Of a stretch of DNA of 38,271 nucleotides, positions 1-38,271 are shown in pieces (the stretch's first letter is position 1; each line of letters starts with the position of its first letter). Where the stretch lies: contig DATIZR010000088.1 in assembly GCA_035516965.1 (NCBI GenBank), forward strand, positions 1 through 38,271. Direction: 5' to 3'. The notes below the pieces were generated by a model. That model was given only the letters and a program-made list of their open reading frames with translations. It ran no database searches and was not told the DNA's origin. The stretch is from Nitrospirota bacterium. GTDB taxonomy: Bacteria; Nitrospirota; UBA9217. Made by a program: the position numbers and the translations under genes.

Positions 1-378
1 GATCATCCCTGTAAGCAAGAGCTCCTGGTGGGCAGGAGTAAAATCGGGAAAGTATCCAAAGCCTGTGAAGTTGTCCGCCCGTTGCACTTGTTGGCGAGTT
101 GAAGATATCCGGTCGTTGATAACGCAACTAAGGCAATCATGACGGGCCCCACGATCCAGCGCAAATCTTTGCCTTGCATCCTCGGAATGGATGCTGTATC
201 ATCACTTCATCACACTTACTCGGACAGTGGCTGTTGCACCCCGGTTCAAAAGAATTTTAGGGGCGAAGTAGTGGGTGTAGTTTTGGGTATACGAAGAAAA
301 ATCGAACAGGAATTATATAAGTAATTCAAATTGTTATAGGGTCAGTTCGATTGCCTTCTCGCCACCAAAATAAAACAG

Positions 379-407
379 AGCCGGTCATTTCTTGACCGGC
401 TTTGTTC
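379..407. terminator. hairpin, probable terminator
   Basis: AGCCGGTCA at 379-387 pairs with TGACCGGCT at 393-401, leaving a short loop. On the plus strand it is followed by TTGTTC. On the minus strand it is followed by a T-rich run ending in TTTTATTTT, which is the better U-tract. No gene reading into it could be established. Confidence 0.5.
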
Positions 408-435
408 ATCTAAGGGGATCGAACCAAAGGGAGCT

Positions 436-496
436 TGAGGGAAAGGATTTCCCTCATGTTTCGGGAGAGGTCACGAGAGGGCAGGCCCTTTCGTGA
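436..496. repeat. two adjacent strong hairpins
   Basis: TGAGGGAAA (436-444) and TTTCCCTCA (448-456) form a 9-bp stem with a GGA loop. Fifteen bases later TCACGAGAGGGC (471-482) pairs with GCCCTTTCGTGA (485-496) over 12 bp with one G-U. Neither has a U-tract, so simple termination is not the obvious role. Confidence 0.55.
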
Positions 497-570
497 AGCG
501 AAGCGCGTGAGATTCCCCTTCTCGTCCACCAATCTCATAACCGTTCTCGGGCGGAAGATGTGTGAAACGC

Positions 571-601
571 AAAGCCATGCAGGGTGCTCCTGCATGGCTT
601 T
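571..601 (-). terminator. hairpin downstream of the DsrE-like gene
   Basis: A perfect 12-bp inverted repeat, AAAGCCATGCAG (571-582) against CTGCATGGCTTT (590-601), lies 31 bases past the stop of the minus-strand DsrE-like gene. The T-run on that strand is short and interrupted, so it could be a weak terminator or an mRNA-stabilising 3' hairpin. Confidence 0.6.
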
Positions 602-631
602 GCTGTTCTGTCCGCGTCAACGGACTCCGGA

Positions 632-1006
632 CTAAAAGAACAGCATCCCGTCGTACTCCAGAGCATAGCTGACGAGCTGCACGCCGCCCATGATCTCGGT
701 CCCTTCGATGAGGTCCTCTTTCCGCAGATTCCTGTTCCGAGCCACCTGTTCGCAGAGCTCGAACTTGACGCCTGCCTCACGGGCTTCCGCAAGCCGCTGC
801 TCGAAGGTCGGCATCCCGGGCGGAAGCGACCCTTCCTCCCGTATCTTTCCTTTGATGACAGCGTCCGCGCCGTCCTGAACACAGTAGACGACCGTATCGC
901 AGCCTGAGGTCGCGGCCAGGGCGGCGAACATGAGGGCTGATTTCACCTTGCCCACATCCCTGATACCAGTTGACAGCTGGACCGCAAATCGTTTCCTTTC
1001 TTCCAT
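632..1006 (-). CDS. DsrE/DsrF-like family protein
   Basis: A 124-residue cytoplasmic protein of the DsrE-like fold. This family includes the sulfur-relay proteins TusD/DsrE and many uncharacterised single-domain relatives. The N-terminus (KRFAVQLSTGIRDVGKVKSALMFAALAA) is the typical first strand and helix. Cysteines occur in TSGCDTVVYC and in FELCEQVARNRNL, and the latter sits where many DsrE proteins carry a functional Cys. The C-terminal GTEIMGGVQLVSYAL is also typical of the family. The ATG at 1006 has a strong GAGGAG ribosome site just upstream. It stands alone, divergent from the PhnD gene, with a hairpin after its stop. The family call is good, but the sulfur-transfer role is only inferred because no dsrF/dsrH or tus partners are nearby. 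Confidence 0.8.
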   Translation of the reverse strand: MEERKRFAVQLSTGIRDVGKVKSALMFAALAATSGCDTVVYCVQDGADAVIKGKIREEGSLPPGMPTFEQRLAEAREAGVKFELCEQVARNRNLRKEDLIEGTEIMGGVQLVSYALEYDGMLFF

Positions 1007-1227
1007 GGCTCCTCCTCTGCAGCCGACTCCTCTCGTCTCCCTGGCGTAGATGCATCAAAGCCGAAAGAGAACTCACCCGAATACTATACACCATGATCCT
1101 GTCAATGGCCACACGATAAGGATCCGGCACTACTGCCCGTGGCAAGGGCGCCAGTTTCCCTAGTGATTTGGCCTGGCATTTCGCGATCCAAGACGAAAGA
1201 TTCGACCGCGGCAGTGGATCCCCCGCC

Positions 1228-1260
1228 GGCAGGAGCGGGGATTGCAAGTCGCGGGATTCA
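1228..1260 (+). repeat. dispersed 24-bp repeat, copy A
   Basis: The 24-mer at 1237-1260 (begins GGGGATTGCAAGTCGCGG, ends ATTCA) recurs exactly, in inverted orientation, at 9918-9941. An adjoining 9-mer GGCAGGAGC is also shared, directly abutting here and offset by 2 bases in the other copy. Both copies are intergenic and flank the signalling block. Confidence 0.75.
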
Positions 1261-1283
1261 GAAATGAATGCCGTCGCAAAAAC

Positions 1284-1312
1284 TTGCACAATGAGGATAA
1301 TTATAGTATTAT
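1284..1312 (+). promoter_or_regulatory. candidate sigma70 promoter for the PhnD-like gene
   Basis: TTGCAC (1284-1289), 17 bases, then TATTAT (1307-1312). It is located about 115 bases before the PhnD-like start codon in an AT-rich patch. The assignment rests only on consensus match and spacing. Confidence 0.4.
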
Positions 1313-1429
1313 TCAGACGGGAAGAACCCTCTGGTTTTCGCGTTCCCCGCACAGCGGGAATGTGAGCGGCGGAGGCATGGGGGCAGGGCAGGCCTTCTCA
1401 CTCCTGAGGGGAATCGGCAAGAAGAAAGC

Positions 1430-2320
1430 ATGAGTCGACATTTGAAAAGAGTTCTGCCTGTCTCGGCCCGTCTCGTGGCCGTCCTGGTGCTGTTCGGTTT
1501 GGCCTGTCTTGCCGGATTGCTTCACTCCGTTCAGTCCCTCGCTGCGGCGGAACAGGACACCTACACGTTCGCCGTCGTTCCGCAGTACCCCCCCGCCGCC
1601 ATCAAGCGCGATTGGGGTCCTTTCATTGAAAGGGTCTCCCGTGATGCCGGGGTTGCGTTGAAGCTGCAATTTTACAAATCAATTCCCGACTTCGAACAGG
1701 AAATCCATGAAGGCATTCCCGATTTCGTCTATCTGAACCCCTACCATGCCGTCATGGCAAAAAAGGCGCAGGGCTACATCCCCCTCGTACGGGACGGCGA
1801 GAACCAGCTGGTGGGAATTATCGTTGTAGATAAGGACAGCGATTTCACGTCCGTGGAGGACCTGAACGGCAAGACGATCGTATTCCCATCCCCGAATGCA
1901 TTTGCCGCTTCCTTGTATATGCGAGCGCTTCTTACCACGCAGGAAAAAATAAAATTCACGCCAAAATATGTCATCACCCATAGTAATGTCTATAAGCATG
2001 TGTTGGCAGGGATGGCTGCCGCAGGCGGCGGTGTGAACAAGACCCTGGAAAACGCACCGCAGGAGCTCAGGGACGAGCTTCGCATCATCTACCGCACTCC
2101 TCCGGTCGTTTCTCATCCCATCGCGGTCCATCCTCGCGTCCCTCTATCGGTCCGCAAAGCGGTCGTCAATGCCCTCTTGAAGCTGAACGAGGATGCTGGG
2201 GCCGATGGCCTTCTTAAGGCCGTCGGAATAGAGAAAATCGTGAGGGCAAATTACGAAAGAGATTACGGGCCGATCGAACGACTGGGCCTCGAGAAGTACG
2301 TCGTGAAAGGAGGGGATTGA
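1430..2320 (+). CDS. PhnD-type periplasmic substrate-binding protein
   Basis: A 296-residue member of the phosphate/phosphite/phosphonate (PhnD/SsuA-like) binding-protein family. Residues 1-40 form a basic then hydrophobic signal segment ending ...SLAAA. The mature part carries the family hallmarks: an early TFAVVPQYPP strand, the ligand-region motif DFVYLNPYHAV, and LNGKTIVFPSPNAFAAS. No ABC permease or ATPase gene is nearby. Instead its stop codon overlaps the start of a membrane histidine kinase (TGATG), so it more likely presents a ligand to that kinase than feeds a transporter. The ribosome site before the ATG is weak (AAGAAAG). The ligand is unknown: phosphonate is the family name, not evidence. 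Family assignment is strong and the sensory role is inferred from context. Confidence 0.85.
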   Translation: MSRHLKRVLPVSARLVAVLVLFGLACLAGLLHSVQSLAAAEQDTYTFAVVPQYPPAAIKRDWGPFIERVSRDAGVALKLQFYKSIPDFEQEIHEGIPDFVYLNPYHAVMAKKAQGYIPLVRDGENQLVGIIVVDKDSDFTSVEDLNGKTIVFPSPNAFAASLYMRALLTTQEKIKFTPKYVITHSNVYKHVLAGMAAAGGGVNKTLENAPQELRDELRIIYRTPPVVSHPIAVHPRVPLSVRKAVVNALLKLNEDAGADGLLKAVGIEKIVRANYERDYGPIERLGLEKYVVKGGD

Positions 2321-4986
2321 TGAGCAACAGGAGATGGCTTCATTTCGTCTTCCCGAGACGACTCCCTCTCCAGGTCGGTTTCATTGTGTCCCTTCTGCTG
2401 CTCACCACGATCGGGATATACGCATGGCATACGGCGAGCGTGCAGACCGAAGCGTCGCTGGAGGCCATAGAGTCGCAGGCGACCATCATGGCCAAAAGCG
2501 TTGCGAACCTCAGTATGAACTACCTGTTGACGGAGGACCTTGCGTCGATAGAATCGCTGCTGCTGAAAGTCGCCGAGTTCCCCCATGTCCGGTCCCTGTC
2601 CGTTGCCAATCCCGAAGGCTCTCTGCTGAGCCGCGTGGTCCATGTCGACAATTCCGCGCCCAAGGTTCAGTACAGCCTGGACCGGCTCAGAACACCGCCG
2701 GGCAGAAACCCGGAGATCATCGTGGACGAAGGCGGGATCAGCGTCTGGTATCCCATCGCGGATGAGTCACTCCTGGGGTGGGTGAATGTCGATTACAGCC
2801 TGCGCGCCATCAGCGACCTCCGCAGGGGCATCTGGAAGGATTCCCTCGTTGCCGCGCTGATCGTCGTATCGGTGAGCACCGCATGTATCCTGATCTTTTT
2901 GAGCCGCCCGCTCCGCGCGGTCGGCAGGATCACGGACTTCGCGAAAAGGCTGGATGTGGACCGCGGAGCCACGGTCCGCGTGGAGGCGGGCTCGCTGGAG
3001 ATCGAGCAGCTTGCCGCCGCTCTGAACACGACATCGCAGAAGCTGTATGAACAGGACCATTCCTTGAGAGATTTCGCCGGGCGCCTGGAGCGTCTGAGGC
3101 GGCAGAACCTGTTGATCCTGGAAGCCGCCGGCGAGGGGATCCTTGGACTGGACAGGGAGGGAAACCATACCTTTGTCAATCCTGCCGCGGCGGTTATGCT
3201 GCGGTGCAGGGCTGAGGACCTGGCCGGCCAACCCTGGTCCGCGGCGTGGCACTGCCGGGCGGCGGACGGGACCCGCCGGGAAGACGAATGCCCGATCGAG
3301 TCCACGCTCAGGGACGGCGTCGTCCACCGCATCGAAGAAGGGTTCTTCCGGAGAAAGGACGGGACAAGGTTCGCCGTCCAGTACACGACCACCCCGATCC
3401 GGGAAGGGGACCGGATAACCGGCGCGGTGGTGACCTTCAGGGACATCAGCGAGCGCATAGAGGCTGAAGAGGCTCTGCGGGATTCTGAAAAAAAATACCG
3501 CACCTTGTTCGAAGAATCAAAAGACGTCATCTTCATCAGCACGCCCGAAGGAAGGGTCAACGATATGAACCCCGCGGGCTTGACCCTCTTCGGCTATCCG
3601 TCAAAAGAGGAGATGCTGTCCGTCAACATCGGGAAAGATCTCTATGCAACGCCCGGGGACCGGGAGGCATTCAAGGAGGCCATGGCGCGTCGCGGCTCCG
3701 TTGCCGACTTTGAGGTCAAGCTGAAGAAGAAGAGCGGGGAGGGCATCGATGCCCTGGTCACGGCGACGACGGTCCGGAATGACGCAGGGGCGGCCGTAGC
3801 CTACCGGGAGATGCTTCGGGACGTCACGGTGGAGCGTAAGCTGGAGGCGCAGCTTCGCCACGCACAGAAAATGGAGGCGGTCGGTCAGTTGACGGGCGGC
3901 ATAGCGCATGACTTCAACAATATCCTGTCGGCGATCATCAGTTATGGATACCTTCTGCAGATGAGCAGCGAGCTTGACGAGAAATCGAGGTCCTACGTGG
4001 AGCATATGCTCTCATCGGCGGAGCGGGCGGCCAATCTCACGCAAAGCCTCCTGGCGTTCAGCAGAAAGCAGATCATCAACCCGAAACCGGTGGATCTCAA
4101 CCAGATCATCCGGAAGGTCGAGAAGCTATTGGCCAAGCTGATCGGGGAGGACGTGGAATTCGGGGCCAGCCTTTCCGAAGAACGTCTGACGGTCGTTGCC
4201 GACAGCGGACAGATGGAGCAGGTCTTGATGAATTTCGCAACCAACGCGAGGGATGCCATGCCTCGGGGAGGAAAGCTGGCGCTCGAAACGAAGCGTGTTG
4301 TCCTGGGCAGCGATTTCCAGCGGGCCCACGGTTTCGGAGAACCGGGCACCTACGCATGCATCGCGGTGGCGGATACGGGGGTCGGCATGGACGCACAAAC
4401 TGCAAAAAAAATATTCGACCCCTTTTTTACGACCAAGGAGGTCGGGAAAGGCACCGGCCTCGGGCTCTCGATCGTGTACGGCATCATCAAACAGCACAAT
4501 GGCTATGTCACGGTGCACAGCGAGCCCGGAAGGGGAACGACGTTCAATATCTATCTGCCCATCAGCAGAATTGACGCAGAAGAGATCAGGCCTGCCAACT
4601 TCCTGGCCGCGGCAGGCGGCACGGAAACCATCCTGGTGGTCGAGGACGATAATGACGTGAGACGGCTTGCGCGCATTGTCCTGCAGGAGTTCGGCTATGC
4701 GCTCATCGAGGCACAGGACGGGGAGGAAGCCCTGGAAACGTTCAGGGCACACAAGGATGACGTCGATCTCCTGCTCCTGGACGTGATTATGCCGAAGAAG
4801 AACGGCAGGGAGGTCTACGAAGAAATAAAGAAGATCAGGTCCGATATCAAGGTCCTGTTCACGAGCGGCTATGCGGCTGATGTCCTTCAGGGGAGAGAGA
4901 TCCTCGACGAGGGGCTGCACCTGATCTCAAAGCCCCTTTCACCCGATGCTCTCTTGAAGAAAGTAAGAGAGATACTGGACGCATGA
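2320..4986 (+). CDS. hybrid sensor histidine kinase (HAMP-PAS-PAS-HisKA-HATPase-REC)
   Basis: An 888-residue inner-membrane kinase. TM1 is near residues 14-35 and TM2 near 173-195, with a ~135-residue periplasmic domain between. HAMP and two PAS domains follow (about 265-390 and 393-505), the second PAS beginning [15 protein letters not shown]. The HisKA domain contains [13 protein letters not shown] with His530 as phosphoacceptor. The ATPase domain has NARDAMP, DTGVGMD and [11 protein letters not shown]-terminal receiver has Asp821 in [13 protein letters not shown]. The ATG at 2320 overlaps the TGA of the PhnD-like gene and is preceded by AGGAGG; an in-frame TTG at 2317 is the less likely alternative. 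Translational coupling suggests the binding protein docks on the periplasmic domain. The phosphorelay would go from His530 to Asp821 and onward to an unidentified partner. Confidence 0.92.
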
Positions 4987-5437
4987 GATGTGAGGAACAC
5001 AGGAAATTCATTGACTGTCTGAGGCCGGCAAGATAAGCGGCAAAGGTGCAGGCCGCCGCGTTGGCAATTTTTCTAGAACGCAAGCATATGCGACTGCGCC
5101 GGGACACCCCGTAGCGGATTCCCTGGCCCCTGACCTGTAATTCTTGCGGGAGCGTGCCTGGTCCGGATTCGCTTTTATTCCGACATCCTGATATAAAATG
5201 TAATCGACAAAGTGTCTATGCTGAATTCTCAGAAGAGAATATCAACTTCAACGATGGCATCCCTGCGATAGGCCGCTCCACGCTGATCACCCTCAGGCAT
5301 GTCCGTTTTCCCCGGCAATCTATTCATGCGACCCCGCTTTACAAACAATCATTTCTCCTATATTCTGTAAAGGAAGGGCCCTCGACAAAAGATGGAAAGA
5401 GTGGCATTATAAAAACAGGACTGTCGGGGAGCATACT
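4987..5437. other. 451-bp intergenic region
   Basis: No gene is supported on either strand. The right end holds a candidate promoter (5382-5410) for the diguanylate cyclase. I found no clear rho-independent terminator after the upstream kinase. Confidence 0.5.
5382..5410 (+). promoter_or_regulatory. candidate sigma70 promoter for the diguanylate cyclase operon
   Basis: TCGACA (5382-5387), 17 bases, CATTAT (5405-5410). It would give a leader of about 20 bases containing GGGGAG before the ATG at 5438. One or two mismatches per box make this tentative. Confidence 0.4.
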
Positions 5438-6367
5438 ATGGCAAAAAGGAACACATCGACCGTGGCCAGCGACGTCATCACAATCTTACTCGTAGAGGAC
5501 GATCCCAGCGACGTCGAACTCATCCAGGAGATGCTGGCGCAGCTATCAATCCGCGCCAACGTCGTGTGCGTGGACCTCCTCAGCTCCGGCCTTGCGCATC
5601 TGGGACGGAACAAGACCGACATCGTCCTGCTGGACATGAACCTGCCCGACAGTACGGGACTGGAAACGCTTACCGGTCTGCTGGAATCCTCGCCCGATGT
5701 TCCCGTGGTAGTGCTTACCGGTCTCTCGGACGACGCGTTCGGCATGGAAGCGGTGAAGAAGGGCGCCCAGGATTATCTGGTCAAGGGGGAGATAGACGCC
5801 CGGATGTTGAACCGCGCACTGCATTATGCCATAGAGCGGCATAAGCTCGAGGCCGAGCTGAAGCGCGTCAATGAACAGCTTTTCCGCCAGGCAACGACAG
5901 ACGTATTGACCGGCGTTTATAACCGCCTGAAGTTCAATGAGGTGCTCGAAGCAGAGATAAGGCGGGTCATGAGGCATTTCTCACCGCTCTCGCTCATCAT
6001 GCTCGACATCGACCATTTCAAGGGGATCAACGATACCTTCGGGCACAGTACCGGCGACCGCGTGCTGCAGCAGATGGCGCAGCTCATGAAGGACAATCTC
6101 AGGAAGTACGAGTCCCTCGCCCGCTGGGGAGGGGAAGAATTCATGATCCTTGTTCCCGATGATGATTTGGAGCAGGCCTCCCAACTTGCCGAGAGACTGC
6201 GGGGGGTCATCGAACAATCCACCTTCTCGGCAGCATCGCCGGTGACCGGCAGTTTCGGAGTCACCCAGCTCAGGGAAGACGACACCATCGATTCCTTAAT
6301 CAACAGGGCGGATGATGCACTCTATCGCGCCAAGAAGCGCGGCAGGAACAGGGTGGAGACGGCATGA
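5438..6367 (+). CDS. response regulator diguanylate cyclase (REC-GGDEF)
   Basis: A 309-residue cytoplasmic protein predicted to make cyclic di-GMP from two GTP when phosphorylated. The REC domain (about 12-130) has the acidic pair in LLVEDDPSD, Asp66 in VLLDMNLPDSTG, and Lys in YLVKGEI. A short coiled linker leads to the GGDEF domain (about 150-309), beginning TTDVLTGVYNRLKF. The active site is GGEEF at 231-235. The usual inhibitory RxxD site, nine residues ahead, reads RKYE, so feedback inhibition by product may be altered. Its stop overlaps the next kinase start (ATGA), implying co-expression and possibly phosphotransfer from that kinase. The catalytic motif is intact, so activity is likely. 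Confidence 0.92.
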   Translation: MAKRNTSTVASDVITILLVEDDPSDVELIQEMLAQLSIRANVVCVDLLSSGLAHLGRNKTDIVLLDMNLPDSTGLETLTGLLESSPDVPVVVLTGLSDDAFGMEAVKKGAQDYLVKGEIDARMLNRALHYAIERHKLEAELKRVNEQLFRQATTDVLTGVYNRLKFNEVLEAEIRRVMRHFSPLSLIMLDIDHFKGINDTFGHSTGDRVLQQMAQLMKDNLRKYESLARWGGEEFMILVPDDDLEQASQLAERLRGVIEQSTFSAASPVTGSFGVTQLREDDTIDSLINRADDALYRAKKRGRNRVETA

Positions 6368-9342
6368 CGATTGGTGGAAGGGGGGGCCAAGAGCGGGAGG
6401 GTCGCGACCGGATGTGGAGCCGTGTCGAAGGTTCTTTCCCCGTTCAGTGGCTCCTTCTCGGCGTTGCGCTCCTGCTGCTCGGCGTTGCGCTGATGTACAA
6501 CCTCGCCAAGAGCAAGGCGGACCTCCTGGCGGGAGAGCGTCTGCGCCTGCATACCCAGGCGCGGGTCATCAATGACAATCTCGCCCAGCAGTTGGAGGGG
6601 ACCGACAGGGCCCTCCTGTCCATCCGCGACGAACTCAGGGGCCGGCCCGCGGCCCAATGGTCGCTTGCGGTTTCCACTCGCCGCTTGAAAGCGCTCGATG
6701 ACGTGATGCCCGGCGTCCGGACGCTCTTTGTCGCCGACTCCCGGGGTATCATACGTCTCTCCGACCGGAAGGAGATCATCGGATACGACCTCGGCCAGCG
6801 GGAGTATTTTCACCAGGCCCGCGAGCATCCCGACACGGATACACTGTTCGTTTCAAAGCCGTACAAGACAATTCTGGGCGCCTGGGTCATGAACCTGACC
6901 CGGGTGATCCCGGGAAGGAACAACGAATTCAGCGGCATCGTGGTGGCGACGCTCGATCCCGATTTTTTCAAGACCCTGCTGGGGTCGGTGAACTACGCCC
7001 CTGACATGGCGGCCTCGGTCGTTCATGGAGACGGTATGCAGTTCCTGGTCGTGCCTGAACAGGAAGCCGGGGCGGGTGGGAGCCTGGCCCAATCCGGTTC
7101 GTTCTTCGCGCGCCATCGGGAAAGCGGCAGGGACGAGAACCTGTTCACCGGCGCGGCGGGGAAAGCGCGCATAGTGGTGCTGCGCACGATCAGGCCCGCC
7201 AGCGTCCCCCTGGACAAGCCAATGGTGGCCGTCGTGGGAAGAGACCTCTCCGCGATCACCTCCGGCTGGAGGAAGGATGCGCTGAGCCAGGGCGCGATCT
7301 TCGGCATCATTGCCCTGACATCATTCGCCGCTCTTGCGGCCTTCCAGCGGCGCCAGGGCGCCCACCACCGGCAGATGGAGATCACGAACGTCAGGCTGCG
7401 CGAAAGTGAGGCCCGTTTCCGCAGGCTTTTCGAGGACACCGCTGAAGCCGTTCTGCTGATGGAGGGCGGCCGTTTCATAGATTGTAATCGCGCGGCGCTT
7501 GCGATGCTGCGCAGGGAGTCCGTGGACGAGGTTCGTGGTCTTTCGCCGGACAGAATATCGCCCGAGTACCAGCCCGACGGCCGGCCTTCCGGCCAAAAAT
7601 CGGCCGCGCTGCTCGCCGCCGCGTTCGAACAGGGGAACCAGCTGTTCGAATGGGAGCACGTCCGCGCCGACGGCGAACATTTCTTCGTCGAGGTGCTGCT
7701 CACGCCCATCCTGAGCCGGGATCGGCAGCTGCTCCACGTGGTCTGGCGCGACATCGGCGAGCGGAAGCGGGCGGAATCATTGCTCCGCGCCCGGGTGAGG
7801 CTCAATGACATCGCGAGGGAACGCTCGCTGGACGACATGATGCAGGCCGCCCTGGACGAGGCAGAGGCGCTCACCAACAGTACCATCGGCTTCTTCCACT
7901 TCCTGGGGGAGGACCAGACGACCCTGCAGCTCCAGGCCTGGTCGACCAACACCATCGGGAGCATGTGCACCGCCGAAGGCAAGGGGAAGCACTACCCGGT
8001 CAGCGCCGCGGGGGTATGGGCCGACTGCATCCGGGAGCGCAAGCCGATCATCCACAACGACTACCGGGGTCTGCCGAACCGGAGAGGGCTCCCGGAGGGG
8101 CATGCCCCGGTCATCCGCGAGGTGGTCGTGCCGGTCGTGCGCTACAACAGGATCGATGTCATCATGGGCGTTGGCAACAAGGCGCGCGACTACACGCAGA
8201 AGGATGTCGATACCCTGACGACCTTAGCAGCCGCGGCAAGCGATATCGTGCTGCGAAAGCGGGCGGAAGAGATGCTTGCGCACATGGCGGCCATCGTTCA
8301 ATCTTCGGATGACGCGATCATCAGCAAGACGATCGACGGCGTCATCACCAGTTGGAACCCCGGAGCGGAAAAGCTGTTCGGGTACGGAGCGGAGGAGGTC
8401 ATCGGCCGGTCCATGGCCATGCTGTTCCCGCCCGATCGAGCCGCGGAGGAGCGGGACATCCTCTCCCGCATCGCGCGGGGGGAACGGGTCGAGCACGTTG
8501 AGACGGTACGGATACGCAAGAACGCGCAATGGGTCGATGTCTCGGCGGCTATTTCGCCGATCAAGGACCAGGACGGGACAATCATCGGGGCGTCGACGAT
8601 CGCACGCGACATCACGGAGCGCAAGAGGGCCGAAGCGCGACTGAAGCAGGTCATGTTCGAGCTCGAGCGCTCGAACCGGGACCTGGAGCAGTTCGCCTAC
8701 GTCGCCTCCCACGACCTGCAGGAGCCCCTGCGCAAGGTCGCGAGCTTCACGGAGCTGCTCGAGAAGCGGTACCGGGGGAAGCTCGACGAAAAAGCGGACA
8801 CCTATGTTGCTTACATCGTGGACGGCGCCAGGCGCATGCAGATGCTGATCAAGGACCTCCTGGCCTATTCGCGCATCACGACGCGCGGCCAGGGGTTCGT
8901 CAAAAACGACTGTAATGCGGTGCTCGGCCGCGTGCTGAAGGACATCGATGTGGTCATCCATGAGTCCGGCGCATCCATCACGGCCGATCCGCTTCCCACG
9001 GTGCCGGGAGACGAAACGCAGCTGGGACAGCTGTTCCAGAACCTCGTTGGGAACGCGGTGAAGTACCACGGCGACGCGGCTCCCCGGGTGCATATCTCAG
9101 CAGTCCGGAAAGACGCGGAATGGGAGTTTTCAGTGAAGGACAACGGCATCGGAATCCCGATGGAATACGCCGAGCGGATATTCGTGATCTTCCAGCGGCT
9201 TCATACACGGACGGAGTACTCTGGCACCGGCATCGGACTTGCGGTCTGCAAGAAGATCGTGGAGCGCCACGGCGGGCGGATCTGGGTGGAATCGGAGCCA
9301 GGAAGGGGCTCGATTTTTTACTTTACATTGCCGGCCGAATGA
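6364..9342 (+). CDS. Cache/PAS/GAF/PAS sensor histidine kinase (phytochrome-like kinase core)
   Basis: A 992-residue membrane kinase. TM1 lies near residues 30-45 (LLLGVALLLLGVALMYNL). A ~270-residue periplasmic double-Cache-type domain follows, with LFVADSRGIIRLSDRK and the GYDLGQREYFHQ motif. TM2 is near 310-325. Cytoplasmic domains are PAS (~345-460), GAF (~475-620, TIGFFHFLGED) and PAS (~640-755). The HisKA core contains YVASHDLQEPLRKV with His783, and the ATPase has NLVGNAVKYHG, DNGIGIP and GTGIGLAVCKK. The SHDLQEPL kinase type usually pairs with small Rcp1-like receivers, and one lies 101 bases downstream. The start overlaps the cyclase stop (ATGA); an internal ATG at 6412 is an alternative. 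The ligand of the Cache domain is unknown. Confidence 0.9.
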   Translation: MTIGGRGGQEREGRDRMWSRVEGSFPVQWLLLGVALLLLGVALMYNLAKSKADLLAGERLRLHTQARVINDNLAQQLEGTDRALLSIRDELRGRPAAQWSLAVSTRRLKALDDVMPGVRTLFVADSRGIIRLSDRKEIIGYDLGQREYFHQAREHPDTDTLFVSKPYKTILGAWVMNLTRVIPGRNNEFSGIVVATLDPDFFKTLLGSVNYAPDMAASVVHGDGMQFLVVPEQEAGAGGSLAQSGSFFARHRESGRDENLFTGAAGKARIVVLRTIRPASVPLDKPMVAVVGRDLSAITSGWRKDALSQGAIFGIIALTSFAALAAFQRRQGAHHRQMEITNVRLRESEARFRRLFEDTAEAVLLMEGGRFIDCNRAALAMLRRESVDEVRGLSPDRISPEYQPDGRPSGQKSAALLAAAFEQGNQLFEWEHVRADGEHFFVEVLLTPILSRDRQLLHVVWRDIGERKRAESLLRARVRLNDIARERSLDDMMQAALDEAEALTNSTIGFFHFLGEDQTTLQLQAWSTNTIGSMCTAEGKGKHYPVSAAGVWADCIRERKPIIHNDYRGLPNRRGLPEGHAPVIREVVVPVVRYNRIDVIMGVGNKARDYTQKDVDTLTTLAAAASDIVLRKRAEEMLAHMAAIVQSSDDAIISKTIDGVITSWNPGAEKLFGYGAEEVIGRSMAMLFPPDRAAEERDILSRIARGERVEHVETVRIRKNAQWVDVSAAISPIKDQDGTIIGASTIARDITERKRAEARLKQVMFELERSNRDLEQFAYVASHDLQEPLRKVASFTELLEKRYRGKLDEKADTYVAYIVDGARRMQMLIKDLLAYSRITTRGQGFVKNDCNAVLGRVLKDIDVVIHESGASITADPLPTVPGDETQLGQLFQNLVGNAVKYHGDAAPRVHISAVRKDAEWEFSVKDNGIGIPMEYAERIFVIFQRLHTRTEYSGTGIGLAVCKKIVERHGGRIWVESEPGRGSIFYFTLPAE

Positions 9343-9443
9343 TGGTATGTATTTTCCGTCCCCGGCAGCGCCAGGGAACGGATGCGTCAAGGAGAAGGAA
9401 GTTCCGGGCCGGCCGCTTGAGAGCCGCGCGGAGGAGACGAAGC

Positions 9444-9884
9444 ATGAGAACTCGAAAAGATATCGATGTGCTGCTGGTCGAGGATGACGCCGGCGACGTG
9501 GAACTGACCCGGGAGGGGCTGGCTGCGGCAAAGCTGATCGTCAACCTCCATGTGGTAGACGACGGTGTAAAGGCGCTCAAGTTCCTGCGACGCGAACATC
9601 CCTATTCCGATGTTCCGCGGCCTGACGTGGTCCTCCTCGACCTCAATATGCCGAAGAAGGACGGCAGGGAAGTGCTCAAGGAGATCAAGGACGACAAGAA
9701 CCTCCACAGCATCCCGGTAGTTATCCTGACTACGTCGGATGCCGATGCCGACATCGTGAAGTGCTACGACCTGGGGGCAAATTGTTATATAACCAAGCCC
9801 GTAGGATTTGACGCCTTCATCAAGGTGGTAAATACGCTTGAAGAATTCTGGTTCACGGTGGTGAAGATGCCGCCCAAGCCGTGA
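9444..9884 (+). CDS. Rcp1-type single-domain response regulator
   Basis: A 146-residue stand-alone receiver. It has the acidic pair in LLVEDDAGDVELT, phosphoacceptor Asp66 in VLLDLNMPKKDG, Thr in VILTTSDADAD, and Lys in CYITKPVGFDAF. The insert REHPYSDVPRPDVV before the Asp strand is typical of Rcp1-like regulators partnering phytochrome-like kinases. The ATG at 9444 has a strong GGAGGAG site; the same frame is open further upstream but has no credible start there. It has no output domain, so it likely acts as a phospho-relay intermediate or by protein contact. The upstream kinase is the obvious donor. Confidence 0.9.
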   Translation: MRTRKDIDVLLVEDDAGDVELTREGLAAAKLIVNLHVVDDGVKALKFLRREHPYSDVPRPDVVLLDLNMPKKDGREVLKEIKDDKNLHSIPVVILTTSDADADIVKCYDLGANCYITKPVGFDAFIKVVNTLEEFWFTVVKMPPKP

Positions 9885-10249
9885 TGCCTCGACCGAAATA
9901 CCCTGAGCGCTCTCCCATGAATCCCGCGACTTGCAATCCCCCGGCTCCTGCCCGGGGTAATGCGTCGTAGTCCGCAGGAGGTCGCGTCCCTAAAGGGGCG
10001 CCGCCAGCTCCCGCAGGTGGGGCTCCACTGCCCGGAAATTTCCATTGCGTCCTCAAGGACCTTTTTTCTGTAGTGCACAGACCGCCGCAGACGCAGGTAA
10101 TGTGGTGTGATCGTTGCGCTACCAACGGTAACACACCGCAGTTCCCATCGTAATTTCCCTACCCTTTTTGCCCGGAATTTGATAAGCTTTTTACGCGGTC
10201 TTTTATCTCGCTCTGCTCCGTTCAGTGTTCTGCCGCACCGGGAGTTCCC
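9885..10249. other. 365-bp intergenic region
   Basis: No gene is supported. It contains the second, inverted copy of the dispersed repeat (9918-9952) and a weak promoter-like pair, TTGATA (10179-10184) and TTTTAT (10201-10206) with 16-base spacing, before the next kinase. Confidence 0.5.
9918..9952 (-). repeat. dispersed 24-bp repeat, copy B (inverted)
   Basis: TGAATCCCGCGACTTGCAAT continuing CCCC (9918-9941) is the exact reverse complement of 1237-1260. The companion GCTCCTGCC follows after 2 extra bases. Confidence 0.75.
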
Positions 10250-12361
10250 ATGTTCAAACTCACTCCTTTCAGGATCATCCTCATATACATCGTCCTCAGC
10301 GTCACCTGGATCGCGACGTCCGATCTGCTCGTCGAGGCGATCGCGGCGAACACCCGCATGTACACGATCCTGAGCATCATCAAGGGCTGGCTGTTCATCT
10401 TCGTGACCGCCTCGATCATGTACGGCCTCATGAAGCAGTACGCCATCGGCCGCGACCGGGCTGATCAGGCGCTGCACGAGAGCGAGGAGCGCTGGAAGTT
10501 CGCCCTCGAAGGCGCCGGGGACGGCCTCTGGGACTGGAACGTGCAGACCAACGAGGTATTTTACTCCCATCAGTGGAAAGCGATGCTGGGATACGGAGAT
10601 GACGAGATCGGCAACACTCTCGATGAATGGGACAAGCGGGTCCATCCCGGGGACAAGGAATACGTGTACCGCGAGATCCAAAGGCACTTTTCCGGGGAGG
10701 CCCCCGTGTACATGAGCGAGCACCGAATGCTGAGCAGGGACGGAACGTACAAGTGGGTCCTCGACCGGGGCAAGATCGTCACCCGCACTTCCGACGGAAA
10801 GGCACTGCGCGTTATCGGCACCCATACCGACATCACCGAGCGAAGGCGGGCCGGGGAAGCGCTGCAAGAGAGCCAGGAGCGTTTCAAGGAGCTCGCGGAC
10901 TCCCTGCCGCAGTCCGTCTTCGAGTGCGACCTGCAGGGCAACTTCACCTACTTCAACAAGACCGGCCTGAAAGCCTTCGGCTACACTGAGTCTGATATCA
11001 GCGCGGGTATGAGCGTCCTGCAAGTCGTCGATCCGCAGGACCGGCAGCTGGTCCGCGAGGCCATGGAGCGGCGGCTCGAGGGCCAGCAGTTCGGGTACAC
11101 GGAGTTTCACGCCCTTCGCCGGGACGGGAGCACCTTCTTCGTGGGCGTTCATACCGCACCGATCAGGCGCGGGGACAGAACCGTCGGCCTGCGGGGGCTT
11201 GCCATCGATATGTCGGACCACAAACTGGTCGAAGCGGAGATGCAGAAGGTGGAGAAGCTGGAATCGCTCGGCATCCTGGCAGGCGGCATCGCCCATGACT
11301 TCAACAATATCCTGACGGCGATCCTCGGCAACATCGCCCTGGCGCGCATGCGGCTCAAGCCGGGCTCCTTCGAACACGACCGGCTCAACGACGCCGAAAA
11401 GGCCTCGAACCATGCCAGGGACCTGACCATGCAGCTGCTCACCTTTTCGAAGGGAGGCGAGCCCGTCACAAAGACCGTCGCGATCGACCAGGTGATCCGG
11501 GACGCGGTGGGCTTCGCGCTGCGCGGCGCGCGGGTGAGGAGTTCGCTGCACTTTGACGTCGGCCTCTGGCCTGTCGAGGCGGACGCGGGACAGATGAGTC
11601 AGGTATTCCAGAACCTCGTACTGAATGCCTGCCAGGCCATGCCCGAAGGCGGGGTGATTACCATCGAGGCCTGCAACGCCCGGGAGGAGATGCTGAACGT
11701 GCTGCCGGCGCGGCGGGGCCGCTATGTGCACGTGACGGTGCGCGATGAAGGCACGGGTATCCCGGAGGAATATCTCGCCAAGATCTTCGACCCCTTTTTC
11801 ACGACGAAGCAGACCGGGAGCGGCCTCGGACTCGCGGTCACCTATTCCATCATCAAGAACCACGGCGGCCAGATCACCGTCAGCTCCCGGATCGGTCAGG
11901 GGACGACCTTCACGCTCCTGCTGCCCGCGTCGGAGTCGCCCGCAGCAGAGCTTCAGGCAGCTTCCGCCGTCTCGTTCCGGGGAAAGGGCAGCATCCTGAT
12001 CATGGATGACGAGGAAATGGTGAGGAACGTCGCCGGCGACATGGTCCGTGAATTCGGCTTTGAGGTCGTTTTCGCGCGGGACGGTCTGGAAGCGGTGCGT
12101 CTCTATAAGGATGCGGCGGATGCGGGGAAGCCTTTTGTCGCGGTCATCATGGATCTGACCATACCGGGCGGCATGGGAGGCAGGGAAGCGGTCCAAGAGC
12201 TGCTGCACATCGACCCCAATGTCCGCGCCATCGCGTCGAGCGGATATTCGAACGACCCGGTGATGGCCAATCACCGGGAGTACGGATTCAGCGCGGTCAT
12301 CGCAAAACCCTACAAGCCTGAGGATCTGGGTTTACTCCTGCGGGACCTGCTGAAGGCCTAG
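10250..12361 (+). CDS. hybrid sensor histidine kinase (PAS-PAS-HisKA-HATPase-REC)
   Basis: A 703-residue membrane kinase with two closely spaced N-terminal TM helices (about 8-28 and 40-60), so it has almost no periplasmic domain and probably senses in the membrane or cytoplasm. The first PAS (~80-205) has the PAS_3-type sequence [19 protein letters not shown]; the second spans ~210-330. The HisKA site is [13 protein letters not shown] with His349. The ATPase has [17 protein letters not shown] and GSGLGLAVT. The C-terminal receiver has acidic residues in IMDDEE and Asp635 in [13 protein letters not shown]. The ribosome site is GGGAG before the ATG at 10250. Its core resembles that of the 2320-4986 kinase but it lacks HAMP. 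Partner and signal are unknown. Confidence 0.9.
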
Positions 12362-12457
12362 ATGCTCTCGCAGCACCGGCAAGAACGAGATGATCGCGAT
12401 CGGCATGCCTCCCCTCCTTCTCTCCATGGCTGCGCCGGGGGGAAAACCCTTCACCTT

Positions 12458-12676
12458 TCATTTCGGCGTCAGCGAGACGATCGCTTTCAGCATCAGAAGA
12501 ACCCAGGGCGTTCCATGCAGCACCAGATCGAACCAGTCGATCGGCCTGACGAGTTCGCCTTTCGCAAGCATGTGGAGCTTTTCCCAGATGTGGGGAGGCG
12601 CGAACGGGGCGAGCCCCAGCGTCAAACAGGCCAGGATCAGGATTCCCCAGGGCAGCTTTGCCAGCACGTCGACCAT
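12458..12676 (-). CDS. small two-TM membrane protein (often annotated 'RND transporter')
   Basis: A 72-residue protein with two hydrophobic stretches: LPWGILILACLTLGLAPF and DLVLHGTPWVLLMLKAIVSL. The pattern LGLAPF...HIWEKLHML.KGEL.RPIDWFDLVLHGTPW matches a widespread small-protein family that databases often label RND transporter. It is far too short to be an RND pump, so that label should not be read as function. It begins with ATG at 12676 after AGGAGG. It lies 54 bases downstream of the HDOD gene on the same strand and may be co-transcribed. The family is recalled from memory and the function is unknown. Confidence 0.75.
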   Translation of the reverse strand: MVDVLAKLPWGILILACLTLGLAPFAPPHIWEKLHMLAKGELVRPIDWFDLVLHGTPWVLLMLKAIVSLTPK

Positions 12677-12730
12677 CTTCCTCCTCGCCCGATGCCCCGC
12701 GGCTGCGCCGGCGAGCGTGCATCCGGATCG

Positions 12731-13618
12731 CTATCCTCTGACGGTGCCGACGGGTCCTTTTTTCTGTTTCCCCCGGGCCTCCAACTGGCGCCGGGTGGGC
12801 GTTTCCTGCACTTCGAGAAATTCTTCGACCCCTAATGCGGTAAACAGCCTCCGGATGGCGTCGCCCGGCGTCCTGGTTACGATGTCAGAAGAGTCGGGCA
12901 TGGGCGATTTCAAAACCAGCTTTCCGTACCTTCTAAAGCTGTCCTCGGTCATTGCCTCGGCCAGTTTGATGATCCCGGGCAGGGAAAGGGACTCCTCGTC
13001 GAATTCGATGACGGACAGACCGATGGCCTTTTTCAGGAAGGGATCCAGATCCAGCCTGTCCATGATGATCAGGGCCAGGTCTTTTTCATGCTTTTCGATG
13101 AAGTCATCGCTAAGGTCCATCCCCAGTTCCCGCGCCTTCAAGAGCGCATTTTTCCCGAGTTGGGAAAGAAGCCCCCCTGTCTCTACCTTGCGCACGAGTT
13201 CATCCTTGAGGTTCATCTGCTCGGCGATGGTCCTTCCGAGTATGCCGATGCTGGCGCTTTTCGCGGCACGCAGCCTGGCCTCGGGGCCCTTGCCGAGCGC
13301 AAAGAGCGAAAGCGAGAAAAAGAGGAGTTTCACCCGGTCAGCGCCAAGGCGCATGACGGCGTCAAAGAAATCGGGGACCTCTGCCTGCGTGCTGTGGCTG
13401 AAGTAAACGGAACGCGCGATCTCGAGGATGGTGACCGCAAGCTCCGGGTTCTTGACGGCGATCTTTGCCCCCAGCTCCTCAATCTTGCCTTTGCCGGCGT
13501 TGACATCATCGAGGATATTCAGTTCAGACAGGTTGATTCCCCGGCTGATCCCCGAGAAAATGTGCTCTTCTATGGTCTTCAGGATCCGCAGATCCGTTTC
13601 CGGAATCGTCTCGTTCAT
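12731..13618 (-). CDS. HDOD domain protein
   Basis: A 295-residue cytoplasmic protein. Most of it is an HDOD-type all-helical fold: IAVKNPELAVTILEIARSVYFS, then VMRLGADRVKLLFFSLSLFAL, then LVRKVETGGLLSQLGKNALL. HDOD proteins resemble HD phosphohydrolases but lack the catalytic HD residues, and act as scaffolds in signalling. The start at 13618 is chosen for its AAGGAGAGGACC ribosome site; the frame is open 41 codons further upstream without support. The lysine-rich C-terminus (RGKQKKGP) is likely disordered. Its position among two-component genes suggests a signalling role, but no output domain is visible. Confidence 0.8.
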   Translation of the reverse strand: MNETIPETDLRILKTIEEHIFSGISRGINLSELNILDDVNAGKGKIEELGAKIAVKNPELAVTILEIARSVYFSHSTQAEVPDFFDAVMRLGADRVKLLFFSLSLFALGKGPEARLRAAKSASIGILGRTIAEQMNLKDELVRKVETGGLLSQLGKNALLKARELGMDLSDDFIEKHEKDLALIIMDRLDLDPFLKKAIGLSVIEFDEESLSLPGIIKLAEAMTEDSFRRYGKLVLKSPMPDSSDIVTRTPGDAIRRLFTALGVEEFLEVQETPTRRQLEARGKQKKGPVGTVRG

Positions 13619-13797
13619 GGTCCTCTCCTTTCCGGAGGGCCCGCAGGTCGCAGCAGAAAGCTCTGAATAAACTATAGCACAAAAGGGCGGCGCCGGTACA
13701 CCCGCGCGGCAGCGGGACACATCAGGGTATGGTCTTTTCAATTCAGGCCCGTTTGTGTATACTGCGAAGACCGTATCCGATCGAGAACGCGATCTCT

Positions 13798-16362
13798 ATG
13801 CTCAATCCCTCCGACATCAGCACTCCCTCCGGACTTTCGGAGTCCGAAGCGGCCGCGCGGCTCCAGACCGAAGGATACAACGAGATACCGTCCGCGAAGA
13901 AGCGGAGCACGATCGCGATAGCCCTGGAGGTCGCGCGGGAGCCCATGTTCCTCCTCCTTGTCGCCTGTGGGGCCATTTACCTGGTCCTGGGCGATCTCCG
14001 GGAAGCCGTCATGCTGCTCGGCTTCGTGTTCGTGGTCGTCGGCATCACCCTGTACCAGGAGCGCAAGACAGAGCGGGCGCTCGAAGCGCTTCGGGACCTG
14101 TCAAGCCCCCGCGCACTGGTCATCAGGGAGGGCAGGCAGAGGCGTATTCCCGGCAGGGAAGTGGTGCGCGGCGACGTCATTGTCCTCGTCGAGGGCGACC
14201 GGGTGCCGGCAGACGCGGTAATCCAGTCCTGCACGAATCTGTCCGTGGATGAATCGCTGCTGACCGGGGAATCCGTTTCGGTCCGGAAGAAGGCGTGCAA
14301 TGATACCGGCGGGATGACCCGGCCGGGCGGCGAGGATCTGCCGTTCCTCTACTCGGGGACGCTCGTCGTCAAAGGGCAGGGGATCGCGACCGTCCAGGTC
14401 ACGGGCGCTGATACGGAAATGGGAAAGATCGGCAGGGCGCTCCGGATCGTGGAGACGGAGGAGACCCCGCTCCAGCGGGAGACGGAGCAGATCGTCCGCA
14501 GGCTCGCGCTCCTCGGGCTGTTCCTGTGCACGATCGTGGTCATCGTCTATGGAGTGACGCGCTCGAACTGGCTCGACGGCTTTCTCGCGGGCATCACGCT
14601 CGCCATGGCATTACTGCCCGAGGAATTCCCCGTGGTGCTCACCATTTTCCTCGCCCTCGGAGCGTGGCGCATTTCCCGGCAGCGGGTCCTCACGAGGCGG
14701 GTCCCCGCTGTCGAGACCCTCGGCGCTGCGACCGTGCTCTGCGTCGACAAGACCGGGACGCTGACGCAGAACCGAATGTCCGTCGACACGATCTGGGCCC
14801 GGAACGAGTTCTACGGGATCGATCACAGCGCGCAGGGCGCCATCCCGGAGCAGTTCCACGAAGTGATCGAATTCAGCATCCTTGCCAGCCAGAAGGCCCC
14901 CTTCGATCCCATGGAGAGGGCGTTCAAGGACCTGGGCGAACAATCTCTTTCCCGCACCGAGCATCTCCATGCCGACTGGACGCTGGTTCGCGAGTATCCG
15001 CTCTCCGACCATCTCATGGCGCTGTCCCACGTCTGGCAGTCGCCGAACGGCAGCGAGTTCGTCATCGCGTCGAAAGGGTCGCCCGAGGCGATCGCCGATC
15101 TCTGCCATCTGGACCGGGACCGGAGGGAGGAACTGGCAAAGACCGTGGAGTCCCTGGCGAACAAGGGCCTGCGCATCCTGGGCGTCGCTCGCTCCCGGTT
15201 CGTCAGCAGGGACCTCCCCGGGCAGCAGCATGATTTTCCCTTTGACTTTGTCGGCCTGGTCGGTCTTGCCGACCCCGTCCGGCCCGGTGTGCAGGAGGCA
15301 ACGGCGGAATGCGCCGCAGCCGGCATCCGCGTCATCATGATCACCGGCGATTACGCAGGGACGGCCGCAAGCATAGCGAGCGCGATCGGCCTTCCCACGG
15401 CGGCCGGCATCATCACCGGGGCGGAGCTCGACGCCATGGATGACGGCGTTCTCCGGGAACGGATCAGGAGCGTGAACATTTTCGCGCGCGTCGTCCCGGA
15501 GCAGAAGCTCCGGATCGTGCAGGCCCTCAAGGCCAACAACGAGGTCGTGGCCATGACCGGAGACGGGGTGAATGACGCGCCGGCGCTCAAGGCGGCACAC
15601 ATCGGGATCGCCATGGGCGGGCGGGGCACCGACGTTGCCCGCGAGGCATCGGCTCTTGTGCTCCTGGACGACGATTTTTCCTCGATCGTCAAGGCGGTGC
15701 GCATGGGCCGGAGGATCTTCGATAATCTCAGGAAGGCGGTCGCTTACATAGTATCGGTCCATGTGCCGATCGCGGGCATGTCGCTCATCCCGGTCTTGTT
15801 CAAATTGCCGCTGGTGCTCCTGCCGGTGCATATCGTGTTTCTGGAATTGATCATCGATCCGGCCTGTTCCATCGTGTTCGAGGCCGAGCCGGAGGAAGCG
15901 GGCGTGATGAACAGGCCTCCGCGGGGTCCCGCTACCCCGCTCTTCAGCGCCAGGACGGTCGCGATCAGCCTGCTGCAGGGCCTGAGCGTTCTGATCGTCC
16001 TGCTGGCTGTGTTCCTCATGTCGCTCCGGCGAGGACAGGGGGCCGACGAAGCGAGAGCGATGACGTTCACTACGCTGATCGTTGCCAATCTCTGCCTCAT
16101 CTTCATCAACCGCTCCTGGACCCGGCCGATCCTGTCCTCGCTGCGCACCTGGAATGCCGCGCTCTGGTCGGTGACGGGAGGCGCCGTGGTGTTTCTTGCC
16201 TTGGCGCTCTCCGTCCCTTTTTTCCGCAGGATGTTCAACTTTGCGGTCCTTCACCCCGTTGACGTCGCTGTCTGCGTCGCCGCGGGTATATTCAGCATCC
16301 TCTGGTTCGAAGTACTGAAACTGATGAACCTTCGGGGGCAGCGCTCCGCCCCGGGTGCCTGA
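13798..16362 (+). CDS. P-type cation-transporting ATPase
   Basis: An 854-residue multi-pass inner-membrane ATPase of the P2-like group. The N-terminal cation-ATPase domain is present (GLSESEAAARLQTEGYNEIP). The actuator motif is LLTGES, and the phosphorylated Asp317 is in DKTGTLTQNRM. The nucleotide domain includes KGSPEAI and the hinge motif is MTGDGVNDAPALKAAHIGIAMG. The M4 ion-site motif is LLPEEFPVVLT, not the PEGL type of Ca2+ pumps, and M6 reads LIIDPACSIVFEAEPEE. The substrate is therefore uncertain. Start choice is weak: ATG 13798 fits the family N-terminus but lacks a good ribosome site, and ATG 13729 would add 23 residues. A YdcF-like gene follows 15 bases later. Confidence 0.88.
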   Translation: MLNPSDISTPSGLSESEAAARLQTEGYNEIPSAKKRSTIAIALEVAREPMFLLLVACGAIYLVLGDLREAVMLLGFVFVVVGITLYQERKTERALEALRDLSSPRALVIREGRQRRIPGREVVRGDVIVLVEGDRVPADAVIQSCTNLSVDESLLTGESVSVRKKACNDTGGMTRPGGEDLPFLYSGTLVVKGQGIATVQVTGADTEMGKIGRALRIVETEETPLQRETEQIVRRLALLGLFLCTIVVIVYGVTRSNWLDGFLAGITLAMALLPEEFPVVLTIFLALGAWRISRQRVLTRRVPAVETLGAATVLCVDKTGTLTQNRMSVDTIWARNEFYGIDHSAQGAIPEQFHEVIEFSILASQKAPFDPMERAFKDLGEQSLSRTEHLHADWTLVREYPLSDHLMALSHVWQSPNGSEFVIASKGSPEAIADLCHLDRDRREELAKTVESLANKGLRILGVARSRFVSRDLPGQQHDFPFDFVGLVGLADPVRPGVQEATAECAAAGIRVIMITGDYAGTAASIASAIGLPTAAGIITGAELDAMDDGVLRERIRSVNIFARVVPEQKLRIVQALKANNEVVAMTGDGVNDAPALKAAHIGIAMGGRGTDVAREASALVLLDDDFSSIVKAVRMGRRIFDNLRKAVAYIVSVHVPIAGMSLIPVLFKLPLVLLPVHIVFLELIIDPACSIVFEAEPEEAGVMNRPPRGPATPLFSARTVAISLLQGLSVLIVLLAVFLMSLRRGQGADEARAMTFTTLIVANLCLIFINRSWTRPILSSLRTWNAALWSVTGGAVVFLALALSVPFFRRMFNFAVLHPVDVAVCVAAGIFSILWFEVLKLMNLRGQRSAPGA

Positions 16363-16377
16363 TAAAAGGAGCATATC

Positions 16378-17136
16378 ATGTGGTTTGTCGCTGCCAAGAC
16401 CCTGCTGTATCTCCTTGTGCCGCCTGCGGGCCTGTTCTTGCTCATGATCGCGGGGTTTGTCATCATCAGGCTCTGCCCCCAGTTTGGCCGATTTCTGGTC
16501 GCCACGGGCTTTCTCGCGCTCTATGCCCTGAGCATCAGCCCGGTCTCCGGCGTGCTGCTCCGGCCGCTGGAGTCCGCCGTCCCGCCGCTCAAGGATACGC
16601 GGGTCGCTGCCGACGCAGTCGTGGTCTTGGGGGGAGGCGTACGTGACCTGGGCTGGGCAGGCCTGCCCGCGGCGCCTTCCAGCGCTTCCCTCGAGCGGCT
16701 CGTAAGCGGGATCGCCCTGCAGCGCAGGCTGAATGTTCCTCTCGTCCTGGTCGGAGGGAACGGCGACCCCGCAGGGTCCGTTATTGCGGACGCCGAAGCC
16801 ATGGCACGCACCGCCCGTGAAGCCGGTGTCGCTGCCAGGCGGATCATCGTCGAGAGCCGGTCCCGGAACACGATCGAAGGCGCTCAGGCGCTCGGCCGGC
16901 TGATCGCGGGCAGGCGCATCGTTCTCGTAACGTCCGCCACGCACATGAAACGGGCCGCGGCCCTCTACCGGAAGAGCGGATTCGCCGTGATCCCCGCCCC
17001 GACGGCCTATATCGGAGAACAGCGGCCGGTCACGCTCTCGTCCTTCATCCCCCATGCGTCAAACCTCGGGGAATCGGCCGTGGCCTGCACCGAGTACGCG
17101 AGCCTGTTCTGGTACACGGTGAACGGCGCGATGTGA
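16378..17136 (+). CDS. YdcF/ElyC-like DUF218 membrane protein
   Basis: A 252-residue protein with two N-terminal TM helices (about 7-27 and 38-56) followed by a DUF218 domain. Diagnostic segments are DAVVVLGGGVRD, GIALQRRLNVPLVLVGGN, AREAGVAARRIIVESRSRNTIEGAQ, and LVTSATHMKRAAALYRKSGF. The layout matches ElyC/YdcF proteins, which in enterobacteria are linked to cell-envelope integrity. The ribosome site AAAAGGAG precedes ATG 16378. It is 15 bases after the P-type ATPase and probably in the same operon. The catalytic activity of this family is not settled, so I make no claim beyond an envelope-associated role. Confidence 0.85.
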   Translation: MWFVAAKTLLYLLVPPAGLFLLMIAGFVIIRLCPQFGRFLVATGFLALYALSISPVSGVLLRPLESAVPPLKDTRVAADAVVVLGGGVRDLGWAGLPAAPSSASLERLVSGIALQRRLNVPLVLVGGNGDPAGSVIADAEAMARTAREAGVAARRIIVESRSRNTIEGAQALGRLIAGRRIVLVTSATHMKRAAALYRKSGFAVIPAPTAYIGEQRPVTLSSFIPHASNLGESAVACTEYASLFWYTVNGAM

Positions 17137-17214
17137 TCCGGGCGAGACAAACGCCACCCCCTGCGACTTCGCCCGTCCCGGCGACCTCCTCCCAAAACGA
17201 CAGGCGTAAGCCCC

Positions 17215-17242
17215 TTGACAACGGCGAAGGGCGCGGTATAAT
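17215..17242 (+). promoter_or_regulatory. sigma70 promoter of the MarR-CDGSH-DoxX operon
   Basis: Perfect -35 TTGACA (17215-17220) and perfect -10 TATAAT (17237-17242) with a 16-base spacer. The start codon of the MarR gene is 46 bases further on. One of the clearest promoters in the window. Confidence 0.85.
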
Positions 17243-17244
17243 TA

Positions 17245-17258
17245 ACTTAATATTAAGT
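17245..17258. promoter_or_regulatory. palindromic operator candidate for the MarR regulator
   Basis: ACTTAATATTAAGT is a perfect 14-bp palindrome beginning 2 bases after the -10 box, covering the likely transcription start. MarR proteins bind as dimers to such AT-rich palindromes and commonly repress their own operon. The site is seen; the binding protein is inferred from adjacency. Confidence 0.65.
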
Positions 17259-17288
17259 AATTTAGTATTGAAATAATTGTGCAGGGTA

Positions 17289-17768
17289 ATGATCAGGAGC
17301 CAGCATAAGGGTAGCCGCGGCGAGGCAAGGGCGCTGAATGCGTATGTAAAGCTGATGCGGGCGGCCGAGTCGGTATCGGCGAGCATTCACGGCCATTTGA
17401 GCCGGGCGGGGCTGACCATCAGCCAATTCGGCGTGCTTGAGGCGATCTATCACCTCGGTCCACTGAGTCAGGCGGAGATTGCCCGAAAGATCCTGAAGAG
17501 CACGGGAAACATCACCATGGTGATCGATAACCTGGAGAAGCGGGGGCTGGTAAAGCGGGAACGGGACGCCGAGGACCGGAGGTACTATTCGGTCCGGCTG
17601 ACGCCATCCGGGAAAAAGCTTATCGCTGACATCTTTCCCCGCCACGCCGGGCGGATCGCTCAGGGCATGAACATACTGACGAAAGCGGAGCAGGAGACAC
17701 TCGGCAATCTGTGCAGGAAGCTCGGAAGGGGTATTGCCTCAGCCGGGCAAGGGGGAAAAGATGAGTAA
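17289..17768 (+). CDS. MarR family transcriptional regulator
   Basis: A 159-residue winged-helix repressor. Helices are seen in EARALNAYVKLMRAAESVSA and LTISQFGVLEAIYHLGPL. The recognition region is SQAEIARKILKSTGNITMVIDNLEKRGLVKRE, followed by the wing RDAEDRRYYSVRLTPSGKKL containing the conserved DxRxxxVxLT. The ATG at 17289 is preferred over an upstream TTG at 17277, though its ribosome site (AGGG) is close and weak. It overlaps the CDGSH gene by 8 bases and heads an operon ending in DoxX. The palindrome at 17245-17258 is its likely operator. Redox or aromatic-compound sensing is possible but no sensing cysteine is evident. Confidence 0.9.
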   Translation: MIRSQHKGSRGEARALNAYVKLMRAAESVSASIHGHLSRAGLTISQFGVLEAIYHLGPLSQAEIARKILKSTGNITMVIDNLEKRGLVKRERDAEDRRYYSVRLTPSGKKLIADIFPRHAGRIAQGMNILTKAEQETLGNLCRKLGRGIASAGQGGKDE

Positions 17769-17985
17769 GGACCTGCCGTTCGTAACCGAGCTGGAGCCGG
17801 GCACCTGCTTCTGGTGCAGCTGCGGCAAGTCCGGCAAAGGGCCCTTCTGTGACGGCCCGCATGCGGGGACAGGCTTCCAGCCCGTCGAGTTCTCGGTCGC
17901 CGGGAAAGCGAAGGCCGGCCTGTGTCAGTACCAACGGACGAAAAAAGCGCCTTATTGCGATGGGGCCCACTCACGGGTTGATTAA
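17761..17985 (+). CDS. CDGSH iron-sulfur domain protein
   Basis: A 74-residue protein with two CDGSH-type modules. The first is complete: Cys19, Cys21, Cys30 and His34 in CSCGKSGKGPFCDGPH, the set that binds a [2Fe-2S] cluster. The second reads CQYQRTKKAPYCDGAH (Cys55, Cys66, His70), with Tyr57 where the second cysteine of the motif is expected. One cluster is therefore confidently predicted and the second site looks impaired. The gene starts inside the end of the MarR gene, indicating translational coupling. CDGSH proteins take part in electron transfer or Fe-S/redox sensing; the precise role here is unknown. Confidence 0.88.
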   Translation: MSKDLPFVTELEPGTCFWCSCGKSGKGPFCDGPHAGTGFQPVEFSVAGKAKAGLCQYQRTKKAPYCDGAHSRVD

Positions 17986-18024
17986 GGGCCATCGGGCGGA
18001 GAAGGACAAGAAAAGGAGGACCTC

Positions 18025-18450
18025 ATGCTTAAGAAATTACTTCAGACGAATGATGATGTGTCAATGCTGATCCTCAGGGTGCTGCTTGGGATCGTGTTCA
18101 TTCCCCACGGGATGCAGAAGCTGCTCGGCTTTTCTGGCGTGATGCAGATGTTTACCACGCAGCTTGGTATTCCGACCCTTTTCGCATTCCTGGCCATCAT
18201 GACCGAGATTCTCGGGCCGGTGGGGTTGATCACCGGGCTTTTGACCCGTGTTGCCGCATTGGCGATCGGCGTCGAAATGGCGGTCGCCGTATACATGATC
18301 CACTGGCAGAACGGGTTCTTCATGAACTGGTTCGGGAACCAGAAGGGCGAAGGTTTTGAGTATCACATCCTGGTCATCGCGATCGCGCTGGTGCTCATGA
18401 TCGGAGGCGGCGGCAAGTGGTCGATCGACCGGGCTCTTGCCAGCAAATGA
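18025..18450 (+). CDS. DoxX family membrane protein
   Basis: A 141-residue protein with four predicted TM helices. It begins with the family signature LILRVLLGIVFIPHGMQKLLGFSG, followed by ILGPVGLITGLLTRVAALAIGVEMAVAVYMIH and the C-terminal IAIALVLMIGGGGKWSIDRAL. The ribosome site AAAAGGAGG precedes ATG 18025. It is the last gene of the MarR-CDGSH-DoxX unit. DoxX-like proteins are linked to quinone or thiol redox chemistry in some bacteria, but many members are uncharacterised. The MarR gene probably controls it. Confidence 0.9.
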   Translation: MLKKLLQTNDDVSMLILRVLLGIVFIPHGMQKLLGFSGVMQMFTTQLGIPTLFAFLAIMTEILGPVGLITGLLTRVAALAIGVEMAVAVYMIHWQNGFFMNWFGNQKGEGFEYHILVIAIALVLMIGGGGKWSIDRALASK

Positions 18451-18484
18451 CTGATGACCGTCACTCGTAACCAGGCGGGCATCC

Positions 18485-18515
18485 GGGGTCACCCAAGGGG
18501 GTGACCCCTTTTTTT
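18485..18515 (+). terminator. rho-independent terminator after DoxX
   Basis: GGGGTCACC pairs with GGTGACCCC and is followed by seven T. It closes the MarR-CDGSH-DoxX operon. Confidence 0.9.
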
Positions 18516-18946
18516 CATGGAACGGTTTGCACAAGGAGGGGTCCCATGAAGGACCCGGGCATGGTTCAGAACGTCATCACAGGCAAGCCGAGGGTCTCGT
18601 GATGATGAATATGAGGGTGAACGGGAAGTCGCCTACGAGTACCGGGAGGGAACGCCCACTTGATCAGGGACAAATGACACGTCCGGGATCATTATTCATC
18701 ATGGAGAGAGGCATCGTTCCGTGAAGGGATTTTCATACACCTCCCGGCTTCTGTAAAACAAACCCATTGCATTTATCAACCCTATCGGGATCCCGGCTCC
18801 ATGCTCATTGTTGCGTTCCGAATCAAAAAGTGTTAGTTTATCTCGCGTTCGAACGGTTGAACCACTTGCGCCTTGGAATTGGGTCTGTCTCTTTTTTCCC
18901 GGCTTTGTTGCCGAATTGCTGTTCCACTCCGTATTCAGGTGATGTC
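18516..18946. other. 431-bp region without a supported gene
   Basis: A strong ribosome site AAGGAGGGG precedes ATG 18546, but the frame closes after 18 codons (reads MKDPGMVQNVITGKPRVS). A 65-codon frame over the same stretch has no homology I recognise. The kinase gene downstream is open in frame back to 18767, but that extension contains no credible start or membrane signal. Confidence 0.5.
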
Positions 18947-20389
18947 GTGAGAGTCGGCATTTTCCCCCGATTGATGGCCGGATATATCGCGCTCCTCGTG
19001 CTTTCCACGGGAGTGAGCGTCTACGCCATTATGCAGTTCGGCAAGGTCAACAATTTCGCCCAATCCATCTTGTTCGTGGACAACCCGCTCATCGACCTGC
19101 ATAAAGACCTCACCGATGCCCTGCTGTCCGAGACCCGGTACGAGAAAAAGTTCCTCATCCTGCGGGATGAGGCGCTCTATGACAGGTTCCTCGCATCAGG
19201 GAACGATTTCGAACGGATACTCCGGGGGGCGAACCTGGTGGCTGCTTCGGACCCGGTCCGGGTCCTGCTCGTTGACATCAGAGCGCTCCACGACCGGTAC
19301 AAGGCGCTGATGCAGGACGAAGTGGGAAAGATGAAATCAGGCATGCGCTATCCCCGGGAACAATACGCCGAAGAGAAGGAACAGGTCGTCAACGCCATCC
19401 TCGACAAGCTGAGCACGATGAGGCTCCTGAGCCAGCAAAGCATCTTCCACAAGGTGACGGACCTGAGGAAATCGGGAGAACAGGCGCGCAGAGCGGCCAT
19501 GGTGATCACCAGCGTGTCGCTGCTCTTCGGGATCGTCCTGTCCTTCGTCATTACCCGGAGCATCACGAAGCCCCTCGGCGAAATGAAAAAAAAGACGGAA
19601 GAAATAGCGGAGGGGGTCTTCAAGTCCGACCTGGACCTCGCCTCTCCGCCGGAGATCCGTGAACTGGCGCGGGCCTTCAACTCCATGAGCATCAAGCTCA
19701 AGGAAGTGGACCGGATGAAGTCCGACTTCTATGCGCTCATGTCCCACGAGCTGCGCACGCCCCTTGCCTCCATACAGGAAGGAACGAACCTGCTCCTGGA
19801 AGGACTGGGCGGTGAGATTGCCGAACGGCAGAGGAGGCTTCTGACCATTATTGCCGAGGAGAGCAAACGCCTGATCGAGCAGGTGAGCTCTCTCCTGGAC
19901 CTCTCAAAGCTCGAAGCGGGGATGCTGGCGTACAATTTCTCCCGGGCCGAGCTTCGGCCGCTCATCGCCAAGGCAGTGGAAGAAGTGGCTCCTCTGGCCG
20001 AGGCGAAGAAGATCAGCATCGAACAGGCTGTCTGCGAACTGCCCCCCGTATTGATGGACGGCGAGCGGATTCTGCAGGTATTGCGGAACCTAATCGGGAA
20101 TGCGCTGAAATTCACGCCCCCAGGCGGCGTTGTCTGCATCTCGGCACATTTGAACGATGGGGGGGTCAGCGTTTCCGTGGCTGACACAGGGTTCGGGATC
20201 CCGAAACCTCACCTGACGGAGATATTCGACAAATATCGCCAGGCGGCGCATAAAGGGTCGGGTCCTTTGAGAGGGACCGGCCTGGGTCTGGCGATCGTGA
20301 AGCACATCATCCAGGCGCATGGAGGCAAGGTATGGGCGGAAAGCGAACCCGGCGGGGGCAGTATCTTTACCTTTATATTGCCGGACTGA
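18947..20389 (+). CDS. GlrK/QseE-like sensor histidine kinase
   Basis: A 480-residue inner-membrane kinase. TM1 is at about 7-27, followed by a ~150-residue helical periplasmic domain, TM2 at ~181-203 and HAMP at ~204-256. The HisKA domain has SHELRTPLASIQEGTNLLLEG with His267, closely resembling the corresponding segment of E. coli GlrK. The ATPase has NLIGNALKFTPPGG, DTGFGIP and GTGLGLAIVKH. I chose GTG 18947 because AGGTGA precedes it and the protein then begins MRVGIFPRLMAGY, like its relatives; the frame open to 18767 adds unlikely residues. Gene order kinase-lipoprotein-sigma54 activator matches glrK-qseG-glrR. The last 58 bases overlap the lipoprotein gene in another frame. Confidence 0.9.
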   Translation: MRVGIFPRLMAGYIALLVLSTGVSVYAIMQFGKVNNFAQSILFVDNPLIDLHKDLTDALLSETRYEKKFLILRDEALYDRFLASGNDFERILRGANLVAASDPVRVLLVDIRALHDRYKALMQDEVGKMKSGMRYPREQYAEEKEQVVNAILDKLSTMRLLSQQSIFHKVTDLRKSGEQARRAAMVITSVSLLFGIVLSFVITRSITKPLGEMKKKTEEIAEGVFKSDLDLASPPEIRELARAFNSMSIKLKEVDRMKSDFYALMSHELRTPLASIQEGTNLLLEGLGGEIAERQRRLLTIIAEESKRLIEQVSSLLDLSKLEAGMLAYNFSRAELRPLIAKAVEEVAPLAEAKKISIEQAVCELPPVLMDGERILQVLRNLIGNALKFTPPGGVVCISAHLNDGGVSVSVADTGFGIPKPHLTEIFDKYRQAAHKGSGPLRGTGLGLAIVKHIIQAHGGKVWAESEPGGGSIFTFILPD

Positions 20390-20778
20390 TGCTGCTGGTA
20401 AGCTCAAGCTGTGCGGTCCCGGCCAAGACCCCGGGCGGCGGCGAAGAGTGCGCCCGTCTGCATTCGCTGCAGCCCCTCATCGACGGCGGGGAGTTCGAGC
20501 GGGCAGTGAGGAAGAGCGAGGACATCCTTGCAGCCTCCCCAAGCGGTCCGCACGCCGACGAGGCGCTCTATGCACTGGGCCTGGTCTACGCACACGCGGG
20601 AAACCCCAAGAAGGACTATCGCAAGTCCCGGGACTACTTCGCCCGGCTGGTGAAACAGTTCCCCCACAGCTCCCTCACGGGAGAGGCCAGAATCTGGACC
20701 GGCGTTCTCGATATGTTCGAAAAGACAAAAGAGGTGGACATCGAGATCGAAGGCAAGAAGAAATCGATCGTCAAATAG
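20332..20778 (+). CDS. QseG-like lipoprotein
   Basis: A 148-residue predicted lipoprotein. The basic start (GGKRTRRGQ) is followed by a hydrophobic core and the lipobox-like VSSSC with the lipidated cysteine near residue 27. The mature part is helical and TPR-like (GEFERAVRKSEDILAASPSGPHADEALYALGLVYAHAGNPKKDYRKSRDYFARLVKQFP). ATG 20332 lies inside the kinase gene with GGAGG 6 bases upstream. The alternative ATG 20389, overlapping the kinase stop, would lack the charged n-region. In enterobacteria QseG sits between glrK and glrR and works with the kinase; position and type agree here, but sequence identity was not measured. Confidence 0.82.
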   Translation: MGGKRTRRGQYLYLYIAGLMLLVSSSCAVPAKTPGGGEECARLHSLQPLIDGGEFERAVRKSEDILAASPSGPHADEALYALGLVYAHAGNPKKDYRKSRDYFARLVKQFPHSSLTGEARIWTGVLDMFEKTKEVDIEIEGKKKSIVK

Positions 20779-20793
20779 GAGGCGGGAAAGAAC

Positions 20794-22158
20794 ATGGCAT
20801 CAGGCAAACTCCTGGTCGTCGACGACGACCGGAACCTCCTGGAACTGATCAGGATAAGGCTCGAGTCTTCGGGGTTCGAGGTGTATACGGCCCCCGATGA
20901 GGTGGAGGCGAGGACCCTGCTGGCAGCTCAGGTCTTCGACCTCGCCATCATCGATTTGCAGCTCGTGCAGACGGACGGCATCTCGCTCATGACCGAGGCG
21001 CACCACATGAGCCCCGGCCTGCCCGTCATCATCCTGACCGCCCACGGAAGCATCGAGAGCGCCGTGGAAGCGATGAAAAAGGGCGCTTTTACCTACCTGA
21101 CCAAGCCTTTTGACGCACGGGAACTGGTCCTCTCCATCGAACGGGCGCTGGAGAACCGGAGACTGACCACGGAGGTCTCGCGGCTGAAGGAACTGGTCCG
21201 GGAGCGGTACGATTTCGAGAACATTGTAGCGAGGAGCGGAGAGATGCAGAAAGTGCTGGAGTCGGTGACCCGCATCGCGCGAACCGACTCCACGGTCTTC
21301 ATTCATGGCGAGAGCGGGACCGGCAAGGAACTGATCGCCCGCGCCATCCACGTCACCGGCGCGAGGAAAGAGGGGCCCTTTGTTGCCATCAACTGTGCGG
21401 CAATACCGGAGACGCTGCTCGAAAGCGAGCTCTTCGGCCATGAGAAGGGGGCCTTCACCGGGGCCGTGAGGAACTCGAAGGGCCTGTTCGTCCAGGCCCA
21501 TGAGGGTACGATCTTCCTGGACGAGATCGGCGACATGACCCTCGCTACGCAGGCGAAGTTTCTGCGGGTCCTGCAGGAACGGCAATTCTTCCCCGTGGGC
21601 GGGGAGAGACCGGTGTCCGTGGATGTGAGGGTCATCGTGGCGACCAACAAGGTCCTGGAGAACGAGGTAGCAGAAGGGCGCTTCCGTGAAGACCTCTATT
21701 ACCGGATCCGGGTGATCCCCATCGAACTTCCGCCGCTCCGGGAGCGGAAAGACGACATCCCTGTGCTGGCCGAGCATTTCCTGAAGAAGTTCGGCGGGTC
21801 GATGAAGAAGACGATAACCGGGTTGACACCCAGGGCGCTGCAGAAGCTGATGCTCCACGACTGGCCCGGCAACGTGCGGGAGCTGGAGAACACGATCGAG
21901 TATGCTGTTGCCATGGCCCATCAAGAGATCATCACCGACGATCTGGTCCTGCCTGCAAAGGACGGATCAACGGACGGGCAGATCAAACCGCTCAAAGAGG
22001 CGCGGGACGACTTCGAAAAGGACTATCTCATCCAGCTCCTCGAGGTTACCCGGGGGAATGTGACGAAGGCCGCGGAGCTGGCAGGGAAGTACCGGGCGGA
22101 TTTCTACAACCTCCTCAAGAAGTACGTCATCAGCCCGCTTGATTTCAAGAAGAAGTGA
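20794..22158 (+). CDS. GlrR/QseF-like sigma54-dependent response regulator
   Basis: A 454-residue NtrC-family activator. The receiver (1-120) has acidic residues in LLVVDDDRN, Asp54 in LAIIDLQLVQTDG, and Lys in YLTKPFDA. The AAA+ domain (~140-380) has Walker A GESGTGKE, the sigma54-contact loop GAFTGA at 219-224, Walker B GTIFLDEIGDM, and the arginine-finger region FREDLYYRI. The C-terminal helix-turn-helix ends YRADFYNLLKKYVISPLDFKKK, similar to the end of E. coli GlrR. Phosphorylation by the upstream kinase should allow it to open -24/-12 promoters. A perfect such promoter lies 300 bases downstream, making it the first target to consider. Confidence 0.93.
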   Translation: MASGKLLVVDDDRNLLELIRIRLESSGFEVYTAPDEVEARTLLAAQVFDLAIIDLQLVQTDGISLMTEAHHMSPGLPVIILTAHGSIESAVEAMKKGAFTYLTKPFDARELVLSIERALENRRLTTEVSRLKELVRERYDFENIVARSGEMQKVLESVTRIARTDSTVFIHGESGTGKELIARAIHVTGARKEGPFVAINCAAIPETLLESELFGHEKGAFTGAVRNSKGLFVQAHEGTIFLDEIGDMTLATQAKFLRVLQERQFFPVGGERPVSVDVRVIVATNKVLENEVAEGRFREDLYYRIRVIPIELPPLRERKDDIPVLAEHFLKKFGGSMKKTITGLTPRALQKLMLHDWPGNVRELENTIEYAVAMAHQEIITDDLVLPAKDGSTDGQIKPLKEARDDFEKDYLIQLLEVTRGNVTKAAELAGKYRADFYNLLKKYVISPLDFKKK

Positions 22159-22395
22159 AAAGCCGGTGGAGCCCGATCGAGAAAGCCGTTCGGGACTCGG
22201 ATTCCCTGTTCATGAAAGCCAAAGAAAAGCCGCATCATCTCTCCCTTTTTTCATGATGCAGAATAGACACGCCCCGTCTGGATTTTCCTACAGCATCTAA
22301 TATTCTGATTTTGCCCGCCAATCACCCAGCCCCGAGCCATTGCCTGTTGTCCGCGCAGGGGAAACCATACAGGTTCTGAAAATCACAACAAGAAC

Positions 22396-22405
22396 AGTGT
22401 ACACT
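22396..22405. promoter_or_regulatory. possible enhancer-binding palindrome
   Basis: AGTGTACACT is a perfect 10-bp palindrome about 80 bases upstream of the predicted sigma54 start site, a usual distance for bacterial enhancer-binding proteins. It does not match the E. coli GlrR site TGTC-N10-GACA, so assignment to the local activator is speculative. Confidence 0.3.
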
Positions 22406-22457
22406 CGACTCTTTGAAAAACCTGGAGAACTTCGCGAATACATGGTCCCCCCCGATA

Positions 22458-22473
22458 TGGCACAGCAATTGCT
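22458..22473 (+). promoter_or_regulatory. sigma54 (-24/-12) promoter
   Basis: TGGCAC (22458-22463), 5 bases, TTGCT (22469-22473) matches the sigma54 consensus TGGCAC-N5-TTGC exactly, with the -24 GG and -12 GC correctly spaced. Transcription should start near 22483, about 46 bases before the small cysteine protein gene. Confidence 0.85.
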
Positions 22474-22531
22474 CTATTAAGAAGCAAACTCTATCAGAAA
22501 AAATATCAGGCGGCGATGAAGGAGGACCATG

Positions 22532-22768
22532 ATGAGCATTAACTTCTTTCCCTTACGGGAGCAGATGCTGAAGGAGATTGAGCGGTGCATATCGCTCGCC
22601 AAGCTGGATACGCTGACGAGTTTCTGCAACAGCTGTCTGTTCAAGCTCTACGAAAGCGCCGTAGCACTGGAATGCCACACCTGCCAGGTCCACCAGAGAG
22701 CCAAGAACATCATGCAGGAGGCCAGGCGGGAGCCTGTGGATGATGAAGATATGCTCGGATTCTGCTGA
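22532..22768 (+). CDS. small cysteine-containing protein of unknown function
   Basis: A 78-residue soluble protein. It has five cysteines before the last residue, in ERCISLAK, SFCNSCLFK and LECHTCQVH, plus a C-terminal Cys. The CNSC and CHTC pairs suggest metal binding or disulfide chemistry. A long helix (LREQMLKEIERCISLAKL) starts the protein and the tail is acidic. ATG 22532 is chosen over the adjacent ATG 22529 because AGGAGG is then 6 bases upstream. It is the first gene after the sigma54 promoter, so it is likely induced by the neighbouring activator. I do not recognise the family. Confidence 0.75.
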   Translation: MSINFFPLREQMLKEIERCISLAKLDTLTSFCNSCLFKLYESAVALECHTCQVHQRAKNIMQEARREPVDDEDMLGFC

Positions 22769-22824
22769 GGTCGCGCAGGGAAGACATTCCGAACAACGGA
22801 AAGACCAAACCGAAAGGAGCGAAC

Positions 22825-23526
22825 ATGCATACGCTAGTCTCTTCTCCAAGGAACGAGGCGGGAACGATAAAGAACGCATCACGCATCCCCATGGCGGGAT
22901 ACGCCGGCCTTGAGTCAATTTGGCCGGCCACGGGGTTCTTCGCTCGACGGAGAACGAAAAAGCTGAAAGAAATAGAGTGTTCCGCGCGGGACATCATGGT
23001 GATGGGTTCGACGGGGTTCCATACCTTTGTGGATCCTCAGGGTGCCCTCCACAATGTCCTCAAGAACTGCCGCGAGGCGAAGGTGATGCTCCTGGACCCG
23101 CTTCGGGAGGGGACCGTGGTCCGCGCAAGGAGCATACCGCATCCGGACGTCAGCCCCGAGCTGTTCCGGGAGCAGATCATCAGAAGCATCGATTTTCTGA
23201 AGGGCCTCAAGGAAGCCGGGAAGAACGTAAGGTTGAAGCTTTACCCGGAGGCACCGCTCCTCAAGCTGGCCGTCCTCGGCGATAACCTCTCAGTACGGTT
23301 CTATCACACGGGCGTCAATGCCCGGAACGTGCCCGAATATCTGTTCAGGCAGGACCAGAAGAACCCGGGCAGCCTGTTCGATCCTTTTTACCGGTATTTC
23401 CTCGCACGGTGGAGCGATCCGAACATCCCTGAATACGACCTTGATACGGACGAATTCGTGTACCGGGAGCGAAACGGAAATGAAACGAGAAGAGAGAAGT
23501 TCAGTGAAGTGACCATGGTGCACTGA
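22825..23526 (+). CDS. conserved protein of unknown function
   Basis: A 233-residue soluble protein. The body has alternating strand/helix character: DIMVMGSTGFHTFVDPQGALHNVLKNCREAKVMLLDP, then FREQIIRSIDFLKGLKEAGKNVRLKLYPEAPLLKLAVLGDNLSVRFYHTG. The layout loosely recalls phospholipase-D-like folds, but no HxK(x4)D catalytic motif is present. The N-terminal ~45 residues are basic and less ordered, with no signal peptide. A good site AAAGGAGCG precedes ATG 22825. It follows the small cysteine gene by 56 bases and is followed by a terminator, so both probably form one sigma54-controlled unit. I believe similar hypothetical proteins exist but cannot name a family. Confidence 0.75.
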   Translation: MHTLVSSPRNEAGTIKNASRIPMAGYAGLESIWPATGFFARRRTKKLKEIECSARDIMVMGSTGFHTFVDPQGALHNVLKNCREAKVMLLDPLREGTVVRARSIPHPDVSPELFREQIIRSIDFLKGLKEAGKNVRLKLYPEAPLLKLAVLGDNLSVRFYHTGVNARNVPEYLFRQDQKNPGSLFDPFYRYFLARWSDPNIPEYDLDTDEFVYRERNGNETRREKFSEVTMVH

Positions 23527-23558
23527 GCTGCAAAGGTTGCATACTCAGTTATCCCCCT

Positions 23559-23618
23559 GGCCGGCCGGAATGCAACGGGAAACCCTCCCCCTGACGCAGA
23601 CTGGCCGGCCTTTTTTTG
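23559..23618 (+). terminator. terminator of the sigma54-controlled unit
   Basis: GGCCGGCCGG (23559-23568) pairs with CTGGCCGGCC (23601-23610), followed by seven T. A competing hairpin, GTTGCAT with ATGCAAC (ending 23576), surrounds the left arm. Confidence 0.7.
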
Positions 23619-23648
23619 TGTGGCGGTCGATCGAAAGAGACAGTATGC

Positions 23649-23720
23649 CGTCGTCCTGAACGAAGTGAGGGATCTTGAGCATTGAGCATGTCGAGATGCT
23701 TCGTTGCACTCAGAATTACG
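23649..23720. repeat. REP-like imperfect inverted repeat element
   Basis: The left arm GTCCTGAACGAAGTGAGGG and the right arm read in reverse complement (TTCTGAGTGCAACGAAGC) match over most positions. The wording TCCTGA-GCGAAG-GGATCT...AGATGCTTCG is that of a widespread family of short bacterial intergenic palindromic repeats I recall from many genomes. It is non-coding; more copies should exist elsewhere in this genome. Confidence 0.6.
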
Positions 23721-23798
23721 TTTTCGGCAGATTCTTGACTCTATGGCTTGCCTGCGAGAATACGTCGAACGCGGCCAGAACCAGCGAAACCCCGGTTT

Positions 23799-23836
23799 AA
23801 AAAAAGCCGCTGAAGTTACCCTTCAGCGGCTTTTTG
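23799..23836. terminator. bidirectional rho-independent terminator
   Basis: AAAAAGCCGCTGAAG (23801-23815) and CTTCAGCGGCTTTTT (23821-23835) form a perfect 15-bp inverted repeat with A and T tracts on both sides. It ends typA transcription from the right and blocks read-through from the left. Confidence 0.9.
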
Positions 23837-23899
23837 GTAGATTGCCTGATTTTCAACGGCGGCCGGCGCGGATCGACAGAATCATCCCGATGTTGGTCC

Positions 23900-25720
23900 T
23901 CAGTCGATCTTTTCCCTGTTCTTCGGCCGCTTGTTCGCTTCGAGGATCTTCTTCCTAAGACGGATCGACTGCGGAGTCACCTCCACGAGTTCGTCTTCCT
24001 TGATGAACTCAAGCGACTGCTCGAGTGACAGCTGACGATGGGGCACGAGCCGGAGCGCTTCGTCGGCGCCCGATGCGCGCATGTTCGTCAGCTTCTTTTC
24101 CTTGATGACATTCACGTCCATGTCGTTCTCGCGCGAATTCTCTCCCACGATCATGCCTTCGTAGACCGCCGTGCTTTCATTGATGAACAGCTCGCCGCGA
24201 GGCTGAATGTGGTAAAGGGCATAGGTCGTGGTCTTGCCTGCCCGGTCAGCCACGAGCGCGCCGGTGGCGCGCTTTGCGATGGGGCCCTGCCATGGCTCAT
24301 ACCCGTCGAAGAGATGGTTCAAAAGGCCGGTGCCCCGGGTATCGGTCAAAAACTCCGAGCGAAAGCCGATGAGGCCGCGCGCCGGGATACGGAACTCGAG
24401 CCTGACGCGGCCGTGGCCGTTGTTCGCCATCTTGGTCATGCGTCCCTTGCGCGTTCCAAGCTTCTGAGTCACTACGCCGATGAAATCCTCGGGGCAGTCG
24501 ATGACGAGGTTCTCCATGGGCTCGTAGGTCTTCCCGTCCCGCTGCTTGGTAACGGTTTCGGGCTGGGAGACTGAAAGCTCGTAGCCCTCGCGCCGCATCA
24601 TTTCGATCAGGATCGCAAGCTGAAGTTCACCACGGCCCAGGACCTTGAAGCTGTCGGTCGCGTCTCCCTTTTCTACCTTGATCGCCACGTTATACAACAG
24701 CTCCTTTTCGAGCCGCTCCTTCAAATGGCGGGAGGTCACGAACTTGCCTTCCTTCCCGGCAAAAGGAGAATTGTTGATCGAGAAGAGCATGGAGATCGTG
24801 GGCTCGTCCACGGCAATGCGCGGCAGGGGCTTCGGGTTTTCCGGGTCGGTAATGGTATCGCCTATGTTTACACCCTCGATGCCGGCAAGGGCCACGATGT
24901 CGCCGACGGTGGCACTGGGCGTATCCACGCGTTTCAGGCCCTCAAACGAAAAAAGCGACGTGATCTTGGTCTTGACCACGGCGCCGCTCGAGGTGACAAC
25001 GCCGATAGGCTCGGCAACCCTTGCGGTGCCGGCAAAGATCTTGCCGATGGCCAGGCGTCCGACATAGTCGTTGTAAATGATGTTCATGACCAGGAGCTGG
25101 AGCGGCGCGGTCTCGTCCCCCTCCGCCGCCGGGACGGTATTCACGATCAAATCAAAGAGCGGCTTGAGGTTCGTCGCTTCATCCTCCATCTTCAGTTTTG
25201 CAATGCCGTCCCGGGCGTTCGTGTAAACGATCGGAAAGTCGAGCTGGGCGTCATTCGCGTCGAGGTCGATGAACAGATCGTACACTTCATTGACGACCTC
25301 GGCGATACGTGCGTCAGGCCGGTCGATCTTGTTGATCACGAGGATCGGCGGCAGACCGAGTTCCAGTGCTTTCTTCAGCACGAACCGTGTCTGCGGCAGC
25401 GGGCCTTCCGAGGCGTCCACGAGCAGGAGCACGCCGTCCACCATTTTGAGCGTACGCTCCACCTCGCCGCCGAAGTCCGCGTGGCCGGGCGTATCCACGA
25501 TATTGATCTTCACGCCATTGTAGTGGAGAGCCGTGTTCTTGGCCATGATCGTGATGCCGCGCTCGCGCTCGAGGTCGATATTGTCCATCACGCGCTCCTG
25601 GATCCGTTCGTTGTCGCGGAAGGTGCCGCTCTGGCGCAGGAGCGTGTCCACGAGCGTGGTTTTGCCGTGGTCGACGTGGGCGATTATTGCAATGTTCCGG
25701 AGATCGTTTCTTTTGAGCAT
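23900..25720 (-). CDS. typA: translational GTPase TypA/BipA
   Basis: A 606-residue ribosome-associated GTPase of full family length. The G domain has G1 HVDHGKTT, the switch region [10 protein letters not shown]3 [11 protein letters not shown], and G4 NKIDRPDAR. The EF-G-like domains II, III and V follow. The TypA-specific C-terminal domain begins in [35 protein letters not shown]. BipA/TypA assists large-subunit assembly and stress or low-temperature growth in bacteria studied. ATG 25720 follows AAGGAT. A promoter is seen at 25889-25918 and a strong terminator after the stop, so it appears monocistronic. Confidence 0.97.
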
Positions 25721-25888
25721 CAGGTATCCTTTTTTGCCGGTTTTCTCAGGCAGATCATGACGGGGGTCAGGGCGTCGGGGCCTGTCTCATGGGCCGGCAG
25801 TGTCCGTCGTCCCGCTGCAGCGGGACGCCCTCCTTGCTGCCTTCATTGTCATTCGACTAAATCTATCCTCTACTATGCAGAGCTGGGT

Positions 25889-25918
25889 TTTATACCACGG
25901 GGTAACGGGAATTGTCAA
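25889..25918 (-). promoter_or_regulatory. sigma70 promoter for typA
   Basis: On the minus strand TTGACA (25918-25913) and TATAAA (25894-25889) are separated by 18 bases. The leader would be about 160 bases and includes the palindrome at 25809-25826. Confidence 0.6.
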
Positions 25919-25962
25919 TCAAATAATCACTGCCGGAACGCTTCCCGCGGAGGCATCGGCAC

Positions 25963-25991
25963 TTGATTTACTCTTTGTTCTGTGCTTTAAT
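25963..25991 (+). promoter_or_regulatory. candidate promoter for the outer-membrane protein
   Basis: TTGATT (25963-25968), 17 bases, TTTAAT (25986-25991), about 85 bases before the start codon. Confidence 0.45.
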
Positions 25992-26081
25992 TTCACCACG
26001 TGCGGGATTCGGGTACTTGGGGAAATACGGATGTCCATTCATCGGTCACTCAAAAAATCGTATTCAGCGGAGGTGTTTCTC

Positions 26082-26912
26082 ATGGGGATGTTTGGTAATC
26101 GGTTGTTTTATTGGATGCTGCCCTGTCTTTTATTCCTCGGCATCAGCCTCGCGCCTGTCCCATCCTTAGCCGGCGACGAACCCGAGGTTTACGGCGGCAT
26201 CGAATATTTTACATGGAGGGAATTCGACGAGGCCGGACAGATCCTGAAGGAGTCGGGACCGCGGTACGAGATCGGGTTCACCAACACCCACGAATTCCCG
26301 AACCATATGACGTTGAAGCCGCGCGTTGAATTCTTCGGAGGCGACGTGGATTACAACGGCCAGGCCTGCGACATCTTCGGGAACTGCGTGCCCGCGAGCA
26401 CGGACACGTACTATTTCGGCCTTAAAGGCGAGATGGACCTGGGGGGGCGGTTGCGGGTCTCGGAATCCTTCATTCTCGAACCCTTTGGCGGCCTCGGGAT
26501 CCGGGGATGGTCGCGGAAAATAAAGGACTCTGCCTTAGCCGTGGGCTACACCGAGAACTGGACGACATTCTACGGCCGGATGGGTCTTCGCGCCGAACAG
26601 AATCTCTCGGGACGGAGCAAGCTTTTCATCGAAGGGGGCGTGAAGCTTCCGATCAGGACGTCGAACTATATTGATGACAGCAATGTCTCCTATTCTTCGA
26701 TCAATCTCCATCCCAGGAACGAGCCTTCCTTCTTCGCGGAAGTTGGCGCCAAGCTGACCGTGTTCAGCATCAGCGCCTACTATGACAGCATGCGGTTCAA
26801 GCAGTCCGATGTCGTGTACAACTACGATCCGTTCAGCGGGCTGATAATAGGCTATTTTCAGCCCAAGTCGGAGTCCGATATGATCGGGGTCAGGTTCGGC
26901 TACCTGTTTTAG
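26082..26912 (+). CDS. predicted outer-membrane beta-barrel protein
   Basis: A 276-residue secreted protein with a signal peptide (residues 1-30, cleavage after SLA). The remainder shows alternating strands rich in aromatic and polar residues, such as PRYEIGFTN, LKPRVEFFGG, TYYFGLKGEMDL, TFYGRMGLRAEQNL and FAEVGAKLTVFSISAYYDSMRF. It ends in GYLF, a terminal Phe typical of outer-membrane barrels. Two cysteines in CDIFGNC may form a loop disulfide. The start ATG 26082 is chosen because GGAGGTG precedes it and a proper signal peptide follows; an open frame of 94 codons upstream was discarded. It has its own promoter and terminator. Function is unknown; porin or adhesin-like roles are possible. 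Confidence 0.8.
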   Translation: MGMFGNRLFYWMLPCLLFLGISLAPVPSLAGDEPEVYGGIEYFTWREFDEAGQILKESGPRYEIGFTNTHEFPNHMTLKPRVEFFGGDVDYNGQACDIFGNCVPASTDTYYFGLKGEMDLGGRLRVSESFILEPFGGLGIRGWSRKIKDSALAVGYTENWTTFYGRMGLRAEQNLSGRSKLFIEGGVKLPIRTSNYIDDSNVSYSSINLHPRNEPSFFAEVGAKLTVFSISAYYDSMRFKQSDVVYNYDPFSGLIIGYFQPKSESDMIGVRFGYLF

Positions 26913-26937
26913 GAAGGGCAGGGATGGCAAGCTTGGG

Positions 26938-26970
26938 AACGGCACCGCTGATAAGCAGTGCCGTTTTTTT
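26938..26970 (+). terminator. terminator after the outer-membrane protein
   Basis: ACGGCAC (26939-26945) pairs with GTGCCGT (26958-26964), followed by a run of T. It lies between two convergent genes; the T-run favours the plus strand. Confidence 0.85.
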
Positions 26971-26993
26971 ATTGCGGGGGGCTGGTCGGTCCT

Positions 26994-28373
26994 TCACTTC
27001 GGTTCCTGCAGTTTTCCGAATGCTTTCAGAACGACCTCGGAGAGGGCCGGATGAATGTGCATTCCCTTGGCCACGGACCACAGGTTGCCGTCAGCAGCCA
27101 TGGCATTCACGACCTCCTGGATCAGGACCGAGGCCTGCGGACCGATGATATGGTATCCCAGGATCTTACCGCTCTTCCGGTGCACCACGGTCTTGGTGAA
27201 CGCCTCGGTCTCCATCATCGCTTCCCCGCGGGCCACATCGGCATACCCGGCCTTTCCCACGAGGACCTCCTGCCTTCCCATGAGTTTGATCGCCTGGCCT
27301 TCCGTAAGCCCCACCGAGGCGATCTCCGGATAGGAGAATACGGCATGGGGCACCGTCAGATAATTCATGCGTGATTTCTTTCCATGGAAGGCATTATGCC
27401 AGACGAGTTCAGCCTCGTGGTTCGCCGCGTGCCTGAACATCTTCCTGCCGATCGCGTCGCCAAATGCCCAGATGTCCTTCTTCGTGGTTTCGAAAAAGTC
27501 GTCCACGACGATATAGCCCCTATCGTCCGTTTTGATGCCGCTGTTCTGAACCATCAGCACGTCGGCATTGGACCGTCTTCCCGCTGCGATCAAGAGCGAT
27601 CCGGCCGCCACCTCGATAATCTTTCCGCTGTTCTGCTGCCGGGCCGTGACCGTCACGACCTTCCCGGTCTGGCGAACCTCGGTCGCCTCGGTGTCGGTAT
27701 GGACGGTCATGCGCCGCGAGAGCGACCGGAGCAGCAGGTCCGAGATCTCCGGCTCCTCCTCGGTCACGAGGCGCGGATTTCTCTGTATGATCGTGACGTT
27801 CGTGCCCATGGCTTCGAAGAAGTGGGCGAATTCGGCAGCGATATAGCCGCCGCCGACGATGACCATGCTGTCCGGACGTTCACGGAGCTGGAGCGCGCTT
27901 TCGTTCGTGAGATACTCGATGCCCTCGATGCCTTTCAGCCGGGGGATGAGCGGGCGCGCTCCGGTGACCAAGAAAATCGTCTTCCCCCTAATCGTTGTGC
28001 CGTTGACTTCGACCTCGTGATCTCCGGTGAACTGCCCCTCGCCGGAATAAAAATCGAATTCCTCCGCCTTGTTCAGGGATTCCTGGATGAGATCGCGGCT
28101 CTTTTGCACATGCAGGCGCATGCGCTCCATGATCGCTTTGAAATCGATGTCTCGTATCTCGGCCCTTATCCCGAGCTTTGCCGCTTCCCTGATCTCGACT
28201 ATTCTATCCGCCGGATAGACCATGATCTTGGTCGGGATTCAGCCGACGTTCAGACAGGTCCCGCCAGCAGGGCCCCGGTCCACAAGGGCAACGGTCTTGT
28301 TGTGGGCGAGGGCGTCTTCGAGCAGGTTCGCGCCGCTGCCCGAACCGATGATGATCACGTCGTATTCTTTCAT
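26994..28373 (-). CDS. FAD-dependent disulfide oxidoreductase, predicted selenoprotein (MerA/Lpd-like)
   Basis: A 459-residue flavoprotein of the dihydrolipoamide dehydrogenase/mercuric reductase group if the in-frame TGA at codon 45 is read as selenocysteine. Residues 1-44 hold the FAD motif IIIGSGSG and GGTCLNVG, then TGA, then IPTK, so the redox pair is Cys40-Sec45. Downstream are the NAD(P)H motif VIVGGGYIAAEFA, the second FAD motif DIWAFGDA, and the dimer-interface HIHPALSEVV with catalytic His and Glu. Without recoding the frame would start at ATG 28223 and lose the FAD site and active centre, which is implausible given the intact remainder. GGAG precedes ATG 28373. It lies 90 bases after addA on the same strand. 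The physiological disulfide or metal substrate is unknown. Confidence 0.88.
28203..28219 (-). promoter_or_regulatory. SECIS-like stem-loop
   Basis: On the mRNA strand TCTATCC-GGC-GGATAGA forms a 7-bp stem with a GGC loop. The loop begins 26 bases after the TGA, within the range of bacterial SECIS elements, and has the required G in the first loop positions. Flanking GATC segments can extend the helix. It recruits the SelB elongation factor in known systems; that role here is inferred. Confidence 0.7.
28239..28241 (-). other. in-frame TGA read as selenocysteine
   Basis: Codon 45 of the FAD oxidoreductase, exactly at the second cysteine of the GGTCxNxGC redox motif. The frame is intact on both sides. 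The gene's own stop (26994-26996) and many neighbours also use TGA, arguing for local recoding. Confidence 0.85.
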
Positions 28374-28463
28374 ACGCTCCGTCCTGCAAAATAAGATTGC
28401 GCCGATCGTTCTCTAATTCTATCATGTTTAAGCGGGGAGTCAATGCAAGGTCAGCGAGGAAGG

Positions 28464-31400
28464 CTACGTTTCTGCGCAGGGCGTCAGGGTGCTGCTGTCC
28501 AGGAAGAGGAGGTAGCCGGTCACGCTCGTAAGCCCGAAGATCTCCTTGACCGCCTCGCAGTATATCTGTATCTGAGGACGATAGTGGTTAACCCAGGAAG
28601 CCAGGGCTTGGTCATTATCGATCTGGATCGCCTTGTAATCGACAACCTGTCCTTTCCCGTCCCGAATCACAACGCGGTCGATGATGCCGCTCACGAGTGA
28701 GTACCCCCTCCTGTACAGAAAAGGAAGTTCAGAATGGGCACCAGGCTTCCTCTCGAAGACCCAGGCGAGCGAACCGTTCTTGAGCACCCTGTCGAGGACT
28801 GAGCCGGCATCGTCGAGGAACAGCTGGCACTCACCCGCCGGCAAAGCAAGGACGTCCGGATATTCGGCGGCGATTCCCGCAATATCATAGGACCCGGACT
28901 TGGTAAACTCCTCGAGACAGCGGTGAAGCACGCTGCCGCGCGTGATCGGCGAAACAGTACGTGCCACGGCCTGGGGAGCGGGAGCGCCGATCGGTTCTTC
29001 AGGAGGAATATAGTCAGTCGCCTTCTTCCACTCCGGCGCCTCGGACCGCGGAAGGGGGGCGAGATTGTCGATGACCTTCCGAAGGTTGATTTCATCGGCC
29101 TCCGGTGCAGCGTGCCGGTCCTGTCGGCCGCCCCGGGGAGTCTTGTCTAGGACAGGAAATGACACGCCTGGCGGGCAGGCGTAGAGCGTCAAACCCGACT
29201 CCGATGGGACAGCCCGGTCCAAGAGCGGCCCTGGCCTGGCATCATGGAGATAGGACAGCCACGTGTTCTGCTTGACCGGCGTTGAGCCTGCGTTCAGCGT
29301 CCCGATCATCACGAGATGGTCCCGCGCTCGCGTCATGGCAACATACAGCAGCCGCTGGTGTTCGCGAAGGAGCTCGTCCCGTTCCCGCCCCCACAGCTCG
29401 TCATAGATCGGACTTTCTGCGTCTTTGACGGCCATGCGCACACCGCCTCCGGTATCCTCCAGGATCGCGGGGGGGCCCGCGGAAAGTGATTTGGACTGCT
29501 GGTTCATGCCGGGCAGAAATACGACGGGATACTCGAGCCCTTTGGCCTTGTGAACGGTCATGATGCTCACTGATCCCTGAAAGCCGGGAAGGTTCATGCC
29601 GGCCGTTGCCTCACGCTGCTCGGTCTGCCGGATGCTCTTGACCCATTCGACAAAGTCCTGCAGCGTGGTGTACCCTCTGCGGTCGAACTCGCGACCGGTG
29701 TCGAGCAGTTTGTCGATATTGAAGATCGCCTGCGGATTGTTCCTGCCGAAGCGGATGTAGGCGCCGGATTCGTTGACGATTCTCTGCATCAGGCGTGAGA
29801 GCGGGACGAGGCCTGCAAAGCTCATCCAGCCATGCAAAAGCTTCCCGATGTCCGGACGTTGATGATTGACCCCATCGATCACGGCGCCGTCGGCCCGCAG
29901 GAGGTCGAAAATGTCCCTGTCCGTAAGACCGAAGAGGTCGGACTTGAGCGCGGCTGCGAGGCTGAGCTTGTCATCATGGTTCCAGAGGAAGAAGAGCACG
30001 TTCATGATCGCCCGTATCTCGTCCTCTTCATAAAAGCCGATGCCGCCGACCACGCGATAGGGAATGTTCTGCGCCTGGAGTGACGCCTCATACTCCTTGA
30101 GCCTGGTCCGCGACTGGATGAGGACGGCGCAATCGCCGAACGCCGCGGGGCGCGCATTCCATCCGCCGTCTGAAGCGCTCCCTCCGCCGGATTTTTCGTA
30201 TACCGTCGTTCCGGTTCCTACGAGTGACGTTATGGCGCACGCGAGCACATCCGCCTCGGTGTAGTCGGAAGACGTCCCGCCCGTATCCGGCAGGAGTTCG
30301 ATGAGCCGTACGCTGCCCCGCTGTTCCCTGCGCTCGATTTCGGACGGTTGATACGCCTTTCCCCAGATCGCGGTGAAGACGCCGTTCACGGTCTCAATGA
30401 TCTCGGGCGTCGAGCGGAAGTTCCGGTCGAGCGTCAGGATTTCCCTCGATTCATGCGGCAGATTCCGCATCATTTTCTGCCGGACATCCTCCATCAGACG
30501 ATAGTTCGCTTCGCGGAAACGGTAGATGGACTGTTTCTCATCGCCGACCACAAAGAGCGTGGACGGCATGCGCCTGTCCACGCCCTGGCCTGCGAAGAGC
30601 TCTTCCGTCAACTTGTTCAGGATGGCCCACTGGATGTCGCTCGTGTCCTGGAACTCGTCGACGAGGAAGTGGAGTATCTTACGATCGAGCCAGTAGAGGA
30701 TGTCGGCTGATTCTCCGGTCTGGAGCAGGCCGTAGGCGTAGATCTCGAGGTCGTCGAAATCCAGCAGGCCTTCCCTGAGCTTTGCGGCTTGGTAATGTTC
30801 TTCCGCCCTCTGGAACAGTCTGAGCAGGCTCATGGCCTCACGTCCTGCGCGCGCATGCGCGTACAGCGCGCGGTATCGTTCGAGCAATGCCTGGAGGGCG
30901 AAAAAGGCTTTCTCGTACTCTGTCCGTTCCTTCCCCGCGAAGGCCTTTTTGGCGATAGAAGGATTCTTGCGCGGTTCTCCAGCAGCGGTAAAGTAGACCG
31001 GCGAAAGTGAATTCGCAATCATGCAGGCGGCATCGGGGTCCTTTGCCGCGACGAGCAGGGCATGTTCTTCCCCCTTGCTTGAGTCATACCGGTCTCCCTG
31101 GGTTCGCAGGATGCGTTCCATCTGCTGAAGCAGCGAACGCCATTGCACGCTCGTTGTCAGTGACTGGATCACTTGTTCCGTCCGGTCAACTTCCATTCCG
31201 CGCCGGACTGAGCGGAGCATGCCCTCCGGTCCGCCGGCATCGATCTCCATCCGCTTCAGCCTGCTCCTGATCGACAGCAGAAATTCGATCGTCGCCATGA
31301 GGTCATCCGTCGTGAAGTCCCTGAGCGGATCCATAAGGACCCGGTCACGGTCGGATTCCTCGAGAGCATCTTCGATGGCCTGTTGGATCTTGGATGCCTG

Positions 31401-31775
31401 GTCACGGGCGTCGAGCACGCCAAAGTCGGGCGGCAGTCCTGCTTCGAGAGGATAGCGCTTGAGCAGGTTCATGCAGAAGGAGTGGATCGTCGAGATGCGG
31501 AGGTCCTGACTGCCCCGGATGATCTTTTTGAGCATGGCCTCGGGCAGGTCGCGCAGCACGCGCTCTTTGATCTCCGCGGCGGCCTTATCCGTAAAGGTGA
31601 TGGCCACCGCCTGGTCAATGGCGAGCCCGCTGTTGTCGAGCGCGTCGAGGAGAGCGAGGTAGCGGTCCTTGAGCGCGCGGGTCTTGCCCGATCCGGCAGA
31701 CGCCGAGAGATGGACGGATTTTCCCGTGTCGGCGGCGCGTCGGTTAGTGTTGTCCGTATCGGTCTTCTTTGTCAT
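28464..31775 (-). CDS. addA: AddA-like UvrD-family helicase-nuclease
   Basis: A 1103-residue double-strand-break processing enzyme. Helicase motifs are Walker A ASAGSGKT (25-32), Ia AITFTDKAAAEIKER, II VDEFQDTS (near 370), III VVGDEKQSIYRFR, V MTVHKAKGLEYPVVF, and VI LYVAMTRARDHL. The C-terminal PD-(D/E)xK nuclease has GSVLHRCLEEF and GIIDRVVIRDGKGQVVDYKA (Asp and Lys near 1045). This helicase-plus-nuclease layout is that of AddA. The gene for a partner nuclease lies directly upstream, 96 bases away, on the same strand. In characterised systems the complex resects DNA ends for RecA loading, often regulated by Chi sites. The ribosome site before ATG 31775 is weak. AddA is the best name, though a RecB-like label is possible. 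Confidence 0.85.
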   Translation of the reverse strand: MTKKTDTDNTNRRAADTGKSVHLSASAGSGKTRALKDRYLALLDALDNSGLAIDQAVAITFTDKAAAEIKERVLRDLPEAMLKKIIRGSQDLRISTIHSFCMNLLKRYPLEAGLPPDFGVLDARDQASKIQQAIEDALEESDRDRVLMDPLRDFTTDDLMATIEFLLSIRSRLKRMEIDAGGPEGMLRSVRRGMEVDRTEQVIQSLTTSVQWRSLLQQMERILRTQGDRYDSSKGEEHALLVAAKDPDAACMIANSLSPVYFTAAGEPRKNPSIAKKAFAGKERTEYEKAFFALQALLERYRALYAHARAGREAMSLLRLFQRAEEHYQAAKLREGLLDFDDLEIYAYGLLQTGESADILYWLDRKILHFLVDEFQDTSDIQWAILNKLTEELFAGQGVDRRMPSTLFVVGDEKQSIYRFREANYRLMEDVRQKMMRNLPHESREILTLDRNFRSTPEIIETVNGVFTAIWGKAYQPSEIERREQRGSVRLIELLPDTGGTSSDYTEADVLACAITSLVGTGTTVYEKSGGGSASDGGWNARPAAFGDCAVLIQSRTRLKEYEASLQAQNIPYRVVGGIGFYEEDEIRAIMNVLFFLWNHDDKLSLAAALKSDLFGLTDRDIFDLLRADGAVIDGVNHQRPDIGKLLHGWMSFAGLVPLSRLMQRIVNESGAYIRFGRNNPQAIFNIDKLLDTGREFDRRGYTTLQDFVEWVKSIRQTEQREATAGMNLPGFQGSVSIMTVHKAKGLEYPVVFLPGMNQQSKSLSAGPPAILEDTGGGVRMAVKDAESPIYDELWGRERDELLREHQRLLYVAMTRARDHLVMIGTLNAGSTPVKQNTWLSYLHDARPGPLLDRAVPSESGLTLYACPPGVSFPVLDKTPRGGRQDRHAAPEADEINLRKVIDNLAPLPRSEAPEWKKATDYIPPEEPIGAPAPQAVARTVSPITRGSVLHRCLEEFTKSGSYDIAGIAAEYPDVLALPAGECQLFLDDAGSVLDRVLKNGSLAWVFERKPGAHSELPFLYRRGYSLVSGIIDRVVIRDGKGQVVDYKAIQIDNDQALASWVNHYRPQIQIYCEAVKEIFGLTSVTGYLLFLDSSTLTPCAET

Positions 31776-31871
31776 CGTTCTGCAGGTGAATCGTCGGGAG
31801 ATGATGAACGCCTGGATGAAAGGTCATCATTCGTGTCGGGGCAAAGTAAGCCATGCACCTGCCACGAATGT

Positions 31872-34800
31872 TTATTCCGCGCTCCCGCACATCATCTCAT
31901 TCGGGCAGTAACGGCACTTGTTCGCATCCCTGGGTGTGCCCGGGAAACTGCCTGAAAGGATGGCCTCGACCGCCTGGCGGGCCTTGTCCATGCTCTGGGC
32001 AAGCAGCGCCTCGAAATCCCGGGCACTTCTCGGACTCGCTTTCGGTCTCGATGACGGGTGATCATCGCGGGCGTCCCGGTCAAAGAGCACGACATCGCGC
32101 GCTCCCGCGCCTGTTTTGCCCGCAAGATCGTAGTAGACGAGTCCGATCGGTTTCTTGAGGGCAGGTTTTGTGTCGAGCAAGGCCTGTTGCGCCATGACCG
32201 CGTAGACCGGAAGCTGGAAGATGTCCTGGTCGCCGTTCATTTTCGGGAGAGGATATTTGCCGGTCTTATAATCCACGATCATGAAGTTGCCGTGCTCATC
32301 CACGTCGATGCGGTCGATCCTGGCGGAAAGCCCGGCTTCCGCTCCGCTTGCAAGGAGCAGACGATAGTGTTCGATCTTCTGCTCCAGATAGGCCGGCTTC
32401 ATGCCCTGTTTCCAGAATTCTTCCTCGGCATCGAGGAAGCGCTCCACCATCACGGTCAGGAAGAGGTCCTTTTCGCGCCTGTTGCGGAAGGTGTCGGCTT
32501 CAGTGTCAAAGGCGGAATCAGCGAGTTTCCTTAAGAGCGCCCGTGCCTCGTCACGGTGCTCCCGCGCAACCGGCCGGGTCCATGCAAGATAAAAATTACG
32601 CAGGATTGCGTGAACCTTGCTGCCGCGGTCCAGGGGGGAAAGGTCTTCCGTCACTTCCTCAAGGGGCTCTATGCCGAGCACCGTGGTAACGTAATAGTCA
32701 TAGGGACAGGAGAGATAGGCGTCCAGTTCCGTTACCCGGAAATCCCTTTTGGCGGCGGGGGCGAGCACCGGCAGCGACGCCGCGGGTTTGTAGCCGACGG
32801 CAGATCTGATTCCTGCTATTCCTTCGATGTCCGCGCTCAGGAGGTTCGGCAATCCTTTCCTGTCTCCGGCGAGGCTGATCGCTTTTGCCAGTTCGGGCAT
32901 GCTGCTGCTGTCTTCTATCTTCAGGCTGAACTGGATGGCCGAGGTCGTCTTCAGCAGGCCGGCTTTCTTCAGCGGTGTCAGTTCCTCCAGAAAGGGGGCA
33001 GGTACCGCGGGCCGGTCGCCTTCATTCTCGGGATAGGTGAGGGTGACCTTATCGGCCGAGAGGAGAAGACGGTAAAAATGGAAGGCCGCCTTCAGCCGCG
33101 CCCGCTCGAGGGTGCGTACGCCCATGGCCTCGAGGGTCCGCTCGGGCAGGAAGATGTTCTGCGGCAGACGCTGGGGGAACCTCCCGTCCACGAGCCCCCC
33201 CAGATAGATCTCTTCCCAGGCGTGGCTCAGGCTTTCTTCGAGGCCCAGGATCTGCACGCCGCCCTCGTCCTCGGGCGGAACCTGGTACCGTGCGTGCAGG
33301 AAGGTCTTCTTCAAGAGGAAGAGCCATTCGTTGAAGGTGTAGCGAAAATCCGGGAAGGTCGTGCCCGCTTGAGCGAGCGACGTCATGGTCTCGTTCAATT
33401 TCTTGTAAGCCTGCAGGTTGATATTGAGCGGGCCCTTGATCAGCTCGACCCGTGCGCCGAGCCCGGACCAGGCCAGGAGCGCCGAAAGCCGTTCCATCCA
33501 CCGTGAGAGCGGCGCGGCATCGCGCTCGGAAAAGGGCGCCAGGGCGGTAAAGAGGTCCTTGACCGGAGCGGTCAGGATATCTCTTCCCCTGACCCCGGTC
33601 GTCTGATGCGAGAGCGCCGAAAGAAGCGTCTGCCTGCCGCCGGTTACTTTCCTGCTGCGCATGAGCCTGTCGAGCGTCGGAGCGATCATCGGGCTCTCGC
33701 TGAACTTGAGAAAGGGGGAGTTGAAGACCCGTAACAGCGAAGGCCCCGAGAAATCCTCCTGGCAGGAGTGCAGGAGCGAGATCACGGCAGTGGCAATGGG
33801 TGAGGTGCCGAGCTGCCTCCCGAGCGCACGGTTGTAAGGGATTCCATAGTCGGTGAAGATTTCCTCAACGAGCGGGCCGTAGTCGTCGAGCGCAGGGAAC
33901 GCAACCAGGATCGAGTCGGGAACGGTCCCGCTCTTGAGCGACTTTTTCACTGCTCCCGCGATGAGGGAAACTTCTTCGCGGGTATTGACAGCAGAGAGCA
34001 GGCTTATCTTCTTCGAGAAGGAGGAGGGATCCGGAGCCTGCGCCGCGATCTCGGCAAAAGGCTTGTCAGAGAACAGGGCCGACGCGAGGTACAGATCGTC
34101 GGAGCCCTCAGCCGACCCGCCGTGATCTGGCATGATGCCGATGCCGGAGAGGAACTCTCTCGTGATCCCGAGCGGATGAAGGTCTCCCGCACGGTTCAGC
34201 AGGCTCGAAGAGGGCGCCTCCACGACATAGGTGCACTCGCCGCAAGCCGCCACCTTCCCGAGGATGTCCGCTTCGGTCTTCGTCGCGTCCTGGATGCCGT
34301 CGATGATGATCGCACCATAGTGCGACAGCCACGCGGGGTCGAAGCGATCGCGAAGAATGACGCGCATCCCGGCGGGATCGGTCAGATCAGCGTCTCGCAG
34401 GGCCTTCTCATACCGGTCATAGACGTCAATGAGCAGCGATACCTGCGGCTTGTCCGAGAAGTCCGATCCCTGGATTCTCAGGGTAAGGTCAGCGGGGCTC
34501 ACTCCTGCGGCGGATAACTGCTCGATCATCTTCGCGAGTGCCGAGGAGAGCGATGGCGCAAGCAGGTCGGGACTCGGGTTGAACCGGGCATCCCGGGCGA
34601 GCCGCTCTTTGACCAGACCTTCGAGCAGCACGAGCCTGCTGTTCTCATCGAGGAGCCGCGGGCCGTGAAGGCGCGGGTATTGGCGCTGCAGAAACTGGTG
34701 GAGCGTCTGGATGTCGGGCTGTACCAGGGCCCGGGCCCCGGTCATGCGCTCGAGCGCATCGAGGAAAATGCGTCCGTATACCCGCTTCAACCGGGAAGAG

Positions 34801-34964
34801 GGAACAAGAATGAGAACGTCGTTATAGACGTGCGGCGGATGCGGCCGGGAGGCGATGATCTCCTCGAGGAGGAGTTTCTTTTCTTCCCAGCCGGTCTTGC
34901 CGAAGGGCACAATGATCGATCGCATCGGTTCGGTGATTATGCCATAATTGAAAGTCATTGACAA
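31872..34964 (-). CDS. addB: AddB-like PD-(D/E)XK nuclease
   Basis: A 1030-residue partner of AddA. The N-terminal helicase-like part is degenerate: VPFGKTGWEEKKLL occupies the Walker A place but lacks a proper GxxGxGKT, so ATP hydrolysis here is doubtful. The C-terminal nuclease has SARIDRIDVDEHGNFMIVDYKTGKYP (active site near residue 894). A cysteine in YLSCPYDYY (near 751) plus three in CRYCPNEMMCGSAE at the C-terminus make the four ligands of the AddB-type [4Fe-4S] cluster. The start could be ATG 34964 or ATG 34925 (MRSIIVPF); neither has a good ribosome site, and 34964 lies within the divergent ferredoxin promoter, which slightly favours 34925. Confidence 0.82.
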   Translation of the reverse strand: MSMTFNYGIITEPMRSIIVPFGKTGWEEKKLLLEEIIASRPHPPHVYNDVLILVPSSRLKRVYGRIFLDALERMTGARALVQPDIQTLHQFLQRQYPRLHGPRLLDENSRLVLLEGLVKERLARDARFNPSPDLLAPSLSSALAKMIEQLSAAGVSPADLTLRIQGSDFSDKPQVSLLIDVYDRYEKALRDADLTDPAGMRVILRDRFDPAWLSHYGAIIIDGIQDATKTEADILGKVAACGECTYVVEAPSSSLLNRAGDLHPLGITREFLSGIGIMPDHGGSAEGSDDLYLASALFSDKPFAEIAAQAPDPSSFSKKISLLSAVNTREEVSLIAGAVKKSLKSGTVPDSILVAFPALDDYGPLVEEIFTDYGIPYNRALGRQLGTSPIATAVISLLHSCQEDFSGPSLLRVFNSPFLKFSESPMIAPTLDRLMRSRKVTGGRQTLLSALSHQTTGVRGRDILTAPVKDLFTALAPFSERDAAPLSRWMERLSALLAWSGLGARVELIKGPLNINLQAYKKLNETMTSLAQAGTTFPDFRYTFNEWLFLLKKTFLHARYQVPPEDEGGVQILGLEESLSHAWEEIYLGGLVDGRFPQRLPQNIFLPERTLEAMGVRTLERARLKAAFHFYRLLLSADKVTLTYPENEGDRPAVPAPFLEELTPLKKAGLLKTTSAIQFSLKIEDSSSMPELAKAISLAGDRKGLPNLLSADIEGIAGIRSAVGYKPAASLPVLAPAAKRDFRVTELDAYLSCPYDYYVTTVLGIEPLEEVTEDLSPLDRGSKVHAILRNFYLAWTRPVAREHRDEARALLRKLADSAFDTEADTFRNRREKDLFLTVMVERFLDAEEEFWKQGMKPAYLEQKIEHYRLLLASGAEAGLSARIDRIDVDEHGNFMIVDYKTGKYPLPKMNGDQDIFQLPVYAVMAQQALLDTKPALKKPIGLVYYDLAGKTGAGARDVVLFDRDARDDHPSSRPKASPRSARDFEALLAQSMDKARQAVEAILSGSFPGTPRDANKCRYCPNEMMCGSAE

Positions 34965-34986
34965 TACCGGAGGCCTCGTTTATAAT
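34958..34986 (+). promoter_or_regulatory. sigma70 promoter for ferredoxin-thioredoxin
   Basis: TTGACA (34958-34963), 17 bases, TATAAT (34981-34986): both boxes and spacing are perfect. Predicted start is near 34993, only about 9 bases before the ferredoxin ATG. The -35 box overlaps the farthest possible start of the divergent addB gene. Confidence 0.85.
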
Positions 34987-35001
34987 CAAAACACTTGTTA
35001 T

Positions 35002-35199
35002 ATGCAGTTCTTCGTGGCGGAAAATAAATGCACCGGATGTAGTGCCTGTCTTGATATCTGTCCGGCCGAGGCAATACGGGTCGTCAACGGCAAGGCAATG
35101 ATCCTGCTCGAGTGCATCGGGTGCGGCGCCTGTCCGCGAGTCTGTCCCGAAGGAGCCATAAAAAAGGTGCTCCCTGCTGCTGTTCAACATTCACACTAA
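35002..35199 (+). CDS. 2[4Fe-4S] ferredoxin
   Basis: A 65-residue bacterial-type ferredoxin. Two cluster motifs are complete: Cys10, 13, 16 and 20 in CTGCSACLDICP, and Cys38, 41, 44 and 48 in CIGCGACPRVCP. They suit low-potential electron transfer. The start ATG 35002 gives a compact protein; upstream in-frame codons to 34948 overlap the promoter and are not coding. No ribosome site precedes the ATG and the predicted leader is about 9 bases, so translation may be near-leaderless. It is 21 bases upstream of the thioredoxin gene and likely co-transcribed. Confidence 0.88.
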   Translation: MQFFVAENKCTGCSACLDICPAEAIRVVNGKAMILLECIGCGACPRVCPEGAIKKVLPAAVQHSH

Positions 35200-35220
35200 T
35201 GATGGTTCAAGGAGGGTCAG

Positions 35221-35544
35221 ATGGCTGAAGCAGTTACGAGCGCAACGTGGGACCAGGAAGTGCTGAAAGCGCAGGGCCTGGTGCTGGTGGATTTCTGGGC
35301 GGTCTGGTGCGGGCCCTGCCGGATGGTCGCCCCGATCGTGGACGAGATCGCGAAGGAATACGAGGGCAAGCTCAAGGTCCTGAAGCTCAACACGGACGAG
35401 AACCCCGATGTGGCCGGGAAATACCGCATCATGGGTATTCCGACACTGATGTTCTTCAAGGGCGGACAGACCGTTGATCAGGTAGTCGGCGCCGTCCCCA
35501 AGGCCCAGCTTAAAACGAAAGTTGATGCGCTGCTGACGAAATAA
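35221..35544 (+). CDS. trxA: thioredoxin
   Basis: A 107-residue cytoplasmic thioredoxin of standard length. The active site is WCGPC with Cys30 and Cys33 in [13 protein letters not shown]. The cis-proline loop is GIPTLMFF, and the usual [14 protein letters not shown] segment is present. An AGGAGG site precedes ATG 35221. It would be reduced by a thioredoxin reductase; none is encoded in the window, although the selenoprotein oxidoreductase is a flavoprotein of a related superfamily. It follows the ferredoxin gene closely, and a terminator separates it from the next gene. Confidence 0.96.
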
Positions 35545-35612
35545 CGAGCATCGCATCATTCCCGATATTCGTCAGGCAGGCGGTGGAGTGCCGGCCTGGG
35601 AAGCATTCGAAC

Positions 35613-35642
35613 TGCCCGCTTGCCGGCGGGCATGTTTTTTTT
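35613..35642 (+). terminator. terminator after thioredoxin
   Basis: TGCCCGC (35613-35619) pairs with GCGGGCA (35626-35632), then TG and a long T-run. It ends the ferredoxin-thioredoxin unit 25 bases before the next start codon, so the TlpA-like gene is either read through or has another promoter. Confidence 0.8.
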
Positions 35643-35666
35643 CTGCCGCGTAAGGAGAATCCGCCT

Positions 35667-36149
35667 ATGTTCAGGCTTCGTGTGCTGACAGCCGTCCTTG
35701 TTATCGCCGCATTGTTCGCGTGTACCAAGAAAAGCGACCAGCCGGGGATTGCCGCTGATTTTACCCTGCAGGATTTGAACGGAAAGAGCGTGCGGCTTTC
35801 CGATTTCAAGGGCAAGCCGGTGCTGCTCGACTTCTGGGCCACCTGGTGTCCTCCCTGCCGGGCCGCGGTCCCGGGCATCGAAAAGCTGCACGAAACCTTC
35901 AGCGGCAAGGGGCTCGTCGTGCTCGGAATTTCCATGGACGAGGGAGGCTGGGATTCGGTCAAGGCTTTCATGAGTGAGAATCACATGACCTACACTGTGC
36001 TCAAGGGGACCGATGACGTGCTGTCGGAATACCAGGTGAGAACGATCCCCCTGGTTGTTCTTGTGAGCAAGGATGGCAAGGTCGTGAAGCGCTATCTCGG
36101 CTTTGGGGGAGAGGACGAACTGGCCAAGGACATCACGGCGGTTCTCTGA
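35667..36149 (+). CDS. TlpA/ResA-like thiol-disulfide oxidoreductase lipoprotein
   Basis: A 160-residue envelope protein. The signal MFRLRVLTAVLVIAALFAC ends in a lipobox with Cys19, so it should be a membrane-anchored lipoprotein. The thioredoxin-fold domain follows: FTLQDLNGKSVRLSDFKGKPVLLDFWATWCPPC with Cys61/Cys64, VVLGISMDEG, and the cis-proline segment TIPLVVLVSKDGKVVKRYLGF. The CPPC site is typical of TlpA/ResA/CcmG proteins that keep periplasmic thiols reduced, for example in cytochrome c maturation. ATG 35667 is chosen for its AAGGAG site and signal peptide over an upstream open stretch. A short hairpin terminator follows. Confidence 0.92.
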   Translation: MFRLRVLTAVLVIAALFACTKKSDQPGIAADFTLQDLNGKSVRLSDFKGKPVLLDFWATWCPPCRAAVPGIEKLHETFSGKGLVVLGISMDEGGWDSVKAFMSENHMTYTVLKGTDDVLSEYQVRTIPLVVLVSKDGKVVKRYLGFGGEDELAKDITAVL

Positions 36150-36181
36150 ATCCTTCCTCGGCGGCTGTGCCGGTGACGGCT

Positions 36182-36200
36182 ACTCGGCTTCCGAGTTTTT
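36182..36200 (+). terminator. terminator after the TlpA-like gene
   Basis: ACTCGG (36182-36187), CTT loop, CCGAGT (36191-36196), then T-rich sequence, immediately upstream of the tRNA promoter. Confidence 0.7.
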
Positions 36201-36202
36201 AA

Positions 36203-36231
36203 TTGACAAGGCGGAGGGCGGCCGTTATAAT
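36203..36231 (+). promoter_or_regulatory. tRNA-Gly promoter
   Basis: TTGACA (36203-36208), 17 bases, TATAAT (36226-36231), a perfect consensus promoter. The tRNA begins 12 bases after the -10 box. Confidence 0.9.
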
Positions 36232-36242
36232 GTCGCAAAAAA

Positions 36243-36318
36243 GCGGGCGTAGCTCAGCTGGTAGAGTACAAGCTTCCCAAGCTTGGGGTCGCGGGTTCGA
36301 GACCCGTCGCCCGCTCCA
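36243..36318 (+). tRNA. tRNA-Gly (anticodon CCC)
   Basis: A full cloverleaf of 76 bases including an encoded CCA. The acceptor GCGGGCG pairs with CGCCCGC. The D stem is GCTC/GAGT, the anticodon stem CAAGC/GCTTG with loop TTCCCAA (anticodon CCC, reading GGG), and the T arm GCGGG-TTCGAGA-CCCGT. Its 3' end adjoins an integrase gene and is the probable attachment site of an integrated element. Confidence 0.95.
36254..36318. other. probable attL region of an integrated element
   Basis: The 3' part of the tRNA gene is shared with the end of a convergent tyrosine recombinase gene. This is the usual arrangement when an island integrates into a tRNA 3' end and the tRNA is restored. The other junction (attR), which should repeat the tRNA 3' end, would be beyond the right edge. 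Confidence 0.65.
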
Positions 36319-37510
36319 ATTTTCTCTTATTAATCCGAGGGTTTAACCTTCGGATTTTTTGTTTGTCCGAGTCTTGTCCGAGTCCCTGTCCGAGTCCATC
36401 GACAACTTCCCGCAGTTTTTGCACATTCAAACTCGCATATCTCCGCGTCACTTCCAGCGAACTGTGACCGAGGGCCGATGATATCCTATCCAGTGAAACC
36501 CCTGCATTCAGTGCCTGAGACGCAATTGAATGTCGCGTAGCGTTGTAAAAATTGATGTACGGCACTTTTGCCTTCTTGCAGGCCCTCTGCCATATCTTGC
36601 GAAGTCCTGATGGTGTATATGGCCTTCCTATCGCATTGAGGAACACAAATGCTTCGGGCAACTTACCCCGCAGTACAGAGCGATCGAACGTAGCGGAGAG
36701 GGGAAGATAATAGGGCTTCTTGTTCTTCCTAGACCGCTCTTCTTTGAGAGAGAACGCCCGGCTGATCTGGACCATTCCAGCGTCAGTCAGGAAGTCCTTG
36801 ACCCGGAGAGCGCGGAGCTCTCCGGGCCGGATCGGGTGATAAATTGCGAACTGAAAAATCGGACGGTCCTTTACGGGCACAGCCGCCAGAATCCTCAGTT
36901 GCACGTCCTTCGTAGTCCAGGTGATAACGGGCTGGGCAGGGGAGATCTCAGGGAATGCCGGCAGCCGAAGCAGGATATCCCGTGATTGGAGCCAACGGCA
37001 GAAGTTCTTGAGCATGACCATGATGTTCTTTTTAGTCTTGTCGCTGCCTTTGAGTGTTTGGAAGAAGTCCTCGATGTGGTAAGTCCGGATGTCGCGGCAG
37101 TCGAGGCGTCCGAAGAAGGGCGTTAACATCTTTTCAATATAACGCTTCACTTCTCGGAGGTGTGAGGGCGCCCTGTTGAGCGAGATCTTTGATTGGTACC
37201 ACTTGGGAAGAAGAGAATGCCCGCGGAATTGGTCGATTTCTTTCGGCAGATAATCGACGATCGAAAATTTCCGCTCATGAATTTCTGCCCGGATGGCTTC
37301 GAGCATGAAATGTGCGCGTCGATAGCTGTCAAGAGGGCGGCTGTCGCGATCCTGGGCGAGCCGATATTCCTTCCCCTGCCAGTAGAGACGGATATAGAAT
37401 GTCTCCGGCTTGATCGCGCAGCGAGGGCAGAAGATGTCCTGCTCTTCGACGATTTTGAACGCGCCGCCGCACTGCGGACATTTCTCCCGGGTCCGTACTT
37501 TGCCGGTCAT
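36254..37510 (-). CDS. tyrosine-type site-specific recombinase (integrase)
   Basis: A 418-residue integrase. A zinc-ribbon-like N-terminus has CPQCGG and CPRC. A core-binding domain follows (about 95-200). The catalytic domain has Arg near 226 in HPIRPGELRALR, the box TRHSIASQALNAG near 325, LGHSSLEVTRRY with Tyr near 358 as nucleophile, and a Lys-rich strand before it. ATG 37510 is chosen because GAGGGAG precedes it; the frame is open 27 codons further. The last ~21 codons (ATGLEPATPSLGS...) are antisense to tRNA-Gly, so the protein tail is encoded by the attachment site itself. It should catalyse integration and excision of the element to the right. Confidence 0.88.
   Translation of the reverse strand: MTGKVRTREKCPQCGGAFKIVEEQDIFCPRCAIKPETFYIRLYWQGKEYRLAQDRDSRPLDSYRRAHFMLEAIRAEIHERKFSIVDYLPKEIDQFRGHSLLPKWYQSKISLNRAPSHLREVKRYIEKMLTPFFGRLDCRDIRTYHIEDFFQTLKGSDKTKKNIMVMLKNFCRWLQSRDILLRLPAFPEISPAQPVITWTTKDVQLRILAAVPVKDRPIFQFAIYHPIRPGELRALRVKDFLTDAGMVQISRAFSLKEERSRKNKKPYYLPLSATFDRSVLRGKLPEAFVFLNAIGRPYTPSGLRKIWQRACKKAKVPYINFYNATRHSIASQALNAGVSLDRISSALGHSSLEVTRRYASLNVQKLREVVDGLGQGLGQDSDKQKIRRLNPRINKRKLERATGLEPATPSLGSLYSTS
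36332..36363 (+). terminator. tRNA-Gly terminator inside the integrase gene
   Basis: AATCCGAGGG (36332-36341) pairs with CCTTCGGATT (36347-36356) with one G-U, followed by six T. It terminates tRNA transcription, yet the same DNA encodes integrase residues on the other strand. Confidence 0.8.
36364..36396. repeat. three tandem TGTCCGAGTC repeats
   Basis: TGTCCGAGTC at 36364-36373, 36375-36384 and 36387-36396, within the integrase 3' coding end (encoding GLGQGLGQDSD). The core TGTCCGA, or its GTCCGAC variant, recurs upstream of the integrase gene. Confidence 0.7.
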
Positions 37511-37806
37511 GGTCCACTCCCTCGAATCAGGGAGAGTATATGTCGTATGTTCGTCCAAAGTCAAGCAGCTGTCGCTCAATGAGAGGTCCATTTCATTGTT
37601 GCAGCCGGGACGATATTACAATTCACTCCTATTGTCCATATACCAAAAAGGGGTATTTTTAAATAGCTTCATGCCCTGTCTGACGCGTCCGACATTTGAC
37701 GGACACGCAATATTATCCGAATATCAGTTAATTGCGAGCCGTTCTTAACATTTTCCCCTATACATTTTTCAAGGTTGTCCGACAAGGTGTCCGACGCCAT
37801 TTCTTC

Positions 37807-37861
37807 AAAAAGTGATGTTATATCATATGACATGATATGATGTGATATAACATCACTTTTT
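37807..37861. repeat. large perfect inverted repeat with nested hairpin
   Basis: AAAAAGTGATGTTATATCA (37807-37825) and TGATATAACATCACTTTTT (37843-37861) are perfect 19-bp arms around a 17-base centre. ATATCAT (37820-37826) and ATGATAT (37832-37838) can form a competing inner hairpin. The flanking A and T tracts allow it to act as a bidirectional terminator; operator or replication use is also possible. Confidence 0.8.
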
Positions 37862-37966
37862 CTCTCTTGAATTTCGTGGTTTATCCGGTTTGCTGTTCCT
37901 CCCGGCAATCTAAAAAAGCACACTCGGGCCATGCGTCCATCCTCTATATCCATGCAAGCTGTCCGA

Positions 37967-37996
37967 CACACCGCTCAACTTTCGTTGAGTGGTGTG
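37967..37996. repeat. 13-bp hairpin
   Basis: CACACCGCTCAAC (37967-37979), TTTC loop, GTTGAGTGGTGTG (37984-37996), one G-U pair. No U-tract follows. Confidence 0.6.
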
Positions 37997-38271
37997 TGAT
38001 AGGCGACGTTGCGCAGGGCCGGTATTGCAAACGCCCGAGCGGACTGCACACGGCAACCAGCTACGAGCAAGCAACTCGCTGAGTGATGACGACGTTAGCG
38101 TAGCTCCCGAACTTAATGGTGCATACGAACATAGACCAAACACGGCAGCGAGCAGAGGTTTTAAGTGATGACAACGTTCGGCAGCCTGTACCGGAATTGC
38201 CGGCTATTTGTTCACGAGAGATTGTGAATCTGCCTCTTTTCCTTGTGACAACCAATTTAGAAGAGAATTGA

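Follow-up and report, generated by a model that had tools for sequence, protein, structure and literature searches.

Flavoprotein disulfide reductases of the glutathione and lipoamide reductase type are textbook enzymes, and in glutathione reductase the second cysteine of the redox pair is the charge-transfer thiol. The best-known selenocysteine-containing relative of these enzymes is mammalian thioredoxin reductase, which, like thioredoxin-glutathione reductase, belongs to the same flavoenzyme superfamily and carries its selenocysteine (Sec) in a C-terminal GCUG tail, remote from the flavin. CoA-disulfide reductase/NADH oxidase belongs to another subfamily, whose members have just one redox residue, and mycothiol, to which mycothione reductase owes its name, is an actinobacterial thiol. 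We know of no Sec in the haloarchaeal bis-gamma-glutamylcystine reductase (GCR). This NADPH-dependent reductase of a low-molecular-weight disulfide was formerly misannotated as MerA, and its homologues go under the name dihydrolipoamide dehydrogenase (PMC7278568). A Sec-containing CoA-disulfide reductase/NADH oxidase (TIGR03385, motif UGxP) has been described as an FAD-dependent oxidoreductase selenoprotein (PMC13188914, Table 1); the FAD enzymes of that 2026 inventory are this one and a sulfide:quinone reductase with an HxxU motif (PMC13188914). Two candidate precedents were considered and rejected: the entry 'putative mercuric reductase' in the inventories denotes a metal-binding protein with a UxxU motif (NF041115), and a paper on Chloroflexi with matching words deals with formate dehydrogenase.

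The locus reported here lies in a window of 38,271 nucleotides, the whole stretch of DNA analysed, which comes from a member of the Nitrospirota. On its minus strand, a single frame of 459 codons leads from ATG 28373 to TGA 26994 and contains one internal TGA, at codon 45 (28241..28239). An earlier note on this DNA had read in the frame an FAD motif (IIIGSGSG) and GGTCLNVG, then the TGA in place of the second Cys of GGTCxNxGC, then IPTK and 410 further residues, and the translation is exactly as it claimed. It had also predicted that a standard pipeline would miss the active site; indeed, the only ORF reported for the gene by a caller using translation table 11 is one of 409 residues (26994..28223). 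A GGAG/AGGA ribosome-binding sequence precedes ATG 28373, with none before the internal ATG 28223, and pairwise comparison of six UGA-containing genes reveals purifying selection of equal degree on codons 1-44 and on codons 58-459 (pN/pS about 0.2-0.5 in either part). Judging from the sequence and its context, the gene very probably encodes a selenoprotein, with the UGA of codon 45 read as Sec. The features of the locus are listed in table 1.

Table 1. Features of the disulfide reductase locus, with positions in the window.
Feature	Position	Strand	Basis
Predicted selenoprotein gene: class I pyridine-nucleotide disulfide oxidoreductase of 459 residues with putative Sec45	26994..28373	-	frame, domains, AlphaFold2, fold
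In-frame TGA, predicted Sec45, flavin-proximal partner in the CxxxxU redox pair	28239..28241	-	seven genes have TGA at this codon, the other homologues examined a codon for Cys
Codon of Cys40, putative interchange thiol	28254..28256	-	invariant in 25 aligned sequences; no other Cys in the protein
Putative Shine-Dalgarno sequence AGGACGGAG before ATG 28373	28377..28385	-	sequence read directly
SECIS-like hairpin (G)UCUAUCC-GGC-GGAUAGA(A)	28202..28220	-	loop and the 6 bp next to it unchanged in 7/7, two outer pairs covary
Gln197-Arg198, putative determinant of NADPH over NADH	27780..27785	-	Nitrospirota orthologues have Q-R, most Chloroflexota homologues E-M
Catalytic dyad His441 to Glu446 (HPALSE)	27036..27053	-	aligns with HPxxxE of glutathione, lipoamide and mycothione reductases
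typA/bipA, downstream neighbour	23900..25720	-	TIGR01394 above cut-off

The disulfide reductase gene is flanked by addA and addB upstream and by typA downstream, and the order of disulfide reductase followed by typA/bipA on the same strand recurs in eight genomes of the family, in Sec and Cys forms alike; these neighbours give no pointer to the substrate or function of the enzyme. Elsewhere in the window, genes for a thioredoxin (35221-35544, plus strand) and a ResA/TlpA-like thiol-disulfide protein (35583-36149, plus strand) lie about 7 kb off, and a redox link between them and the disulfide reductase is possible. A tRNA gene (36243-36315, plus strand) overlaps the 3' end of a gene for a XerC/XerA-like tyrosine recombinase (36254-37591, minus strand), an arrangement like that at the border of integrated elements.

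The encoded protein combines the domains Pyr_redox_2 and Pyr_redox_dim, and its AlphaFold2 model has a mean pLDDT of 94. Mycothione reductase is both the closest solved fold (Z 46.5, rmsd 2.0 over 449 aligned residues) and the closest solved sequence (37% identity); MerA, lipoamide dehydrogenase and glutathione reductase come next in fold, with Z 42-45. With its FAD/NAD(P) and dimerisation domains and this fold, the protein belongs to the class I pyridine-nucleotide disulfide oxidoreductases, and the CxxxxC redox pair and His-Glu dyad of the class are found as Cys40-x4-Sec45 and His441/Glu446. None of the NCBIfam equivalog cut-offs is reached by the window protein: the scores are 374.4 bits against 635.65 for TIGR03452 and 411.4 against 501 for NF005884 (both mycothione reductase), and 75 against 579 for TIGR03385. 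The best NCBIfam model, NF004947, is nearly reached (590.6 against 592 bits) and bears the name dihydrolipoyl dehydrogenase (PRK06292.2-5), so that the selenoprotein might be taken for the E3 component of a 2-oxoacid or glycine-cleavage complex. We regard this as unlikely, since the protein falls below the cut-off of TIGR01350, the dihydrolipoyl dehydrogenase model (353.4 against 408.8 bits), whereas another gene in the genome exceeds it with 517.5 bits (L025) and is the better lipoamide dehydrogenase, and since the neighbours addA, addB and typA are not accompanied by E1 or E2 genes. Moreover, Gln197-Arg198 replaces the Glu typical of NADH-binding members of the family, which suggests NADPH as the cofactor.

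The other enzymatic alternative is that of a Sec-containing mercuric reductase acting on Hg(II) or another metal, for which it may be said that mercury is bound by selenium and that MerA is both homologous and structurally close to the window protein. This, too, appears distinctly improbable, as the MerA model TIGR02053 gives 329.1 bits against a cut-off of 454.45, the protein retains the His-Glu dyad typical of disulfide reductases, and no mer genes were found among the window neighbours checked. Furthermore, Cys40 is the only cysteine of the protein, and the C-terminal vicinal pair of MerA is therefore absent. The dyad, the NADPH-type arginine and the lack of the C-terminal MerA cysteines together make a small disulfide a likelier substrate than a metal, and we lean towards a low-molecular-weight disulfide of these bacteria as the probable substrate. 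Where the earlier note had left the choice between a disulfide and a metal, the former thus stands and the latter has become less likely.

The reading of codon 45 as Sec draws, in the first place, on the recurrence of the TGA. A scan of 396 Nitrospirota genomes, with a pattern that detects Sec solely within GGxCxNxGUxP[ST]K contexts, revealed TGA at this codon in seven of them, with no match to the reversed control pattern. All seven genes, one in each genome and a divergent paralogue included, come from a single Nitrospirota family, that of the window genome itself, where they occur in half of the sampled genomes (7/14); the remaining genomes of the 396 yielded none, nor did any turn up in 400 genomes of the phylum sampled around the loci L036 and L038. 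The seven span 48-100% identity, the orthologues ranging from 77% down to 61% and the paralogue standing at 48-49% relative to the window protein. The other close homologues examined have Cys in the same column, as the earlier note had expected of the family. The sequences are from metagenome-assembled genomes; the presence of the same TGA in seven of these means that neither an error in sequencing nor a nonsense mutation of recent date can account for it, and the suspicion that the true codon is TGC or TGT is answered by its repetition in other genomes.

The genome also has the means to insert Sec. In the assembly to which the window belongs (3.8 Mb, 98% complete), we found a tRNA-Sec (62.4 bits, above the Rfam cut-off; anticodon TCA according to ARAGORN), two copies each of selA and selB, and selD, so that selA, selB, selC and selD, named by the earlier note as genes to look for, are all present. 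Across the family, tRNA-Sec occurs in 13 of the 14 genomes and a full-score SelB in 11, implying that the Sec trait is family-wide and extends to genomes with the Cys form of the enzyme. The selD gene of the window genome (L096, G000:C86:4133-5059, minus strand) has an in-frame TGA of its own (LSSCAG-TGA-A), which makes it a second selenoprotein gene in the genome and an internal positive control. The duplicated selA and selB lie at two loci of the one assembly, L095 (G000:C71) and L094 (G000:C42), with the selB of C71 at a contig end, and reflect either a real duplication or strain contamination (estimated at 2.95%).

Some bacteria have reassigned UGA, and readthrough or reassignment to another amino acid (e.g. 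Trp, Gly or Cys) is a rival to Sec. TGA, however, terminates 11 of the 15 clear genes of the window, including the disulfide reductase gene itself, and is thus an ordinary stop in a standard genetic code; this, the Cys of the homologues at the column in question, and the combination of complete Sec machinery with a SECIS-like hairpin render such a reading very improbable.

Bacterial SECIS elements are marked by a guanosine in a small apical loop of a stem-loop situated just downstream of the UGA (PMC1088965). A stem-loop of this kind lies 26 nt past the UGA here, with a G-led apical loop GGC whose first base is 27 nt past it, and each of the seven UGA genes has the potential to fold into (G)UCUAUCC-GGC-GGAUAGA or a near variant. 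The core CUAUCC-GGC-GGAUAG is identical in every one of them, including the 48%-identical paralogue, and with it the loop GGC and its leading G. The underlying Tyr-Pro-Ala-Asp (positions +8 to +11) is encoded as TAT CCG GCG GAT in 7/7, the longest codon-invariant run of the gene, and codon identity amounts to 0.90 over YPADR compared with 0.51 gene-wide. As only 11% of the 142 residues invariant across the seven proteins use the same codon throughout, conservation of the protein does not explain that of the hairpin. The Cys orthologues of the family use different codons for what are mostly the same residues, and the hairpin is absent from them. Two outer pairs vary on both strands (UA to CG, with a UG form, and GC to AU), and when the partner strand is slid by 1-3 bases, pairing falls from 95% to 27-48%. 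A shuffle control of the covariation gave 15/500, a figure obtained with seven sequences only. Gene by gene, synonymous-recoding tests of hairpin stability, based on folding energies of the 6-bp core, gave individually modest values of 0.6% to 11%, and the case for the RNA element thus leans on its conservation across genes. An Rfam scan of the window returned no SECIS match, only a tRNA. The TGA of selD in the same genome is followed by a strong hairpin, UGUCCCAG-GUC-CUGGGACA, in which CCCAG-GUC-CUGGG has the same build with a G-led apical loop of three bases. Outside the family, UAUCC-GGC-GGAUA still stands at the site of the SECIS in two Cys homologues (L036:3001-4365 and L037:3001-4368), possibly as a remnant of a Sec-containing ancestor, or by chance; either gene follows two conserved genes in an operon-like arrangement.

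Against this background, the notion that the TGA is a true stop or nonsense mutation, leaving the gene broken or yielding only a 409-residue product from ATG 28223, is scarcely credible: a standard gene caller does return exactly this ORF, but its product would have lost the dinucleotide motif for FAD together with the two redox residues, the ribosome-binding site is at ATG 28373 and absent at 28223, the 44 codons upstream of the TGA are under purifying selection, seven genomes have the same TGA, and a hairpin is conserved after it. The interpretation of the gene as encoding a selenoprotein oxidoreductase, advanced in the earlier note, is accordingly well supported by the Sec genes of the genome, the Cys column, the repeated TGA and the conserved hairpin.

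In the protein tree, Sec and Cys forms are interleaved, and the well-supported branches force at least five changes between the two; the Sec form of genome G007 and the Cys form of G010, both of the same genus, are sisters. The paralogous branch likewise holds both forms, with Sec in L090 (G011:C209:581-1945) and Cys in L091:6047-7405 (minus strand, G007). In both paralogues, the catalytic His441 is replaced by Phe, a substitution that suggests a different acid-base mechanism or a different substrate.

A plausible course of events can be sketched by extension from the mechanism of the family. SelB and Sec-tRNA(Sec) would bind the hairpin, Sec45 would be inserted, and a full-length flavoprotein would result that may work like mycothione or glutathione reductase. 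NADPH would reduce FAD, and the reduced flavin would in turn reduce the Cys40-Sec45 selenenylsulfide. Cys40, presumably nearest to the substrate and made reactive by the partner subunit's His441-Glu446 dyad, would then attack the substrate disulfide, while Sec45 would contact FAD, form a charge-transfer complex and resolve the mixed disulfide. Given the role of the second Cys in glutathione reductase, the selenium would here lie against the flavin; by this analogy, Sec45 is predicted to replace the charge-transfer thiol proximal to the flavin and to leave the interchange thiol as Cys. It may also speed the reduction of the substrate, as the earlier note had conjectured.

No CxxxxU enzyme of the lipoamide, glutathione or mycothione reductase type appears among the 119 prokaryotic selenoprotein families and subfamilies of the 2026 inventory (PMC13188914, Table 1), and in the open-licence literature we found no earlier description of Sec in a bacterial lipoamide dehydrogenase, mercuric reductase or pyridine-nucleotide disulfide oxidoreductase. 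We therefore regard the enzyme as a new Sec variant within a known family of enzymes. We are fairly confident that it constitutes a new selenoprotein family and the first class I flavoprotein disulfide reductase with Sec as the flavin-proximal charge-transfer thiol. On this reading it occurs in two paralogous branches within a single Nitrospirota family, and the additional loss of the catalytic histidine in one branch implies that the catalytic cycle is modified there. Standard annotation would disguise such genes as ones for truncated proteins. The close Sec and Cys orthologues within a genus (G007 and G010), in which the hairpin is present or absent in step, offer naturally matched pairs.

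Compared with the known systems, the window protein has the FAD motif, the CxxxxC-type site and the His-Glu dyad in common with mycothione reductase (8qcj, 9lc9, 8rx5), but that enzyme has its second Cys where the window protein is predicted to have Sec, and the window protein remains under the cut-offs of the mycothione reductase family. GCR is a useful analogue; haloarchaeal plasmid proteins annotated as dihydrolipoyl dehydrogenase are 41-42% identical to the window protein. SelD of the same genome is alike in its UGA and hairpin and unrelated in its protein family. Unlike mammalian thioredoxin reductase, finally, the window enzyme has no GCUG tail and its Sec would be proximal to the flavin, and a natural enzyme with selenium beside the flavin would directly test what selenium contributes at the charge-transfer site.

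Follow-up and report, generated by a model that had tools for sequence, protein, structure and literature searches.

In the latest published inventory, from 2026, which covers 119 prokaryotic selenoprotein families, no two-cysteine (C-x4-C) disulfide reductase is listed (PMC13188914). The nearest entries are CoA-disulfide reductase (TIGR03385), with the motif UGxP, and a subtype of sulfide:quinone reductase (NF049943), with the motif HxxU (PMC13188914). The inventory also mentions a groundwater-MAG study with potentially novel candidate selenoproteins (PMC13188914), and an earlier sighting of a C-x4-U reductase in that study is possible. We did not find a C-x4-U reductase in the literature that we searched. 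In mammalian thioredoxin reductase, selenocysteine (Sec) lies in a C-terminal GCUG tail, and the CVNVGC site is all cysteine.

Here we describe a gene that is very probably a selenoprotein gene of an apparently unlisted family. The window (the whole 38,271-nucleotide contig DATIZR010000088.1, from an uncultured Nitrospirota bacterium, that was analyzed) contains, at 26994..28373 on the minus strand, a gene for a putative FAD/NAD(P)-dependent pyridine nucleotide-disulfide oxidoreductase. If TGA is translated as Sec (U), the protein has 459 amino acids, and it matches the domains Pyr_redox_2 and Pyr_redox_dim. The sequence shows a Shine-Dalgarno-like GGAG (28377..28380, minus strand) 3 bases 5' of the ATG at 28373. 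The active site reads GGT-C-LNVG-U-IPTK, so that the TGA takes the place of the second cysteine of the pair. By sequence and alignment, the TGT codon at 28254..28256 (minus strand) encodes the first active-site cysteine, which is the interchange or distal thiol. The in-frame TGA at 28239..28241 (minus strand), the predicted Sec codon for residue 45, aligns with the second cysteine, which we take to be the FAD-proximal charge-transfer residue from the chemistry of glutathione reductase and dihydrolipoyl dehydrogenase; this assignment relies on the alignment, as opposed to a structure of the protein itself. At the C terminus, the alignment shows an intact HPALSE base motif (H441-P-A-L-S-E446; 27036..27053, minus strand), with the catalytic-base histidine and glutamate, which matches the HPALAE of mycothione reductase.

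The protein is homologous over its whole length to the mycothione reductases and dihydrolipoyl dehydrogenases (NF004947, TIGR03452, and TIGR01350), and it shares their C-x4-C site, their FAD and NAD(P) domains, and the C-terminal HPxxxE. Its best solved relatives are mycothione reductases. In contrast to our protein, these are cysteine enzymes, and it scores just under the cutoff for NF004947 and well under the cutoffs for the others. Specifically, the closest NCBIfam model is NF004947 (dihydrolipoyl dehydrogenase), at 590.6 bits against a cutoff of 592 with U scored as C, while the score for TIGR03452 (mycothione reductase) is 374.4 bits, which does not reach the cutoff of 635.7. The CoA-disulfide reductase selenoprotein is also a flavoprotein disulfide reductase with an active-site Sec next to the flavin, but it belongs to a different branch: our protein scores 75.2 bits against TIGR03385 (cutoff 578.8), and it has C-x4-U-IP instead of UGxP. 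The sulfide:quinone reductase selenoprotein is likewise an NAD(P)/FAD oxidoreductase with Sec, but its motif differs, and NF049943 is not among the best 25 NCBIfam matches of our protein. Mammalian thioredoxin reductase belongs to the same flavoenzyme superfamily and contains Sec, but here, Sec would replace a member of the CxxxxC pair itself.

In the bSECIS model (Zhang and Gladyshev, summarized in PMC13188914), the loop has 3-9 nt with a G at position 1 or 2, the upper stem has 4-16 bp, the spacing from the UGA to the loop is 16-37 nt, and the energy is -7.5 kcal/mol or lower. The first-pass annotation of this DNA had described a 7-bp stem with a 3-base loop beginning with GG at 28203-28219. 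We confirmed this hairpin on the minus (mRNA, coding) strand, where the sequence is TCTATCCGGCGGATAGA, or TCTATCC-GGC-GGATAGA. The 5' arm (28219-28213) and the 3' arm (28209-28203) form 7 Watson-Crick pairs with no mismatch around the loop GGC (28212-28210). As had also been claimed, there are 26 nt between the in-frame TGA (28241-28239) and the first loop base, which is inside the range of 16-37. So, as in the model, an in-frame UGA is followed by a stem-loop in the coding region. In all 7 of the genes with a TGA at this position (see below), the loop is GGC, with G at positions 1 and 2, and the upper stem is 7 bp in the window's gene and 7-11 bp in its relatives. The hairpin differs from the model in that its stem is nearly invariant across species and is overlaid on the conserved codons for YPADR. 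Also, its energy is borderline without the flanks: -6.7 kcal/mol for the bare 17-mer, -7.5 kcal/mol for a 23-mer, and -9.5 kcal/mol for a 42-nt segment, in which the stem is partly rearranged. In the folds, there is a possible lower SECIS helix with GAUC/GAUC closing pairs (28190..28231, minus strand), whose details vary between species: the lower stem of the sister species is similar to that of the window's species, and those of other species differ.

Taken alone, the hairpin is weak evidence, and it is unexceptional among the TGAs of the window. Of the 1,283 TGAs in the window, 23 precede a 7-bp Watson-Crick stem that satisfies the bSECIS limits, and with G-U pairs permitted, the count rises to 81. 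When checked with RNAfold, as the first-pass annotation had proposed, the hairpin is present in the minimum-energy folds of the 58-, 68-, and 101-nt contexts, but it is only mildly stable (z-scores of -1.6, -1.4, and -2.9, respectively). Across the species with the TGA, comparison to shuffled sequences gave z-scores of -0.5 to -2.4, which are unremarkable in most species, and for G006, the minimum fold of 51 nt favors a different pairing. Because the z-scores are too weak, we dropped the energy-based argument for a SECIS element. We take the significance of the hairpin to come from its conservation in relatives and not from its own stability.

To identify relatives, we searched all 14 genomes of the class and 395 genomes of the phylum. 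We found TGA at the codon for the second active-site cysteine in 7 Nitrospirota species: G000 (the window's genome), G001, G004, G006, G011, and G012, as well as one paralog in G008. These proteins are 49-77% identical to the window's protein. Within the class, G003, G005, G007, and G009 have cysteine forms (TGC or TGT), as does every more distant homolog that we read. Our comparison set comprises 7 TGA genes and 55 cysteine homologs that align at the TGA. In about 400 genomes of the phylum that includes G397 (a Dehalococcoidales MAG), we found cysteine forms only and no TGA form. Apparent in-frame stops in the distant homologs from G220, G276, G352, G232, G145, and G388 proved to be ordinary terminal stops of proteins with cysteine in the active site, and a TAG in the G008 paralog is its terminal stop, not an internal codon.

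The hairpin is conserved along with the TGA. Its core, CTATCCGGCGGATAG, is kept exactly in 7/7 TGA genes. Codons +8 to +11 after the TGA are 100% identical in all pairs of TGA genes, as compared to 53% synonymous identity across the gene, and this region ranks first of 378 five-codon windows for synonymous identity. Cysteine homologs from the same subfamily show no such constraint: codons +9, +10, and +12 vary freely, and the aspartate at +11 is mostly encoded by GAC, not GAT. A stem of at least 6 bp in the register of the hairpin is found in 7/7 TGA genes but in just 1/55 cysteine genes (Fisher p ~2e-8, uncorrected for phylogeny). Pairwise dS downstream of the TGA is at least 0.8 among the TGA genes, a divergence at which common descent by itself would probably not account for the identical hairpins.

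Since both arms are codons for Y-P-A-D-R, the support for the hairpin comes from the choice of codons, not from the residues. The first-pass annotation had considered the hairpin to be independent support for Sec insertion. This is right as to codon choice, but the support is not fully independent, because the arms encode conserved residues. It had also suggested a check for compensatory changes. With RNAalifold, we found covariation at a single outer pair (U-A, U-G, or C-G across species) and almost none otherwise, as would be expected given that the arms lie in the conserved Y-P-A-D-R codons. Because the rest of the stem is invariant in the TGA homologs, the correct test is synonymous constraint in TGA genes versus cysteine genes, and this test is strongly passed. 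The TGA-linked conservation and the fit to the bSECIS model both support the original reading of the hairpin as a selenocysteine signal.

Alternatively, the TGA could be a recent nonsense mutation, or an assembly error, in the gene for a cysteine enzyme, and the hairpin could be a by-product of the Y-P-A-D-R codons. TGA is one base away from TGC or TGT, close relatives do have cysteine, and hairpins of this size follow some TGAs by chance (the 23/1283 mentioned above). But the TGA recurs in 7 species whose proteins have diverged to the extent given above, and there is purifying selection downstream: dN/dS beyond the TGA is 0.13-0.30, which implies that the part beyond the TGA is translated and that the whole protein is under selection. 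A sequencing error is excluded, as at least four of the assemblies from TGA species trace to sampling projects that carry separate names. Also, given each gene's own codon usage, the hairpin codons (TAT CCG GCG GAT AGR) would be improbable (p ~0.018 for the window's gene and 0.002-0.026 for the 7 TGA genes), yet they are present in all 7. As the TGA and the hairpin recur in independent assemblies, we consider a mutation or error to be refuted, with almost no probability remaining.

A few cysteine homologs have related hairpins. In L071 (G320:C61), codons +7 to +12 form an equally good hairpin, CTGTCC-GGC-GGACAG, with a compensatory change from A-U to G-C. This may be what remains of an earlier Sec gene, or it may be due to chance. 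L016 and L017 (3001-4365 and 3001-4368, respectively), which have TGT, retain TATCCGGCGGATA, with a 5-bp stem. In the small MAGs that carry these two genes, we did not find selB above the curated cutoff. Both are labeled as Deltaproteobacteria, but the phylum sample centered on one of them (G395) is identical to the sample centered on the Dehalococcoidales genome.

If the UGA did stop translation, a second protein might restart at the ATG at 28223, within the SECIS region, to give a split enzyme, and the window does contain a frame of 409 amino acids that starts with ATG. However, this ATG is not conserved: the TGA homologs read CTG CTC GTC, CTC TTG GTC, or ATG CTC ATC. Furthermore, the downstream piece would lack the FAD-binding fold as well as one of the active-site residues. 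We consider a split enzyme to be very improbable.

Given a UGA that is read through, the genome of the window encodes what is required for inserting Sec. It contains tRNA-Sec (C42:279-373), selA and selB together on one contig, and selD, which has an in-frame TGA of its own. There are also two fdhA genes with TGA. The genome has two different selA-selB pairs, in G000:C42 (L001) and G000:C71 (L002), and one of these contigs is cut within selB; this is either a real duplication or contamination by a related strain (contamination is 2.95%). In G006, the SECIS region of selD contains a hairpin, GGTCC-GGC-GGACC, that has the apical UCC-GGC-GGA in common with the hairpin described here. RNAfold favored another pairing in this region, and the likeness is only suggestive.

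Because Sec insertion is predicted from the sequence, one can also ask if the UGA is read by some other route, such as near-cognate suppression (which would yield tryptophan, cysteine, or arginine) or a reassigned code. But the gene itself and several of its relatives have TGA as their terminal stop, so UGA is not globally reassigned. In addition, the bSECIS-type hairpin is conserved only where the TGA is present, the residue that is replaced is a redox cysteine, and the Sec machinery is complete. We give readthrough by another route only a very slight chance, and we return to Sec insertion.

The state of the active site seems to have changed often. In a quick tree, the 7 Sec genes require at least 5 changes of state, and the Sec gene from G008 lies in a different paralog group, in which all of the other members that we read have cysteine. 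Either repeated loss of Sec (to cysteine) or repeated gain could explain this. One can readily picture repeated gain, since synonymous changes alone could recode YPADR, 8-12 codons downstream of the UGA, into the hairpin. The Sec and cysteine forms also appear to interchange among the species of a single genus, with no change of chromosomal place. Loss of the machinery does not account for the cysteine form, as G005 and G007, which are cysteine species from the same genus as the Sec species G006, have selB. In G006 itself, the Sec copy and a cysteine paralog are about 2.3 kb apart, with typA in between (L159:6058-10905, in G006:C21). In the second paralog group (L106, which is G008:C209, and L077), HAFP replaces HIHP at the catalytic-base motif, so that phenylalanine stands for the histidine before the proline. 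L106 carries the TGA and the same hairpin.

In several species, the gene's neighbors include TypA and a class II aldolase-like gene, and across the species that we examined, the gene context did not indicate a clear pathway. In the window, two large AddA/AddB-like genes (with UvrD helicase and PD-(D/E)XK nuclease) are directly upstream on the same strand (28464-34964, minus).

Our computations show the hairpin, its TGA-linked conservation, translation past the TGA, and a genome that encodes the full Sec machinery. The hairpin is most likely a bacterial SECIS element, and we are highly confident that it is functional and that the UGA is read as Sec in a C-x4-U flavoenzyme. We propose that these 17 nt form the apical portion of a bacterial SECIS in the mRNA. 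SelB, with Sec-tRNA-Sec and GTP, would bind this element, and the UGA, which lies 26 nt before the loop, would then be decoded as Sec instead of as a stop. The predicted product is a dimeric flavoenzyme of the glutathione reductase/dihydrolipoyl dehydrogenase/mycothione reductase type, with a C-x4-U active site. Electrons would flow from NAD(P)H by way of FAD to a Cys-Sec selenenylsulfide and on to a small disulfide or a similar substrate.

On balance, we favor the view that these genes form a new selenoprotein family: a C-x4-C pyridine nucleotide-disulfide reductase in which the FAD-proximal charge-transfer cysteine is replaced by Sec, perhaps having arisen repeatedly by recoding of YPADR, with swapping of Sec and cysteine within a genus. 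Automatic annotation would truncate or split such a gene. If we are correct, then the bacterial selenoproteome gains an apparently unlisted type of enzyme, and the family offers a clean case of a SECIS element that arose inside a conserved protein motif through codon choice alone. It would also place Sec beside the flavin in a glutathione-reductase fold, where any change in charge transfer or redox potential could be tested directly by comparison with the natural cysteine versions from sister species.
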